Below are positions 1 to 64,000 of a DNA stretch of 64,000 nucleotides, one piece after another. The position numbers and the translations under genes were made by a program. The notes beneath the pieces are model-generated. The model made no database searches, had not been told where the DNA came from, and saw only the letters and a list, made by a program, of their open reading frames with translations. This DNA comes from Paracoccus salsus (lineage in GTDB: Bacteria; Pseudomonadota; Alphaproteobacteria; Rhodobacterales; Rhodobacteraceae), in the NCBI RefSeq assembly GCF_021556615.1, contig NZ_JAKGGD010000002.1, forward strand, positions 434,001-498,000. Reading direction: 5' to 3'. Within the stretch, counting starts at the first letter, position 1. Each line of letters opens with the position of its first letter.

Positions 1-993
1 CGACCGTCCCAGATTGCCGTCTGTCTCCCAGAAACGTGGCGCGAATCGCCGCCCGATGCGGCCGCGCGAGGTCAGGAAGGCGAACAACCGCGGACCCTCG
101 GCCGAGATCGGAAAATCCTGCCCCGAAGCCTGCCACAGCGTGCCCAGCCTTTCCCGCAGCTCCTGCGCCTCGTCGCTGATCTTGCGCGCGAACAGGAAAT
201 CCTGCCGCAGCAACAGGTCGTAGTGGTCGTTGTAGAAGGTGATCGGCATGCCATAGTCGGAAAACAGCAGGAAGGTCGGGGTGCGCGACCGGATCTGGGA
301 TTTCGGCACCAGATGCGCGACAAGCGTCTGGAAAAAGGTTTCGTCCGGAATCCATGTGCTGCGGAAAAACCGGACATAGTGCGGACGCGCGGCGATCAGC
401 GCCAGCATCGCCTCGATCGTCTGCCGCCGCAGGCACCACCATTGCGACCCGATCATGATCTGCAGGTCCTCGGGGATCCGGCGCTGCAGGCGCAGCCGCT
501 TTTGCAGGTCCAGGCTGGTATAGAACAAGGCCTTCTGGGTCCGTTCGTTGAACCAGTGCCGATAGATCAGCCGCTCTTGCCTGATGCCGGTCTTGATCCA
601 GCCGCTGTCGAAGAAATCGAAGCTTTCGATGAAGTCGCAATCCTCGGCATCCAGAAAGGCCCGCGCATGTTCCGCCGACTTGATCGGCATGCAGTCGCCC
701 GACAGCATGTAGAAGTGAGTGGCTTGCTGGAACGCCTTCTCGGCCGCGCGCAAGGCTTCCAGCGTCGCCGCGACCAGCGACCATTCACCCCAGCCGCAAT
801 TCAGCCGCCGCGCCGCGAACACCACCCCAGGGTGTCCGGCAAGGGCCTCGCGGACCATCCGGTATTCCGCGACCGGGGCGCCCTTGTCATAGTGGATCGC
901 GACGTAATCGCCCGACGCGGTCAGACGCCGGGCCTGGTCGATCACGCCTTGCGGATCCTTGTGCGTCAGCAGGATGAAGGCGATACGGGCCAT
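1..993 (-). CDS. GT14 core-2/I-branching-type glycosyltransferase, 3' end cut by window
   Basis: The frame runs without a stop from an ATG at 993 to the left edge (331 codons visible), so the C-terminus is missing. The protein opens MARIAFILLTHKDP and then has the D(K)G, SGDCMP and EDCDFIES stretches seen in core-2/I-branching beta-1,6-N-acetylglucosaminyltransferase-type proteins (GT14). In Rhodobacterales these often carry an extra C-terminal domain (DUF5928), which may lie partly outside the window. The likely role is transfer of a sugar to a surface polysaccharide or glycoprotein; the acceptor cannot be told. It is divergent from a sulfotransferase gene, which fits a shared cell-surface sugar modification. 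The family call is recognition by motif and not by alignment. Confidence 0.75.
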   Translation of the reverse strand, partial: MARIAFILLTHKDPQGVIDQARRLTASGDYVAIHYDKGAPVAEYRMVREALAGHPGVVFAARRLNCGWGEWSLVAATLEALRAAEKAFQQATHFYMLSGDCMPIKSAEHARAFLDAEDCDFIESFDFFDSGWIKTGIRQERLIYRHWFNERTQKALFYTSLDLQKRLRLQRRIPEDLQIMIGSQWWCLRRQTIEAMLALIAARPHYVRFFRSTWIPDETFFQTLVAHLVPKSQIRSRTPTFLLFSDYGMPITFYNDHYDLLLRQDFLFARKISDEAQELRERLGTLWQASGQDFPISAEGPRLFAFLTSRGRIGRRFAPRFWETDGNLGRS

Positions 994-1160
994 TGCAGGC
1001 AACTATATCCGTCCAGTTCATGGCGAGGTGAAGGGAGGCCGTTGATAATCCCCTCGTCTTTTGATCTTTGTTCCTAAACATTTTCAGCGCGTGGGCAAGC
1101 GGCGTGCGGTCAGAACCGCGACACGACCGCAACCGCGCCGCGAAACGGAGTTGCGGCAGA

Positions 1161-1979
1161 ATGGGTTTTCCCGGCGTCTGGATGACGGAAAGCGAAAGCA
1201 TGATCTATCGGGTGGTGCCGAAATGCGCCTGCTCGACCATCGGCCAGATCATGTTCCATTCCGATCACGGCAGGTTCTTCGACGGCGATATCCACGATTC
1301 CAGATCGGGCCTGCACAAATGGTCGCAGGAAGACAGCCAGCCACTGATCGAACAGGCGGTCCGCGCCCACACGGCCCTGACCTTCACCTGCGTCCGCAAC
1401 CCCTACGCGCGCCTGCTGTCGTCGTTCTTCGACAAGATCGCGGGTATCCAGCGCAACGGAAGACGCTATCGCGGCAACCTGGTGCCGCAGCTGGTCCAGC
1501 GCTATGGCATCGATGTCGGCAGCCCCGAGAACGGGTTCGCATTCGACCAGATCGCCAGCTTTCGCCGGTTCCTTCTGTTCGCGCGCGATACGATCCGCTG
1601 GCGCCGCCCGATGGAGCCGGATATCCACTGGTCGGCGATGTCGGGACATGTCTCGACCTTCATCCTGAACGGCGGACGCTATGACCGCATCTTCTTCACC
1701 GAGATGTTCAATGAAGGCATGCAACAGGTTCTTGACGCCGCCAGGACGCCCGTCTCCGTCGATCTGGCGCAGGTGCCGCGCTTCAACGAGAGCGAAGGCC
1801 ACGGCCCCCGGCGCGCGCACAAGGTCAGCGACTATTTCGACGACTTGTCCCGGCACCTGATCTGGGAAATCTACAAGGACGACTTCCTGCTGTTCCGCTA
1901 TGACTTCGACGATCCCGACAACAAGATGCCAACCGGCGAGATCGACCTGGAAGAAGTCCACGCCAAGCTGGGTCGCTGA
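1161..1979 (+). CDS. sulfotransferase family protein (Sulfotransfer_2-like)
   Basis: The 272-residue protein has the two PAPS-binding signatures of carbohydrate sulfotransferases: a 5'-phosphosulfate loop PKCACST at residues 20-26, and a 3'-phosphate motif RNPYARLLSSF at 79-89. It would move sulfate from PAPS to a hydroxyl on a sugar. The start at 1161 is preferred because GGAG lies 10 bases upstream; an in-frame ATG at 1068 would add 31 residues before the PAPS loop with no conserved look. It is divergent from the GT14 gene, so the two may decorate the same glycan. The substrate is unknown. Confidence 0.8.
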   Translation: MGFPGVWMTESESMIYRVVPKCACSTIGQIMFHSDHGRFFDGDIHDSRSGLHKWSQEDSQPLIEQAVRAHTALTFTCVRNPYARLLSSFFDKIAGIQRNGRRYRGNLVPQLVQRYGIDVGSPENGFAFDQIASFRRFLLFARDTIRWRRPMEPDIHWSAMSGHVSTFILNGGRYDRIFFTEMFNEGMQQVLDAARTPVSVDLAQVPRFNESEGHGPRRAHKVSDYFDDLSRHLIWEIYKDDFLLFRYDFDDPDNKMPTGEIDLEEVHAKLGR

Positions 1980-2044
1980 CCGGCATGCGCGGACGGGCGG
2001 ACCCGGCCTGCCGGTTGGCACGGCACAGGCGCCGCTGACCGGCT

Positions 2045-2518
2045 TTATTCCAGGTGGCTTTCCATGAACCACAGGTCCTTGTCTGCCGTCCGCGAGGCGG
2101 CGGTCAGGATATCGGCGGTGTCCGCGTCGCCGGCCTGATCCGTGACGTCGATCCCTGCACGCAGTTTCGCGCCGTGGTCGCGCATCCGCTCGCAGACCGC
2201 CTTGATGTGATCGGCAGCCTTGGTCAGATCGGTGGGATAGGGTTCGATCGACGTCCTCTTGGTGACCTCTTCGGCCGTCCCGATCGCGACGCCGTCGAGG
2301 ATCTGGACGCGCTCGGCCATGATGTCGACATGTTCCTGAATATTGGCGTAGACGCTGTCGAACAGCTCATGGACGGCGATGAAGTTGGGGCCCTTCACGT
2401 TCCAATGCGCCTGCTTGATCGCCAGACCCAGGGCGATGGCGTCGGCAAGCCGGGCGTTCAGTTCGGATATTGCAGTCTTGCGACCATTGTCGGACAGACC
2501 TTGCAGATTCACAGCCAT
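2045..2518 (-). CDS. dps: Dps family ferritin-like DNA-protection protein
   Basis: This 157-residue protein carries the Dps/miniferritin signature: HWNVKGPNF, then H...F..., then D..AER at roughly residues 35-70. These supply the two half-sites of the ferroxidase centre formed across the dimer interface. Dps dodecamers oxidise Fe(II) with peroxide, store iron and can coat DNA in stationary phase. The ATG at 2518 is chosen because AAGGAA lies just upstream and the sequence MAVNLQGL is a natural Dps N-terminus; the frame stays open further upstream but reads as non-conserved. It follows acpP on the same strand but is separated from it by a terminator, so it is probably a single-gene unit. Confidence 0.92.
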   Translation of the reverse strand: MAVNLQGLSDNGRKTAISELNARLADAIALGLAIKQAHWNVKGPNFIAVHELFDSVYANIQEHVDIMAERVQILDGVAIGTAEEVTKRTSIEPYPTDLTKAADHIKAVCERMRDHGAKLRAGIDVTDQAGDADTADILTAASRTADKDLWFMESHLE

Positions 2519-2592
2519 GACATGTTCCTTTCGGCTTTCCCCGAACAACGCGCGCGGCGGTGCGCGGTTCCACGCGCGGATCGGCAAGCACG

Positions 2593-2628
2593 AAAAAACG
2601 GCGCCTCTCGCAAGAGAGTGCGCCGTTT
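2593..2628 (-). terminator. intrinsic terminator after acpP
   Basis: The inverted repeat ACGGCGC-CTCTC-GCAA-GAGAG-T-GCGCCGT is followed on the minus strand by a run of six T, about 45 bases beyond the acpP stop. It separates acpP from dps, which lies downstream on the same strand. The plus-strand side has only three T, so it should work mainly for acpP. Confidence 0.85.
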
Positions 2629-2672
2629 CAAGGCCGTCATTCGGCAAGCCGCCATTCCGGCCAGGCGTCGTG

Positions 2673-2906
2673 TCAGACGGCGCCCTTGATGAAGGTTACC
2701 GCATCACCGACGGTCTGGATCGTCTCGGCGGCGTCATCCGGAATCTCGATCCCGAACTCTTCCTCGAAGGCCATAACCAGCTCGACTGTGTCGAGGCTGT
2801 CGGCGCCCAGATCGTCGATGAACGAGGCGGAATCGACCACCTTGTCTTCTTCGACGCCCAGATGCTCCACCACGATCTTCTTCACGCGATCAGCGATATC
2901 GCTCAT
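2673..2906 (-). CDS. acpP: acyl carrier protein
   Basis: The 77-residue acidic protein has the length and sequence of bacterial AcpP. The phosphopantetheine attachment site is Ser37 in GADSLD. It carries the growing acyl chain in type II fatty-acid synthesis and donates acyl groups for lipid A and phospholipids. The start at 2906 is set by AGGA eight bases upstream and gives [10 protein letters not shown], the usual N-terminus. It lies downstream of fabG and fabD on the same strand, with a 170-base gap before it that can hold its own promoter; a strong terminator follows. Confidence 0.97.
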
Positions 2907-3076
2907 GTCATATCCTCGTTCTCGCGGGCATCCGCCCAAGTTGTGCGCGGGCACGGGCCCGGTTCAGCACAGGGCGGTTCCCCTGCTGCTAAGGGCGGGG
3001 ATATAGCACCCATGTTCACTCATGCAACCAGTTTTCAAAGGATTCTCGCGCCGCGTTGCAGCGTTGCAGAACCGGC

Positions 3077-3814
3077 TCAGATCATCGCCATCCCGCCATT
3101 GACATGCAACGTCGCGCCGGTGACGTATCCGGCGTCGGGGCTTGCGAGGTAGGCGACGGCCGCCGCGATATCCGCGGGCCTGCCCATCGCACCTGCCGGG
3201 ATCTGCGCCAGGATCTTGCCCTTCTGCTCGTCACTCAGCTTGTCGGTCATGGCTGTCGCGATGAAACCGGGGGCCACGCAGTTCACGGTGATGCCGCGGC
3301 TGGCGACCTCGTAGGCCAGCGATTTCGACATCCCGACCAGCCCGGCCTTCGCGGCGGCGTAATTGCCCTGGCCCGGGTTGCCGGTCGTGCCCACCACCGA
3401 TGTGATGTTGATGATCCGGCCCCAGCGCGCCTTCATCATCCCGCGCAGCACGGCGCGGCTGAGCCGGAAGACGCTGGTCAGATTGACCTCCAGCACCTGC
3501 GCCCACTCGTCGTCCGACATCCGCATGAACAGGTTGTCGCGCGTGATCCCGGCATTGTTGACGAGGATATCGACCGACCCCATCGCCTCGGCGGCCGCCT
3601 TCGGCAGCGCCGCGACGGCATCGGCGTCCGACAGGTTCGCGGGCACGACATGGGCGCGCTCGCCCAATTTCTCGGCCAGTTCCGCCAACGGTGCCTCGCG
3701 TGTGCCGGACAGTGCCACGGTCGCGCCGGCGCCGTGCAGCGCCTCGGCGATCGCGCCGCCGATCCCTCCCGACGCGCCGGTTACCAGCGCGTTCCTTCCG
3801 CCCAGATCGAACAT
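3077..3814 (-). CDS. fabG: 3-oxoacyl-ACP reductase FabG
   Basis: The 245-residue short-chain dehydrogenase performs the NADPH-dependent ketoacyl-ACP reduction of fatty-acid synthesis. The nucleotide loop TGASGGIG is at residues 12-19, NNAG near 86, and the catalytic triad is Ser139, Tyr152 and Lys156 (YAAAK). It ends HVNGGMAMI, typical for FabG. AAGGGG sits a few bases before the ATG at 3814, which excludes the much longer open frame upstream. It lies 41 bases downstream of fabD and reads with it, so they form a fabD-fabG unit, with acpP next. Confidence 0.96.
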   Translation of the reverse strand: MFDLGGRNALVTGASGGIGGAIAEALHGAGATVALSGTREAPLAELAEKLGERAHVVPANLSDADAVAALPKAAAEAMGSVDILVNNAGITRDNLFMRMSDDEWAQVLEVNLTSVFRLSRAVLRGMMKARWGRIINITSVVGTTGNPGQGNYAAAKAGLVGMSKSLAYEVASRGITVNCVAPGFIATAMTDKLSDEQKGKILAQIPAGAMGRPADIAAAVAYLASPDAGYVTGATLHVNGGMAMI

Positions 3815-3855
3815 CTCAGCCCCTTTCTTCCTCACAGAATCCACGCGTGCGGGCC

Positions 3856-4782
3856 TCAGCCCTTCAGCGCCGCGATGTCGCCCGGGACGCCGATATTTCT
3901 GACCACCGCGTCCCTCGCGGTCCGCTTGATCATCCCCGACAGCGCCTTGCCGGCGCCGATTTCCCAGAACTCGGTCACGCCCGCCTCGGCCAGGTTGGCG
4001 ATCGACTCGCGCCAGCGCACCGTCCCGGTGACCTGCTCGACCAGCAACCGCCTGATCGCGCCGGGCTCGATCACCGCCTCGGCGCGGACATTGGCAATCA
4101 GCGGCACTGCCGGAGGCTGGATATCCACCCCTGCCAGCGCGTCGGCCATCACCGCCGCCGCAGGCTGCATCAGCACCGAATGGAAGGGGGCCGAGACCGG
4201 CAGCATCAGCGTGCGTTTGGCACCGGCCTCCTTCGCCGCCGCCGCCGCGCGCTCGACCGCGCCCCGGTGACCCGAGATCACGACCTGTGCCGGGTCGTTG
4301 TCGTTGGCGGCCTGGACCACCTCGCCGCCCGCGGCCTCGCGGGCGATCCGGTCGACGGTCTCGAAATCCAGCCCCAGCACGGCGGCCATCGCGCCCTGAC
4401 CGACCGGCACCGCCTCCTGCATGGCCTGGCCCCGCAGCCGCAGCAGACGCGCCGTGTCCTCGAGGCTCAGCGACCCCGCCGCGCACAGCGCCGAATATTC
4501 CCCCAGGGAATGACCCGCGACATAATTCGCGTCATGGATGCCGAAACCCTCGGCCTCCAGGGCGCGGAACGCCGCCATCGACGCGGCCATCAGCGCGGGC
4601 TGGGCGTTCTGGGTCAGGGTCAGGGTCTCGATGTCGCCGTCCCAGATGAGATCGGACAGCTTTTCGCCCAGGGCTTCGTCCACCTGATCGAATACGTCGC
4701 GCGCGGCCGGATAGGCCTCGGCCAGTTCACGACCCATCCCGATGGTCTGCGCCCCCTGTCCCGGAAAGACGAATGCCCGCAT
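3856..4782 (-). CDS. fabD: malonyl-CoA:ACP transacylase FabD
   Basis: The 308-residue protein transfers malonyl from CoA to AcpP to start fatty-acid elongation. It opens MRAFVFPGQGAQ, the standard FabD start. The nucleophile is Ser92 in GHSLGEYSA and the partner His is in the SAPFHS segment near residue 200. It is the first gene of the fabD-fabG unit. Upstream lies a degraded phosphatase gene on the same strand, so any fabD promoter must lie inside or just after that remnant. Confidence 0.96.
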   Translation of the reverse strand: MRAFVFPGQGAQTIGMGRELAEAYPAARDVFDQVDEALGEKLSDLIWDGDIETLTLTQNAQPALMAASMAAFRALEAEGFGIHDANYVAGHSLGEYSALCAAGSLSLEDTARLLRLRGQAMQEAVPVGQGAMAAVLGLDFETVDRIAREAAGGEVVQAANDNDPAQVVISGHRGAVERAAAAAKEAGAKRTLMLPVSAPFHSVLMQPAAAVMADALAGVDIQPPAVPLIANVRAEAVIEPGAIRRLLVEQVTGTVRWRESIANLAEAGVTEFWEIGAGKALSGMIKRTARDAVVRNIGVPGDIAALKG

Positions 4783-4858
4783 TGCGGCCCCCTGAAATTA
4801 TGTTCCCGACAAACGGCATACCTTGCACGGGGCCTTGCCGCAACTGACAGCACCAAGC

Positions 4859-5160
4859 CTAGCTTTCGGGAAAGCCCAGCCAGGGTTCCATGTCTTCCCG
4901 GGTGACGCCCATGGGATGCGCGCGGCTCTGCCCCGGAATGCCGATATGTCCGAAGACCGGCGACAGCTGCCATTCCGCCGCTTCCCCGCCCCCTCCGGCG
5001 ATCCCGGCTCCTTACAGCGCCGAGGCGAGCCCGGTCCGGTCAGCCCCGCCCATGCCGTGAATCAACAGCGGCCTTGGCGCACCGCGCATGACCTGCAACA
5101 GATCCTGAACCTGTGCGCGATCCAGCGAACGCGGCCGCAGCCCCCATTCAAGGATACCAA
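4859..5160 (-). pseudogene. remnant of a tyrosine/dual-specificity phosphatase
   Basis: This roughly 440-base gap between fabD and ndk holds a decayed reading frame on the minus strand. Read through, it gives a tyrosine-phosphatase-like P-loop and C-terminus: RPLLIHGMGGADRTGLASAL, then a stop, then QLSPVFGHIGIPGQSRAH and ending PWLGFPES. The normal loop is HCxxGxDR; here the catalytic Cys codon (5054-5056) reads GGC, Gly. An in-frame TAA (5012-5014) follows the loop, and no N-terminal half is present before the ndk terminator. Cys loss, stop and truncation all point to a dead gene. The family call rests on the loop and the C-terminal pattern known from alphaproteobacterial phosphatases. Confidence 0.65.
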
Positions 5161-5174
5161 CACCCAGAGCGCAT

Positions 5175-5203
5175 GAAAAAAGGCGTCCCCGGGGGAGGCC
5201 TTT
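5175..5203 (-). terminator. intrinsic terminator after ndk
   Basis: On the minus strand AAAGGC pairs with GCCTTT around an inner TCCC/GGGA stem, followed by a T tract, starting about 25 bases beyond the ndk stop. It closes the ndk transcript and insulates it from the phosphatase remnant and fabD. Confidence 0.8.
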
Positions 5204-5226
5204 CTCAGATCGTGTATCGCGGCAGC

Positions 5227-5649
5227 TTAGCCGACCAGTTCCAGCCCCGAGAAGAAGAAGGCAATCTCTTCCTTGGCGGTTTCCGGCGCGTCCGACCCGT
5301 GGACCGAATTTTCGCCGACCGACAGCGCGAATTCCTTGCGGATGGTGCCCTCGTCGGCGTTCGCCGGGTTGGTGGCGCCCATCACGTCACGGTTCTTGGC
5401 AATCGCGTTCTCGCCTTCCAGCACCTGCACCACGACCGGCTCGGACGCCATGAACTCGACCAGTTCGCCATAGAAGGGGCGGTCCTTGTGAACCTCGTAG
5501 AACTTGCCGGCCTGTTCGGGCGACAGCTTGATGCGCTTCTGCGCAACGATGCGCAGTCCGGCATCCTCGAACTTGGCGTTGATCTTGCCGGTCAGGTTGC
5601 GACGTGTCGCGTCGGGCTTGATGATGGAAAGGGTGCGTTCGGTGGCCAT
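5227..5649 (-). CDS. ndk: nucleoside diphosphate kinase
   Basis: The 140-residue enzyme balances nucleoside triphosphate pools by moving the gamma phosphate of ATP to NDPs through a phospho-histidine. The catalytic His117 is in NSVHGSD, and the N-terminus [14 protein letters not shown] is typical. The length matches the family. The ATG at 5649 is used because AAGG lies upstream; the frame opens further but is not conserved. It is a single-gene unit with its own terminator, divergent from the AI-2E-type transporter. Confidence 0.97.
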
Positions 5650-5844
5650 GGGTCTACCTTGTCTGTCTGCGGCGGGCATCGGCCCACCTGTCATGAAATC
5701 CGCGCCCGGTTAGCAGGCTTGCGATGCCCCGGCAAGGACCAGCACCCGGGTCCCCGCGGGCGACAAGCCGTCCCGGTCCCCTTCTGGCTGCGGCGAAACG
5801 TGATAGATGTTGGTTCAGGCAAGCGCCTGATGGAAGGAGTCCGT

Positions 5845-6960
5845 ATGACCGAGCCCCATCCCGACCCGAAGGACAGGGACCGCCGACGTCGCTTCTCGCG
5901 CATGGCGGACATCCCGTTTGCGACCATCATCGCAGTCTTCGCCATCGGCCTCTTGCTGCTGGCGATCCGGACCTTGTCCACGGTATTTCTGATGGCCTTT
6001 GCCGCCATGCTTCTGGCGATCGCGCTGCGCGGCGGCGCACGGGTGCTGAACCGTAGCCTGCGCCTGCCGTTCAAGTCGGGTGTGCTTCTGACCGCCATGC
6101 TGGCGGTGGGATCGATCTACGCGGCCTTCGGCGCCGTCGGTCCCGAGATTTCGAAACAGTTCGACGAACTGCTGTCCAGCCTGCCCGGCGCGTGGCAGCA
6201 GGTCAGCGACTGGCTGGAGAGCAGCAATATCGGGCAGTTTCTGGAACGCCAGATCGAGGCGGACCCGGATGGCGGTGACGGGGCGGCGGCGGCAGGCAGC
6301 ATCCCCTCGATCTTCGGCTATGTGACCGGCACGATCACGACGGTTTTCGGCGGGCTTGCCAATCTGGTGCTGATGGTGACGATGGCGATCTTCCTGGGCA
6401 TGGACGCGCCAACCTACAGGGGCGGTTTCCTTCGGCTCGTTCCGTTCGGTTATCGCGAACGCGCCGGCGGGATCTTCGACGAATGCGCAAGCGCATTGGC
6501 GCGGTGGATGGGCGGACAGGCGCTGGACATGCTGGCCGTTGCGTTGCTGACCGGGCTGGGACTTTGGCTGCTGGGGATCCCCCTGGCGCTGGTGCTGGGC
6601 CTGATCGCGGGCCTGACCAACATCATCCCGGTGATCGGCCCGTTCCTGTCGGGCATTCCGGCGGTGATGTTCGCGCTGACCCAGGGCATGGACACGGCCA
6701 TCTATGTGGCATTGCTGTTTCTGGTCATCCAGCAGCTCGAGGGCAATATCCTGATGCCGATGATCCAGAACTACGCGGCCCATCTGCCTCCGGTGCTGAC
6801 GGTCATGGCCATCGTCGCCTTCGGCAGCATGTTGGGGCTGTTCGGCGTGATCCTGGCCACGCCCCTGCTGCTGGTCTCGATCATCCTCGTTCAGCGGATC
6901 TACGTCGAGGACGTGCTGGGTGACACCATGCCCGCGCGCGACGACATCGAGGACCCCTGA
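5845..6960 (+). CDS. AI-2E family transporter (PerM/TqsA type)
   Basis: The 371-residue membrane protein fits the AI-2E/PerM exporter family: a short charged N-terminus, two helices near residues 25-65, another near 70-95, a soluble stretch near 100-150 with an acidic low-complexity part, and a C-terminal bundle with the GLTNIIPVIGPFLS and QQLEGNILMP motifs typical of the family. Members include TqsA and various small-molecule or ion efflux proteins, so the substrate is not known. GGAAGGAG ends five bases before the ATG at 5845; the ATG at 5830 is also in frame but has no such site. Confidence 0.88.
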   Translation: MTEPHPDPKDRDRRRRFSRMADIPFATIIAVFAIGLLLLAIRTLSTVFLMAFAAMLLAIALRGGARVLNRSLRLPFKSGVLLTAMLAVGSIYAAFGAVGPEISKQFDELLSSLPGAWQQVSDWLESSNIGQFLERQIEADPDGGDGAAAAGSIPSIFGYVTGTITTVFGGLANLVLMVTMAIFLGMDAPTYRGGFLRLVPFGYRERAGGIFDECASALARWMGGQALDMLAVALLTGLGLWLLGIPLALVLGLIAGLTNIIPVIGPFLSGIPAVMFALTQGMDTAIYVALLFLVIQQLEGNILMPMIQNYAAHLPPVLTVMAIVAFGSMLGLFGVILATPLLLVSIILVQRIYVEDVLGDTMPARDDIEDP

Positions 6961-6976
6961 TCGCCAGGCGCGTGTC

Positions 6977-6994
6977 TTGTCAGATCAGGGTCAT
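6977..6994 (+). promoter_or_regulatory. candidate Pho box upstream of olsB
   Basis: TTGTCAG-ATCA-GGGTCAT matches the two 7-base direct repeats of the PhoB consensus (CTGTCAT-N4-CTGTCAT) at 10 of 14 positions with the correct 11-base period. It ends about 70 bases before the olsB start. In Sinorhizobium olsB is induced under phosphate limitation through PhoB, so the placement makes sense. With only 10 of 14 matches this is a prediction. Confidence 0.4.
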
Positions 6995-7062
6995 TGTGCT
7001 TTCGCGGAACTGACACAAGATCAGGATATGGCTTGCGCCGAGACATCAGGGGCACTTACCAC

Positions 7063-7818
7063 ATGCCACCATTCCGCCGAGGTCGATACCAGGCTCGACT
7101 GGCCGAAACCCCCCAGGACGTGCACGCAGCGCAGCGGCTGCGGTGGCTGTGCTTCATCGCTCGCAACGAAGGACGCGATGACGGCGTGCAGATCGACAGC
7201 GATGCGCTGGACGCCGACTGCCGGCACATGCTGGTCGAGGAGGTTGCGACCGGCACGCTTGTCTGCTGTTTCCGCTTCCTGCAACTGGCGGGCGGGTCCG
7301 AGATCGGCCGCAGCTATTCCGCGCAATTCTACAATCTCAAGGCGCTGGAATCCTTTGACGGCCCGATGGTCGAGATGGGTCGTTTCTGCATCCACCCCGA
7401 GCAGCGCGATCCCGACATCATCCGCATCTCGTGGGCCGCGATGACCCGATTTGTCGAGGCGGCGGGGATCGAGATGCTGTTCGGCTGCTCCAGCTTCGTG
7501 GGCACCGAACCCGATGAGCACGCCGAGGCTTTCGCGATCCTCAGGGAACGCCACCTGGCGCCACGACGCTGGTGGCCGCGCGTCAAGGCGCCCAGGGTGT
7601 TCAGCTTTGCGCAGGCCTTGCGGCTGCGCAAGCCCGATCCCAAGCGCGCCATGGCCGCGATGCCGCCGCTGCTGCGCAGCTATCTCGCCATGGGCGGCTG
7701 GGTCAGCGACCACGCCGTGGTCGATCCTGTGCTGCAAACGATGCATGTCTTCACCGGAGTCGAAATCCGCGCCATCCCGCCATCCCGCCGCCGCCTGCTG
7801 AGCGCCTCGGCGGTCTGA
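7063..7818 (+). CDS. olsB: L-ornithine N(alpha)-acyltransferase (OlsB-like GNAT protein)
   Basis: The 251-residue protein belongs to the acyl-ACP-dependent GNAT group that makes lyso-ornithine lipid, the first step of phosphorus-free ornithine lipid synthesis. Recognisable parts are LRWLCFIA(R) near residue 25, D.DA.D..C.H.LV near 50, the VEMGRFCIHP core near 105, and the FGCSSFVGTEP segment near 145. AGGGG lies 10 bases before the ATG at 7063. No olsA partner for the second acylation is present next to it; the urease operon follows. A candidate Pho box lies upstream. A general hemolysin-like acyltransferase name would describe the same family. Confidence 0.85.
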   Translation: MPPFRRGRYQARLAETPQDVHAAQRLRWLCFIARNEGRDDGVQIDSDALDADCRHMLVEEVATGTLVCCFRFLQLAGGSEIGRSYSAQFYNLKALESFDGPMVEMGRFCIHPEQRDPDIIRISWAAMTRFVEAAGIEMLFGCSSFVGTEPDEHAEAFAILRERHLAPRRWWPRVKAPRVFSFAQALRLRKPDPKRAMAAMPPLLRSYLAMGGWVSDHAVVDPVLQTMHVFTGVEIRAIPPSRRRLLSASAV

Positions 7819-8015
7819 GACCGGGTCCGACGCGGGCGACAGCGCCGACGGCTGATCTCGGGCTGGGTATCACCCCCTCGAACCGTCCAGATCCTGCCCG
7901 ATATTCCCGCAATCGGCCCGCGTCGCGGGCAAAGCGCCGGGCGTTTACTTCGGCACGGCCTTCGCCGCTTGCGGGGTTCATTGACCTGGGATCGGGCGGC
8001 GCGCCCAGTGCCGTC

Positions 8016-8831
8016 ATGTTCGATGCCTCCGCCCAGCCGATCACCATGCAGCGCAGCTCCGGCCGCGCATATGTCAGTCTGGGCCCGCGGGGGATCATCG
8101 ACCTGGCGCAGTCCGGATCTGCCAGGGTGATGCTTCCCCGTGTGACGGCGGGACTGCCCGAGATCGTTTTCCTGAACACGTCAGGCGGGCTGGCCTCGGG
8201 CGACAGTCTGGAATTTGCGGTCGAGTTGCGCCCCGGCACCCGCGCGCTGGCCACGACGCAGACGGCCGAGCGCGCCTACCGCGCCGAGCAGGCACCGGCC
8301 CGCGCCGCCGTGCGGCTGAAGGTCGCCGAGGGGGCGTGGCTGCACTGGCTGCCGCAGGAAACGATCCTGTTCGACGGCGCCAGGCTGTGCCGCCGGACCG
8401 AAATCGATCTGGCCGAGGGCGCCGGCTGCATGCTGCTGGAAATGATCGTGCTGGGTCGGCTGGCGATGGGCGAACAGCTTGCGCGTCTGACATTGGGCGA
8501 CAGGCGGGTGGTCCGACGCGCCGGGCGGCTGGTCCATCATGACGCGCTGATGCTGGACGATGACGCGCTGAACCGGCTGGACGGTGCGTCGATGCTGGGC
8601 GGCGCGCGCGCGATGGCAACGCTGGCGGTCATCGCGCCCCAGGCGCCCGATCTGTTGGCCAGGGCCCGCGACGTGCTGGACGAACCCGGCGTCACCTCGG
8701 CAGCCAGCGCCCCTCCCGGGCGACTGGTGGTGCGCTTGCTGGGCGGCGATGGCTGGCCGCTGCGCCGGCAGTTGAACCGCCTCCTGTGCTCGCTGCGCGC
8801 CGATCCCCTTCCCCGTATCTGGCAGGTCTGA
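8016..8831 (+). CDS. ureD: urease accessory protein UreD
   Basis: The 271-residue protein is the UreD/UreH subunit of the nickel-insertion complex that binds apo-urease with UreF and UreG. Family features are [11 protein letters not shown] near residue 11, [11 protein letters not shown] near 53, [10 protein letters not shown] near 80, and [14 protein letters not shown] near 110. The ATG at 8016 gives the usual MFDA start but has no good ribosome site, so the start is less certain than the gene. It is the first gene of the urease operon and ends one base before ureA. About 200 bases separate it from olsB and probably hold the operon promoter. Confidence 0.93.
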
Positions 8832-8832
8832 G

Positions 8833-9144
8833 ATGAAGCTTTCCCCTCGCGAACGCGAAAAGCTGCTGATCTCGGTCGCCGCGATGGTCGCGCGCGGCCG
8901 GTTGGGCCGCGGCGTCAGGCTGAACCATCCCGAGGCAATCGCGCTGATCACGGATTTCGTCGTCGAGGGGGCACGCGACGGCCGCAGCGTGGCCGACCTG
9001 ATGCAGGCGGGCGCCCATGTCATCACCGCCGGTCAGTGCATGCCGGGGGTGCCCGAGATGATCGACTCCGTCCAGGTCGAGGCGACCTTTCCCGACGGCA
9101 CCAAGCTGGTCACCGTTCACCACCCCATCCGCGAGGAGGCCTGA
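8833..9144 (+). CDS. ureA: urease subunit gamma
   Basis: The 103-residue small structural subunit of urease opens [14 protein letters not shown] and contains the conserved [16 protein letters not shown] and [12 protein letters not shown] blocks. With UreB and UreC it forms the alpha-beta-gamma trimer that hydrolyses urea to ammonia and carbamate in the cytoplasm. The length is close to the usual 100 residues. It starts one base after the ureD stop, so translation is probably coupled. Confidence 0.97.
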
Positions 9145-9145
9145 C

Positions 9146-9322
9146 ATGAACAAGCTTACCATTCTCGTGGCCGCGCTGCCCGCCACGGCGCTGGCGCATG
9201 CCGGCGATCACGGTCAGGCAGGCGCGTTCCATGTGCTGACCGCACCCGATCACCGGGCCGTTGCCGCCCTGGTCGCGGCGCTGATGGTCTGCGTCTGGAT
9301 CTGGCAACGGGGCAGGTCATGA
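9146..9322 (+). CDS. 58-residue membrane protein with HX5DH motif, inside urease operon
   Basis: A small open frame lies exactly between ureA and ureB: its ATG is one base after the ureA stop, and its TGA overlaps the ureB ATG (ATGA). The protein has a signal-like N-terminus ([17 protein letters not shown], possibly cleaved before HAGDHG), a His-rich linker with HVLTAPDH, and one C-terminal helix ([15 protein letters not shown]). HVLTAPDH is an exact HX5DH, the nickel-site motif in helix 1 of HupE/UreJ nickel permeases, but the rest of such a permease is absent. It may bind nickel at the envelope for urease. The translational coupling argues that it is real; the function is an inference. Confidence 0.75.
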
Positions 9323-9624
9323 TTCCCGGCGAAGTTTTCCCGGCCGACGGCCGGATCACCCTCAACCAGGGCCGCGAGCCGGTCACGATCCTGGTCGCCA
9401 ATACCGGCGACCGCCCGATCCAGGTCGGCAGCCATTATCACTTCGCCGAGACGAACCCGGCGCTGGACTTCGATCGCCGGGCCGCGCGTGGCATGCGCCT
9501 GTCGATCCCCGCGGGGACCGCCGTGCGCTTCGAGCCCGGCCAGTCGCGCGAGGTGCGGCTGATCCCCTATGCCGGCAACCGCGTGGTGCAGGGCTTTCGC
9601 AAAGACATCATGGGGGCGCTGTAA
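9319..9624 (+). CDS. ureB: urease subunit beta
   Basis: The 101-residue beta subunit opens MIPGEVFP and has the conserved [19 protein letters not shown] stretch and the [13 protein letters not shown]...G motif. It packs against UreC in the urease trimer. Its ATG overlaps the stop of the 58-residue protein by four bases, and it ends one base before ureC, so the block is translationally coupled. Confidence 0.97.
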
Positions 9625-9625
9625 C

Positions 9626-11314
<1,689 letters not shown>

Positions 11315-11327
11315 GGCAGGACCTGAC

Positions 11328-11837
11328 ATGACTGCAACCGCTCATACCATCACCCGGAACGCGCCCGCGCCCTTTGACGGCGAGGTGGCGCTGGATTACG
11401 AAGGCCGCCTGCTGCGCCGCAAGCGGCTGACCTGCGCGCGCGGCGATTTCCTCGTGGATCTGCCCGAGGTCACCAGCCTCGAGGATGGCGACGTCTTCGC
11501 GCTGTCCGACGGCCGCCAGATCGTCGTGCGCGCCGCCCCTGAACCGGTGCTGGTCGTTCGCGGCCACCTGGCGCGACTGGCCTGGCATATCGGCAACCGA
11601 CACACTCCCTGCCGGATCGAGGCCGACCGGCTGATTATTCGCCAGGATCATGTGCTGGAGGCGATGCTGAAGAAGCTGGGCGCCCAGATCGCCCATGCCG
11701 AGATGCCCTTCCGCCCCGAGGGCGGCGCCTATGGTCACGGTCGCACCTTCGGCCATGACCACGGCCCCGACCACACGCACCACCACACGCACCACCACCA
11801 TCGCCACCATGGTCATGACCACAGCGAACACGCCTGA
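11328..11837 (+). CDS. ureE: urease accessory nickel chaperone UreE
   Basis: The 169-residue metallochaperone has an N-terminal UreE domain (LRRKRLTCARGDFLVDLP near residue 30), a central metal-binding domain with GNRHTPCRIE near 88, and a very His-rich tail (about 16 His in the last 35 residues) that can bind several nickel ions. It passes nickel to UreG. The last 23 bases overlap the start of ureF, so the His-rich tail and the UreF N-terminus share DNA in different frames. Confidence 0.95.
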   Translation: MTATAHTITRNAPAPFDGEVALDYEGRLLRRKRLTCARGDFLVDLPEVTSLEDGDVFALSDGRQIVVRAAPEPVLVVRGHLARLAWHIGNRHTPCRIEADRLIIRQDHVLEAMLKKLGAQIAHAEMPFRPEGGAYGHGRTFGHDHGPDHTHHHTHHHHRHHGHDHSEHA

Positions 11838-12465
11838 GATCGCAAGGCTGCAGCTGGCGCAGTATCTGTCGCCCGCCTTTCCGGTGGGGGGCTTTGCCTG
11901 GTCCCAAGGGTTGGAATGGGCGATGGATCAGGGCGCGGTGACGCGCAGCAGCCTGCCCGCCTGGCTGTCAGACTGGCTGGATCACGGGCAAGGCTGGGGC
12001 GATGCCGTGCTGCTGTCGCTGGCGCTTCGTGCGCGTGCGGACCACGCGGCGCTGGACGATCTGGCCCGCGCCGCCTGCATGAGCAGCCAGCGCCTGACCG
12101 AAACCCTGGAACAGGGCGCGGCCTTTGCCGCCAACATGGCTGCGCTGACAGGCAGGCCCCATAAGCCCGTCGCGCTGCCCATAGCGCTTGGCCGCGCCTG
12201 CGCCGCCCTGCCCTTGCCCGCCCCCGAGGTGATCGCGGCATTCCTTCAGGCGCAGGCCGCGAACCTGATCAGCGCCGCCGTCCGCTTTCTGCCGCTTGGT
12301 CCGGTCGAAGGACAAGGCATGCTGGCCCGAATGCAGCCGCGCATCCTGAGCCGGGCGAACCGCGCCGCAATCGCCTGCGAGGCGGATCTGGCCAGCGCCG
12401 CCTGGGGCGCGGATATCGCTGCCATGCACCACGAAACCATGACCTCAAGGATCTTTCGCTCATGA
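11815..12465 (+). CDS. ureF: urease accessory protein UreF
   Basis: The 216-residue UreF is part of the UreDFG activation complex and is thought to gate GTP hydrolysis by UreG. Family marks are [19 protein letters not shown] near residue 17 and the C-terminal [15 protein letters not shown]. The start is at the ATG at 11815 or the ATG at 11809, both inside the 3' end of ureE. The stop overlaps ureG by four bases (ATGA). Confidence 0.93.
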
Positions 12466-13085
12466 GCCTCAACGGACCTTTGCGCGTCGGCATCGGCGGC
12501 CCCGTCGGGGCCGGAAAGACCACGCTGACCGAACAGCTTGCCCGCGTGCTGGCGCCCCGGCTGTCGATGGCCGTCATCACCAACGATATCTACACGCGCG
12601 AGGACGCCGAGGCGTTGATGCGCGCGCAGGTCCTGCCCGCCGAACGCATCCGGGGCGTGGAAACCGGCGGGTGCCCGCACACCGCCATTCGCGAGGATGC
12701 CAGCATCAACCTGGCCGCCATCGCAGACCTGACCGCCGCGTTTCCCGATCTGGACCTGGTGCTGATCGAATCGGGCGGTGACAACCTGGCCGCCACGTTC
12801 AGCCCCGAACTGGCCGATCTGACCATCTATGTCATCGACACCGCCGCCGGGCAGGACATCCCTCGCAAGCGTGGTCCGGGTCTTGCGCGGTCCGACCTGC
12901 TGGTCGTCAACAAGACCGACCTCGCGCCGCATGTGGGTGTGGATGTGGCCTTGCTTGAAGCCGACGCGCGACACGCGCGCGCGTCCCGTCCCGTGGTCAT
13001 GGCCGCGCTGCGGCGTGGCGCTGGCGTGCAGGATGTCGTCGCGTTCCTGATCCACCAGGGCGGGCTGCAACTGACCCCGGCGTGA
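12462..13085 (+). CDS. ureG: urease accessory GTPase UreG
   Basis: The 207-residue SIMIBI-class GTPase drives nickel insertion into urease. The P-loop [10 protein letters not shown] is at residues 11-20, the nickel-binding Cys-Pro-His is in [13 protein letters not shown] near 70, and the guanine-specificity [11 protein letters not shown] is near 150. It is the last intact gene of the urease operon; urea-transporter remnants follow directly. Confidence 0.98.
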
Positions 13086-13273
13086 TCGTGATGTTGTCCC
13101 GGGCATGTGCGGCACAGCCTGCCTGTGATCGAACCAGCGCCAGGCGGGGCCTCTCGAAATCCGCCCGAAGCCTGTCCAAATGCCTCGGTCCGTCATGTGC
13201 TGCATCTGCGAAGGTCCAGACCTTCCACAAGATCACAACAGGGACACCGGCCATTGCGGCGGGCGAAAGGGTG

Positions 13274-13790
13274 ATGATGACCGGTGCGGCCGCGCTGGCG
13301 AATGGCGCCTCGGCACAGGAGGACGCGCCGATCAAGACCGGTGTGCTGCACTCGCTGTCGGGCAGGATGGCGATTTCCGAGACGACGCGTGAATTGCTGG
13401 CCATCAGCGACGTGAACGCGATCTTCGACTGCTGGACAAGCGTCAGCCGCAAATCGGTGCTGCCGGTCATCGAGGAGCTGAACGGATTGCAGCTCTATCC
13501 CGTGCCGTACTTGGGCGAGGAATCGTCGAAGAACGTCATCCATACCGGCGCCGCGCCCAACCAGCAGCCCATCCCGGCGGTGGACTACATGATGGAGGGT
13601 CTGGGCGTCGAATTCTGGGCGCTTCAGGGCACGGGCTATGTCTGTCCGCGCACCACGAACAACATCCGCGACGCCGATGTGGGCTTCTGAAAGGAGCTGG
13701 CGGCGGCGGGGGTGTCGGCCGATGATATCCCGCTCATGGCCTTCTCGGTCGGCGAAGAGGAACTGGCCGGGCAAGGCATGCGGCATGTTC
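13274..13790 (+). pseudogene. urtA: urtA remnant (urea ABC transporter substrate-binding protein)
   Basis: The frame encodes clear UrtA blocks: APIKTGVLHSLSG, then CWTSVSRKSVLPVIEELNG, then EESSKNVIHTGAAPNQQ, then PRTTNNI. Between AISETT and RELL about 45 residues of the normal protein are missing. A second in-frame gap joins PRTTNNI to a much later segment. A TGA at 13688-13690 stands where the F-Y-KEL tyrosine is expected, and the frame then goes on with IPLMAFSVGEEELAG before homology stops. The periplasmic urea receptor cannot be made. A degraded signal sequence may extend upstream to about 13082. The gene follows ureG in the same direction. Confidence 0.82.
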
Positions 13791-13900
13791 AACACCGAAA
13801 CGAAGGCCTGCGGCAGGTCCGGTCGAACTGCCGATCCGCGTCAGACCGTGGGGCGGGATGCACCGCCCCTCGTTTCCCGAACGCTCGGAACGTTTTCGAC

Positions 13901-14268
13901 GTGACCCATCCGGCCCGCCCGCTGATCGGGCCTGCGCCGGCGCTGTTCCTGCTGTTGCCCGGTCCGCCAGCGACCGCCAACGAGGCGTTGCAAGCCCTGC
14001 TGAACGACAATCCCGAACAGATCGGCAAACCCTCGCGGCGCATGGTCGGGCCGCTGATCGCCCAGATCGCGGCGATCGGGGACGCTGGACGCTGTCGCCG
14101 GTCTTGGCGCCGCCCCTGGCCTTCGCGGTGACCTTCGGCGCCGGCGTTATCCTTTCCCGGCTGGTGATCCGAAACCTGGCGCTTCGGCCGCTGGAACCAC
14201 TGCTGGCGACCTTCGGCGTGTCGATCGCGCGGCAACAGCTGGCCAGGAACATCTTCGGCACGCAGGCA
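13901..14268 (+). pseudogene. urtB: urtB remnant (urea ABC transporter permease)
   Basis: Two pieces of UrtB are left in different frames. The first (13901-14090) has a signal-like stretch and ANEALQALLNDNPEQI..PSRRMVGPLI, matching the UrtB N-terminal extension. The second (14101-14268) has the membrane block LAFAVTFGAG..L.RLVIR....RPLEPLLATFGVS and QLARNIFGTQ. Most of the permease is missing and the two parts are out of frame with each other. At about 14265 the text jumps directly into UrtE. Identification rests on recall of UrtB sequence patterns. Confidence 0.72.
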
Positions 14269-14830
14269 AGCTGCGTGATGGGCAGTAACGGCGTGGGCAA
14301 GACCGCGCTGATGACCCTGTGGCGAGTCGGCCCCCGCGTTCCGGCCGAGAGGTCGGCCTTGAGGGCAGGCCGCTGGGCCGCATCAACGCTCGGCCGATGG
14401 CGCGGCTCGGCGTCGGTTGCGTGCCGCAGGGGCGCGCGATCGTTCCCACGCGGACCGTGCGCGAGAACATGGAGACCGGCTTTGCCCGCCTGCGCCGCGA
14501 CGAACGCCGCATTCCCGACGCGATCTTCGACCGTTGCCCGGTGCTGGCCGAGATGGCGCAGCGACGCGGCGGCGCGGGCTGTTGCTGGACGAACCGGCCG
14601 AGGGAATCCAGCCCGGCATCATCACCCAGATCGGCCGGGTCATCGCCGCGCGGCGCGACCGTGGCGACATGGCGATCGTGCTGGTCGAACAGCTCTTCGG
14701 CTTTGCGTGGCATTTGGGCGACGAATTCCCGGTGCTGGAACGCGGACATGCGGTGCTGCAGGGACAGAAGTCGGACCTGCGACGCGAGGATCCGCATGCA
14801 AGCCTGGCGGGCCACGCCGAGGCGGTCTGA
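14269..14830 (+). pseudogene. urtE: urtE remnant (urea ABC transporter ATP-binding protein), fused behind urtB
   Basis: UrtE text begins at the Walker A region (CVMGSNGVGKTALM), joined directly to UrtB, so the rest of urtB, all of urtC and urtD, and the urtE start are deleted. It goes on in a second frame with GVGCVPQGRAIVPTRTVREN and a third frame with LLLDEPAEGIQPGIITQIGR and GDMAIVLVEQLFGF, ending at 14830. The LSGGQ signature segment between QRRGG and LLLDEP is also missing. At least two frameshifts plus the deletions make it non-functional. Confidence 0.82.
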
Positions 14831-14839
14831 GCCGCGCGA

Positions 14840-15679
14840 TCATCCCGATGCGGTCGCCTCCTTCCTCAGATCCGCCCGCAGCGCCCCGGTGGCGGCAGCA
14901 AGCGCCATCGCCAGCGTCGCGGTCGCGGTCATCGGGCGTGACCCCGCCGCCTCGACCTCGACCAGCGTCAGGGACAGCGCGCTGCTTCCCAGTCGCGCGG
15001 CGACGCCGGGATCGGTGATGGCGACAATCTGAGCCCCATTGCCGCGCGCGGCGGCGCAGACATCCAGCGTTTCCTGCATGGCGGGCGAGAGCGCGATCGC
15101 CAGCACCGCATCGCCCCGGCGCACCGAACCGGCGCCGATGACCTGGCCGAACGCCCCGTGCAACAGGGCCGGGACATCGACCCGTTCGAGGATATAGGCC
15201 GAATGAGCGGCGACGGCAAAGCAGCGCCCAGGCCCGACGACATGAATCAGCCCCGCCCGCGCCAACACCCCCGCCGCGCGGTCGAACCGCGTCGGATCGA
15301 CGGTCTCGAGCATCCTCTCCAGCGACAGCCGACCGGCCTCGACACATTCGGCCAGAAGGGTGACGGGTCGGGCGGTTCCGTGGCGTCTGAGCTGTTCAAG
15401 GCGCTGCGCAATATCGGGCCGGGGCAGCTCGAGCGGGCTACGGTACAGGTCGCGCATCTGGGCATAACCTGAAAATCCCATCGCCTGCGCGAACCGCACC
15501 ACCGCCGATGCGGGCACCCCGGCGCCGCGCGCGAATTCGGCGATCGTCGCCTGGGCCATGCGTGCCTGCTGGGCGGCGGCGTATTCGGCACATTGACGCA
15601 ACCGTCTGGGCAAGCTGGCATGCATCGCCCGGATCCGGGCGATCAGTTCATCCGTGTTGTCCGGTGCTCCACCTTTCAT
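14840..15679 (-). CDS. MurR/RpiR family transcriptional regulator
   Basis: The 279-residue regulator has an N-terminal HTH_6 DNA-binding domain (residues about 10-85, with FARGAGVPASAVVRFAQAMGFSGYAQMRDLYR) and a C-terminal SIS phosphosugar-binding domain (about 125-265, with GPGRCFAVAAHSAYILERV). Members of this family sense sugar phosphates or related ligands and control sugar or amino-sugar catabolism. No sugar genes are near. It converges on the dead urtE gene with nine bases between. The ATG at 15679 is chosen by fit to family length; no strong ribosome site is seen, so the start is uncertain. Confidence 0.85.
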   Translation of the reverse strand: MKGGAPDNTDELIARIRAMHASLPRRLRQCAEYAAAQQARMAQATIAEFARGAGVPASAVVRFAQAMGFSGYAQMRDLYRSPLELPRPDIAQRLEQLRRHGTARPVTLLAECVEAGRLSLERMLETVDPTRFDRAAGVLARAGLIHVVGPGRCFAVAAHSAYILERVDVPALLHGAFGQVIGAGSVRRGDAVLAIALSPAMQETLDVCAAARGNGAQIVAITDPGVAARLGSSALSLTLVEVEAAGSRPMTATATLAMALAAATGALRADLRKEATASG

Positions 15680-15804
15680 GAATCGCACCACTCTGCCGGC
15701 ACCCATGCGAAGTGTGACGCCGGACAGCCGAATGATCCACGAGATTCGACACAACCTATTGGTGAAAACGGATTCTCGAGCGCAGAGCGTGCCGCCCCCC
15801 AGGC

Positions 15805-16257
15805 CTAGCGCTTGCGCTGCCAGCGGCCGCCCTCTTCGGACCAGTATTCGGCGGCGACCCCGGCGGCGGTCAGCAGGCGCCATTGGTCGCGGGCGCGCGC
15901 GACCGCGTCGCCGCTGCCGCCGTCAAAGACGATGCAGGCGCGCTCAAGGCGCGCGACCTCGGCGGCCGCGACCTCGGCGCCGTCCAGCGCCATCAGGCAG
16001 ACGGGGTCATTGCTGGCGAGATCCTGTCCGGCGACGGTCAGCAGGACGGGCTGGCGGGCGTCGTGCGGGCCGCCGGCCAGCCCGTGGGGCAGGAAGCCGT
16101 CGCCGAGCCAAAGCTGCCGGTCCAGCCAATCCATGCGTTCGGGGTCGGCGCCGCGCAGCTCGACCCGCCAGCCTGCCTGAAGGGACTTGCCGATCAGGAT
16201 CGGCAGCAGCGCCTCGGCGGGCTGGCGGGTGAGGTGATAGAACAGCGCGTTGCCCAT
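15805..16257 (-). CDS. holC: DNA polymerase III subunit chi
   Basis: The 150-residue protein fits HolC, which links the clamp-loader to single-strand-binding protein at the replication fork. Family features are FYHL near residue 7, LL..LIGKSL..GWRV near 20, and LDRQLWLGDGFLPHG near 48. It lies downstream of pepA on the same strand, the arrangement common in Proteobacteria. A cluster of 11-base repeats occupies the gap between them. Confidence 0.88.
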   Translation of the reverse strand: MGNALFYHLTRQPAEALLPILIGKSLQAGWRVELRGADPERMDWLDRQLWLGDGFLPHGLAGGPHDARQPVLLTVAGQDLASNDPVCLMALDGAEVAAAEVARLERACIVFDGGSGDAVARARDQWRLLTAAGVAAEYWSEEGGRWQRKR

Positions 16258-16361
16258 CGCAGCCCCTTAGCGCCGCGCAACGGCTGCGTGCGTTGCGTGT
16301 GGCAACACAGCCAAAGCGCAGGTCAGAAGCGCCAGCAAATGCTGTGGTTTCGGCCGCACCG

Positions 16362-16410
16362 CCCGTGCACAGCCCGTGCACAGCGCGTGCACAGCCTGTA
16401 CACCGCGTGC
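16362..16410. repeat. three to four tandem 11-bp units with a GTGCAC core
   Basis: CCCGTGCACAG occurs twice in direct tandem, then CGCGTGCACAG, then CCTGTACAC leading into CGCGTGC. Each unit holds the palindrome GTGCAC or GTACAC and the period is 11 bases, about one helical turn. The block lies in the pepA-holC gap, upstream of holC. It is either a replication-slippage repeat or a phased protein-binding array. Confidence 0.7.
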
Positions 16411-16424
16411 GCGCGTTGCGCGGC

Positions 16425-18032
16425 TCATTCGTCCTCGAACCTGTCGCGCACCAGCCGGTCCAGCGTCATCACGCCCCAGCCGGTCGCCCCCTTGGGCGCC
16501 AGTTCGGTCGCCGAGGGCGGCAGCGCCACGCCGGCGATGTCGATATGCGCCCAGGGCTGATCCTTGCGGATGAAGCGTTGCAGGAACTGCGCCGCGGTGA
16601 TCGCGCCTGCTGCGCGTCCGCCGGTGTTCTTCATGTCGGCGAGGCGCGACTTGATCAGCTTGTCATAGCCCGGCCCCAGCGGCAGCCGCCACGCGCCCTC
16701 TCCCTCGGCGCCCGCGGCCGACAGGATCCCGTCGGCGAGCGCGTCGTCATTGGCAAAGACGCCGGCATTGTCGTGGCCAAGCCCGATGATGACCGCGCCG
16801 GTCAGCGTCGCAAGGTCGATCACCGCGCGCGGATCAAAGCGGGTCTGCGCGTACCACAGAACATCGGCCAGCACGAGGCGGCCCTCGGCGTCGGTGTTGA
16901 TGACCTCGATCGTGTCCCCCTTCATCGAGCGCACGATATCGCCGGGGCGTTGCGCCTTTCCGTCGGGCATGTTCTCGACCAGACCGACCAGACCGACGAC
17001 ATTGGCCTTGGCGCGGCGCAGCGCCAGCGTGCGCATCACGCCCGCCACGACCCCGGCGCCGCCCATGTCCATGGTCATTTCCTCCATGCCGGCGGCGGGC
17101 TTGATCGAGATGCCGCCCGAATCGAACACCACCCCCTTGCCGACCAGCGCCAGCGGCGGCGCATCCTTGGCGCCGCCGTTCCAGCGCATCACCACGACCT
17201 TCGAGGGCGAGGCGCTGCCCTGTCCCACCGCCAGCAGCGCGCGCATGCCCAGCTGGCGCAGTTCGTCCTCGTCCAGCACCTCGACGGTCAGGCCGATTTC
17301 CTCCATCGCCTGCAGCCGGTCGGCGAAATCGGTGGTGGTCAGGATATTGGCGGGCTCGTTGACCAGATCGCGGGTGAAGAACACGCCCTCGGCCACCGCG
17401 GCCGCCGCCTGCGCGGTCTTGGCCAGCGACTCGGGGTCCCTGGCCATGAAGGTGACGCGGGCCTTTTCGGAAACCGGGCCGGCGGCGTCGGCAACGTCAT
17501 CGGCGGCCTCGCCGGGCGTCTGCGCATCGGTCAGGCGCGCGTCGCCCGCCGAGCCCTGCCGCGAGATGCTTTGCGGCGGCGTGGCCGATGCGTCCTCGCG
17601 ATCGGCGCCGTCGGTTTCGGAACTGGTGTGATAGGCCGAGAAGTCATAGGCCCGCAGCGCGATGCCCAGCGCCACCTCGTTGGCGCGCTTGTGCTGTCCG
17701 GCCAGAACCAGCGTATGCAGCTTGCCCAGCCTGGCGCCGATGGCGGCGCCGGCCTTGCGGGCCTGCGCAATCGTGGCATCGGCGGGCAGCGCGACAAGTT
17801 GCAGCGCCTCGGCCAGCATGCCGGCCGGAAAGGCCAGCTCGATCGTATCGCCCGGCTTCAGCGACGATCCGGCTTTCGACCCCAGCGCCCGCTGGACCAC
17901 GTCGCGGGTCGCGCGCGGCAGTCCGGCGGGCAGCCGCCCGCCCGGTGCCACGATCAGCGCCACGCGCCCCTTGTGCCCGGCCAGCTTGTCGGTCGCGGTT
18001 TCGGTGAAGGTGATTTCGACAGGCTGTGTCAT
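16425..18032 (-). CDS. pepA: leucyl aminopeptidase PepA (cytosol aminopeptidase, M17)
   Basis: The 535-residue peptidase removes N-terminal residues using a two-metal site. The catalytic domain has GKGVVFDSGGISIKP near residue 325, MDMGGAG near 345 and the signature NTDAEGRL near 405. It is longer than the usual 480-500 residues because of a low-complexity acidic insert at about residues 137-189, between the N-terminal domain and the catalytic domain. It is divergent from lptF, a neighbour relation that is widely conserved. In some bacteria PepA also binds DNA; nothing here tests that. Confidence 0.95.
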   Translation of the reverse strand: MTQPVEITFTETATDKLAGHKGRVALIVAPGGRLPAGLPRATRDVVQRALGSKAGSSLKPGDTIELAFPAGMLAEALQLVALPADATIAQARKAGAAIGARLGKLHTLVLAGQHKRANEVALGIALRAYDFSAYHTSSETDGADREDASATPPQSISRQGSAGDARLTDAQTPGEAADDVADAAGPVSEKARVTFMARDPESLAKTAQAAAAVAEGVFFTRDLVNEPANILTTTDFADRLQAMEEIGLTVEVLDEDELRQLGMRALLAVGQGSASPSKVVVMRWNGGAKDAPPLALVGKGVVFDSGGISIKPAAGMEEMTMDMGGAGVVAGVMRTLALRRAKANVVGLVGLVENMPDGKAQRPGDIVRSMKGDTIEVINTDAEGRLVLADVLWYAQTRFDPRAVIDLATLTGAVIIGLGHDNAGVFANDDALADGILSAAGAEGEGAWRLPLGPGYDKLIKSRLADMKNTGGRAAGAITAAQFLQRFIRKDQPWAHIDIAGVALPPSATELAPKGATGWGVMTLDRLVRDRFEDE

Positions 18033-18146
18033 GGGATCTCCTCACATCTGATTGCCCGAAACCCTAGACCCGTGCTCGGGCCTTGGCCAGAGCCGCCCTA
18101 GCAGCTAATCAGGTGCGAACGCTTTTCGCAGGACGCCCGACGCGCC

Positions 18147-19325
18147 ATGACCCGGATCGACCGATACATACTCGGCCAGATGCTGACGCTGTTCGGCTTC
18201 TTCGCGCTGGTGCTGGTGTCCGTCTACTGGATCAACCGCGCGGTCAGCCTGTTCGACGACCTGCTGAACGACGGCCAGACCGCGATGGTGGTTCTGGAAT
18301 TCACCGTGCTGACGCTGCCGCTGGTGATCTCGGTCGTGCTGCCGGTCGCGGCCTTTGCGGCCACCGCCTATGGGGCGAACCGGATGGCAAACGAATCCGA
18401 GCTGGTGGCGATGCAGTCAGCGGGGCTGTCGCCGTGGCGGCTGGCGCGGCCGGTGCTGGTCTTCGGTGTGTTCGTGGGGCTGATGGTGGCCGTGCTGGTC
18501 CACGGGCTGGTGCCCATGGCGCGCGCCCGGCTGGCCGAGCGGCAGGCCGAGCTTGCGCAGAACTTCACCGCCCAGTTCCTGCGCCCCGGGACCTTCCGGT
18601 ATCCGACCGACGGCATCACCCTGTTCATCCGCGACGTGGCCACCGACGGCCGTCTGCTGGACCTGTTCATCGAGGACGCGCGCGACCCGGGCGACCAGAC
18701 CACCTATACCGCCCAGGAGGCGCTGGTGGTGCGCAAGGACAGCGGCCCGGTGCTGATCCTGCTGCGCGGCATGGCGCAGAACCTGCGCGGCACGGGCGAC
18801 GCTCCGCGCCTGTCGCTGACACGGTTCGACGAACTCAGCTACGATATCGGCGCGATGATCGGCACCGGCACCCGAGGCGGCCGCGACCTGCGCGACTATG
18901 GCACGCCGCGGCTGCTGCGCCCCGATGCCGAGATGCTGGCCGCGACGGGCGCGCAGGCAGACGATGCCAGGCGCGAGGCGCATGAGCGGATCGCGCAGCC
19001 GCTGCTGGCCCCGATCGCTGCGCTGATCGGTTTCGCGACGCTGCTGATCGGCGGCTATTCGCGCTTTGGCGTCTGGCGGCAGGTGCTGTGGGCGATCCTG
19101 GGGCTGATCGGCGTGCAGTTCCTGACCAACGCCGCGGCGAACGAGGCCGGGCGCGACGCCGCGCTGTGGCCGTTGCTGTATCTGCCGGCGCTGCTTGGTG
19201 CGGGGCTGTGCGTGGTGCTGTTGTGGCTGGCATCGCGGCCGCGCAGGCTGCGCGGCGGCGCGGCGGCCGCGGCCGGTCCCGCCGGTCCCGCCGGTCCTGC
19301 CGGTGCCGAAGGAGCGGTGCCATGA
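18147..19325 (+). CDS. lptF: LPS export ABC transporter permease LptF
   Basis: The 392-residue inner-membrane protein is one of the two permeases of the LptB2FG complex that extracts lipopolysaccharide into the Lpt bridge. It opens MTRIDRYILGQML, has three N-terminal helices (about 10-120), a periplasmic beta-jellyroll (about 125-270), and three C-terminal helices (about 285-370). The extreme C-terminus is an odd GPAGPAGPAG repeat encoded by a GGTCCCGCC-like repeat. It overlaps lptG by four bases (ATGA), so translation is coupled. Confidence 0.93.
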   Translation: MTRIDRYILGQMLTLFGFFALVLVSVYWINRAVSLFDDLLNDGQTAMVVLEFTVLTLPLVISVVLPVAAFAATAYGANRMANESELVAMQSAGLSPWRLARPVLVFGVFVGLMVAVLVHGLVPMARARLAERQAELAQNFTAQFLRPGTFRYPTDGITLFIRDVATDGRLLDLFIEDARDPGDQTTYTAQEALVVRKDSGPVLILLRGMAQNLRGTGDAPRLSLTRFDELSYDIGAMIGTGTRGGRDLRDYGTPRLLRPDAEMLAATGAQADDARREAHERIAQPLLAPIAALIGFATLLIGGYSRFGVWRQVLWAILGLIGVQFLTNAAANEAGRDAALWPLLYLPALLGAGLCVVLLWLASRPRRLRGGAAAAAGPAGPAGPAGAEGAVP

Positions 19326-20431
19326 TCCTGGCCCGCTACGTCGCGCGCCGCTTTCTGCGGTCGTTCCTGGTGATCGCGGGCGTGTTCCTGATGATCCTGA
19401 TGCTGATCGACATGATCGAGATGATCCGCCGCTTTGCCGACCGCGACATCGGGGTATCGGGGGCGGCGCGGCTGGCGGGTCTGAACATCGCCGGCAGCTT
19501 CTACGCGATCCTGCCGCTGATCACCGTGCTGGCGGGGATCGCGCTGTTCATGGGCCTGGCACGCAGCTCCGAGATGGTGGCGATCCGCGCCTCGGGGCGC
19601 TCGGCGCTGAAGGTGGTGGCCGCGCCCGCGGTGACGGCGGCGCTGGCCGGCGCGCTGATCGTGGCGCTGCTGAACCCGCTGGTCGCCGTCACCGGGCAGC
19701 GCTTCGACGAATCGGTGTCGCGGATCGAGCGCCAGGGGCAGCAGACGGTGTCCGTCGGCGAAACCGCCGTCTGGCTGCGGCAGGCGGTGGTCGAGGACGG
19801 CGAAGAGGCCGGACAGGTCGTCATCCGTGCCCGGCGGGCCAGCCCGGACGCGACCACGCTTTACGATGCCGCCTTCCTGGTCTTCGATCAGGACAGCGGC
19901 CCGGTTCGCCGCCTCGAGGCGCGCGAGGCCCGCCTGACCCCCGGCGCATGGCAGCTGAGCGGCGTGCGCGACTATCCGCTGGACCAGCCCAACCCCGAAG
20001 CCTCGGCCCAGGCCAGCGAATCGCTGCGACTGGCCTCGGACCTGACCGCGCAGCGTATCCGCGAGGGTTTTGGACGCCCCGAGGCGGTGCCGGTCTGGCA
20101 GTTGCCGGGCTTCATCGCCGGGCTGGAGCGCGCCGGCTTCTCGGCCAACCGGCACCGCGTCTGGTTCCAGATGGAGCTGGCCCGGCCGTTCCTGATGGCG
20201 GCGATGGTGTTCATCGCGGCGGCGTTCACCATGCGCCATATCCGTGGCCGGAATACCGGCGTCGCGGTGCTTCTGGCCTTTGGCGCAGGGATCGGCCTGT
20301 TCTTTCTGCGCAATCTGGCGCAGATTCTGGGCGATAACGCGCAGATCACCCCGGCGATGGCGGCATGGACGCCGCCTCTGGTGGGAATGCTGCTGGCAGT
20401 GGCGCTGATCCTGCAGCGGGAGGACGGATGA
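19322..20431 (+). CDS. lptG: LPS export ABC transporter permease LptG
   Basis: The 369-residue partner of LptF starts MILARYVARRFLRSFLVIAG and has the same six-helix plus jellyroll layout, including the helix end FMGLARSSEMVAIRASGRSAL near residue 80, which forms the coupling region with LptB. It acts in the inner membrane in LPS transport. Its stop overlaps the lptD start by four bases (ATGA), continuing the coupled series. Confidence 0.94.
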   Translation: MILARYVARRFLRSFLVIAGVFLMILMLIDMIEMIRRFADRDIGVSGAARLAGLNIAGSFYAILPLITVLAGIALFMGLARSSEMVAIRASGRSALKVVAAPAVTAALAGALIVALLNPLVAVTGQRFDESVSRIERQGQQTVSVGETAVWLRQAVVEDGEEAGQVVIRARRASPDATTLYDAAFLVFDQDSGPVRRLEAREARLTPGAWQLSGVRDYPLDQPNPEASAQASESLRLASDLTAQRIREGFGRPEAVPVWQLPGFIAGLERAGFSANRHRVWFQMELARPFLMAAMVFIAAAFTMRHIRGRNTGVAVLLAFGAGIGLFFLRNLAQILGDNAQITPAMAAWTPPLVGMLLAVALILQREDG

Positions 20432-22815
20432 CGGGGCCGGGTTCTGGGCCGGGACGGCTGACACGGATCGCGGGGCTGCTGCTGGCGGGGCTTGCCGCGT
20501 CGGGCATGGCCGCTGGCCAGACGCTCTTTGGCCAGGACGATACCGGCATGTCGGGCGCCCAGATCAGCGGCGCGCCGCTGGCCACCTCGGCTGGCGAGGC
20601 GGCGCTGGCACCCGCCGCCACCCCGCTGCGCAACACCCCGCTGAGCGACGGCACCGAAACCGCCACGCTGGAAGCGGTCGATCCGGCTGCCGACATCACG
20701 CTGCCCGACCGCGCGGCCGCGGGCGAGGCCACCGACTCGGCCACGGTGCTGGCCGACAGCATGGTGCTGCAGGGCGACCGGACGCTGATCGCCGCCGGCG
20801 GTGTGGTGGTCTGGTATCAGGGCGCCCGGCTGGTCGCGTCGCGACTGATCGTGGACGGGGCCAGCGGCGACCTGACCATCGAGGGTCCGATCCATCTGTC
20901 ACGCCCGGGCGCCGCCGATCCCGACGCCGAGGCGGTGCTGATCGCCGATTCGGCCCAGCTGGACCGCCGGTTGCAGGACGGAATCATCCGCGGTGCGCGG
21001 CTGGTCATCGCGCGCGAATTGCAGATGGCATCCCGGGAGCTGACCCGAACCGGCGGCGGACGCATGACCCGGCTGACCCAGGTCGTCGCCTCGAGCTGCC
21101 AGGTCTGCGCCGACGACCCGACGCCCTTGTGGGAAATCCGCGCGCGCAGCATCACCCATGATGCCGAGACGCGCCTGCTGAGCTTCGACCATCCGCAATT
21201 GCGCGCCTTTGGCGTTCCGATCGCCGCCGCCCCCTTCGCCATCACCGCGCCCGACCCGACCGTGGCGCGCAAGTCGGGCTTTCTGCGGCCCGAGATCCGC
21301 ACGACCTCGGGCCTGGGTTTCGGCATCAAGATCCCCTATTTCCAGACCCTTGGCGACCATGCCGACCTGACCCTGACGCCCTATCTGTCGGCCAGCCGGA
21401 CGCGCACGCTGGAACTGCGCTATCGGCAGGCCTGGCGCAGCGGCGTGGCGCAGTGGCACGGGTCGATCAGCCGCGACGACATCGAAACCGGCGAAACACG
21501 CGGCTACCTGTTCGGCAACGCGCTGGTCGATCTGCCGCGCGGCTACCGGCTGGGGGTGCAGCTTCAGGTCGCCAGCGATCGCGGCTATCTGCTGGATTAC
21601 GACGTGACCGACGCCGACCGGCTGTGGAGCGGGCTGTCGGTGGAGCGCGTCACCCGCGACAAGCTGTTCTTCGGGCGGGTCGGGAATTACGATTCGCTGC
21701 GCGACGACGAGGACAACGCGACCTCTCCCGCGCAGGTGGCCGACGCCTTGTGGCGGCGGCGTTTCTCGCCCCGCGTGATCGGCGGCGAGGCGCTGATGGA
21801 ATGGTCGGTCCACGCCCATCGCCGCCCCTCGGACGCGGACATCGTCGGGCGCGATGTCGCGCGCGGCTCGATCGGGCTTGACTGGCGGCGGACCGAGATC
21901 CTGCCCGGCGGGCTGGTCGGCGCCACGATCGCCGGGCTGGACGCGGATCTGTACCGGATCGCGCAGGACGATCGATACGACGACGTGGTCAGCCGCGTCG
22001 ATCCGCTGGTCGGGGTCGAACTGCGCTGGCCGCTGGCCGGCAGCAGCGGCGGCGCCACCCATATCGTCGAGCCGATCGCCCAGCTTCTGTGGTCGCCGCG
22101 CGGCCAGGATACCGACATCCCCAACGAGGACAGCCGGTTGATCGAGTTCGACGAGGGCAACCTGTTTTCCGACAACCGCTTTGCGGGCTGGGACCTGCGC
22201 GAGACCGGGCTGCGCGCCAATGTCGGGATCGGCTGGACCCGCATCGACCCGGCTGGATGGTCGCTGGGGCTGACCGGCGGGCGGGTGCTGCGAACGGACC
22301 CGGACGAAGCCTTCCGGCCCGAATCGCCGCTTGGCGGGCGGCGCTCGGACTGGATGCTGGCGGCGCATTACGACAGCGGCACCGGCCTTGCGATCGCCAA
22401 CCGCGCGCTGTTCGACGATTCGTTCACGGTCTCGCGCAACGAGTTGCGGCTTGGCTGGCTGCGCCCGGACCTGCAAGTGTCGGCGGGCCATCTGTGGATC
22501 GACAGCGACGAGAACGAGGGCCGCGAGACCGACATCAGCGAACTGACCGCCAATATCGGCTGGCAGATCGCCGAAGGCTGGTGGGGCAACGCCGAGACGC
22601 GCTATGATTTCGCCGCCGACCGGGCACAGACCGCCGCGCTGGACGTGACCTATCGCAACGAGTGCATCGCGGTCGAGATGGGGCTGTCGCGGCGGTTCAC
22701 CGCATCCAGCAGCGTGCGGCCGGAAACCAGCCTGGACCTGTCGGTCCGGCTGGGCGGGTTCGGCAGGCCGAAAGACGGTCCAGGCACGGTGGCGCGGCGC
22801 AGTTGCATGCGCTAG
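20428..22815 (+). CDS. lptD: LPS-assembly protein LptD (outer membrane)
   Basis: The 795-residue protein is the beta-barrel that puts LPS into the outer leaflet together with LptE. A signal peptide runs to about residue 30, followed by a low-complexity linker, a jellyroll (about 105-220), and the barrel to the C-terminus. Two Cys near the jellyroll end (SSCQVCADD) and two near the C-terminus (RNECIA and the final SCMR) can form the interdomain disulfides the family needs. No lptE is next to it. Confidence 0.93.
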   Translation: MTGPGSGPGRLTRIAGLLLAGLAASGMAAGQTLFGQDDTGMSGAQISGAPLATSAGEAALAPAATPLRNTPLSDGTETATLEAVDPAADITLPDRAAAGEATDSATVLADSMVLQGDRTLIAAGGVVVWYQGARLVASRLIVDGASGDLTIEGPIHLSRPGAADPDAEAVLIADSAQLDRRLQDGIIRGARLVIARELQMASRELTRTGGGRMTRLTQVVASSCQVCADDPTPLWEIRARSITHDAETRLLSFDHPQLRAFGVPIAAAPFAITAPDPTVARKSGFLRPEIRTTSGLGFGIKIPYFQTLGDHADLTLTPYLSASRTRTLELRYRQAWRSGVAQWHGSISRDDIETGETRGYLFGNALVDLPRGYRLGVQLQVASDRGYLLDYDVTDADRLWSGLSVERVTRDKLFFGRVGNYDSLRDDEDNATSPAQVADALWRRRFSPRVIGGEALMEWSVHAHRRPSDADIVGRDVARGSIGLDWRRTEILPGGLVGATIAGLDADLYRIAQDDRYDDVVSRVDPLVGVELRWPLAGSSGGATHIVEPIAQLLWSPRGQDTDIPNEDSRLIEFDEGNLFSDNRFAGWDLRETGLRANVGIGWTRIDPAGWSLGLTGGRVLRTDPDEAFRPESPLGGRRSDWMLAAHYDSGTGLAIANRALFDDSFTVSRNELRLGWLRPDLQVSAGHLWIDSDENEGRETDISELTANIGWQIAEGWWGNAETRYDFAADRAQTAALDVTYRNECIAVEMGLSRRFTASSSVRPETSLDLSVRLGGFGRPKDGPGTVARRSCMR

Positions 22816-22848
22816 TCTGCGGGCGAAGAATGATAGTGGGGGCAGCAG

Positions 22849-24117
22849 ATGCGGCACATCCTTTCCGGCATCGTCCTGGCGGCGAGCCTGCTTACAGGCG
22901 CAGCCGTCCCGGCAGCCGCGCAAAACCCGTTCGAGCCGGTCGTTTATGTCAACGACCGCGCGGTCACGCGATACGAGGTGCAACAGCGCCTGCGCTTCAT
23001 GCAGATCCTGGGCGCGCCGGCGACCACGGCGGCCGAGGCCGAGGATGCGCTGGTCGCGGACCGGCTGCGGATGCATGCCGCGCGGCAGCAGGGCATCGAG
23101 GTCACCGACGAGGGCTTGCAGATCGGGCTTGATGAATTCGCCGGTCGGGCGGGACTGTCTTCGGCCGAATTCGCCGCAGCGCTGGAGCGGGCCGGGGTCG
23201 AACGCCAGGTCTATCGCGATTTCGTCGAGGCCGGGGTGGCGTGGCGCGCGGTCATTCGCCAGCGCCTGGTGCCGCTTCTGAACATCTCTGAGGCCGAGAT
23301 CGATCAGGAGATGAAGCGCCAGGTCGAGACGCCGATCGTCACCCGCGTGTTGCTGTCCGAACTGATCATCCCGGCTCCGCAGGGCCAGGAACAGGCGGCC
23401 ATGAGCCGCGCCGCCTCGATTGCCGGGGGCAACCCGTCCGAGGCGCAGTTCGCCGCCGCCGCACGCCAGTATTCGGCGGCCGGGTCGGCCGGTGCCGGGG
23501 GCCGGCTGAACTGGGTCGATATCGACAATCTGCCGCCGACCCTGCGGCCGGTGATCCTGGCGCTGCGGCCCGGCCAGACAAGCCAGCCGCTGAACATTCC
23601 GGGCGCCGTGGTGCTGTTCCATCTGCGCGACACGCAGGGCACGCTTCGGCCCGGCGCGAAGGAACAGGTGCTGGACTACATGACCCTGCGGCTGGCCTCG
23701 GCCGCCGAGGCGACGGCCCTGGCCGCGCGCGTGCGCAGCTGCGACACGCTTTACGCCGAGGCCGGCAGCGCCGCCGCCGCGATCCAGCGCCAGACCGTCT
23801 CGCAGAACGCCATCCCGACGCTGATCGCCACCCAGCTTGCCTCGCTGGATGACGACGAGGCGGCGGTGGTCAATTACGGCAACGCCGCCGAACTGGTGAT
23901 GCTGTGCTCGCGCCAGCCGGCGATCCTCGCCGAGGCGCAGAACGACGTGGCCACCACCGCGCTGCCCGATGACGGGGTCGAGGCGGCCGTGCCTGACAAC
24001 CGGGGCGTTCCCAGCCGCCAGGTGGTTCGCGAAGAGCTGTTCAGCCGCAAGGCCGCCACCGCGGCCGACGCCTATCTGGCCGAACTGCGCGCCGACGCGG
24101 TGATCCGGCGGCCTTGA
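22849..24117 (+). CDS. surA: SurA-like periplasmic peptidyl-prolyl isomerase/chaperone
   Basis: The 422-residue protein has a signal peptide (to about residue 24), a SurA N-terminal domain (PFEPVVYVNDRAVTRYEV...) and one parvulin-type isomerase domain (about 160-265, with ARQYSA...GG.L.WVD). It helps fold outer-membrane proteins, LptD among them. The gene is 33 bases after lptD and just before pdxA, the surA-pdxA-rsmA order widely conserved. It has one parvulin domain where E. coli SurA has two. Confidence 0.88.
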   Translation: MRHILSGIVLAASLLTGAAVPAAAQNPFEPVVYVNDRAVTRYEVQQRLRFMQILGAPATTAAEAEDALVADRLRMHAARQQGIEVTDEGLQIGLDEFAGRAGLSSAEFAAALERAGVERQVYRDFVEAGVAWRAVIRQRLVPLLNISEAEIDQEMKRQVETPIVTRVLLSELIIPAPQGQEQAAMSRAASIAGGNPSEAQFAAAARQYSAAGSAGAGGRLNWVDIDNLPPTLRPVILALRPGQTSQPLNIPGAVVLFHLRDTQGTLRPGAKEQVLDYMTLRLASAAEATALAARVRSCDTLYAEAGSAAAAIQRQTVSQNAIPTLIATQLASLDDDEAAVVNYGNAAELVMLCSRQPAILAEAQNDVATTALPDDGVEAAVPDNRGVPSRQVVREELFSRKAATAADAYLAELRADAVIRRP

Positions 24118-24118
24118 G

Positions 24119-25117
24119 ATGGGCGGTGCGGCGGCAATGACCGGGCGAGCCACCAGCGGCCGGATCCTCCTGACCTGCGGCGAACCCGCCGGGATCGGCC
24201 CCGAACTGGCGCCGCTGGCGCTGGCATCGGGCGTGGAGTTCGCATGGATCGGCGATCCGCGCCACCTGCCCCCAGGGACGGGCTTTCAGGAAATCAGCGC
24301 GCCCTCTGACCCCGTGCCAGAGGGGCTGCTGCCGGTGCTGCCGCACGAATTCGCCGCTGCCGCGACGCCCGGCAGACCCGACCCCGCCAACGCGAAGGGC
24401 GTGATCGCGGTGATCGCCCGCGCCGTGGAAATGGTCATGCATGGCGAGGCGGCGGCGATCACCACGCTGCCGATCAGCAAGCAGGCGCTGAAGGAGGGCG
24501 CGGGCTTCGCCTTCCCGGGCCACACCGAATACCTTGCCGATCTGGCCGGCGGCGTGCCGGTCGCGATGATGCTGGCCTCGACCACGATCGACCCGCCCTG
24601 CCGCGTGGTGCCCGCCACCATCCACATCCCGCTGTCGCAGGTGCCGGCCGCGCTCAGCGATCAGGCGCTGGAACAGGCGATCCGCATCACCCACTCGGCG
24701 CTGATCCGCGATTTCGGCATCCCGGACCCGCGCCTTGCCGTCGCCGGGCTGAACCCCCATGCCGGCGAAGGCGGCACGATGGGGCGCGATGAAATCGACC
24801 GGATCCGCCCGCTGCTGGACCGGCTGCGCGCCGAGGGGCTGGACATCGCCGGCCCGCTGCCCGCCGACACCATGTTCCATGCCGCCGCCCGCGCCCGCCA
24901 TGACGCGGCGATCTGCGCCTATCACGACCAGGCGCTGATCCCGATCAAGACGCTGGACTTCGCCGGCGGCGTGAACGTCACGCTGGGTCTGCCCTTCATC
25001 CGCACCTCGCCCGATCACGGCACCGCCTTCGACATTGCCGGCCGGGGTCGCGCCGATCCCACCTCGACCATCGCCGCGCTTCGCATGGCCCGGGACATGG
25101 CGGCGACCCGCGGATGA
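24119..25117 (+). CDS. pdxA: 4-hydroxythreonine-4-phosphate dehydrogenase
   Basis: The 332-residue NAD-dependent enzyme works in pyridoxal 5'-phosphate synthesis (DXP-dependent route). Visible marks are [13 protein letters not shown] near the start, PISKQAL near 120 and GHTEYLAD near 135, which supplies metal-binding His, and [15 protein letters not shown] near 263. The ATG at 24119 follows the surA stop by one base; an internal ATG at 24137 is another possible start. Confidence 0.95.
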
Positions 25118-25137
25118 GGATTCCGCGTCGCGCGAAG

Positions 25138-25186
25138 GCCTGCGGGGGTCCGGGGGCAGCCAGCCCCCGGCCGTCGCGGGACGCAA
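25138..25186 (+). repeat. dispersed GC-rich palindrome, copy 1
   Basis: The block has GGGGGTCCGGGGG, then CAGCCAG, then CCCCCGGCC, then the constant tail CGCGGGACGCAA. It can fold into a strong hairpin. It lies about 20 bases after pdxA and before rsmA. The same architecture recurs at about 29323 and 45696. Confidence 0.75.
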
Positions 25187-25205
25187 CATGCGGGTCGGAC
25201 GCCGG

Positions 25206-26069
25206 ATGAGCAGCATCGACAACCTGCCCCCCCTGCGCGAGGTCATCGCCCGCCACGATCTGCGCGCCAGGAAGCAGCTCGGCCAGAACTTCCTGCTGGA
25301 CCTGAACCTGACCGCCAAGATCGCCCGGCAGGCGGGCGACCTGACACGCTGCGATGTGCTCGAGATCGGGCCCGGTCCGGGTGGGCTGACGCGCGGCCTG
25401 CTGGCCGAGGGAGCCCGGCATGTGCTGGTGATCGAGAAGGACGGCCGCACATTGCCCGCGCTGGCCGAGATCGCCGCGGCCTATCCGGGCAGGTTGACGG
25501 TCATCGAGGGCGATGCGCTGAAGATCGATCCGCTGGCGCATCTGACCCCGCCGATCCGGATCGCCGCCAATCTGCCCTACAATATCGGCACGGAACTGCT
25601 GATCCGCTGGCTGACCCCGCCCGACTGGCCGCCGTTCTGGCAATCGCTGACGCTGATGTTCCAGAAAGAGGTTGCCGAGCGGATCGTCGCGCGGCCCGGC
25701 GGCAAGGCCTATGGCCGCCTCGCGCTTCTGGCCCAGTGGCGGGCCGACGCGCAGATCGTGATGACCCTGCCGCCCGAGGCCTTCGTGCCCGCGCCCAAGG
25801 TCCACTCTGCGGTGGTGCAACTGACAGCGCTTCCCGAGCCGCGCTTTCCGGCCGATCCGGCGGTCCTGTCGCAGGTCACCGCGGCGGCGTTCAACCAGCG
25901 CCGCAAGATGCTGCGCGCCAGCCTGCGCGGCCTGCATCCCGGGATCGAGACCGTTCTGGAACGGGTTGGCATCGTCCCCACGGCGCGGGCCGAGGAAATC
26001 GACCTCGAACATTTCTGTGCGCTGGCGCGCGCCTTGAAATCGCTGCGCGAGACCGCCGCGGAACCCTAG
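25206..26069 (+). CDS. rsmA: 16S rRNA dimethyladenosine transferase RsmA (KsgA)
   Basis: The 287-residue SAM-dependent enzyme dimethylates two adjacent adenines at the 3' end of 16S rRNA. The SAM site GQNFLLD near residue 26 and [14 protein letters not shown] near 50 are clear, and the catalytic NLPYNI is near 120. The start at 25206 gives [10 protein letters not shown], typical for the family; an ATG at 25188 is also in frame. Confidence 0.95.
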
Positions 26070-26175
26070 ACCCGCCGCGTCCGCGGCGGTGCCGCTTGCC
26101 CGGCAGGGGCTGCGTCGCGCAGGCTGGCCCGCGAACTTCATCGGAAAGGCCGTGGCCGACACCGGCCGGACCCAT

Positions 26176-26202
26176 GAAAAAAGACCGCGCAAGCGGTCTT
26201 TT
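26176..26202. terminator. bidirectional terminator between rsmA and the DUF4167 gene
   Basis: AAGACCGC-GCAA-GCGGTCTT is flanked by A5 on the left and TT/TTCC on the right, so it reads as a stem with a T tract on either strand (best for the minus-strand DUF4167 gene). It sits between the 3' ends of two convergent genes. Confidence 0.85.
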
Positions 26203-26224
26203 CCAGTCGGATCGCCCGCTTCGC

Positions 26225-27085
26225 TCAGCCTTGATCGGCGTCGCTGTCAGCCGGCCTGGACGCAGCCGGGCCGGGCTCTGCCGTGTCGTCGGCAGAGGGC
26301 TTGCGGCGCGTGCGTGGCGCGGCACTGCGCGGCGCGCGGGGCCTGGCGGCTTTCGGCTTGGGCTTCTCGGCCTCGTCGCTGCCGAACGATGCCGCCTTTT
26401 CGGCGCCGTCGGAATCCACGGCGTCCGGCAGAGCTTGCGGGCCTGTGTCCTGATCGGCCCCGCGGGCAGCCTGCGGCGCACGGCGCGTACGGCCGCGCGG
26501 TTCAGGCTTTCTCTGATCCGTATCGCGCGTCTCGGAACCATTCGCCGGCTGCTCGTCGCGGCGCGCTTCGGCGGGCTCTTCGTCGTGCCGGCGGTTCTGG
26601 TCGCGCTGCCCATGGTCGCGCTGGACGTCGTCGCGCCCGGACTGATCCCGGCTACCCTGTTCGCGCCCGGACTGGTCGCCGCCCGACTGATCGCGCCCGG
26701 GATGGTCGCGCCCGCCATGATCGCGACCCGTGCCGTTCTGGCCGCCTTCGCGGCCATTCCCCTCGCGGGCGGACTGATTGTCGTCGTCGCCCTGCTGGCG
26801 CGGGTTCTGGCCGTGCTGGCCCTGTTGCCGCTCGGCCATTTCCCGCTGCGCCTCGCCCAGCATCCGCGTGTAATGCTCGGCATGCTGGAAGAAGCTCTGC
26901 TCGGCCACGCGGTCGTTGGAAAGCTGCGCGTCACGCGCCAGGGCCAAGTATTTCTCGATGATCTGCTGTGGCGTGCCGCGGACCTTGCCCTCGGGACCCG
27001 AGCTGTCAAAGACACGGTTCACAATGTTCCCCAGCGAACGCTGGCGGTTCGTCTTGTTACGCGAACGGGATTTGGATGATCTCAT
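26225..27085 (-). CDS. DUF4167 domain protein
   Basis: The 286-residue protein has an N-terminal DUF4167 domain (residues about 1-80): a basic RSSKSRSRNKTNRQRS start, then RVFDSSGPEGKVRGTPQQI and KYLALARDAQLSNDRV. The rest is low complexity, with GRD-rich repeats (about 115-165) and a basic/acidic tail. It probably binds RNA, an idea based on its basic N-terminus only; the family has no established function and is restricted to Alphaproteobacteria. The start at 27085 matches other family starts. It is downstream of prmC and prfA on the same strand. Confidence 0.88.
   Translation of the reverse strand: MRSSKSRSRNKTNRQRSLGNIVNRVFDSSGPEGKVRGTPQQIIEKYLALARDAQLSNDRVAEQSFFQHAEHYTRMLGEAQREMAERQQGQHGQNPRQQGDDDNQSAREGNGREGGQNGTGRDHGGRDHPGRDQSGGDQSGREQGSRDQSGRDDVQRDHGQRDQNRRHDEEPAEARRDEQPANGSETRDTDQRKPEPRGRTRRAPQAARGADQDTGPQALPDAVDSDGAEKAASFGSDEAEKPKPKAARPRAPRSAAPRTRRKPSADDTAEPGPAASRPADSDADQG
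26590..26735. repeat. imperfect 15- to 18-base coding repeats
   Basis: Repeats of the type (T)GATCGCGCCCG / TGGTCGCGCCCG run through this part of the DUF4167 gene and encode tandem GRDxxGRDQSG-like units. They are coding low-complexity sequence and have no sign of another role. Confidence 0.6.
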
Positions 27086-27357
27086 CAGTCTGTCTGTCGT
27101 GGTTCCAGGGAATTCCGGGGTCCAGATGGGTCTGGATGTCGATTCGGGCGGCAACGCGGAAAATCACCGCGCCGTGCCGTCATCCTCCGCCTTGTATCTT
27201 TCGGGGCGCGATCTGCGTCCAGTTGGCATCGGCATGTCAAGGCTGACCCGTGCGGAAGCCTTTCGGCCCCGACACGACCGTGACTAACCATGCGGGCGCG
27301 ACGGTGACAAGGGCCAATCGGGCATTTGACGGGCTTTTTCGGGCCGATTGTCGCGCG

Positions 27358-28182
27358 TCACGACCCGAAGCAGGCCGAGACGACGCGATCCCGCCCGTCG
27401 AGGTCGCGGATCAGGCGAATTTCCGCGCCCTGCGCGCGAAGAATCGCGGCGACATCGGCGCCCTGCGCGGGCCCGATCTCGACCAGCAACCGCCCCCCCG
27501 GGGTCAGATGGTCGCGTGCGCCCGCGGCGATGATCCCATAGGCGGTCAGGCCGTCCGCCCCGTCGGTCAGGGCCTTGCGCGGTTCCCATTCCCGCACCTC
27601 GGGGCTCAGCCCCGCCATCTCGGATTCGGCGATATAGGGCGGGTTGGACACGATCAGATCAAAGCGGCCCACGACGCCATCATACCAGTCCGCCTGCTGG
27701 AACCGGGCAGCCACCCGCAGGCGCCGGGCATTGTCACGGGCCACCTCAAGCGCGGCCGCCGAGATGTCGGTTCCCGTCCCGGTCGCGCCCGGACGCGCCG
27801 CCAGCAGCGACAGAAGGATCGCGCCGGTCCCGGTGCCCATGTCCAGAACACTGCGCCACGGCATCGCCAGCGCGGCCTCGACCAGAGTTTCGGTCTCGGG
27901 GCGAGGGTCCAGCGTGTCAGGGGTCACGCGGAACCGGTGGGCGTAGAAATCGCGAAAACCGACGATCTGCGCGACCGGCTGGCGGGCTGCGCGTGCGGCG
28001 ATGCCCGCGCGCAGGCGCGCAAGTTCGGGCGCGGTCAGTGGACGGTCATCGGCGCTTCGCAGGCGCGCGGGCTCGATCCCCAGCAGGCCGGCCAGGATCC
28101 GGTCGGCATCGCGCGCCGCGCCCGCGATCCCGGCCTCTCGCAGCGTGGCGACCGCCTCGGCCCGCGCCTGCGACAGCTTCAT
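27358..28182 (-). CDS. prmC: peptide chain release factor N5-glutamine methyltransferase
   Basis: The 274-residue SAM-dependent enzyme methylates the Gln of the GGQ motif of release factors. [14 protein letters not shown] near residue 112 is the SAM loop and VSNPPYIAE near 182 is the catalytic NPPY. It overlaps prfA by four bases (prfA stop and prmC ATG), so it is made together with its substrate RF1. Confidence 0.95.
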
Positions 28183-29234
28183 TCCTGGGCGGCCAGTCGC
28201 GCCGCCTGATCATGGGCGGTCAGGGCGTCGATGATTTCGGTCAGGTCGCCGGCCATCACCCGGTCCAGCGCATAGAGCGTCAGGTTGATGCGATGATCGG
28301 TCATGCGGCCCTGGGGAAAATTATAGGTCCGGATACGCTCGGAGCGGTCGCCGCCGCCGACCTGGCTCTTGCGGTCGGCGGCACGCGCGGCATCGGCCTG
28401 GCTGCGCTGCATGTCGTAAAGCCGGGCGCGCAGAACCGCCATGGCGTTGGCGCGGTTCTGGTGCTGCGACTTTTCGCTGCTGGTGACGACGATTCCGGTC
28501 GGCAGGTGGGTGATCCGCACGGCCGAATCGGTCGTGTTCACATGCTGGCCGCCCGCCCCCGACGCCCGCATCGTGTCGATGCGGATATCGCCGGCCGGGA
28601 TGTCGATATCGACATCCTCGGCGGCCTCGGGCAGCACGGCGACGGTCGCGGCGCTGGTATGGATCCGCCCCCCGGATTCCGTCGTCGGCACGCGCTGGAC
28701 CCGATGCACGCCGGATTCATATTTCAACCGCGCAAAGACGCCCTCGCCCTCGATCCGCGCGACCGCCTCCTTGACGCCACCAAGCTCGGTCTCGGCCAGT
28801 TCCAGCAACTGGAAGTTCCAGCCCTGCTGTTCGGCATGACGGCGATACATCGTCAGCAGATCCGCGGCGAACAGAGCGGCCTCGTCGCCGCCGGTTCCGG
28901 GACGGATCTCGATGATCGCAGGGCGCGCATCGGCCGCGTCCCTGGGCAGCAGGGCGACCCGCAGCGCCTGCTCCAGCGCGGGCAATTGCGCGCGCAGCCG
29001 CGCCGTCTCCTCCTCCGCGAGGCCGCGCATCTCGGGATCGACCAGCATCGCCTGTGCGTCCTCGATGCCATCGCGCGCCGCGCGCCACTGCGCGATCTGT
29101 TCGACCACCGGCTTCAACTCGGCATATTCGCGGCTGATCACCGCGATCTTCTCGGGCGAGGCTCCGGCATTCAGCTGCGCCTCGAGAAACTCGAAACGCT
29201 GGACAATCTGGGCAAGGCGGTCTTCTGGCAGCAT
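28179..29234 (-). CDS. prfA: peptide chain release factor 1
   Basis: The 351-residue protein reads UAA and UAG and triggers peptide release. The GGQ loop [13 protein letters not shown] is near residue 225, and the anticodon-like PxT region (RVPTTE) is near 180. Length is as expected. It is transcribed before prmC, which methylates its GGQ glutamine. Confidence 0.97.
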
Positions 29235-29314
29235 CCGGACCGATTACCCGCCCGTCCCGCTCTGGGCAAGCGACCGGGCCTGCTTTGGTCGGGAAATATC
29301 CTCGCGGGGTCGGC

Positions 29315-29375
29315 GGGGGGGGGGGTGGCCGGGGGGTCCGGGGGGCGGAGCGCCCCCGGCCGCCGCGGGACGCAA
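29315..29375 (+). repeat. dispersed GC-rich palindrome, copy 2, with an 11-G run
   Basis: An 11-base G run (29315-29325) leads into GGGGGGTCCGGGGGG, then CGGAGCGCCCCCGGCCG, then the tail CCGCGGGACGCAA. It ends two bases before the stop of the speB-like gene, on that gene's 3' side. The tail and the palindrome match copies 1 and 3. Confidence 0.75.
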
Positions 29376-29376
29376 T

Positions 29377-30336
29377 TCAGCGCCGCGTCCAGCCGTAAAG
29401 CGCGATCAGTTCCGTTGCGACATGGGCGCCTGCGATGGCGGTCGCGCCGGTGGTGTCATAGGGCGGCGAGACCTCGACCACGTCGCCACCGATCAGATCG
29501 ATTCCGGCAAGCCCGCGCAGCAGCGCCGCCGCCTGCCACGACGCCAGCCCGCCCCAGACCGGCGTGCCGGTGCCGGGCGCAAAGGCCGGATCCAGCGCGT
29601 CGATGTCGAAGGTCACATAGACCGGACGGCCCGCCACGACCTCGCGGATCCGCGCCAGCGTCCGCGCGATGCCGTCCTCGTGAACCGAAAGCGCGTCGAG
29701 GATGGTGACCCCCAGCGTGTCGGGATTGTCGGTACGGATGCCGACCGAGACGCTTGCGAGGGGATCCACGATCCCCTCGCGAATCGCCTTGTAGAGGAAT
29801 GTGCCGTGATCGATCCGGTCGGGGTCGTCATCGACCCAGCTGTCGGAATGGGCGTCGAACTGGATCAGAGCCACCGGGCCCCGCCTGCGCGCCACCGCGC
29901 GCAGGATCGGCAGGGTGATCGAATGATCGCCCCCCAGCGTCACCGGCGCCGCACCCGAGTCCAGGATCGCACCGACATGCGATTCGATTCGCGACGGCAC
30001 ATCCTGCGTCCTCGCATAGTCGAAGGCCATGTCGCCGCAATCGACGACATGCAGCAGCGACAGCGGGTCATAGCCCCAGCCATAGGGCGGATCATAAGGT
30101 TGCAGGGTCGAAGCCTCGCGGATCGCGCGCGGCCCGAACCGGGTGCCGGGCCGGTTGGTCACCGCCTGATCGAAGGGTATGCCGGTCACCGCGACATCGA
30201 CCCCGGACAGATCCTTGGAATAGCGGCGGCGCAGGAAGCTGGTCGCGCCCCCGAAGGCGTTCTCATAGGACGGTCCGCGCGGATCATCGCGCGCAAAGGC
30301 CTGATCGACCTGCGTCTTGGCATCTTCCAGCGCCAT
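29377..30336 (-). CDS. speB: agmatinase/ureohydrolase family protein
   Basis: The 319-residue manganese enzyme has the ureohydrolase ligands GGDHS (near residue 142), DAHSD (near 166) and DIDALDP (near 248). It removes urea from a guanidino compound. The family includes agmatinase, guanidinobutyrase and guanidinopropionase and these cannot be separated by eye. Release of urea would feed the urease encoded in this window. The start at 30336 is preferred for its GGGGGG upstream; a GTG at 30354 is also possible. Confidence 0.85.
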   Translation of the reverse strand: MALEDAKTQVDQAFARDDPRGPSYENAFGGATSFLRRRYSKDLSGVDVAVTGIPFDQAVTNRPGTRFGPRAIREASTLQPYDPPYGWGYDPLSLLHVVDCGDMAFDYARTQDVPSRIESHVGAILDSGAAPVTLGGDHSITLPILRAVARRRGPVALIQFDAHSDSWVDDDPDRIDHGTFLYKAIREGIVDPLASVSVGIRTDNPDTLGVTILDALSVHEDGIARTLARIREVVAGRPVYVTFDIDALDPAFAPGTGTPVWGGLASWQAAALLRGLAGIDLIGGDVVEVSPPYDTTGATAIAGAHVATELIALYGWTRR

Positions 30337-30506
30337 GGCGCCCCCCGTCGTCACGTTTCGTCAACCGCACAGTGCCCCTCGGGCTGCGGCATCGCAAGCC
30401 GCCGGGCCACCGGCGGCCCGGTCCATGTCACGGAGGTGACCGAACGCCGCAACGGCGCTGCCGGCAGGGTGCGCGGACCACGGATGGAAAAAGCGTTGAG
30501 CAGGAC

Positions 30507-30893
30507 TTATTCGCGGGCCGAATCGACCCTTTGCGGCGCGCCGCTCGACATGTCGGTGCCGATATAGCTCTTGCCCGCCTCTTTCCACGCCGCAAAGCCG
30601 CCTTGCATATGGGCGATCTTCGCGTGTCCGGCCGCCAGCAGCGAGCGGGCCACGTTCTCGGACCGTTTGGACGATCCGCAGTAGAAGACCAGCGGCTTGC
30701 TATCCGTCGAAGGCAGCCGATCGGGGCGGATCTGGCCCATCGGAGCCAGAAGCGCGCCGTCGATATGCTCGAACATGTATTCCTGGGCGGTGCGGACGTC
30801 GATCACGGCGATGTTGCCCTTGTGCAGCGCGTCGTGGACTTCGTCCACGGTCCATGTTTCCAGCACGCCGTGCCCGGTGTCTTCGCTCTTCAT
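30507..30893 (-). CDS. rhodanese-domain sulfurtransferase
   Basis: The 128-residue single rhodanese domain has the active Cys72 in the six-residue loop CGSSKR. It can move a sulfane sulfur to a thiophilic acceptor. It overlaps the persulfide dioxygenase gene by four bases (30890-30893), so the two are made together. Next to persulfide dioxygenase and sulfide:quinone reductase it most likely makes thiosulfate from persulfide and sulfite. Both substrates are an inference from context. Confidence 0.9.
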   Translation of the reverse strand: MKSEDTGHGVLETWTVDEVHDALHKGNIAVIDVRTAQEYMFEHIDGALLAPMGQIRPDRLPSTDSKPLVFYCGSSKRSENVARSLLAAGHAKIAHMQGGFAAWKEAGKSYIGTDMSSGAPQRVDSARE

Positions 30894-31798
30894 GACGATG
30901 GCTCCTCGAATTTGTTGGCCGGTATCTTGAAGTAACTCTGCCCGTCCGCTTCGGGTTCAGGCAGGCGGCCGCCGCGCAGATTGACCTGCAAGGCGTGCAG
31001 CATCCGGTCGGGCAGGGCGAGGGTCGCGTCGCGGTCGTCGCGGATCTTCATGAACGCCTCGCGACCGACGCCGCCACCGACATGGGCGTTATGGGCCTTT
31101 TGCTCTGCCACGGTCGATTCCCAGGCAGGCTCCTCGCGCTCGCTGGTGCCATAGTCGTGGCCGATGAAGACCCGTGTGTCGTCGGGCAGGGACAGGATCG
31201 ACATCAGGCTGTCGTAAAGCTCGCTGGACGAACCGCCCGGGAAATCCGCGCGCGAGGTGCCGACATCGGGCTGCATGAAGGTGTCGTGAACAAAGGCGGC
31301 GTCGCCGATGACATAGCTGATCGACCCCAGCGTGTGCCCGGTATGCAGCATGACGCGCACCGGGATCTCGCCCAGCATGAATTCGTCGCCATCCGCGAAC
31401 AGATGGTCGAAATCCGCACGCGGATCGAAGGCGCCGGGGGTGTTGTAGATGCCCTCCCACAGATCCGCGATTTCAAGCACCTTCTCGCCAATGGCGTTCT
31501 GCACCCCGGTCTGCTGTTTCAGCCAGGCCGAATCCATCAGGTGATCGGCATGCGGGTGGGTATCGAGGATCCATTCCAGCGTCAGGTCGCGCCGCGCGAT
31601 CTGGTCCAGCGCCCATGCCGCCGCGTCGTGGCGGGTCGAGGCGCTGCGCGGGTCGAAATCCTGCACCACGTCGATCAGGGCGGCCTTCCTGGTGGCCGGG
31701 TCCCAGACCAGATATTGCGCGCTGCCGGTCGGCTGGTCGTAGAAGCCGACGACATGGGGCGATCCGCTGCCGCGCGGTGGGCTTTCCTTGCTGAACAT
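30890..31798 (-). CDS. persulfide dioxygenase-like MBL-fold protein (ETHE1/Blh type)
   Basis: The 302-residue metallo-beta-lactamase-fold protein has the motif HPHADH (His81, His83, Asp85, His86), a second His in MLHTGHTLGS near 160, and an Asp in FVHDTFM. This two-His/one-Asp mono-iron set fits persulfide dioxygenases, which oxidise glutathione persulfide to sulfite. The long C-terminal extension is seen in Blh-type proteins of alphaproteobacteria. GGAGGA lies just upstream of the ATG at 31798. Its promoter region carries the ATATA-N9-GAATAT element. Confidence 0.88.
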   Translation of the reverse strand: MFSKESPPRGSGSPHVVGFYDQPTGSAQYLVWDPATRKAALIDVVQDFDPRSASTRHDAAAWALDQIARRDLTLEWILDTHPHADHLMDSAWLKQQTGVQNAIGEKVLEIADLWEGIYNTPGAFDPRADFDHLFADGDEFMLGEIPVRVMLHTGHTLGSISYVIGDAAFVHDTFMQPDVGTSRADFPGGSSSELYDSLMSILSLPDDTRVFIGHDYGTSEREEPAWESTVAEQKAHNAHVGGGVGREAFMKIRDDRDATLALPDRMLHALQVNLRGGRLPEPEADGQSYFKIPANKFEEPSS

Positions 31799-31815
31799 GG
31801 GTCCTCCGGTTCTTG

Positions 31816-31835
31816 ATATAGATTTTATGGAATAT
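31816..31835 (-). promoter_or_regulatory. candidate sulfide-responsive operator, copy A
   Basis: ATATA-N9-GAATAT (plus-strand reading) lies 18 bases upstream of the persulfide dioxygenase start, in an AT-rich island within very GC-rich DNA. The identical arrangement appears in front of the sulfide:quinone reductase gene. A regulator of the SqrR/BigR ArsR group is the natural candidate. No such regulator gene is in the window. Confidence 0.55.
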
Positions 31836-31914
31836 AATCGGCCGCGGGCGAAATGAAAGGGCGGCCGCGTATCGCGACCGCCCCGACTCGTGACCATACT
31901 CGACTCGTCAAACT

Positions 31915-32355
31915 CTAGAAGCTCAGCACGACACTTCCGGGACGGATAAGTTCATCCGCCATCGCATCGGGTCTGGCGGGGGTCACACCCTCGACCAACG
32001 CCTCGGGACCTTCGCCGCGGCCGGGCAGGTATATCGCACAGACCTGCGCCTGAACGCCGGCCTCCTGGACCATCTTCAGCATCAGCCCCTGCGGCGAGGC
32101 GTCCTTCGGCGGCTGGCCCTGGGTCGCGCTGGCCGGCGCGTCCTTCAGCGCGATGTCGGCAGCCGGACCGCACAGCAGGATGCTGGCCTCGGCGCCCTTG
32201 GCAACCGCGTTCGCGGTCAGGACCATCGCCATCAACTGGGTCTGCGGCTCGGGCGCGGTCAGGATGGTGATGACGCGGGGCGTGTCGGGCTGTTGCGCGA
32301 CGGCCAGCGCGGGCAGAAGCGCCAGCACGGCGGCGACAATCGTGGATTTCTTCAT
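31915..32355 (-). CDS. DsrE-family periplasmic protein
   Basis: The 146-residue protein has a signal peptide (MKKSTIVAAVLALLPALAVAQ) and a DsrE/DsrF-type fold: VITILTAPEPQTQLMAMVLTANAVAKG, and ILLCGPAADIAL with a Cys near residue 65. The family carries or relays sulfur. It is the last gene of the sulfide operon starting at 35041. Two Cys are visible, one near 65 (LLCGPA) and one near 108 (QVCAIY). Confidence 0.8.
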   Translation of the reverse strand: MKKSTIVAAVLALLPALAVAQQPDTPRVITILTAPEPQTQLMAMVLTANAVAKGAEASILLCGPAADIALKDAPASATQGQPPKDASPQGLMLKMVQEAGVQAQVCAIYLPGRGEGPEALVEGVTPARPDAMADELIRPGSVVLSF

Positions 32356-32368
32356 GAAATCGTTCTCC

Positions 32369-33331
32369 TCATTCGGGTTGGCAGATTTCCCCCGCCAGAA
32401 TGGCGCGGAACGTGCGCCACAGCAGCGCAAGGATCAGGGCGGACAGCACGCCCGTCAGGGCCATGCCGATGTCGCGATGCAGGGGCGATGCCGCGACCTC
32501 GGCATGCAGCAGGCTGGCGATTGCCAGCGCGGCCACCGGAAAGCTGAGCGCCCAGAAGGACAAGGCGAAGGGCAGCCGCATGATGCGCGGCAATTGCGTG
32601 GCCACCAGCGCCGCGAACACATAGCCCAGATTCAGCAGGACATGGCCGAAGGCGTCGTTCCCGTCGGTCAGCCGCACCCAGGCGATATAGGCGACGGCGG
32701 GCGGGGCGATCAGGATGACCAGCGTCGGCTGCAACCGGCCGGGCAGCGGATCGTGAAAGATCAGCCGGTTGAAGACCACGGTCAGCAGCATGATCCAGAA
32801 GATCATGCCCGCCGAAAAGAACAGCCAGCTGGTCTCGGTCCAGCCCAGCTGCGCTCCGGCGACCGGCACGATGACATTGCCGACCGCGGGGATGAACCAT
32901 GCCGGCGAGATATGGCCATGCTGGAAGCTGCGCGCCCCGATCCAGCCCGAGACGACGGCGAGGGTCAGCGCGCCCTGCCCGATCGTCCCCACCAGCCAGA
33001 CCAGCGCCGCGGTCCGTGGCAGCACCGGCAGCATCGCCGTCGCCAGGATCAGGATCGAGATCGTGATCGTTGGAAAAAACGCCAGCCGCACCGGGTGATG
33101 CCATTCCGACGCGACCGCTGCCGGATGGCGCAGGATCTTCGCCAGATAGAGCCCGGCCACCGCCAGGAAAACCAGCGACGTCAGCGCCAGCGCGCCAAGA
33201 TGCAGGGACGACGCCGCGCCGAAGCCCGCGCGCAGCGCCAGGGTCAGCCCGCCCAGACCCATCGTGGTCGCGAAGAAGGTGATCGGGAAATGCTCCAGGC
33301 GGCTCGGCACCGCCGTCGAGATGTCGTTCAT
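32369..33331 (-). CDS. SLAC1/TehA-type anion channel or exporter
   Basis: The 320-residue protein has about ten transmembrane helices and the PITFFATTMGLGGLTLALR start of the SLAC1/TDT family, whose members move dicarboxylates, tellurite-resistance substrates, or anions such as sulfite. In this operon a sulfite exporter is the likely role, by analogy with yeast Ssu1. The ATG at 33331 has GGAA eight bases upstream; an ATG at 33343 gives four extra residues. Confidence 0.8.
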   Translation of the reverse strand: MNDISTAVPSRLEHFPITFFATTMGLGGLTLALRAGFGAASSLHLGALALTSLVFLAVAGLYLAKILRHPAAVASEWHHPVRLAFFPTITISILILATAMLPVLPRTAALVWLVGTIGQGALTLAVVSGWIGARSFQHGHISPAWFIPAVGNVIVPVAGAQLGWTETSWLFFSAGMIFWIMLLTVVFNRLIFHDPLPGRLQPTLVILIAPPAVAYIAWVRLTDGNDAFGHVLLNLGYVFAALVATQLPRIMRLPFALSFWALSFPVAALAIASLLHAEVAASPLHRDIGMALTGVLSALILALLWRTFRAILAGEICQPE

Positions 33332-33361
33332 GGCGTGTTCCATCCTCTTGCCGCCAGCCGT

Positions 33362-33715
33362 TCAGGCCGGGGGTCTGCGCCGGGCCAGCCCGCCAAGGGC
33401 ATAGGCCCACATCACCGCGCCGACCCCGCCCCAGATGCCCAGGCCAAGCAATGCGATCCAGTCGATCGGCCCGCCGATATCGGTCAGCCGCGAACTGGTC
33501 ATCCACAGCATGAAACCGACCATGGCGATCGCGCCGGGGGGAAACCACAGCTGCGCCAGCAGGAACCGGCGCGAACTGACACCGCCATCGCGCCAGAGCG
33601 TCCACAGAAACAGGCCGGTGATCGCCAGCGCCAGCAGCACCAGAAGCCAGAAGGTCAGCCGGCCGAAGATCTCTTCGGACACGGCGATCAGGGTTTCGAC
33701 GGTCAGATCCTCCAT
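33362..33715 (-). CDS. small membrane protein, DUF5368-like
   Basis: This 117-residue protein has about three transmembrane helices, including VETLIAVSEEIFGRLTFWLLVLLAL and DIGGPIDWIALLGLG. It looks like the DUF5368 family of Rhodobacterales, often found near sulfide-oxidation genes; that match is from memory. Its function is unknown. It begins four bases after the sulfide:quinone reductase stop and is followed by the SLAC1-type gene. Confidence 0.6.
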   Translation of the reverse strand: MEDLTVETLIAVSEEIFGRLTFWLLVLLALAITGLFLWTLWRDGGVSSRRFLLAQLWFPPGAIAMVGFMLWMTSSRLTDIGGPIDWIALLGLGIWGGVGAVMWAYALGGLARRRPPA

Positions 33716-33718
33716 CGT

Positions 33719-35041
33719 TCAGGCCTTTCCGCGCAGCATGGCGTTGTAGGTGGGCTTGAGGGCGATTTCCTTCATCAGCCAGCTGACCCACAGCTCTTCG
33801 AGGGGCGCGATGATGCCGGGGAAGGACGGTGTCAGGTTGTTGTCGTAGTCGAACTCGACCAGCATCGCCCGGCCGATCCGGGTGATCAGCGGACAGGAGG
33901 TGTAGCCGTTATAGCGCTGCGTGCCTTCGCGTCCCTGGATGTCCGCGACAAGGTGATCCTCGACCACCGGCACCTGCCATTTGACCGAGGCTGCCGTCTT
34001 GCCCTTGGGCACGCCATTGATATCGCCCACGCCGAAGACATTGGGATATCGCAGATGACGCAGCGTGGCGGGATCGACCTCGATCCAGCCCTGGTCGGTC
34101 CATCTGTCCCCCCAGGAGAGGCCGGCATCCCGCACGACCTGAGGTGCCCGTTGCGGCGGGATGACGTTGATGAAGTCGTAGTCCAGAGACGTTTCGCCCT
34201 CGGGCGTGTCAAAGACGGCTTGCCGCGCGGCGGGGTCCACGGCCTTCAGCACATGGTTCCAGCGGGTATCCACGCCGCGATCGCGATAGAGCAGCTTGAC
34301 CTTCTCGTTCACGATCGGGACCGAGAACAACGTGTCATTGTGGGCCGCATAGATGAGGTTGCTGTCGGCGCGTGTGCCACGGCGGCGCGCATAGTCGTCG
34401 GTGATGAAGGTGTATTTCAGCGGCGCGCCGGCGCATTTCATCTCGGTCGGCGGGCGTCCGAACAGGGCGGTGCCGCCTTTCCGCGTGAAGTCGTCCATCG
34501 CACGCCAGGTCGCCGCGGCGTGTTCGGGGCCGGCATAGACCGCGCCCAGACCGTTCTGGCCGACCTGCGCCAGATCGAACCCCTCGATCGCGGCCCAGTC
34601 GAGGACCAGGCCGGTGGCGAGAATCAGGTAATCATAATCCAGCGCGTGACCCGACACCGTGGTCACACGCTGCGCCACGGGATCGATCGAGGCCGCGTAT
34701 TCGGGAAGCCAGGTGATGCCCTCGGGCAACCAGAGGTCCGTGGCGCTGACCGAATAGGCGGCCGGCTTCAGCCCGGCCGCGATCAGCGTGAAGCCCGGCT
34801 GATACCAGTGATCCTTGCGGCCATCCACGATGGTGATGCTGGCGCCCTCAAGCCGCGCGGCGAGGCGGTTTGCGATCGCAGCGCCGCCTGCCCCCGCGCC
34901 CAGGATCACGATCCGCGCATTGCTGGCCACACGCGAAGCCGCCGCCCGCGCCGGGCCGGGCAGCACCGCGGCCGCGCCGCCGGCGGCGGCCAGTCCCAGC
35001 ACGCTGCGCCGGTTCAATCCGGCAGTATCGAGGCGACGCAT
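33719..35041 (-). CDS. sqr: sulfide:quinone reductase-like flavoprotein with Tat signal
   Basis: The 440-residue FAD protein starts with a twin-arginine-type signal (NRRSVLG, residues about 10-16). The FAD loop ILGAGAGGAAIA is near residue 46. The only two Cys are Cys203 (MKCAGAP) and Cys383 (YTSCPL), which match the redox pair of sulfide:quinone reductases. It oxidises sulfide to polysulfide or persulfide at the membrane, sending electrons to quinone. A flavocytochrome c flavoprotein is the alternative, but no cytochrome gene is present. GGAGGG lies before the ATG at 35041. It heads the operon. Confidence 0.85.
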   Translation of the reverse strand: MRRLDTAGLNRRSVLGLAAAGGAAAVLPGPARAAASRVASNARIVILGAGAGGAAIANRLAARLEGASITIVDGRKDHWYQPGFTLIAAGLKPAAYSVSATDLWLPEGITWLPEYAASIDPVAQRVTTVSGHALDYDYLILATGLVLDWAAIEGFDLAQVGQNGLGAVYAGPEHAAATWRAMDDFTRKGGTALFGRPPTEMKCAGAPLKYTFITDDYARRRGTRADSNLIYAAHNDTLFSVPIVNEKVKLLYRDRGVDTRWNHVLKAVDPAARQAVFDTPEGETSLDYDFINVIPPQRAPQVVRDAGLSWGDRWTDQGWIEVDPATLRHLRYPNVFGVGDINGVPKGKTAASVKWQVPVVEDHLVADIQGREGTQRYNGYTSCPLITRIGRAMLVEFDYDNNLTPSFPGIIAPLEELWVSWLMKEIALKPTYNAMLRGKA

Positions 35042-35059
35042 GTTCCCTCCGTAGCTTTC

Positions 35060-35079
35060 ATATATTAAATTGAGAATAT
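35060..35079 (-). promoter_or_regulatory. candidate sulfide-responsive operator, copy B
   Basis: ATATA-N9-GAATAT, the same arrangement and spacing as at 31816-31835, lies 19 bases upstream of the sqr start. The surrounding 25 bases are AT-rich against a background near 65-70 percent GC. The two sites and their genes form a probable regulon. Confidence 0.55.
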
Positions 35080-35303
35080 GATTTTCGGGCAGCGGCGACA
35101 TTGATCTGTGTCAAGCGGCGCAGCGTTGCCCTGCGCGAAGACCGCAACGCAGACCCCGCGCCCCGAATTGCCTTGCATCCGCAGCGCTTGCCGATATAAG
35201 GCCGCATCCTTCCGCCGAGATCTTGCAACCGCGCAACCTCTCGTGGCGGGTGCGGAAGGTCTGATCCCGCCTATGAAGTGCGCCCGATGATGAAAGGATC
35301 GCC

Positions 35304-35678
35304 ATGCCTCTGTATGAGCATGTGCTGATCGCCCGCCAGGACCTGTCGAACACGCAGGCCGAAGGGCTGATCGAACATTTCTCGACCATTCTCGCCGATA
35401 ATGGCGGCAAGGTCGTGGACAATGAATACTGGGGTGTCCGCACCCTCGCCTACAAGATCAACAAGAACCGCAAGGGCCATTACGCCTTCATGCGCAGCGA
35501 CGCCCCGTCGGACGCCGTTCAGGAGATGGAGCGTCTGGCACGCCTGCATGATGACGTGATGCGCGTGATGACCATCCGCGTGGACGAGCATCAGGAAGGC
35601 CCCTCGGTTCAGATGCAGAAGCGCGAAGAGCGTGGCGACCGCCGTGGCGATCGCGGCGATCGTCGCGACCGCAACTAA
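35304..35678 (+). CDS. rpsF: 30S ribosomal protein S6
   Basis: The 124-residue S6 opens MPLYEHVLIARQDLS and has the usual alpha/beta core (to about 95). The C-terminal tail is highly charged (RGDRRGDRGDRRDRN). It binds S18 and 16S rRNA in the small subunit. It leads the rpsF-rpsR-rplI operon. About 200 bases separate it from the divergent sqr promoter. Confidence 0.97.
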   Translation: MPLYEHVLIARQDLSNTQAEGLIEHFSTILADNGGKVVDNEYWGVRTLAYKINKNRKGHYAFMRSDAPSDAVQEMERLARLHDDVMRVMTIRVDEHQEGPSVQMQKREERGDRRGDRGDRRDRN

Positions 35679-35693
35679 AAAGGATCTTAGGAC

Positions 35694-35921
35694 ATGGCGA
35701 ACAAACCGTTTTTCCGCCGCCGCAAGGTCTGCCCGTTCTCGGGCGATAACGCGCCGGCGATCGACTACAAGGACACCCGTCTGCTGCAGCGCTATATCAG
35801 CGAACGCGGCAAGATCGTGCCCTCTCGCATCACCGCCGTCTCGGCCAAGAAGCAGCGCGAGTTGGCCCGTGCCATCAAACGCGCCCGCTTTCTTGCCCTG
35901 CTGCCCTATGTCGTGAAGTAA
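35694..35921 (+). CDS. rpsR: 30S ribosomal protein S18
   Basis: The 75-residue S18 has the conserved [21 protein letters not shown] and [26 protein letters not shown] blocks and full length. It pairs with S6 in the platform of the small subunit. Confidence 0.97.
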
Positions 35922-35935
35922 GGAGGACCGAGAAC

Positions 35936-36532
35936 ATGCAAGTCATCCTGCTGGAACGCGTGGCCAAGCTGGGCCAGATGGGCGAAGTGGTGAAGGTCAA
36001 AGAAGGCTTTGCACGCAACTTCCTTTTGCCCCAGGGCAAGGCTCTGCGCGCATCCGACGCCAACATCGCCGCTTTCGAGGATCGCAAGATCCAACTGGAA
36101 GCCCGCAACGCCGAATCCAAGGCGGAGGCCCAGAAGGTCGCCAGCAAGCTGGACGGTGAAACCTTCGTCATCATCCGCTCGGCTTCCGATTCGGGCGCGC
36201 TTTACGGTTCGGTCACGACCCGTGACGCCGCCGACACCGCGACCGAAGCCGGCTTCACCGTCGACCGCAAGCAGGTCGTCCTGCGCGCTCCGATCAAGGA
36301 TCTGGGCCTGCATGACGTCACCGTCGTGCTGCACCCCGAGGTCGAGGCGACAATCACGCTGAACGTTGCCCGGTCGAACGAAGAAGCCGAACTTCAGGCA
36401 CAGGGCAAGTCGATCCAGGACCTGGCCGCCGAAGCCGATGCCGAGGCCGAATTCGAAATCTCCGAGCTGTTCGACGATATCGGCGGCGCCTCGGCGGACG
36501 AAGACGGCGCTTCGGACGACGATCGCAACTGA
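35936..36532 (+). CDS. rplI: 50S ribosomal protein L9
   Basis: The 198-residue L9 has the conserved N-terminal domain ([22 protein letters not shown] and [13 protein letters not shown]), a central helix, and the C-terminal domain. Compared with the 148 residues of E. coli L9 it has an extra acidic tail of about 40-50 residues, as is common in alphaproteobacteria. It ends the operon before a strong hairpin. Confidence 0.96.
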
Positions 36533-36556
36533 TCCTTGCGGATCGGGACGTTTTCT

Positions 36557-36584
36557 GGGCCGCGCCGGGCAACCGGCGCGGCCC
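36557..36584 (+). terminator. terminator after rplI
   Basis: GGGCCGCGCCGG-GCAA-CCGGCGCGGCCC is a perfect 12-base stem with a GCAA tetraloop followed by TTCGTTCGTT. It lies 25 bases after the rplI stop. Confidence 0.8.
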
Positions 36585-36690
36585 TTCGTTCGTTCGGGGA
36601 CAAATTGTTTCTTCGTCGCGGACCGTTTACGCTGTCGCAGGGTGCTGATAGCCCAAGGCCCACGCCGCCGACCGTTCAAGAGGAACTTCC

Positions 36691-37701
36691 ATGACCGACC
36701 CGCTGAGCGACCTTCTGAAAACGCGCGACTGGCTGCTTGCCGACGGGGCCACGGGCACCAATCTTTTCAACATGGGACTCGAGGCCGGCGAGGCCCCGGA
36801 ATTATGGAACAGCGACCAGCCGGACAGGATCCGCGCGCTGTATCGCGGCGCGACCGAGGCGGGGTCGGACATCTTCCTGACCAACAGCTTCGGCGGCAAT
36901 GCCAGCCGCCTCAAGCTGCACAACGCCGAGAATCGCGTCGGCGAGCTGAACCGGATCGCGGCCGAGCTGGGGCGGGAAATCGCCGACGCCGCCGGACGCA
37001 AGGTGATCGTCGCCGGCAGCATCGGTCCCACCGGCGACATCATGACCCCGATGGGCAGCCTGACGCACGAAAGCGCCGTCGAGATGTTCCACGAACAGGC
37101 CGAGGCGCTGAAGGCCGGCGGGGCGGATGTGCTGTGGGTCGAGACGATCAGCGCCGCCGAAGAGTTCATGGCTGCCGCCGAAGCCGCAAGGCTGGCGGAC
37201 ATGCCCTGGTGCGGCACGATGAGCTTTGACACCGCCGGGCGGACAATGATGGGTGTGACAGCAGCCCAGCTTTCGGCGCTGGTCGAAAGGCTTCCCAATC
37301 CGCCCGTTGCCTATGGCGCGAATTGCGGCGTCGGGGCGTCCGACCTGCTGCGCACGGTGATCGGTTTCGTCGCCTCGGGCAACGAACGTCCGATCATCGC
37401 AAAGGGCAATGCCGGCATCCCGCGCTTCGAGGCAGGCCATATCCATTATGACGGCACGCCCGAACTGATGGCCGATTACGCCTGCCTGGCGCGCGATATG
37501 GGCGTCAGCATCATCGGAGGATGCTGCGGCACCATGCCGGACCATCTGCGCGCCATGCGCGCCGCGCTGGAAAGCCGCCCGCGCGGCGACCGCCCCTCGC
37601 TTGAGCAGATCGCCGAAAGGCTGGGCGGGTTCAGCTCGACCGGCGATGGAAGTGGCGATGACGGCCCGACGCGCGAGCGGCGCGGACGCCGCCGGGGCTG
37701 A
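36691..37701 (+). CDS. bmt: cobalamin-dependent homocysteine S-methyltransferase domain protein (Bmt-like)
   Basis: The 336-residue protein has the Pfam homocysteine S-methyltransferase fold: GATGTNLF near 19, the zinc Cys in GANCGVG near 208, and the paired Cys of GGCCGTMPDH near 273. It is usually named betaine-homocysteine methyltransferase. In Rhodobacterales it is known as the homocysteine-binding part of a methionine synthase split into separate proteins. The corrinoid protein encoded at 38934 would supply the methyl group, so split methionine synthase is the better reading here. The tail is low complexity. Confidence 0.85.
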   Translation: MTDPLSDLLKTRDWLLADGATGTNLFNMGLEAGEAPELWNSDQPDRIRALYRGATEAGSDIFLTNSFGGNASRLKLHNAENRVGELNRIAAELGREIADAAGRKVIVAGSIGPTGDIMTPMGSLTHESAVEMFHEQAEALKAGGADVLWVETISAAEEFMAAAEAARLADMPWCGTMSFDTAGRTMMGVTAAQLSALVERLPNPPVAYGANCGVGASDLLRTVIGFVASGNERPIIAKGNAGIPRFEAGHIHYDGTPELMADYACLARDMGVSIIGGCCGTMPDHLRAMRAALESRPRGDRPSLEQIAERLGGFSSTGDGSGDDGPTRERRGRRRG

Positions 37702-37711
37702 GCGCGGCCCG

Positions 37712-38791
37712 CTAGAACAATGACAGCTGGTCGCCGCTGCGCGGCGGCGCGCCAAAGCGGCTGCAATCCAGCGCGGGTCCGCCCTCACGGTATCCCAGCC
37801 GCTTGCGCGCCAGCCGAAAGCGATTGCGCGCCAGTTGCGCCTCGACGCCCTCGCCCATGAAGCGGTGACCAAAACGCGGATCGTTGTCGCGCCCGCCACG
37901 CATGGCCTGAACACGGTTCATCACATGCGCCGCCATGGCTGGTCGGTGGCGTTCCAGCCAGTCGCGGAACAGCGGTGCGACCTCGTGCGGCAGGCGCAGC
38001 GCGATCATGCTGGCAGTGGTCGCCCCGGCCTCGCGCGCCGCCGACAGGATCGCCTCGATCTCTGGCTCGGTCAGGACCGGGATCACCGGTGCGACCATGA
38101 CGCGGACGGGCACGCCGGCGCGCGCCAGTTCGCGGATCATCCTCAGCCGTGTCGCCGGGGTAGGGGCGCGCGGTTCCAGCGCGCGCGCCAGGCCGGCATC
38201 CAGCGTGGTCACGCTGATCCCCACGGCGGCCTGGTCCCTTGCCGCCATCTCGGCCCACAGGTCCAGATCGCGCAGCACGGTCTGCCCGCGCGTCACCAGC
38301 GTGACGGGATGGTTCCAGTCGCGCAGCACACGCAGGATACCGGGCATGATCGCCAGCCGGGACTCGATCGGCTGATAGGGGTCTGTGTTCGTCCCCAGCG
38401 CAATCGGCGCGGGCCGATAGGACCGCCGCCCAAGCTCGCGTTCCAGAAGCCTCGCCGCGTCGGGCTTGGCGGTGATCCTGGTTTCGAAATCCAGTCCCGG
38501 CGACAGCCCCAGATAGGCATGGCTGGGCCGCGCATAGCAGTAGATGCAGCCATGTTCGCAGCCACGATAGGGATTGATCGAGCGGTCGAAGGAAATATCG
38601 GGCGAGGAGTTGCGGGTGATGATGCTGCGGGGCGTCTCGTTGACGACCTCGGTCCGCAGCAGATGCGGCTCCTCGGCAAGGTCCCAGCCGTCGGATTCAC
38701 GCTCGCGGCGATAGGGCTCGAACCGCCCGCCTGGCCGGGTGTCGGCGCCTCGGGCCTTGACGGTTTCATCGGGATCACGCGGTGGCAACAT
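37712..38791 (-). CDS. PA0069-family radical SAM protein
   Basis: The 359-residue protein has the radical-SAM cluster motif CEHGCIYCYARP (CX3CX2C) near residue 78. It follows the PA0069 family, related to SplB-type DNA photoproduct lyases, with no proven role. It lies between the homocysteine methyltransferase gene and the corrinoid protein gene, on the opposite strand, which does not prove a link. Its substrate is unknown. Confidence 0.85.
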   Translation of the reverse strand: MLPPRDPDETVKARGADTRPGGRFEPYRRERESDGWDLAEEPHLLRTEVVNETPRSIITRNSSPDISFDRSINPYRGCEHGCIYCYARPSHAYLGLSPGLDFETRITAKPDAARLLERELGRRSYRPAPIALGTNTDPYQPIESRLAIMPGILRVLRDWNHPVTLVTRGQTVLRDLDLWAEMAARDQAAVGISVTTLDAGLARALEPRAPTPATRLRMIRELARAGVPVRVMVAPVIPVLTEPEIEAILSAAREAGATTASMIALRLPHEVAPLFRDWLERHRPAMAAHVMNRVQAMRGGRDNDPRFGHRFMGEGVEAQLARNRFRLARKRLGYREGGPALDCSRFGAPPRSGDQLSLF

Positions 38792-38933
38792 GACCGCAGA
38801 CTAGAACATAAAAGGAACACCCGCCAGAGATTCGTGCGGCACGTCGCCCGTGAACCGCAAGATGTCGCTTTGCTGCATGTAGAAAACGTCAATCGCCAGC
38901 ATCCAGACGGGGCAACCCAGCAGGAGTCGGACC

Positions 38934-39638
38934 ATGGCAGCCGGAGACGACGAGATCATCCTATCGGAACTCAGCGATGAGGAACTGGTCCAGCAGATGA
39001 TGGACGACCTCTATGACGGCCTGAGGGACGAGATCGAGGAAGGCGTCAACATCCTGCTGGAACGCGGATGGACGCCCTATGACGTGCTGACCAAGGCGCT
39101 GGTCGCCGGGATGACCATTGTCGGGCATGATTTCCGGGACGGCATCCTGTTTGTTCCCGAAGTGCTTCTGGCCGCGAACGCCATGAAGGGCGGCATGGCG
39201 ATCCTCAAGCCGCTGCTGGCCGAGACCGGCGCGCCGAAGATGGGCAAGATGGTGATCGGAACCGTCAAGGGCGACATTCACGACATCGGCAAGAACCTGG
39301 TTTCGATGATGATGGAAGGCGCGGGTTTCGAAGTGGTCGATCTGGGCATCAACAACCCGGTCGAGAACTATCTCGAGGCGATCGCCCGCGAAGAGGCCGA
39401 CATCCTCGGCATGTCCGCCCTGCTGACCACGACCATGCCCTACATGAAGGTCGTCATCGACACGATGAAGGAAAAAGGCATCCGCGACGATTATATCGTG
39501 CTGGTGGGTGGCGCTCCGCTGAACGAGGAATTCGGCCGGGCCATCGGCGCCGACGCCTATTGCCGCGATGCCGCCGTGGCGGTCGAGACGGCAAAGTCCT
39601 TCATCGCCCGCAAGCACAACCAGCTATCCGCCGGCTGA
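38934..39638 (+). CDS. B12-binding corrinoid protein (split methionine synthase cobalamin part)
   Basis: The 234-residue protein has a methionine-synthase-type cap domain (residues about 15-95) and a B12-binding domain with DIHDIGKN, where His116 coordinates cobalt, and the GMSALLTTTM and VGGAPLNEEF segments. In Rhodobacterales this protein is the cobalamin module of a three-part methionine synthase, together with a Bmt-like protein and a separate methyltetrahydrofolate methyltransferase. The last part is not in this window. The alternative name is dimethylamine corrinoid protein. Confidence 0.88.
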   Translation: MAAGDDEIILSELSDEELVQQMMDDLYDGLRDEIEEGVNILLERGWTPYDVLTKALVAGMTIVGHDFRDGILFVPEVLLAANAMKGGMAILKPLLAETGAPKMGKMVIGTVKGDIHDIGKNLVSMMMEGAGFEVVDLGINNPVENYLEAIAREEADILGMSALLTTTMPYMKVVIDTMKEKGIRDDYIVLVGGAPLNEEFGRAIGADAYCRDAAVAVETAKSFIARKHNQLSAG

Positions 39639-39667
39639 TCCAAGGCGGGTGCCTGCGACTCTCGGAT

Positions 39668-39697
39668 GGGCCCGGCGGAGATTGTCCCGCCGGGCCC
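39668..39697 (+). terminator. hairpin after corrinoid protein gene
   Basis: GGGCCCGGCG and CGCCGGGCCC form a perfect 10-base stem around a 10-base loop, 30 bases after the stop codon. The T tract is weak (GTCGCATTCTCG), so it may need help from Rho. Confidence 0.55.
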
Positions 39698-39798
39698 GTC
39701 GCATTCTCGCACAGTCCCGATGCAACGCCTGATGCGTTGATCTTTGCGGCGATGGCACACATGTTTCAGGGCAGCAAAGCGATCAGACAGGACATGTG

Positions 39799-40662
39799 AT
39801 GAACGACGACTATATTCCGCCCAAGGTCTGGACCTGGGACAAGGGCAGCGGCGGCGAATTCGCCAGCATCAACCGGCCCGTCGCCGGACCCACCCATGAC
39901 AAGCCCCTGCCGGTGGGCAAACATCCGCTGCAACTTTATTCGCTGGCCACGCCCAACGGCCAGAAAGTCACCATCATGCTGGAAGAACTGCTCGAGGCCG
40001 GGCATGACGCCGAATACGACGCCTGGCTGATCCGGATCGGTGACGGCGACCAGTTCGGCAGCGGCTTCGTCGAGGCGAACCCGAACTCCAAGATCCCGGC
40101 GATGATGGACCATTCGGCCTCTCCGCCAAGGCGGGTTTTCGAATCCGGCGCGATCCTGCTCTACCTGGCGGAAAAATTCGGCGCCTTCCTGCCACGCGAT
40201 CCCGTCGCCCGCACCGAGACGCTGAACTGGCTGTTCTGGCAGATGGGCTCGGCACCGTTCGTCGGCGGCGGTTTCGGGCATTTCTATGCCTATGCGCCGG
40301 TCAAGATCGAATACGCGATCGACCGCTATGCGATGGAAACCAAGCGGCAACTGGACGTGCTGAACCGGCATCTCGCCACGAATCGTTTCATGGCCGGAGA
40401 CGATTACAGCATCGCCGACATGGCCATCTGGCCCTGGTATGGCCGGCTGACGACGGGCGGGGTCTACAATGATGCCGATGTGTTCCTGGACGGTGCGAGC
40501 TACGACCATGTGCTGCGCTGGACGCGCGAGATTGCCGCCCGCCCCGCGGTCAAGCGCGGCATTATCGTCAACAAGACCTCGGGCGACCCCGCCAGACAGC
40601 TTTGGGAACGCCACGACGCCTCGGATTTCGCGCTGCGGACGCAGGACAAGCTGTCCGACTGA
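39799..40662 (+). CDS. yghU: YghU-type glutathione S-transferase/disulfide-bond oxidoreductase
   Basis: The 287-residue protein follows E. coli YghU (Nu-class GST): N-terminal segment with FASINRPVAGPTHD, then a thioredoxin-like domain with ATPNGQKVTIMLEEL near 55 and SKIPAMMDH near 100, then the helical domain with DYSIADMAIWPW near 205. It reduces disulfides with glutathione. The ATG at 39799 is one codon after a GTG; AGGA lies upstream. Confidence 0.92.
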   Translation: MNDDYIPPKVWTWDKGSGGEFASINRPVAGPTHDKPLPVGKHPLQLYSLATPNGQKVTIMLEELLEAGHDAEYDAWLIRIGDGDQFGSGFVEANPNSKIPAMMDHSASPPRRVFESGAILLYLAEKFGAFLPRDPVARTETLNWLFWQMGSAPFVGGGFGHFYAYAPVKIEYAIDRYAMETKRQLDVLNRHLATNRFMAGDDYSIADMAIWPWYGRLTTGGVYNDADVFLDGASYDHVLRWTREIAARPAVKRGIIVNKTSGDPARQLWERHDASDFALRTQDKLSD

Positions 40663-40676
40663 CGGCGGCGAAGAAA

Positions 40677-40693
40677 GGGGGCCGGCGGCCCCC
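40677..40693 (+). terminator. short G/C hairpin after yghU
   Basis: GGGGGCC-GGC-GGCCCCC lies 14 bases after the yghU stop, followed by TCCTCCGTT. It separates yghU from the convergent ilvC. Confidence 0.5.
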
Positions 40694-40739
40694 TCCTCCG
40701 TTCCGGCAGATCAGGTTGCCGACCATCGCGAGACGCGGA

Positions 40740-41795
<1,056 letters not shown>

Positions 41796-41891
41796 CTATC
41801 GGCCTGATGCCACCGCGCATGTTCATTCTTCGCGGGATATGCAAGACAGACAAGAAGATCATGCCGTTCCGTCACCCAAGGTGAAAAATTC

Positions 41892-42347
41892 ATGCTCGAT
41901 GCGACCGATCGCCGAATTCTGCGACACCTGCTGGCCGACCCTGACGCCGCCAATGCCCGTCTGGCCGAGCGCGCGGGCGTCACCACGGCCAGCCTCTGGC
42001 GACGGCTCGACAGGCTGCGCGAGTCCGGTGTGATCGCGGCGATCCAGTCCCGCATCGACTGGCGGGCCCTGGGATGGGAGGTTCAGGTCAGCCTGCGCTT
42101 CACGCTGGACAAGACCGATCCACGGGCCTTCGACAATTTCATCGCCGCCGCGCGCGAGGTGCCCGAAGTGACCGAGATCCAGACATTCCTGGGCAGCGTT
42201 GACCTGCGTCTTTCGGTCATCGCGCGCGACATGGGCCACTGGCAGCAGATCTATCGCGACCGCATCCTGACGCTGCCGCATGTCTTGGACAGCGATGCGC
42301 TGATGCTGGTCTCGACCATCAAGGACAGCGCCGAGCTGGCGCTATGA
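41892..42347 (+). CDS. Lrp/AsnC family regulator (first of a tandem pair)
   Basis: The 151-residue regulator has an AsnC-type winged helix (LDATDRRILRHLLADPDAANARLAERAGVTTASLWRRLDRLRESG) and an RAM ligand domain (about 70-145). AAGGTG precedes its ATG by eight bases. The gene is divergent from ilvC and overlaps the second Lrp gene by four bases. Control of ilvC or amino-acid genes is a fair guess from position. Confidence 0.9.
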   Translation: MLDATDRRILRHLLADPDAANARLAERAGVTTASLWRRLDRLRESGVIAAIQSRIDWRALGWEVQVSLRFTLDKTDPRAFDNFIAAAREVPEVTEIQTFLGSVDLRLSVIARDMGHWQQIYRDRILTLPHVLDSDALMLVSTIKDSAELAL

Positions 42348-42811
42348 GCGGGCTTGACGCCACCGATCTGGCAATCCTGCGGATCCTTGCGGCGGACGCC
42401 ACCAGAAGCGCGGCCGAGGTGGGGCGCGCGGTCGGGATCGGCCAGCCTGCCGCCTGGCGGCGGATCCGCAAGCTGACCGATCAGGGTATCCTGGCCGGCC
42501 GCCGGGTGGTGGTGGACAGTGCCGCCGTGGGCTTTGGCGTGACCGTTTTCCTTGGCGTGCGCCTTGCCGCGAAGGGCCGCACCAGCCTCGAGGATTTCGA
42601 ACGCGCCGTGACCGCCATCCCCGAGGTCCAGACCGTCCAGCATGTGCTGGGACAGTTCGACTATCGTCTGCGAATCACCGCCCGCGACATCAGCGATTTC
42701 GAGCGGATCCTGCGCCGGCGGATCATGACGCTGCCGGGCGTGGGCCAGGTCGAGGCCAATGTCATGCTGTCCGAAGAGCGTCGGCCCGGCCCGCTTGGCG
42801 CGCCGGCCTGA
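42344..42811 (+). CDS. Lrp/AsnC family regulator (second of a tandem pair)
   Basis: The 155-residue protein has the same HTH plus RAM layout (DLAILRILAADATRSAAEVGRAVGIGQPAAWRRIRKLTDQG) but the two are clearly divergent, so they are an old pair. Its ATG overlaps the stop of the first gene (ATGA), making translation coupled and the two proteins co-made, perhaps as a mixed oligomer. Confidence 0.9.
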   Translation: MSGLDATDLAILRILAADATRSAAEVGRAVGIGQPAAWRRIRKLTDQGILAGRRVVVDSAAVGFGVTVFLGVRLAAKGRTSLEDFERAVTAIPEVQTVQHVLGQFDYRLRITARDISDFERILRRRIMTLPGVGQVEANVMLSEERRPGPLGAPA

Positions 42812-42880
42812 CCGCGCGACGCCGGAACTTTGGCGCCCTGGTCATCGTTGGATCCGGGCTCGCAACGAAAGACGCTTCTG

Positions 42881-43615
42881 ATGACAAAGACCGCACGCCT
42901 CTACCGGATGATGATGCCCGGCCACCGCTGCCCCTTCGGCCAGAAGTCGAAATGGCTGCTGGAGCGGAATGGCTATCAGGTGGAAGATCACACGCTTCGC
43001 AGCCGCGAAGAGACCGAACGCTTCATGCAGGAGCACGGGGTCGAGACCACGCCCCAGACCTGGATCGGGGATCGGCGCATCGGCGGCTATGATGATCTGC
43101 GTGCCCATTTCGGCAATCCGCTGCCCAAGAAGGGCGCGACGAGTTACAAGCCGGTGATCGCGATCTTTGCCGTATCGGCGCTGATCGCGCTTGCGATCGG
43201 CTGGTTGATGGGCGGGCCGGTCTGGATGATCCTGCCGCGCTTCGCAGCGACCGCAATGGTGCTGCTGGGGCTGCAAAAGCTTCAGGACGTGGAAAGTTTT
43301 TCCACCATGTTTCTGAACTACGATCTGCTGGCGCAGAAATGGGTTCCCTATGGTTATGCCTATCCGTTCCTGGAAACCGGCGCTGGCCTGCTGATGATCG
43401 CCGGGCTGTTGCCGTGGCTGTCCGGCCCCGTGGCACTGTTCATCGGCGTCGTGGGTGCATGGTCGGTGTACCGCGCCGTCTATATCGAAAAGCGCGAACT
43501 GAAATGCGCCTGCGCCGGTGGCAACAGCAATGTTCCTCTGGGTTTCGTCTCGCTGACCGAGAATCTGGTGATGATCGCCATGGGGATCTTTACCATCGCA
43601 AGGGCGCTGAGTTAG
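42881..43615 (+). CDS. glutaredoxin fused to a MauE/DoxX-like membrane domain
   Basis: The 244-residue protein has a glutaredoxin domain (residues about 5-80) with the active site CPFGQK (Cys17), the cis-Pro TTPQTWIG near 58, and GGYDDL. It then has four helices (about 90-240) of a MauE/DoxX type, with a KCACAGG motif near 210. It is a membrane-anchored thiol-redox protein, perhaps a carrier or maturation factor for a periplasmic cysteine protein. It is not linked to mau genes here. Confidence 0.8.
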   Translation: MTKTARLYRMMMPGHRCPFGQKSKWLLERNGYQVEDHTLRSREETERFMQEHGVETTPQTWIGDRRIGGYDDLRAHFGNPLPKKGATSYKPVIAIFAVSALIALAIGWLMGGPVWMILPRFAATAMVLLGLQKLQDVESFSTMFLNYDLLAQKWVPYGYAYPFLETGAGLLMIAGLLPWLSGPVALFIGVVGAWSVYRAVYIEKRELKCACAGGNSNVPLGFVSLTENLVMIAMGIFTIARALS

Positions 43616-43665
43616 GCGCCGTTCAGCGGACCGACGCCACGCTCCCGACCGCGCCTGCCACCCGA

Positions 43666-45504
43666 TCAGTCAGGCACAACCCTCACCGCACCCCTGGCGG
43701 CGCTGGTCGCCATCGCCGCATAGGCACGCAGCGCGGTCGAAACCTTGCGCTGGCGCGGCCTGGCGGGCTTCCAGCCCTCGGCCTCGCGTCGTTCACGGCG
43801 GGCGGCCAGTGTCGCGTCATCGACCGCCAACTCGATCACCCGGTTGGGGATGTCGATCCTGATCAGGTCGCCCTGTTCGACCAGCCCGATCGTGCCGCCC
43901 TCGGCCGCCTCGGGCGAGACATGACCGATGGACAGCCCCGACGACCCGCCCGAGAAACGGCCATCCGTCACCAGCGCGCAGGCTTTCCCCAGCCCCTTGG
44001 ATTTCAGGTAGCTGGTCGGATACAGCATTTCCTGCATCCCGGGCCCGCCGCGCGGACCCTCGTACCGGATCAGGACCACCTCGCCTTCCTTGACCTTGCC
44101 GGTCAGGATGCCTGACACGGCGTCGTCCTGGCTTTCGAAGATATGGGCCGGGCCGGCGAAGACCAGGATCGATTCGTCCACCCCCGCCGTCTTCACGATG
44201 CAGCCATCCTCGGCCAGATTCCCGTAAAGCACCGCCAGGCCGCCATCCTGCGAGAACGCGTGCCCGGCGCTGCGGATCACGCCAGCTTTGCGGTCCAGAT
44301 CGACCGCGTCATAGCGGCGGTCCTGCGAGAACGCGGTCTGGGTGGGCACCCCGCCCGGCGCGGCGCGATAGAAGTCATGGACGCTGGTCGAATCGGTGCG
44401 CACCACGTCCCAACGCTCCAGCGCCTGCGCCAGCGTCCCCGAATGGACGCTGCCGACCGAGCTGTCCAGCAGACCGGCCCGGTCCAGCTCGCCCAGGATC
44501 GCCATGATCCCGCCGGCGCGGTGGACGTCCTCCATATGCACATCCGACTTGGCCGGCGCGACCTTGCACAGCACCGGCACCTGCCGCGACAGCCGGTCGA
44601 TGTCGGACATGGTGAAATCCACCTCGCCCTCATGCGCGGCGGCCAGCAGATGCAGAACCGTGTTTGTCGACCCGCCCATCGCGATATCCAGCGTCATGGC
44701 GTTGCTGAAGGCGCTGACGGTCGCGATGTTGCGCGGCAGTACCGAGGCATCCTCGCCCTCGTAATACCGCCGCGCCAGATCGACGATCAGGTGCCCGGCC
44801 TCGACGAACAGCCGCTTGCGGTCCGCATGGGTGGCAAGCGCCGAGCCGTTGCCGGGCAAGGACAGGCCCAGAGCCTCGGTCAGGCAGTTCATCGAATTGG
44901 CGGTGAACATGCCCGAACAGCTGCCGCAGGTCGGGCAGGCCGCGCGTTCGATCGCCTGCACATCGGCGTCGGTCATGGTGTCGTCGGCGGCGGCGACCAT
45001 TGCATCGACCAGATCCAGCGCCTTGATCCGGCCGTCCTCCAGAACGACCTTGCCGGCCTCCATCGGGCCGCCCGACACGAAGACGACCGGGATGTTCAAC
45101 CGCAGCGCCGCCATCAGCATGCCCGGGGTGATCTTGTCGCAATTGGAGATGCACACCATCGCGTCGGCGCAATGGGCGTTGACCATGTATTCGACCGAAT
45201 CGGCGATGATCTCGCGCGAAGGCAGCGAATACAGCATCCCGTCATGGCCCATCGCGATGCCGTCATCGACGGCGATGGTGTTGAATTCCTTGGCGATGCC
45301 GCCCGCCGCCTCGACCTCGCGCGCGACCAGCTGTCCCAGATCCTTCAGATGGACATGGCCTGGCACGAACTGCGTGAAGCTGTTGACGATTGCGATGATC
45401 GGCTTGCCGAAATCGCTGTCCTTGACGCCGGTCGCGCGCCACAATCCGCGCGCGCCCGCCATGTTGCGGCCATGGGTCGTGGTACGGGAACGATAGGCGG
45501 GCAT
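43666..45504 (-). CDS. ilvD: dihydroxy-acid dehydratase
   Basis: The 612-residue Fe-S enzyme catalyses the last shared step of branched-chain amino-acid synthesis. Cluster-ligand Cys are in [10 protein letters not shown] near 122 and [12 protein letters not shown] near 195. The length is that of E. coli IlvD. The ATG at 45504 gives [14 protein letters not shown], the normal start; the longer open frame upstream is not conserved. Confidence 0.97.
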
Positions 45505-45695
45505 GGCTGGTCTCCTCTGGCTGGCGCGCGGTCTATCACCCCGTGGCAGCGAAGGAAATTGCCGAAATCTTGCCGCGCGCGCGTCGCGCGGATCGGTCTC
45601 ACGCGGACAGCTTCGTGACGCGGGGTCGTCCTCGCCCGGCCCGGAAAGGCCCCGATCCCGGATTTCAAGCGGGCCGCCTCGCCGTTCAGCGTCGC

Positions 45696-45747
45696 CCCGG
45701 CTGGGGGTCCGGGGGGAGCGAACGCCCCCGGCGATCGCGGGACGCAA
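45696..45747 (+). repeat. dispersed GC-rich palindrome, copy 3
   Basis: CTGGGGGTCCGGGGGG, then AGCGAACG, then CCCCCGGCGAT, then CGCGGGACGCAA. It lies in the 260-base gap between ilvD and ubiH, 18 bases beyond the ubiH stop. Arms and tail match copies 1 and 2. The rest of the gap holds no gene that can be supported. Confidence 0.75.
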
Positions 45748-45764
45748 ACTGCCGGGTCGCCGCC

Positions 45765-46961
45765 TCAGCGCATCCCCAGCCCGGCGCGCATCATCAGTCG
45801 CCGCACCGGCGCGATACCGTAAAGCCCGCCCAGCGCCGCGGCCCGCAGATCCCGCAGCGGCCTGAGCGACGCCTGGCTGGCCCGGTTCAGCGCATCGATG
45901 CCCAGCAGTCGCGCATAGGCCTCGGGCCGGCGGGACCGGTCATAGCTGGCCAGGCTGGCGGCGCTGCCGGGATCGGCGCGCGACAGCTCGATCAGCGAGG
46001 AAAGGTCCGCCAGGCTCATGTTCAGACCCTGCGCGCCGATCGGCGGCACGACATGCGCGGCCTCGGCGATCAGGGCGGTCCGTTTGCCGCAAAAGCGATC
46101 CGCGATCTGGCTGATGATCGGCCAGCAGGTCAGCGCCGTGGCCTGTGTCAGGGGACCCGCAACACCCGCCGACCTCGCGTTCAGGGCGGTCTCGAATTCA
46201 TCGCGAGGCAGTGCCTGAAGCCGGGCGATCTCGCGACCGTTCTCCATCCACACGACCGCCGAGCATGGCCGGCCATCCCGGTCCGGCAGCGGCACCAGGG
46301 TGAAGGGTCCGCCCGAGCGGTGGATCTCGGTCGAGATGTTGTGATGAGGCCTCTCATGGGTGACGGCGAAGGCCAGCGCCTTCTGACCATAGCGAAACCG
46401 CCGCACGCCGATCCCCAGCGCCCGGCGCACCGGCGAGTCGCGGCCGTCGGCGGCGATCAGCAGGCGGGCCTGGACACGCCGCCCATCCGACAGCGTGACA
46501 AGCGCCGCCTCGTCGCGGGCAAGGACCTCTGCCGCGCCGGTGCCGGGCTGAAAGCGCACCGTCTGCAACTGGTCCAGCCGGGCCGCGATCTCGCGCCGCA
46601 GCAGCCAGTTCTGCAGGTTCCAACCGAACGGCTGGTCGCCGATCTCGGCGGCGTCGAATTCGCGGCTCAGACGCGGCTCGGGGCGCGCGCCGCCGGCATC
46701 CACGATTCGCATGACCTGAAGCGGCGTGGCAAAGTCCGCCAGCCGGTCCCACAGGCCGATGCGGTCCAGCAGCGCCACCGACGGCGCCAGAAAGGCCGTG
46801 GTCCGCAGATCGGCGCCCTCGGCCGCTTCGGCCGTGATCGGCGGCGCGGGATCGACGCACAGCACCGAAAACCCCTCGGCGCCAAAGGCTGCCGCAGCGA
46901 TCAACCCGGCGATGCCGCCGCCCGATACGAGAATGTCGACCTTTTCCAGCCCTGCGCTCAT
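45765..46961 (-). CDS. ubiH: FAD-dependent UbiH/COQ6-family monooxygenase
   Basis: The 398-residue flavoprotein has the FAD loop [12 protein letters not shown] near residue 13, the [14 protein letters not shown] motif near 165, and [22 protein letters not shown] near 290. These are the three class A flavin hydroxylase motifs. It is likely one of the ring hydroxylases of ubiquinone synthesis; UbiH, UbiF and UbiL cannot be told apart by eye. It is followed at the 3' side by palindrome copy 3. Confidence 0.85.
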
Positions 46962-47036
46962 CTCCGGCCTCTTTCTGCACGCCCGGCGAGCATGCCCTGC
47001 GGCTGTGCCGGGGACCAGCGGACGCGCTGTCGCAGC

Positions 47037-47222
47037 CTAGTTGCCGGAGGTGAAGGTCAGCATGATGGCGAACACGACAAGCGTCAGCGCGATGCCGATC
47101 AGGCCAAGCGCCGGCAGGCCGAACGTCCAGACCAGCAGCGCCGCGATCACCAGGACGACCAGCACGGCAAGATAGATGCGGATGGCAAGGCGGGTGCTGT
47201 CGGGCGCGGAATCTTCGGTCAT
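47037..47222 (-). CDS. small two-helix membrane protein
   Basis: The 61-residue protein has a short acidic N-terminus (MTEDSAPDSTRLAIR) and two hydrophobic stretches (about 16-36 and 38-58) with IYLAVLVVLVIAALLVWTFG. AGGA lies 11 bases before the ATG at 47222; a GTG at 47228 is closer to it. Function is unknown. It lies between ubiH and the HAD gene on the same strand. The frame is open upstream but a small protein is the best reading. Confidence 0.6.
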   Translation of the reverse strand: MTEDSAPDSTRLAIRIYLAVLVVLVIAALLVWTFGLPALGLIGIALTLVVFAIMLTFTSGN

Positions 47223-47271
47223 GTTCACGGATCCTAGAGAGCTGGCGCGTTCGTCGTGCATAGTGCCCGTT

Positions 47272-47937
47272 TCAGACGACGGGCGCAATCGCATGCAGGA
47301 AAGACACCAGATCGTCGGTGCGATGCCGCACATGTCCGTCCGGTGTCCCGCAATGCGCATCCGGGCCCTGACGCCCCGCACCGACCAGAACGGTCTGCAT
47401 GCCAAGCTGGTGGGGCACCTCGAGGTTGCGCGGGTCGTCCTCGAAAAACGCCGCGCGGGTCGGATCGATGCCCGCATGCGCGATGACGGCCTCGAAGGCG
47501 GCGCGCCGGGGCTTGGGGTGGAAGCCCGTTTCCTCGACGCCATAGACCGCCTCGAACAGATCCAGACCGCGAGCGTCCAGCACCTTGCGGGCATAGCGGG
47601 AATCGGCATTGGTGTGGACAATCTTGCGCCCCGGAAGGGCAGCGATCGCGGCGGCCAGTTCGGGGGCGGGCTCAAGACGCGTGAAGTCGATGTCATGAAC
47701 TTCGGACAGATAGGCCAGCGGATCGATGGCATGTTCGGCCATCAGCCCGGCCAGCGTTGTCCCGTGACGGCGCCAGTAGTCGCGGCGCAGATGGTCGGCA
47801 TCTGCGGTTTCCACCTTGAGCAATCGCATGACATAGGCGGTCATGCGCGCCTCGATCTGCGGGAACAGCGCCATCTCGGACGGGTAAAGCGTGTTGTCCA
47901 GATCGAAGATCCAGGCATCGACATGCGCGAAATCCAT
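47272..47937 (-). CDS. HAD-family pyrimidine 5'-nucleotidase
   Basis: The 221-residue HAD phosphatase has motif I DLDNTLYP (Asp12, Asp14), HTNADS near 106 as motif II, and FFEDDPRN near 165 as motif IV. It follows the TIGR01993/Sdt1-type pyrimidine 5'-nucleotidases. The start at 47937 gives MDFAHVDAWIFDLDN. It is divergent from a GntR regulator with only about 65 bases between. Confidence 0.87.
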   Translation of the reverse strand: MDFAHVDAWIFDLDNTLYPSEMALFPQIEARMTAYVMRLLKVETADADHLRRDYWRRHGTTLAGLMAEHAIDPLAYLSEVHDIDFTRLEPAPELAAAIAALPGRKIVHTNADSRYARKVLDARGLDLFEAVYGVEETGFHPKPRRAAFEAVIAHAGIDPTRAAFFEDDPRNLEVPHQLGMQTVLVGAGRQGPDAHCGTPDGHVRHRTDDLVSFLHAIAPVV

Positions 47938-48002
47938 GACGGTGGCATAGCCCGGCACGGCCGCGCTTGCAATTGCCGGCCAGAGCGCCAATCGTGTCGG
48001 TC

Positions 48003-48632
48003 ATGAAAGACGATGCCTATTCGCTGATCCTTGCCGCCATCGAGGCCGGCAGCTATCGCCCCGGCGACCGGCTGGTGGAATCCGAGCTGGCCGAGCGTTT
48101 CGGCGTGTCGCGAACCCCGGTGCGCGAGGCGCTGCAGCGGCTGGAGACCCAGGCGATGCTGGTGCGGGATGGGCGAAGCCTGATCATCGCCTCACTGGAT
48201 CACAACCAGCTTTCCGAATTATACGTCGTGCGCGCCGAGCTTGAAGCGCTGGCCGCCAGACTGGCCGCGCGCCACGCCACGCCCGAGGAGGTGCGCGTGC
48301 TGGCCCAGATGGTGGATGAGGACCAGAAGGCGGTCGGCAACCCCGAGGCGCTGGCCCGCGCCAACAAGCGCTTCCACCACCAGATCCACCTGGCCTCGCA
48401 TAACCGCTACCTGATCCAGCAGCTTGACCTGGTCCATCGCAGCATGGCGCTGATGGCCAAGACCTCGCTGGCCGCCGAGGGCCGGGGCGCGACCGCGTTG
48501 GCCGAGCACAGGCGGATCGTCGAGGCGATCGAGTCCGGCGATGGCGACGCCGCCGACAAGGCGCTGCGCCAGCATATCTCGATGGCGTGGGAAACCCGGC
48601 TCAAACTGGAGGCAGGATCGGATCATGGCTGA
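48003..48632 (+). CDS. GntR family regulator (FadR/FCD type)
   Basis: The 209-residue regulator has a winged helix (residues about 1-65 with RPGDRLVESELAERFGVSRTPVREALQRLE) and an FCD ligand domain (about 75-200, with H-rich RFHHQIHLASHN that can bind a metal). Ligands are usually carboxylates. An in-frame ATG at 47967 would give 12 extra residues. It starts a coupled operon with the three genes that follow. Confidence 0.9.
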   Translation: MKDDAYSLILAAIEAGSYRPGDRLVESELAERFGVSRTPVREALQRLETQAMLVRDGRSLIIASLDHNQLSELYVVRAELEALAARLAARHATPEEVRVLAQMVDEDQKAVGNPEALARANKRFHHQIHLASHNRYLIQQLDLVHRSMALMAKTSLAAEGRGATALAEHRRIVEAIESGDGDAADKALRQHISMAWETRLKLEAGSDHG

Positions 48633-48915
48633 GCAGCTTTCGCGCATCGATCCCAAGAACCTGATCCGGGAAAGCTTCCGCATCGAGGGGATCGGCGCGG
48701 CCGAGTGCCGGTCGATCTTTCTGGACTGGGCGATGTCGCTGCCCCAGGACGTCGAACCGATCGCCGCGATCCGCCTGTTGCTGGATCACTACGCCCCCAA
48801 GGCCGCGCCCGGGACGCAGCCGCATCCGATGATCGCGGTCCTGGTCGCGGGCGCCCAGGCCAGCGCCGTCACACCGCGCCGCCGCGGCGGCCGGGCCGCG
48901 CGCATGGACCCGTGA
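48625..48915 (+). CDS. conserved hypothetical, 96 residues
   Basis: The protein has no signal or membrane segment. It opens MAEQLSRIDPKNLIRESFRIEGIGAAECRSIF and ends with a basic Arg-rich tail. It overlaps the GntR gene by eight bases and the AlkA-like gene by four (GTGA), which supports its being real. I do not recognise a family for it. Confidence 0.7.
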   Translation: MAEQLSRIDPKNLIRESFRIEGIGAAECRSIFLDWAMSLPQDVEPIAAIRLLLDHYAPKAAPGTQPHPMIAVLVAGAQASAVTPRRRGGRAARMDP

Positions 48916-49535
48916 GGCTGATCGAGACCGATGCCGACCTGATCGAGGGCGCCGCCCATCTGGCGCGGGTCTGCCCGGTCTGGGCCCGCGTCCTGCCCGA
49001 TATCGTTCCTTTGCCGCTGCGCCGCCGGCCCGACGGGTTCGACGCCATCGCAAGCGCCATCGTCGCGCAACAGATCTCGGTCGCTGCCGCCACGTCGATC
49101 TGGAACCGGCTGGAGAATGCGGGATTGACCGCGCCCGATCGGATCGCTTCGGCCGCGGACGAGGACCTGCGCGCCGCCGGCCTGTCACGACCCAAGGCCC
49201 GCTATCTGCGCGGCATCGCCCTGGCGCGGATCGACTGGGACGGCCTGCGGGACCTGCCGGATGACGAGGCCATCGCGACGCTGGTCGCCCTGCCGGGCAT
49301 CGGTGTCTGGACGGCGGAAATCTATCTGAAATTCGCGCTGGGGCGGCCGGACGCGTTCGCGGCCGGCGACCTAGCGCTGCAGGAGGCCGCCCGGATCATG
49401 TATGGGCTGACGGACCGGCCGGGCCCGAAGGTCCTGCGCGCGATGGCCGAACCCTGGCGGCCCTGGCGCGCGGTTGCGGCGCGCGGGCTGTGGGCCTATT
49501 ACCGGCTGGCAAAACGACGCGAGGGAATTCGATGA
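48912..49535 (+). CDS. AlkA-like DNA-3-methyladenine glycosylase
   Basis: The 207-residue HhH-GPD glycosylase has IVAQQISVAAATSIW near 45, the helix-hairpin-helix LPGIGVWTAEIYL near 125, and the catalytic Asp in FAAGDLALQ near 148. It removes alkylated bases from DNA. The start is GTG at 48912, which overlaps the previous stop; no ATG fits. It lacks the N-terminal extra domain of E. coli AlkA. Confidence 0.88.
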   Translation: MRLIETDADLIEGAAHLARVCPVWARVLPDIVPLPLRRRPDGFDAIASAIVAQQISVAAATSIWNRLENAGLTAPDRIASAADEDLRAAGLSRPKARYLRGIALARIDWDGLRDLPDDEAIATLVALPGIGVWTAEIYLKFALGRPDAFAAGDLALQEAARIMYGLTDRPGPKVLRAMAEPWRPWRAVAARGLWAYYRLAKRREGIR

Positions 49536-50185
49536 CGGAACTGAAATCGGCCCGCAGGGGACCGGCAAAGGCGGACGCGGTGGTGGTGTTCCTGCATGGC
49601 TACGGGGCCGACGGCGCCGATCTGCTGGGGCTGGCCGATCCGTTGTCGCCGCATCTGCCGCACACCGCCTTCCACGCCCCCGACGCACCCGAACGCAGCG
49701 TCAACAATCCCATGGGCTATCAGTGGTTTCCGATCCCGTGGCTTGACGGTTCGTCCGAGGCCGAGGCCAGGAACGCGATGGCCCGCTCGATCGCCGCGCT
49801 GGACGGCTGGCTGGACCGTGTTCTGAAAGACGAAGGGCTGAGCGCCGACCGGATGGTGGTGATCGGCTTCTCGCAGGGCACGATGATGGCGCTGCATGTG
49901 CTGCCCCGCCGGTCCGAAGCCGTGGCCGGCATCGTCGGCTTCTCGGGACGGCTGATCGCGCCGGAAACGCTTGCGGCAGAGGCCCGGGTCAAGCCGCCGG
50001 TGCTGCTGCTGCACGGCGATCAGGACCCGATGGTGCCGTTCGAGGAGATGGGGCTGGCCGGCGAGGCGCTGGAGAAGGCCGGCTTCACGGTCTATGGCCA
50101 TGTGATGAAGAATACCGCGCATGGGATTTCGCCCGACGGGCTGTCGGTCGCGCTGAGCTTTCTGAAGGATCGCCTGGGCAAGTGA
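49532..50185 (+). CDS. alpha/beta hydrolase, phospholipase/carboxylesterase family
   Basis: The 217-residue serine hydrolase has HGYGADGADL near 22 (oxyanion), the nucleophile elbow GFSQGTMMAL near 113, Asp in HGDQDPMVPF near 168 and His in NTAHGISPDG near 196. It follows the short carboxylesterase family of YpfH/EstB. Its ATG overlaps the AlkA-like stop (ATGA). A hairpin (GCCAGCC-TGAC-GGCTGGC) follows the stop. Confidence 0.9.
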   Translation: MTELKSARRGPAKADAVVVFLHGYGADGADLLGLADPLSPHLPHTAFHAPDAPERSVNNPMGYQWFPIPWLDGSSEAEARNAMARSIAALDGWLDRVLKDEGLSADRMVVIGFSQGTMMALHVLPRRSEAVAGIVGFSGRLIAPETLAAEARVKPPVLLLHGDQDPMVPFEEMGLAGEALEKAGFTVYGHVMKNTAHGISPDGLSVALSFLKDRLGK

Positions 50186-50189
50186 CGCT

Positions 50190-50241
50190 GCCAGCCTGAC
50201 GGCTGGCGGTGGCCGGGGGCCGGCCCCCGGACCCCCCGGTC
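50190..50241 (+). terminator. hairpin after esterase gene plus palindrome core (copy 4)
   Basis: GCCAGCC-TGAC-GGCTGGC (50190-50207) is a clean stem after the esterase stop. Then GGGGGCCGGCCCCCGGACCCCCC (in reverse orientation GGGGGGTCCGGGGG) matches the arm of the dispersed palindrome, but without the CGCGGGACGCAA tail. It may close the GntR operon. Confidence 0.5.
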
Positions 50242-50263
50242 ACCCCTGCCTGGCAGCCGCGCT

Positions 50264-50719
50264 TCAGCCATGGTCCGAGGCTGGCCGCGCCCAGATTGCC
50301 GGATCGGCGAGTTCTATGGAATTGCCCGCAGGATCGCGGAAATAGATCGAGCGGGCACCGTTCGGCCAGAGGAAGTCCGCCTCGATCGCAATGCCGCTGG
50401 CGATCAGATGGCTGCGCCAGGCGTCTAGCGCGCCCGGCGAAGCGGCAAGGCAGAAATGGCCCGGCCCGGATGCACCGTGCGGGGGAACCGGCAGCCTTGC
50501 ATCCGGCGCGGGCGGTCGTCGCGTCGCCTTGGCGCGGAACACCAGCAGAACCTGCGGATGGGGCTTGTCGCTGACACGAAAGAACACGTGGCGGCCGGGC
50601 ACGGTCTGGAACGGGCTGAGCCCGATCACGTCGCGCCAGAACGCGGTCGCCTTGTCCAGATCGTCGGCATAAAGCGCGCTTTCCAGGGTGCCAAGCAGGG
50701 AGGGAATGGTCCGGGTCAT
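50264..50719 (-). CDS. VOC superfamily (glyoxalase/bleomycin-resistance-like) protein
   Basis: The 151-residue protein has the double-psi VOC layout: ALYADDLDKATAFWRDVIGL, HVFF near 45, GHFCLA near 85, and FRDPAGNSIELADPAIW near 127. VOC proteins bind a metal and act on small electrophiles or antibiotics; the substrate is unknown. It converges on the esterase operon. Confidence 0.88.
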   Translation of the reverse strand: MTRTIPSLLGTLESALYADDLDKATAFWRDVIGLSPFQTVPGRHVFFRVSDKPHPQVLLVFRAKATRRPPAPDARLPVPPHGASGPGHFCLAASPGALDAWRSHLIASGIAIEADFLWPNGARSIYFRDPAGNSIELADPAIWARPASDHG

Positions 50720-50904
50720 GCACCGACCCTGCCATCGCGGCAGGCATCAGGCAATCTGTCATCGAGATGTCACCCGCAGGCGCTACTCCATTCCCGGATC
50801 GAGTACATCCGGGCGCTTGCCAGAACCGGGACGCGATATATAGTCGAAGTCACGGATCTGATGGGCGCTCCGACCTCGCATATCGGGGCAAGCGGGAAAG
50901 CAGC

Positions 50905-51504
50905 ATGCTGGACGAACATCATCACAGGGAATTCCGGACCCAGTTCGTGCGAGAACCGGCCGGGCTACGCCATCATCCGGCACTGGTGCTGAACGCGGAT
51001 TATCGGCCGCTGAGCTACTATCCGCTGTCCCTGTGGCCCTGGCAGGAGGCGATCAAGGCGGTCTTTCTGGATCGGGTCACCATCATCGCCGAGTATGAGG
51101 AGGTGGTCCGAAGTCAGCGGCAGGTGTTCCGAATCCCGTCCGTCGTCGTTCTCAAGGATTACGTAAGACCCCAGAAGCGCGTGGCATTCACGCGCTTCAA
51201 TCTTTTTCTGCGCGACGAATTCTGTTGCCAGTATTGCGGCGCGAAGGGCGATCTGACCTTCGACCACGTCGTGCCGCGGTCGCGCGGCGGTGTGACCAGC
51301 TGGGAAAACGTCGTTGCGGCCTGCAGCCCGTGCAACCTGCGCAAGGCCAATCGCAGCCTGCGTCATTCCGGTCTTTCGCTGCGCCGCAGGCCGCACCAGC
51401 CGTCTCCCGATGAAATGCACGCGGTCGGGCGTCGGTTTCCGCCAAACCACCTGCATGACAGCTGGATGGATTTTCTTTACTGGGACGCCGAGCTGGAAAG
51501 CTGA
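50905..51504 (+). CDS. HNH endonuclease-like protein
   Basis: The 199-residue protein has NADYRPLSYYPLSLWPWQEAI near 31 and an HNH domain at about 105-150: CCQYCG, FDHVVPRSRGG, and CSPCNLRKAN. The four Cys form a zinc knuckle and His at the DH pair is the catalytic base. Such proteins are common in alphaproteobacteria with no clear role. It is not next to a phage or restriction gene. Its 3' end overlaps DUF1638 by 28 bases, tail to tail. Confidence 0.87.
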   Translation: MLDEHHHREFRTQFVREPAGLRHHPALVLNADYRPLSYYPLSLWPWQEAIKAVFLDRVTIIAEYEEVVRSQRQVFRIPSVVVLKDYVRPQKRVAFTRFNLFLRDEFCCQYCGAKGDLTFDHVVPRSRGGVTSWENVVAACSPCNLRKANRSLRHSGLSLRRRPHQPSPDEMHAVGRRFPPNHLHDSWMDFLYWDAELES

Positions 51505-52115
51505 GCCAGAACGTCGGGCAGGTCGCCATAAGCCGTCGCACGCCGTTCATAACGCAGCCCCAGGCGCCGCGCCGCCTCGGCGGCCTTTTCGTCCAGCGCG
51601 GGATCGTCGGTCTGGGCCAGATAGATCAGACGGTCGTAATGGGCGAAATACATGTCGCGCAGCTGCGGGTGCCGATCCAGCCCCATGGCCCGCCAGACGA
51701 AGGCATCGAACTGCCGGACCAGGAAATCAGTCAGGTAGAAGGCGGTGAATTCGGTGTCGGCCCGCGCCGCATTGGCCTCGACTCCATCGAAGAACGCGTA
51801 GCAATGCGGGCCGGGGATCATCGGGACCCCCAGCTGGTCACAGCGGGCCTGCAGCAGCCCGCCGGTGCCGCAATCCGCATAGACCACGATGATGCTGTCG
51901 TAGTCTGGCCCATGGCGCCGGACGGCCGCTTCGACGGCGTCGGGGATACGCTCGGGGCGCAGATGAAGGTCGGCAGGAAGGCAATGCAGGTCCATGTGCG
52001 TCCAGCCATTCGCGTCCCTGATCGCCAGCAATTCGCGTGCCAACGCCCCGCAGGCCAGCAGCAGGCAGCGCGAGGGCAGGACGGCATCCGGGGCGGGCTC
52101 AGCCCTCGTGGTCAT
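51477..52115 (-). CDS. DUF1638 protein
   Basis: The 212-residue protein has CLLLACGALARELL near the start, VVYADCGTGG near 85, IPGPHCYAFF near 110, and the MGLDRHPQLRDMYFAHYDRLIYLAQTDD block, as in the DUF1638 family. In Rhodobacterales DUF1638 genes are often near corrinoid methyltransferase genes, and a corrinoid system is present 12 kb away, but a link is only a suggestion. Conserved Cys/Asp/His suggest metal binding. The start at 52115 overlaps the small upstream membrane gene. Confidence 0.75.
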   Translation of the reverse strand: MTTRAEPAPDAVLPSRCLLLACGALARELLAIRDANGWTHMDLHCLPADLHLRPERIPDAVEAAVRRHGPDYDSIIVVYADCGTGGLLQARCDQLGVPMIPGPHCYAFFDGVEANAARADTEFTAFYLTDFLVRQFDAFVWRAMGLDRHPQLRDMYFAHYDRLIYLAQTDDPALDEKAAEAARRLGLRYERRATAYGDLPDVLAQLSSSASQ

Positions 52116-52272
52116 GAACGCGGCGATGACGAAGATGCATCCATGCCGCCGCGCCAAGCACGATCAGCGCCAGGACGACTTCCGGGACGCCGGCGGCAAA
52201 GCTTGCCAGCAGGGTCAAAGCGGCGGCCATGACGACGGCCAGGATCAGCATCAGGAAATGCGGCAAAGGCAT
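52099..52272 (-). CDS. 57-residue membrane protein upstream of DUF1638
   Basis: The protein MPLPHFLMLILAVVMAAAL... has two hydrophobic stretches and a His-rich C-terminus (HLRHRRVHDHEG). It overlaps the DUF1638 start by 17 bases, so the two are probably co-translated. The His-rich tail may bind metal. I do not recognise the family. Confidence 0.6.
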   Translation of the reverse strand: MPLPHFLMLILAVVMAAALTLLASFAAGVPEVVLALIVLGAAAWMHLRHRRVHDHEG

Positions 52273-52462
52273 GGTGCGAACTCTCCTCCCCCCCAATATG
52301 GGTCCAAGAGCGCGCCTTGAAAAGCCTGCCGTGAAAATCCGCGCGAGTTTCAGCCGCAACTTTGCGCAGAGCCAGCCCTGAATTGCCCGCGTGCTCGGCA
52401 GATCGCGTATCGGGGCGCGGATCGGCCTGCGCCGCCGGAATGAACAGCCCGCAGCGATTCGC

Positions 52463-53098
52463 CTACCAGCGCAGCATCCGTCTTGCCATCAGCGCACCCA
52501 GCGCGGTCACGATCATGATCCCCAGACTGTACCAGGTCAGGAAGAACAGCGGCGCATCCTCGTCGCAATGCAGGGCATAGATGGCGGCGGCAAGACCGCC
52601 CGAAGCCAGTCCCAGCAGCGCCCCGCTGCGCGCCGGCGCAGTGCTGGCGCCCTCGCTCAGGATCCTCAGTCCGACGACCAGCGGGACGATGCCGACCAGC
52701 GTCACCGAGGTCAGGCAGATCAACGCCGTGCTGCCCCGAATCTGTGGCCACAACGCGCCCGGCGGGGCTGAGACCGCCGCCAGGACCAACCACAGCATCG
52801 CCATCAGCGCCACGGTCACGGACAGCCACTGCGCGGGCGCGCTGCGGACCTGCGGACGCGCCAGACGCAGCGCGGCGCGCAGGGCCGGCAGGGCCGCGGC
52901 CAGCGGCAACACCCATTTCATCAGCGTGACCGGGTCGGCCAGCGCCGCAAGCAGATCCGGACGGATGCCCAGCACCCCCAGGGCGACCGCGGCCGACCCT
53001 GCAAGCCCGACGCCGGCATGGGCCATGAGCCGCGGCGCGATCGGGCGTGGCGGTGTGTCATCCGCGCCAAGCAGCGCGACAAGATCGTCGGTCCGCAT
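52463..53098 (-). CDS. nrsF: NrsF/DUF1109-type membrane anti-sigma factor
   Basis: The 211-residue protein has a cytoplasmic N-terminus (MRTDDLVALLGADDTPP) and six transmembrane helices, with a conserved CDED Cys in ALHCDEDAP near 175. It is the DUF1109 (NrsF) family, which holds the ECF sigma factor at the membrane until a metal or oxidative signal arrives. It follows the sigma gene in an overlapping pair (start ATG shares bases with the sigma stop). Confidence 0.88.
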   Translation of the reverse strand: MRTDDLVALLGADDTPPRPIAPRLMAHAGVGLAGSAAVALGVLGIRPDLLAALADPVTLMKWVLPLAAALPALRAALRLARPQVRSAPAQWLSVTVALMAMLWLVLAAVSAPPGALWPQIRGSTALICLTSVTLVGIVPLVVGLRILSEGASTAPARSGALLGLASGGLAAAIYALHCDEDAPLFFLTWYSLGIMIVTALGALMARRMLRW

Positions 53099-53652
53099 CA
53101 CTCCACCTCCTGCCGCAGCCGTGCCAGACGCTGCAAGGCACGGTGCAGGGCGACCCGCAACGCACCCGGCGTCAGCTCCAGCCGCGCACCACATTCAGCC
53201 TTGCCGCGCTCTTCCAGGGCCAGGCAGCGCAGCAACGCTGCATCGCGTTCGGGCAGGCGATCAATCAGCGTTTCCGCATCGCGCTTCTCCAACCTGTCGG
53301 GCTCGGGCGCGGCCGGCAGCGTCTCGGCAAAATCCTCCACCGGCAGGTGCACGCTGCGGCCGCGTCGCCGGAAGGCGTCCACCAGCTTGTGCCGCGCGAT
53401 GGCATAGATCCAGGGGCGCAGCGGCAGGCCGCTGTCCCAGGTCGCGCGTTTCAGGTGGATCGCCAACAACGTCTCTTGCAAAACATCCTCGCACCAGCTT
53501 GCATCCATGCCGGGCGCACGGGCCCGGATCAACCCGCGCAGCACCGGCGTCATCGCGATGAGAAGCTGTCGATAGGCAGCCTGATCGCCCGCGATCGCGG
53601 CACGCATCAGGTCCGACCAGTCCGGTTCCGGCTTTGCGCCGCTCTTCGTCAT
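53098..53652 (-). CDS. ECF-type RNA polymerase sigma factor (SigF-like)
   Basis: The 184-residue sigma factor has region 2 (residues about 25-95, with EDVLQETLLAIHLKRATWD and RPWIYAIARHKLVDAFRRRGR) and region 4 (about 125-180). Its partner is the NrsF anti-sigma encoded next. In Caulobacter, SigF-NrsF controls bufferin operons; the buf operon here lies directly across the divergent promoter region, so it is the predicted target. Confidence 0.92.
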   Translation of the reverse strand: MTKSGAKPEPDWSDLMRAAIAGDQAAYRQLLIAMTPVLRGLIRARAPGMDASWCEDVLQETLLAIHLKRATWDSGLPLRPWIYAIARHKLVDAFRRRGRSVHLPVEDFAETLPAAPEPDRLEKRDAETLIDRLPERDAALLRCLALEERGKAECGARLELTPGALRVALHRALQRLARLRQEVE

Positions 53653-53660
53653 CGCTCTTC

Positions 53661-53688
53661 CTTACGTCGCGCACAGTGCCAGCGTTAC
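53661..53688 (-). promoter_or_regulatory. candidate SigF-type promoter for the sigma gene
   Basis: On the minus strand GTAACG is followed after 16 bases by CGTAAG, close to the GTAACC-N16-CG pattern I recall for SigF of Caulobacter. The -10 lies about nine bases before the sigma start, so the transcript would be nearly leaderless. It would make the sigma gene autoregulated. Confidence 0.55.
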
Positions 53689-53733
53689 AGCATCAGGACT
53701 GGCCGGTCCGCATATCACGTCTCGGTGATCGAA

Positions 53734-53760
53734 GTAACGGGTTGGCGGTTTCCTCCGACT
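53734..53760 (+). promoter_or_regulatory. candidate SigF-type promoter for the bufferin operon
   Basis: GTAACG-N16-CGACT lies about 50 bases upstream of bufA1. The -35 and the spacing are the same as in the divergent element for the sigma gene. Together they point to one ECF sigma driving both units. Confidence 0.6.
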
Positions 53761-53807
53761 GGTCATGCGGGACGGCACCGCCGCCCGCAAACCAAAAGGA
53801 GAGCTAG

Positions 53808-54089
53808 ATGATGACCCCGAAATTTGCCGCAGCCCTTGCCACAGCCATCAGCCTTGCCGGCGTCGCCGCCCATGCCGACGAGACCAAGACCGATGGCGAG
53901 ATGGAGAAATGCTACGGCGTCGCGCTGGCCGGCGAAAACGACTGCGCGGCAGGCCCCGGCACGACCTGCGCCGGGACCTCGACCACGGACTATCAGGGCA
54001 ACGCCTGGAAGCTGGTTCCTGCGGGCACCTGCGCCGAGATCGAGACGCCGGCCGGTCATAACGGCTCGCTGGAGCCGATCGAGATGTGA
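53808..54089 (+). CDS. bufA1: bufferin precursor BufA1 (DUF2282)
   Basis: The 93-residue protein has a signal peptide (to about residue 22) and the DUF2282 core [19 protein letters not shown] and [18 protein letters not shown]. The four Cys are 35, 46, 54 and 75. In bufferins such Cys are modified by the BufB/BufC enzyme pair and bind copper in the periplasm. AAAAGGAG lies before the start; the next codon is also ATG, so the start may be 53811. A C-terminal tail of about 18 residues beyond Cys75 is present. Confidence 0.93.
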
Positions 54090-54097
54090 GCCGAACC

Positions 54098-54127
54098 TCG
54101 GGGCGGCCCGCTGAGGGCTCGCCCCGA
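54098..54127 (+). promoter_or_regulatory. hairpin between bufA1 and bufB
   Basis: CGGGGCG-GCCC-GCTGA-GGGC-T-CGCCCCG folds into a long GC stem in the 70-base bufA1-bufB gap, with no T tract. It may stabilise or partly stop the bufA1 transcript, so that more peptide is made than enzyme. The effect is a guess. Confidence 0.45.
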
Positions 54128-54159
54128 CCCCTCATGCGCCAATCACCAAGGACATTCCG

Positions 54160-55002
54160 ATGCCCCTGCCCGCCCAAGCCGGACTTGGTTTCAAGCCGCA
54201 GCATTTTCCCGCAATCCGCGACATCAAGCCCGATCTGGGGTTCTTCGAGGTCCATGCCGAGAACTACATGGGGGACGGCGGCGCGCCCCACGCCATGCTG
54301 TCCGCCCTGCGGCAGGATTACGCGATCTCGATCCATGGCGTGGGGCTGTCGATCGGCGGGCCGACGCTGGACCCCGCCCATCTGGCGCGGGTCCGGGCGC
54401 TGTGCGATCGCTATCAGCCCGACAGCTTTTCGGAACATCTGGCCTGGTCCAGCCATGGCGCGGAATATCTGAACGACCTGCTGCCCCTGCCTTATACGGG
54501 CGCGACGCTGGATCGCGTCTGCGACCATGTGGACCGGGTGCAGGAGGTGCTGGGCCGTCGCCTGCTGCTGGAAAACCCGGCGACCTATGTGATCTTCGCG
54601 CAAAGCGAGATGCCCGAAACCGAATTCCTGTCCCGGATTGCCCGCCGCACCGGATGCGGCCTGCTGCTGGATGTGAACAACGTCTTTGTCAGCTGCGTCA
54701 ATCACCGCGCCGATCCGCTGGCCTGGCTGGACGATTTTCCGCTGGACCTTGTCGAAGAGATCCATCTGGGCGGCCATGACGAAGAGGAGCTGCCCTCCGG
54801 TCCGTTGCTGATCGATTCGCACGGGGCCGAGGTGGCACAGCCGGTCTGGGCCCTCTATGCCGAGGTGCTGGACCGCGCCGGTGCGTTGCCGACACTGGTC
54901 GAATGGGACAACGACGTGCCCGAATGGCCGGTGCTTCATGCCGAGGCGGCACGCGCCGCCGCCATGATCGCGGATCGGAGACAGCATGCCGCAGCGCAGT
55001 GA
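54160..55002 (+). CDS. bufB: BufB, DUF692 multinuclear iron peptide-modifying enzyme
   Basis: The 280-residue TIM-barrel protein of the DUF692/MNIO family has the iron ligands [12 protein letters not shown] near 27, [11 protein letters not shown] near 58, SEHLAWS near 89, LLENPATY near 128, [11 protein letters not shown] near 170 and HLGGHDE near 205. It modifies Cys in the bufferin precursor to a thiooxazole-type group in known cases. It is followed by its helper BufC, overlapping by 17 bases. Confidence 0.93.
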
Positions 55003-55726
55003 CCCGTGCCGGGACGTCACGCCCGATTTCCGCGCCGCGCTGGCCGGCGGCCCGGTGCCGGGCTGCGTGACCGCAAGCGACCCTGACGAAATCGCCCGGC
55101 GCTTTGCCGTCTATCGCAACAATGTCGCCCACAGCCTGCGCGAGGCCCTGGCCCGTCGTTTCCCGGCGGTCCGGCGCCTGGTCGGGACAGAGTTCTTCGC
55201 TGCGATGGCGGCAGAGTTCATCGCCGCGCATCCTCCGCGCACGCCCGTTCTGCAGGATTGGGGCGACGCCTTCGCGACGTTTCTGGACGGGTTTCCGCCG
55301 GTCGCGACGCTGCCCTATCTGGGCGACGTGGCACGGATCGAATGGGCGCGCGGTCGCGCCTATCACGCCGCCGACGCCACCGCGCTGCCGACCGATCGTC
55401 TGACCGACGCCGAACCGCTGCGGCTGCACCCGTCGCTGCGGCTTGTGCCGCTGTCCCACCCGGCCGTGGCGATCTGGCGCGCGAACCAGCCTGGCCGCGA
55501 CGGCAAGCCGCGCGCGATCGGCCCGCAGATCGCGCTCATCTGGCGCAGGCCCGACTTCGATGTCTCGGTCGAGGCAATTTCGCCAGCAGACGCAAGCCTT
55601 GTCCACGCCCTGATGGCCGGTCGGCCGCTGGCCGTTGCCGGCCTGCTCACCGACCCGGTGCCGATGCTGACCCTGCTGCTGCGCGATGGGCTGATCTGCG
55701 AGCATGAGAACAGTCCGGAGCGCTGA
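54986..55726 (+). CDS. bufC: BufC, DUF2063 partner of BufB
   Basis: The 246-residue protein has the DUF2063 N-terminal domain ([29 protein letters not shown] near 38) and a C-terminal domain that likely recognises the bufferin leader. It acts with BufB. No DoxX/BufD gene follows, so this is a three-gene form of the operon. Confidence 0.9.
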
Positions 55727-55805
55727 TCGCGCCCCGCCCCGGCAGCGCCCCGCCCCGGGAGCGCGTCGTCCGACAGCGTGCCGCCCGTCCTGGCAGGCCA
55801 GCCGC

Positions 55806-56681
55806 TCAGATCAGCCCGGCATGGGCCAGTGCCGCGTCGATCAGGCGCCGCGTCGGCTCGGTCAGCGGCACCAGCGGCAGGCGCACGCGCTCGTCGCACA
55901 GACCCAGCCGCGACATCGCGTATTTTGCGCCGACCAGACCCGGCTCGACGAAGATCGCGTGGTGCAGCGGCATCAGCTTGTCCTGAAATTCCAGCGCCAG
56001 CGCGTAGTCGCCGCGCAGGGTCGCCTCCTGGAACTGGGCGCACAGCCTGGGCGCGACATTGGCCGTCACGCTGATGCAGCCGACGCCGCCATGCGCGTTG
56101 AAACCCAGCGCGGTCGCGTCTTCGCCCGACAGCTGGACAAAGTCCGGCCCGCAGGTGATCCGCTGCTGGCTGACGCGCTCCAGCCGCCCGGTCGCGTCCT
56201 TGACGCCAATGATGCCGGGCAGACGCGACAGCACGCCCATCGTCTCGGGCAGCATGTCGATCACCGAACGGCCGGGGATGTTGTAGATGATGATCGGCAG
56301 GTCCACCGCCTCGGCCAGCGCGGTGTAATGGGCGATCAGCCCGGCCTGCGTCGGCTTGTTGTAATAGGGGGTCACGACCAGCGCGGCATCAGCCCCGACC
56401 TCTTGCGCGTGGCGGATCAGCCCGATCCCCTCGCGGGTCGAGTTCGAGCCCGCTCCGGCGATGACCGGGATCCGGCCGGCGACGGCCTTGACGACCTCTT
56501 CCACCACCAGCCGGTGTTCGTCATGGGTCAGTGTCGGGCTTTCGCCGGTGGTGCCGACCGGCACCAGTCCGTGCGTTCCCTGATCCACATGCCATTCCAC
56601 CAGTTTCTTCAGCGTGTCCAGATCCACCTCGCCGTCCGGGTCGAACGGCGTGACCAGTGCGGGCAGAGACCCCTTGAACAT
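55806..56681 (-). CDS. dapA: 4-hydroxy-tetrahydrodipicolinate synthase
   Basis: The 291-residue aldolase condenses pyruvate with aspartate semialdehyde in lysine and diaminopimelate synthesis. The signature GTTGESPTL is near 43, [10 protein letters not shown] near 106 (with Tyr in the proton relay), and the Schiff-base Lys in GIIGVKDAT near 161. Full length. It is divergent from slt. Confidence 0.96.
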
Positions 56682-56787
56682 GACACGCTCCTTGATGATC
56701 CTTGAATGTCGCGCCTAACTAGCTTCGGCCGGCTGTCTTGCCAAGGATGTGAATTGCACGCGGCGGCGAAGGCGGCGACACAGGTGG

Positions 56788-58869
56788 ATGATGGGACGAT
56801 TGCGCGACATTTTGGGTGCGGCCGTGCTGTCGGTCCTGACTCTGGCCACGTCCGCCGTGGCCGAAGACAAGGGCGCGATGGCGCTGGCACTGGCGGCTGC
56901 GGACAGCCGCGACTGGGCGACCGCGCGCGACGCGGCGCGCCGGTCCGGCCCGGTTGCCGAGGCGCTGGTCGGGTGGCAGGCCCTGCGCGCCGGCGTCGGC
57001 GCGTTCGACGACTACCTGGAATTCGTCCGCGACCACCCTGACTGGCCCGGCCTGGCCCAGTTGCGGGAACGCGGCGACACGCGGTTGCGACCCCAGCTTC
57101 CGGCCGCCCGGATCCGCGAATGGCTCTCGGACCGCCTGCCGACGACGCTGCGTGCAGAGACCGCCTATCTGTCGGTGCTGGGCGATCGCGAGGCGCGCGA
57201 CGAACGGGCCCGTTTCTGGACCCATGTTCCGCTGGATGCCGCCGATGAAGCGGCATTCCTGGAAAGCCATCAGGACGAGCTGACACCGCTGGTGACCGCG
57301 CGTGCCGTGGCGATGCTGGACCAGCAGGACTGGCGGCAGGCAGAACGGCTGCTGGACCTTCTGCCCGAGGCCGATCGTCCGCTGATCGTCGCCCGGATCG
57401 CGCTTCTGGCGCGGCGAACCGGCGTGGACGACCTGATTCTGGCGCTGCCTGACCCGGATCGCGCCGATCCCGGCCTGACCATGGACCGCTTCCTGTGGCG
57501 CGTCCGCGCCAAGGTCCACGACGGCGCACAACAGCTGATGCTGGAGGCGTCCACCAGCGAGGCGGCGCTGCGCGTGCCCGAGATCTGGGCGCCCATGCGC
57601 GTCGATTACGCCCGGCTGGCGATGCGCAACGGCGACTGGGCGCGGGCCGAAAAGCTTGCAGCGCCGCATTTCCTGACGCCCGACAGCCGGCACTACGCGG
57701 ATCTTGAGTGGCTGGCGGGCTTCGCCGCCCTGAAACAGGGCGCCGCCGATCGCGCGCTTGACCATTTCCTGCATCTGGAAACGGTCGTGGGCAGCGCGAT
57801 CAGCACCTCCCGCGCGCTTTACTGGCAGGGCCGCGCGCACGAGGACCTGGGCGACCGCGCCGCAGCACGGGCGGCCTATGTCCGCGCCGCCGAAAAGCCC
57901 GGCGTCTATTACGGGCAACTGGCTGCCGAAAAGGTCGGCAGGGTGATGACCGCCGACCATGCGGTGCAAGGCAAGGGGATCGAGACCCTGCCCGACTGGC
58001 GTGGAGCCCTGCGCGACAACAGCGTCTTCCAGGCGGGCCTGTGGTTGCTTGCGACAGGCCGGATGGACGAGGCGCAGCGCTTCTTCCTGCATCTGTCGGA
58101 AACCGCGCAGCCCGACGACATCGCCCGCATGGCCCGGCTGATGATCGAGGCCGGCGCCCCCTGGCACGGGCTGCGACTGTCCAAGCGTGCCGCCGATCAG
58201 GGCGCGATCTATCCGGCGGCGCATTTTCCGCTTACCGGGCTGGAACAGGCCGATCTGGGCCTGCCGCCCGAGCTGGTGATGTCCATTGCGAGGCAGGAAT
58301 CCGAATTCAACCATACCGTCAGCAGCCATGTCGGCGCGCGTGGGCTGATGCAGTTGATGCCCGGCACCGCCGAGCAGATGGCCCGCCAGCTTGGCATGCC
58401 CTATCAGCCGGGCCGGCTGACCACTGATCCGTCCTACAACGCCCGCCTTGGCGCGGCCTATCTGGCCGGCTTGCGTGACCGGTTCGGAAGCTCGACCGCG
58501 CTGACGGCTTCGGGCTACAATGCCGGGCCGGGCCGGCCGGCGCGCTGGCTGAAGGATTTCGGAGACCTGCGGCGCGATGGCGATCCGGTGGAATGGGTCG
58601 AGCTGATCCCCTTCGACGAGACCCGCAACTATGTGATGCGGGTCACCGAGGCCATGCCCATCTATCGTGCGCGCATCCACGGCAAACCCGCGCCGATCGT
58701 TCCGACATGGGACCTGACCGGGGGCGGGCTGATGCCCCCTCCGGTCGCGCGCCTGACCCTGGCGCTGTCGGCGCGACCGCCGCAAAAGCCGTTCATCGGC
58801 CCGCGCCTGCCCTCGGACTGGACCATGCCCGTGATGGCCGACGCCGACGCAACCGGCGAGGCGGGCTAG
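56788..58869 (+). CDS. slt: soluble lytic murein transglycosylase
   Basis: The roughly 693-residue protein has a signal peptide (MMGRLRDILGAAVLSVLTLATSAVAED), a long alpha-helical superhelix (about 30-480), and the lysozyme-like SLT domain at the end (SIARQESEFNHTVSSHVGARGLMQLMPGTA with its catalytic Glu). It cuts peptidoglycan in the periplasm. Two ATG codons in a row (56788, 56791) are both possible starts. It lies divergent from dapA and converges on a DMT exporter by four bases. Confidence 0.92.
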   Translation: MMGRLRDILGAAVLSVLTLATSAVAEDKGAMALALAAADSRDWATARDAARRSGPVAEALVGWQALRAGVGAFDDYLEFVRDHPDWPGLAQLRERGDTRLRPQLPAARIREWLSDRLPTTLRAETAYLSVLGDREARDERARFWTHVPLDAADEAAFLESHQDELTPLVTARAVAMLDQQDWRQAERLLDLLPEADRPLIVARIALLARRTGVDDLILALPDPDRADPGLTMDRFLWRVRAKVHDGAQQLMLEASTSEAALRVPEIWAPMRVDYARLAMRNGDWARAEKLAAPHFLTPDSRHYADLEWLAGFAALKQGAADRALDHFLHLETVVGSAISTSRALYWQGRAHEDLGDRAAARAAYVRAAEKPGVYYGQLAAEKVGRVMTADHAVQGKGIETLPDWRGALRDNSVFQAGLWLLATGRMDEAQRFFLHLSETAQPDDIARMARLMIEAGAPWHGLRLSKRAADQGAIYPAAHFPLTGLEQADLGLPPELVMSIARQESEFNHTVSSHVGARGLMQLMPGTAEQMARQLGMPYQPGRLTTDPSYNARLGAAYLAGLRDRFGSSTALTASGYNAGPGRPARWLKDFGDLRRDGDPVEWVELIPFDETRNYVMRVTEAMPIYRARIHGKPAPIVPTWDLTGGGLMPPPVARLTLALSARPPQKPFIGPRLPSDWTMPVMADADATGEAG

Positions 58870-59822
58870 GCCGTTTTCACCCGCGTCCGCCACAGCGTGA
58901 ACAGCCCCGCCAGCACGACGATCGCCGCGCCCATGACGACATTCGGGCGCAGAACCTCGGAAAACACCAGCACGCCGAGGATGCTGACCCAGACAAGCTG
59001 GGTGTAGGCAAAGGGTTGCAGCGCGGACGCCTCGGCCATTTCATAGGCCCGGATCAGAAGGTAATGCGAGGTTATCCCGCACAGGCAAAGCCCGGACATC
59101 CACAGCCAGTCGATCGGCGCCAGCCATTGCCAGTCCCAGATGCCGACAATCGTGATCGCCACGGCGCCAGCGATCCCGGTCCAGAAGAAGCTGACCATCG
59201 AGGGATCGTCGCGCGACACATGCCGCGTCAGCAGGCCATAAAGCGCGAATATCAGCGCGGCGGCCAGCGGAAGCAACGATTCGATCCGCATCACACCGCT
59301 GCCCGGCTGCAGGATGACCAGGATTCCGCAGAACCCGATCGCGATCGCGGTCCAGCGGCGCCAGCCCACCTTCTCGCCCAGCACCGGCCCGGACAGCGCC
59401 GCGACCAGCAGGGGATAGACGGTGAAGACGGCATGGGTTTCGACAAGCCCCAGGCGCACGAACGCCTCGACCATGATCAAGACCTCGAAGACCAGCAGCA
59501 CCCCGCGGGCGATCTGGGTCAGGGGCCGCCTGGTCCGCATGGCACGCTTCAACCCGCCCGGCTGCCGGGACACCAGCGCGATCACGAAGGCCGCGAACGC
59601 CCAGTAGCGGATCATCACGACCAGAACCGGCGGATAGCCCTCGCCCAGGATGCGCGAGAACACGTCCTGCATGGCGAAGATCAGCGCTGTGGCGCACATC
59701 AGCAGGATCGCCAGCCGCGTGCGGTCTCGGATCGGTGGCCGCGTCTTCGGCGGCACCGGCGGAGGCGCAGAGGCAGAGGCCGCCGTGGCGGCATAGGGGG
59801 GTGTGTCGTGATCGTGCGGCAT
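58866..59822 (-). CDS. DMT superfamily (EamA) transporter
   Basis: The 318-residue protein has a cytoplasmic N-terminus of about 30 residues, then ten transmembrane helices in two EamA repeats (about 30-165 and 175-310). Likely an exporter of amino acids or small metabolites; the substrate is unknown. Its 3' end overlaps slt by four bases, tail to tail. Confidence 0.88.
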   Translation of the reverse strand: MPHDHDTPPYAATAASASAPPPVPPKTRPPIRDRTRLAILLMCATALIFAMQDVFSRILGEGYPPVLVVMIRYWAFAAFVIALVSRQPGGLKRAMRTRRPLTQIARGVLLVFEVLIMVEAFVRLGLVETHAVFTVYPLLVAALSGPVLGEKVGWRRWTAIAIGFCGILVILQPGSGVMRIESLLPLAAALIFALYGLLTRHVSRDDPSMVSFFWTGIAGAVAITIVGIWDWQWLAPIDWLWMSGLCLCGITSHYLLIRAYEMAEASALQPFAYTQLVWVSILGVLVFSEVLRPNVVMGAAIVVLAGLFTLWRTRVKTA

Positions 59823-59934
59823 GATCGCGTTCCAAGGATGGACCGGCCATGCGCCGTCGGCGCGGCAAGGTCAAGGCAAGGCTGATTTGCAGTCAGTGCA
59901 AACCTGAATGGCCAGGCCGCGACAGCCGCCGCGA

Positions 59935-60723
59935 TCAGTCGCGGCTGCGGATGATCCTCGCGAAAGCGTCGAAGACCTGCGCGTTCGCGGCGATCATCCG
60001 GCCCGATTCAAGCGGGTCGTCGCCGTCGCGGATGCCTTCGACAAACCCGCCCGCCTCGCGCACCAGAAGGATGCCTGCCGCCACGTCCCAGGGCTGGTTT
60101 CCGCGCTCCCAGTAGCCGTCGTAGCGGCCGGCGGCGACATAGGCCAGATCCAGCGAAGCCGCGCCCAGACGGCGGACCCCCGCCGTCAGCGGCATCAGCC
60201 GGGCCAGGTCCTGCAATGCGGCCGGCAGCGGTCCGCGCCCGGCGAACGGGATGCCGGTTGCAAACAGCGAATCGTCCAGACGGCGGCGCCCGGAGACCCG
60301 CAGCCGCTGGTCGTTCATGAACGCCCCGCCGCCCTTTTCCGCGAAGAAAAGCTCGTCCTTCGCGGCGTCAAAGATCACGGCCGCGACGATTTCCTTCTTG
60401 TGTTCCAGCGCGATGCTGACGGCCCAGTGCGGCAGCCCGTGCAGGAAATTCGTGGTTCCGTCCAGCGGGTCCACGATCCAGCGCCGGGTCGGGTCCTCGC
60501 CGGCCTCTTCGCCGGTTTCCTCGCCCAGCCAGCCGTAAGTCGGTCGGGCGCCGCGCAATTCCTCCTTGATGATCCGCTCGGCCTCGCGATCGGCCCGGGT
60601 GACGAAATCGCCCGCGCCCTTGACGCTGACCTGAAGGTTCTCGACCTCGCGGAAATCCTTGACGAGGATGCGGCCGGCCTTGCGGGCGGCCTTGATCATG
60701 ATGTTGAGATTGGCGCTTGCCAT
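59935..60723 (-). CDS. suhB: inositol monophosphatase family (SuhB-like)
   Basis: The 262-residue phosphatase has GWLGEETGEEAG near 65, WIVDPLDGTTNFLHG near 83 (metal ligands), and NQPWDVAAGILL near 213. It hydrolyses inositol phosphates and in many bacteria acts also in rRNA folding as NusA partner. The ATG at 60723 fits GGAG upstream; 60726 is also possible. Confidence 0.93.
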   Translation of the reverse strand: MASANLNIMIKAARKAGRILVKDFREVENLQVSVKGAGDFVTRADREAERIIKEELRGARPTYGWLGEETGEEAGEDPTRRWIVDPLDGTTNFLHGLPHWAVSIALEHKKEIVAAVIFDAAKDELFFAEKGGGAFMNDQRLRVSGRRRLDDSLFATGIPFAGRGPLPAALQDLARLMPLTAGVRRLGAASLDLAYVAAGRYDGYWERGNQPWDVAAGILLVREAGGFVEGIRDGDDPLESGRMIAANAQVFDAFARIIRSRD

Positions 60724-60782
60724 CATTCGCTCCGGTATGAGGTTGGGCGGGTCATAGGGGCAAGCGGCGCAAATGCCAAGGA

Positions 60783-61697
60783 TCACGCAGCGGCGCCGCG
60801 CAGCATCCGCAGGGGTTCGGTGCGCGAAAGCCGCAGCACATGCGCCATGTAGGGCTGCGCCAGATCGTCCTCGCGTACGGCGGCGTAGAGGCGGCGCAGC
60901 AATCCGCCCCGACCCAGCGGCAGCATGGCCAGTTCGGGATTGGCGGCCTCGCGGCGAAGCACCCAGTCGGGCATCACCGCGACCCCGCGCCCCGAGGCGA
61001 CCAGCATCAGCGACACCGCGGTCAGTTCGACCGTGCGCTGCTGCGCCGGCTCGACCCCGGCAGGGGTCAGGAACTGGCTGAAAACATCCAGCCGCCCGCG
61101 ATCCATCGGATAGGTGATCAGCGTCTCGGCCGCCAGATCCTGCGGCTCGGCATGGCCCTTCGCGACCAGCGGATGCCCAGCCGGGACGACCAGTGTCGGG
61201 GCATAGTCGAACAGCGGCTGATAGGTCACCCCCGGCACATCCTCGGGGTCCGAGGAAATCACCAGATCGACCTCTTCCCGCGCCAGCGCAGGCAACGCCC
61301 CGAAAGCCAGCCGCTGCCGGATATCCACATCCACGTCGGGCCAGGCACGGCGAAAGATGTCCAGAACCGGCAGCAGCCAGTCGAAACAGGCGTGGCATTC
61401 CATCGCGATATGCAGCCTGCCGATCCGTCCGGCCTCGACGCCCTTGAATTCGGCCTCGGTCGCGGCGACCATCGGCAGGACCTGTTCGGCCAAGCGCAGC
61501 AGGCGCATCCCCGCCGCCGACAGCCGCATCGGCTTGGTCCGGCGGACGAACAGCTCGACCCCGGCCTGCTCCTCGAGGCCCTTGATCTGGTGCGACAAGG
61601 CGGACTGGGTGATGTTCAGCGTCTCGGCGGCGCGCGCAAGTCCGCCCTCCTGGTGGATGGCGCGAACCGTCCGAAGATGGCGCAGTTCCAGATGCAT
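60783..61697 (-). CDS. metR: LysR-type regulator, MetR-like
   Basis: The 304-residue regulator has an LysR HTH (MHLELRHLRTVRAIHQEGGLARAAETLNITQSALSHQIKGLE) and a ligand domain with CHACFDWL near 103, typical of MetR. It is divergent from metF. MetR uses homocysteine as coactivator and binds TGAA-N5-TTCA; such a box lies just upstream. The ATG at 61697 has AAAGAGG before it; a TTG at 61712 is a weaker start. Confidence 0.9.
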   Translation of the reverse strand: MHLELRHLRTVRAIHQEGGLARAAETLNITQSALSHQIKGLEEQAGVELFVRRTKPMRLSAAGMRLLRLAEQVLPMVAATEAEFKGVEAGRIGRLHIAMECHACFDWLLPVLDIFRRAWPDVDVDIRQRLAFGALPALAREEVDLVISSDPEDVPGVTYQPLFDYAPTLVVPAGHPLVAKGHAEPQDLAAETLITYPMDRGRLDVFSQFLTPAGVEPAQQRTVELTAVSLMLVASGRGVAVMPDWVLRREAANPELAMLPLGRGGLLRRLYAAVREDDLAQPYMAHVLRLSRTEPLRMLRGAAA

Positions 61698-61698
61698 G

Positions 61699-61711
61699 TG
61701 AACCTCTTTCA
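61699..61711. promoter_or_regulatory. candidate MetR box
   Basis: TGAA-CCTCT-TTCA matches the MetR consensus TGAA-N5-TTCA exactly. It overlaps the metR ribosome site, which suggests autoregulation. Confidence 0.6.
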
Positions 61712-61724
61712 AGTTAATCTTGAA
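61708..61724. promoter_or_regulatory. second palindrome, TTCAAG-N5-CTTGAA
   Basis: TTCAAG-TTAAT-CTTGAA is a perfect 6+6 inverted repeat overlapping the first box by four bases (TTCA). It lies 61 bases before the metF start. The LysR operator geometry (TTCA...TGAA) fits a MetR site for metF. Confidence 0.5.
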
Positions 61725-61785
61725 GATTATGAATTTGTCTCACAGGTAATGACATGGCACAAGATGGGAAAGGAAAGGAATCGTC

Positions 61786-62664
61786 ATGCCCCGCACGGCC
61801 CCCAAGATCAGCTTCGAGTTCTTCCCGCCCAAGACGCTCGATGCCTCGTTCCGGCTGTGGGAAGCGGCGCGCGCGCTGGCACCGCTGGAGCCCGATTTCG
61901 TCTCTGTCACCTATGGCGCGGGCGGGACGACCCGCAAGCTGACCCACGACGCGGTGACGACGATCAACCGCCATTACGGGCTGGATGTCGCCGCCCATCT
62001 GACCTGCGTCGAGGCAACCCGCGCGGAAACGATGGAGATCGTGCAGTCCTATGCGGATGCCGGTATCCGCGAGATCGTGGCGCTGCGGGGCGATGCGCCC
62101 AAAGGCGCGGACCGTTTCACAACCCATCCCGATGGATTCGCGAATTCGGTCGAACTGATCGAAGCGATCGCGGCTCGCGGCGACATGACCATCCGCGTCG
62201 GCGCCTATCCCGAACCGCATCCCGACAGCGCCGACACGGATGCCGATGTGGCATGGCTGAAGCGCAAGATCGACGCCGGCGCGTCCAGTGCGATCACGCA
62301 GTTCTTCTTTGAGCCGGAAACATTCTTCCGGTTCCGCGACAAATGCGTCAGGGCCGGCATCGACGCGCCGATCATTCCCGGCATCCTGCCCATCCAGGGC
62401 TGGGCCGGCGCAAAGCGGTTCGCACAAGGATGCGGAACGCAGATCCCGCAATGGGCCGAGGATGCCTTCGCGGACGCCATCCGCGATGGCGGCGACGGGG
62501 AACGCCTGCTGGCAACGGCGATCTGTACGGAACTGTGCGACACGCTGATCGAGGGCGGCGTGGACCGGCTGCATTTCTACACGCTGAACCGCCCCGAGAT
62601 GACCCGCGATGTCTGCGCTGCGCTTGGGGTCCAGCCGCGCCGGCAACTGGAAGCGGTGGCCTGA
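61786..62664 (+). CDS. metF: 5,10-methylenetetrahydrofolate reductase
   Basis: The 292-residue FAD enzyme makes methyl-THF, the methyl donor for methionine synthase. Marks are ISFEFFPPKT near 8, VTYGAGGTTR near 42, ALRGDAPKG near 98, and TQFFFEPETFF near 170. It is divergent from metR and serves the split methionine synthase pair at 36.7-39.6 kb. Confidence 0.95.
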   Translation: MPRTAPKISFEFFPPKTLDASFRLWEAARALAPLEPDFVSVTYGAGGTTRKLTHDAVTTINRHYGLDVAAHLTCVEATRAETMEIVQSYADAGIREIVALRGDAPKGADRFTTHPDGFANSVELIEAIAARGDMTIRVGAYPEPHPDSADTDADVAWLKRKIDAGASSAITQFFFEPETFFRFRDKCVRAGIDAPIIPGILPIQGWAGAKRFAQGCGTQIPQWAEDAFADAIRDGGDGERLLATAICTELCDTLIEGGVDRLHFYTLNRPEMTRDVCAALGVQPRRQLEAVA

Positions 62665-62667
62665 CCG

Positions 62668-63795
62668 TCAGGCTCGCCGGACCCCGATATCGGGGTCGGC
62701 GTCATCGCGCGGCTCCTCGATGTCGGGTCCGGCCGCTGCCCGAAGCCGAAGAAAGCCGCGACGCGGCCGTTTCCGTTCATCCTCTGCGGCCAGATGCCCG
62801 ACCAGCAACGCCGGCCCTGGATAGCTGTCGCGATCGACGCTGGAATGCAGCGCCTCGGTGTCGAAACGCCCGGACATGCGCGGCGCGCGCGCCAGAAACG
62901 CCTTGCCCCAGAATCGCCATGAGCCGATCGGTGGCGCGGTCGGATCGCAGGGGAACTGGTCGCGCCACCCACTCGGCAGCGGCAAGCCAACCGATTCCGC
63001 ACGCCCCAGCATCCAGACAAGCGGAATGTTGGCAAGCGGGCGGGCAAATTCCAGGCCCCGCAGCTGACCCCCGATATCGGCATGCGCGCCGCGAAACCAG
63101 GTCTGTTCGATCCGCTCGGCCAGGCAGTTGTCATCCCACAGGATCGGGGCGAAGGCCGCCCGCGTCTCGTCCAGCGCCAGCGCCTGGAAGCCATGCTCGA
63201 CCTCGGCCACCAGATGGGCGTCGTGAAAGCGGAAACGCGGCTCGGCGAGCATCCACAGAAACGGCAGGCGCACCCCGAACGCCGTGACGGTATCGAAACA
63301 GCCCACCATCCGGATCGGTGCCGCCGGCCAGCAGCGCCTGGCGCGAAACCGCGCCATGTATTTCTCCGAGCCACCATTGCGGTAATAGTTCCAGGCGGTG
63401 CGGGTGTTGCGTTCGGTCGCGGCCTCGGCGCGCAACAGCCCGACCCGACCGATCATGCCCGTCAGGCTGCGCACCGCGAAAGCGCCGCGCGAATAGCCGA
63501 TGAGGAAGATCAGATCCCCCTTGCGATAGCCCGAGGCCAGCCAGCCATATGCGTCGATGATGCGCCGTTCCAGCGCGCGCCCCATCGCAAGCTCCGGCAG
63601 GGTGCGCAACTTGTTCCATTGCTGGCCCATGCCGTAATGCAGCCTCAGTCGCGGTCGGGGCGAAGGCAGCTCGCCCATCGCCCCGCTCAGCAATGCATGG
63701 ATGCGCCCGATCGAACTGCGACGCCCTTCGGCGAGCGAGGCGAAGGTGCCGTCCATCAGCACCACGTGGATCGTGATTGGGCGATTCTGTAACAT
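62668..63795 (-). CDS. DUF2235 alpha/beta hydrolase-like protein
   Basis: The 375-residue protein has the DUF2235 layout, with the nucleophile elbow GYSRGAFAVRSL near 99, CFDTVTAFG near 168, and an H-A-D motif FRGAHADIGG near 240. This family includes type VI phospholipase effectors (Tle1-like) and free-standing hydrolases. No T6SS gene is near, so it is likely a stand-alone enzyme. It converges on metF with three bases between. Confidence 0.8.
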   Translation of the reverse strand: MLQNRPITIHVVLMDGTFASLAEGRRSSIGRIHALLSGAMGELPSPRPRLRLHYGMGQQWNKLRTLPELAMGRALERRIIDAYGWLASGYRKGDLIFLIGYSRGAFAVRSLTGMIGRVGLLRAEAATERNTRTAWNYYRNGGSEKYMARFRARRCWPAAPIRMVGCFDTVTAFGVRLPFLWMLAEPRFRFHDAHLVAEVEHGFQALALDETRAAFAPILWDDNCLAERIEQTWFRGAHADIGGQLRGLEFARPLANIPLVWMLGRAESVGLPLPSGWRDQFPCDPTAPPIGSWRFWGKAFLARAPRMSGRFDTEALHSSVDRDSYPGPALLVGHLAAEDERKRPRRGFLRLRAAAGPDIEEPRDDADPDIGVRRA

Positions 63796-63830
63796 CGTCC
63801 CAAGGCTAGCATGGCTGTCTTAGAAATTGG

Positions 63831-64000
63831 TTAGCCCAGGGACAGGACTGTCGCATTCGTCATTGCGCCGAATCCGTTGAAGCGCGTGTTGGTGACGGTG
63901 GAATACGCCCCTGCACCGTGGAATATGACGTAATCCCCCTCGGCGATGTCGGCAGGCATGCCCAGTTCGCCGGGCAGCCGGTCAACGGAATCGCAGGTCG
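63831..64000 (-). CDS. ornithine/diaminopimelate decarboxylase-family C-terminus, cut by window
   Basis: Only the last 56 residues are visible, entering from the right edge: CDSVDRLPG, then EGDYVIFHGAGAYS, then NTRFNGFG. This matches the type III PLP decarboxylases (ornithine decarboxylase-like), where the CDS Cys and the GAYS Tyr are near the active site. The rest lies outside the window. Polyamine synthesis is the likely role. Confidence 0.8.
   Translation of the reverse strand, partial: TCDSVDRLPGELGMPADIAEGDYVIFHGAGAYSTVTNTRFNGFGAMTNATVLSLG

Follow-up and report, generated by a model that had tools for sequence, protein, structure and literature searches.

The DNA analyzed here (the window) is a stretch of 64,000 nucleotides, positions 434001 to 498000 of contig C21, from a Paracoccus genome of 3.30 Mb in 29 contigs with a reported completeness of 99.99%. 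The genus assignment comes from ureC of Paracoccus aurantiacus TK008, which matches genome G107 in the same genus group with 100% identity over 1722 bases. All coordinates below without a contig name are positions in this window unless a relative's stretch is named. An intact ureDABCEFG cluster (about 7950 to 13085) lies ahead of a short stretch of decayed urt genes:

7950 to 8828, forward strand: ureD, an open frame with a near end-to-end tblastn alignment to relatives (start approximate)
8833 to 9144, forward strand: ureA, urease gamma (NF009712, 160 bits; cut-off 123)
9319 to 9624, forward strand: ureB, urease beta (NF009682, 166 bits; cut-off 129)
9569 to 11314, forward strand: ureC, urease alpha, intact (TIGR01792, 902 bits; cut-off 680)
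11328 to 11837, forward strand: ureE, urease accessory protein (best UreE model NF009758, 228 bits, E = 5.5e-68, just below the cut-off of 237)
11695 to 12465, forward strand: ureF, longest frame, aligned near end to end with relatives by tblastn
12462 to 13085, forward strand: ureG, intact (TIGR00101, 290 bits; cut-off 204)

The ureABC genes are complete and accompanied by their accessory genes, with the products of ureA, ureB, ureC, and ureG scoring over the curated cut-offs; ureD gave no NCBIfam match at 1e-10. The listed start of ureC at 9569 overlaps ureB, and because many relatives align with this frame only from about residue 22 to 24, the true start is probably near 9626. Likewise, the true start of ureF probably lies further inside its longest frame.

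Behind ureG, remnants of urtA, urtB, and urtE follow one another in this order and in the same direction at 13271 to 14824, distributed over three forward frames and followed by a regulator gene and holC:

13271 to 13835, forward strand: urtA remnant, with three deletions, a TGA stop at 13688-13690, and (by eye) a frame break near its 3' end
13901 to 14268, forward strand: urtB remnant, corresponding to residues 1-63 and 407-466 of 644 (G046 numbering)
14268 to 14269, forward strand: deletion junction at which 2542-2616 nt were lost (end of urtB, urtC, urtD, and start of urtE)
14269 to 14824, forward strand: urtE remnant, with a frame break at about 14319 and a deletion at about 14572
14840 to 15883, reverse strand: rpiR-family regulator gene (Pfam HTH_6 and SIS), convergent and beyond the remnant
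15808 to 16257, reverse strand: holC (Pfam and synteny), the next conserved gene, which marks the locus as the ancestral one

The frame at 13082-13687 matches UrtA (TIGR03407) with 141 bits (E = 3e-41; cut-off 493), the frame at 13858-15015 matches UrtB (TIGR03409) with 57 bits (E = 2e-15; cut-off 250), and the frames at 14319-15029 and 14417-14827 match UrtE (TIGR03410) with 65 and 78 bits, respectively (cut-off 286). Recognizable urtA begins at about 13271; the open reading frame (ORF) that starts at 13082 does so in the ureG-urtA spacer, overlapping the stop of ureG. No match to urtC or urtD is retained within the stretch in the comparison with relatives, and full-length UrtA to UrtE proteins are not encoded there. 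The original prediction, made from the nucleotide letters, had placed urtA, urtB, and urtE pieces in order and in one direction behind ureG. A translated search finds similarity to all three, and family matches and synteny agree on that arrangement.

The window was compared with 20 stretches from relatives, and lesions were defined by alignment to nine intact relatives. In intact relatives, the series urtA-urtB-urtC-urtD-urtE starts within about 200 nt behind ureG, and urtE is followed by holC and pepA where the stretch reaches that far, with a convergent rpiR-type regulator gene in between in three of them (G046, G099, and G068). Since the flanks of the window are the same, the remnant lies at the ancestral place, and its gene order, direction, and flanks indicate descent from such an operon. 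The window shares locus, order, and direction with the urtABCDE operons that stand beside ureDABCEFG in its relatives, and its remnants align to the nine intact operons with a DNA identity of about 80%; it differs from them in retaining only about 28% of the length and no complete gene. In the nine intact relatives, the distance between the ends of ureG and urtE is 6085 to 6162 nt, versus about 1745 nt in the window, in line with a predicted shrinkage from roughly 6 kb to 1.7 kb. The rpiR-type gene occupies the same place in the window as in the three relatives, where the first 66 residues are unaligned. It was not found behind urtE in the other seven relatives with urtA to urtE that were compared; two of those seven, in which holC is not seen either, may end too early.

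Six large deletions (of about 123, 153, 420, 1030, 2600, and 60 nt) account for the missing DNA. The urtA gene has lost 123 nt at about 13377-13388 and 153 nt at about 13668-13679, both in frame and both seen against all nine relatives aligned, as well as 419-422 nt at about 13762. Within urtB, 1024-1030 nt were deleted at about 14080-14092 with a change of frame, as measured against six cleanly aligned relatives (the alignment is broken up in G095, G071, and G012; deletion calls against G071 are those among the matches listed). The largest deletion fuses the urtB and urtE pieces in frame at 14268/14269, and 59-61 nt lost from urtE at about 14572 remove the LSGGQ signature. Together with the TGA codon and the frame breaks, these are disabling lesions relative to the intact homologs. 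At least four losses had been predicted, namely, the two in-frame gaps and the stop at 13688 in urtA, the frame break in urtB, a jump at about 14265 that takes away everything from the rest of urtB to the start of urtE, and the LSGGQ segment with two frame changes in urtE. That count stands, and the alignments add a third deletion in urtA and give the urtB deletion its size. Microhomology at the deletion junctions, viewed in the sister sequences, was uninformative at about 20% divergence.

Loss of constraint was assessed by counting, for first, second, and third codon positions (cp1, cp2, and cp3), the changes in the window at sites common to nearly all intact relatives. The strict set comprised 43, 39, and 31 sister sequences for urtA, urtB, and urtE, respectively, with rows containing stops or having low coverage dropped and with G000, G070, and G083 omitted by design. 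Against this set the remnant has changed at 19/261 cp1, 30/295 cp2, and 0/58 cp3 sites. At the same codons, six intact controls (about 140 to 300 sites each) show 1, 1, 0, 0, 0, and 3 changes at cp1 and 0, 0, 0, 0, 0, and 1 at cp2. The cp2 changes are spread over the three genes (13/142, 3/19, and 14/134) and occur at about the same rate as those at cp1; the cp3 count is below the neutral-decay expectation of about 3 by estimate, for which we have no explanation beyond chance. Against nine sisters, the counts are 23/336, 37/360, and 5/126 (cp1, cp2, and cp3) for the remnant and 6/467, 2/501, and 14/191 for ureC, and the cp2 changes in the other urease genes are 4/185 in ureG, 0/93 in ureA, 1/98 in ureE, and 6/151 in ureF. 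Whole-gene controls from three relatives were similar to the other controls except for urtB of the intact G095, which was not clean (cp1, 6/105; cp2, 3/117), which makes urtB less reliable as a standard than urtA or urtE. These codon-position counts show that the urt remnant is without protein constraint, purifying selection being absent from its surviving sequence, and that urease is still constrained in the window lineage; the adjoining urease is, as predicted, intact in the sense of being both full length and under purifying selection.

We conclude, with a probability of about 0.88, that positions 13271 to 14824 are the decayed remnant of an ordinary urtABCDE importer operon that once stood behind ureG, while urease was kept. 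The importer function was lost on the lineage of the window genome, and deletions and substitutions have since piled up regardless of reading frame or codon position.

Could the true genome carry an intact operon that was lost by assembly collapse or sequencing error? Scattered error-like frame breaks do occur in one relative, G001 (ureD, urtB, and urtC), but nothing in the window supports such an error; a collapse cannot account for six distinct deletions, a stop, and the change of about 10% of the shared cp2 sites, and the frames of the flanking ure, holC, pepA, and lptF genes are open and align near end to end with relatives in a genome reported as almost complete. We therefore regard this explanation as very improbable. 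Hardly more credit can be given to the idea that a surviving piece still functions, as a short UrtA-like protein (13271-13690) or as an in-frame urtB-urtE fusion. It is true that two of the urtA deletions are multiples of three, that the frame at 13082-13690 is open, and that the junction of the urtB and urtE pieces keeps the frame; however, cp2 has changed about as often as cp1 in all three genes, UrtB is in pieces, urtC and urtD were not found in the stretch, and the UrtE signature motif is deleted. Finally, urease might have been acquired by transfer after urea use was lost, with the urt-like DNA as unrelated debris. This is scarcely conceivable: we found no evidence in its support, several relatives have the same flanks (an acyltransferase-like gene upstream and holC downstream), and the ureC genes of many genus members are 89-93% identical to this one.

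A further explanation, which we consider unlikely though worth weighing, is that uptake was replaced, another transporter (such as the UrtA-related ABC operon of contig C27, or a symporter) now importing urea and so relaxing selection on urt. The C27 system (C27:168818-173204) has a binding protein with 107 bits against UrtA and an ATPase with 212 bits against UrtE. Both scores fall well short of the cut-offs (493 and 286), the FAD-monooxygenase-like gene about 0.5 kb downstream (best model NF005720, named "hypothetical protein") points to another substrate, and a UT-type channel is absent. Profile searches, including the search for a second urt operon that the original prediction had proposed, found no other UrtA, UrtB, or UrtE over the cut-off in the genome. 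Candidates for a second operon were rejected on their scores: the sole other UrtA-like match, at C27:168818 (the 107 bits above), the best UrtE-like ATPases on C24 (231 bits) and C27 (211-212 bits), and the C24 system, whose binding protein is weakly LivK-like (115 bits; cut-off 477). UT-type channels (PF03253) are absent from 124 of the 125 genus genomes searched, with this genome among the 124; the search is valid because it gives a match in G090 (G090:C1:2227564-2228439, 293 bits), a genome without a ureC match. For UreI, a single match of 25.6 bits (cut-off 25) covers 31 of 166 model positions and by eye lies opposite a 490-codon ORF, and it was taken as chance.

As a source of internal urea, the original prediction named an agmatinase-like enzyme. 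An agmatinase is present at 29380-30354 on the reverse strand (NF002564, 421 bits; cut-off 302), but a full arginase is encoded elsewhere, at C23:324789-325667 (284 bits; cut-off 228), so the source need not be agmatinase. Arginase as the reason for urease retention was tested genus-wide and does not discriminate: it scores over the cut-off in 122 of 125 genus genomes, with or without a urease match, and therefore its presence alone fails to explain why urease was kept. The agmatinase gene adjoins a prfA-like gene; by eye, the same pair lies just past the end of the urt-rpiR region in G099, which indicates a rearrangement there between the window and G099.

To place the loss within the genus, we used the 121 genomes common to both searches, defining urease as a ureC match of at least 850 bits to the window UreC and urt as UrtB over its cut-off. 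Both were present in 78 genomes, urease alone in 12, urt alone in 2, and neither in 29. UrtB over the cut-off is missing from 12/90 urease-type genomes (completeness is only 71% for one of these 12), and urease is missing from 2/80 UrtB genomes (one of the two is 86% complete, and its UrtB is cut short at a contig end). Among the 29 genomes with neither, G023, G034, and G102 hold a full-length distant ureC (57-59% identity, 707-737 bits), which, if counted as urease positive, gives 15/93 without UrtB; G035 and G063 hold ureC pieces. Further distant ureC genes (51-57% identity to that of the window) exist at G004:C20, G062:C171 and C172, G025:C1, G048:C6, G103:C14, and G042:C39. Some genomes (G009, G026, G042, G060, G109, G105, G113, G065, G005, and G043) have two UrtB matches over the cut-off, one of them of at least 400 bits.

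A tree was inferred from the urease proteins only, for 57 urease sets of the 61 loci compared. It omits G021, G048, G058, and G084 (more distant ureases without urt), and four genomes of the remaining more distant urease class were used as the outgroup. Seven rows lack an intact urt operon, which requires six changes, five of them forced by well-supported branches (support is below 80 on 15 of 54 inner branches). Loss of urt with urease kept thus happened several times in Paracoccus. The window row has a long end branch (0.22), a fork support of 89, and no close sister, so that its loss is not datable more finely with the genomes compared; the comparison with sister genomes that had been proposed as a way to date each deletion therefore defined the six deletions but not their times.

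The other loci differ in what is left. G083 lacks urtA and roughly 213 residues from the start of urtB, and the remaining urtB has a frame break; urtC, urtD, and urtE look constrained (cp2 changes, 3/293, 0/183, and 1/183). Either this locus (L168 9198-13130) lost its binding protein recently, or it is used with a different one. In G070, the gene next to ureG is a decayed urtA (L215, reverse strand, about 4480 to 5400; cp2 changes, 16/152), and UrtB over the cut-off is found elsewhere in its genome; by eye, the urtA remnant is followed by transposase- and tRNA-like sequence. In G104, only about 70 nt separate ureG from holC, with no urt DNA there. G036 likewise has no urt DNA between these genes, with a 373-codon ORF on the other strand in their interval, and in G075, G082, and G091 urease stands without urt in a different setting. 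In G001 (L182 2151-12332), an otherwise well-conserved cluster, the frame breaks lie in ureD, urtB (two), and urtC and are either sequencing errors or early decay.

Most probably, the ATP-driven importer became dispensable, as it would with scarce external urea or plentiful other nitrogen, while urease would still pay by releasing ammonia from internal urea, mainly from arginase, and from diffusing urea. Deletion bias is usual in bacterial pseudogenes, and by it deletions would continue until nothing is left, as in G104. The view in the original prediction that selection kept hydrolysis and dropped uptake is supported by the decayed urt genes, the constrained urease, and the one-sided recurrent loss; its stronger statement, which makes the cell dependent on internal or diffusing urea, goes beyond these data, from which we infer that such dependence may exist.

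Bacterial pseudogenes under deletion bias typically carry many deletions, stops, and frame breaks and lose their codon-position bias. The remnant is like them in its deletions, stop, frame breaks, and lost codon-position bias and unlike them in that its base composition moves toward GC. The test of base composition was unplanned and was prompted by the substitution spectrum of the codon analysis. At formerly shared sites, 28/258 A/T positions have changed to G/C and 11/356 G/C positions to A/T, giving an implied equilibrium GC of 0.78 (0.65-0.89; Fisher one-sided P = 0.0001); cp1 and cp2 alone give 28/258 versus 11/298 and 0.75 (0.61-0.86). The signal is strongest in urtE (16/111 versus 4/157) and is not significant in urtA alone (9/133 versus 6/176, P = 0.14). 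The independently dying urtA of G070 gives 16/144 versus 14/181, with an equilibrium of 0.59 (0.43-0.75), not significant on its own (P = 0.2). The window urease genes go in the opposite direction (A/T to G/C, 8/836; G/C to A/T, 33/1493); they are constrained and GC-rich from the start and therefore are no matched neutral control.

On balance, we lean toward the view that DNA freed from protein selection in this high-GC bacterium drifts toward GC and not toward AT, the direction expected of a universal AT-biased mutation. Mutation has been argued to be AT biased in bacteria generally, with the caution that pseudogenes still feel selection on base content (PMC2936535, 2010); another study proposes biased gene conversion (PMC4450053, 2015). 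If the drift holds over many dead genes, the high GC content of Paracoccus would be kept by a process that acts on nonfunctional DNA too, be it GC-biased conversion, GC-biased mutation, or selection on base composition. With a single locus and a partial replicate these three are not separable, and the repeatedly dying urt operons would be ready replicates for measuring the process.

The remnant is a genuine feature of a known kind, and there is firm support for reading it as a pseudogene. Urease without urt was described for 23 cyanobacteria with complete ureABCDEFG and no urtABCDE, for which the authors propose that urea from arginine breakdown is detoxified or recycled, or else invoke diffusion (PMC6737895). 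The gene content is the same as here; whereas the accessible part of that paper reports the absence as such, the window shows decay in progress, and the loss is polarized by relatives. Similarly, five genomes of ammonia-oxidizing archaea have urease and no known urea transporter, and diffusion was suggested (PMC10753782); they resemble the window in having urease without a recognized importer, and the accessible part of that paper describes no remnant. Among the papers listed by searches of the open-licence literature, and in the accessible part of PMC9239080, no prior report of a urt pseudogene beside urease was found.

This analysis adds a genus-wide, polarized series of losses together with a substitution record. 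The gene loss itself is ordinary but is seen at an informative stage, in a genus that offers several stages of decay, ranging from a missing binding protein to clean excision, and the dying urt copies may be used as near-neutral records of base substitution where genomes are rich in GC. In Paracoccus, uptake is lost more readily than hydrolysis (12/90 versus 2/80), and therefore a urease cluster does not imply that its host scavenges urea from the environment.
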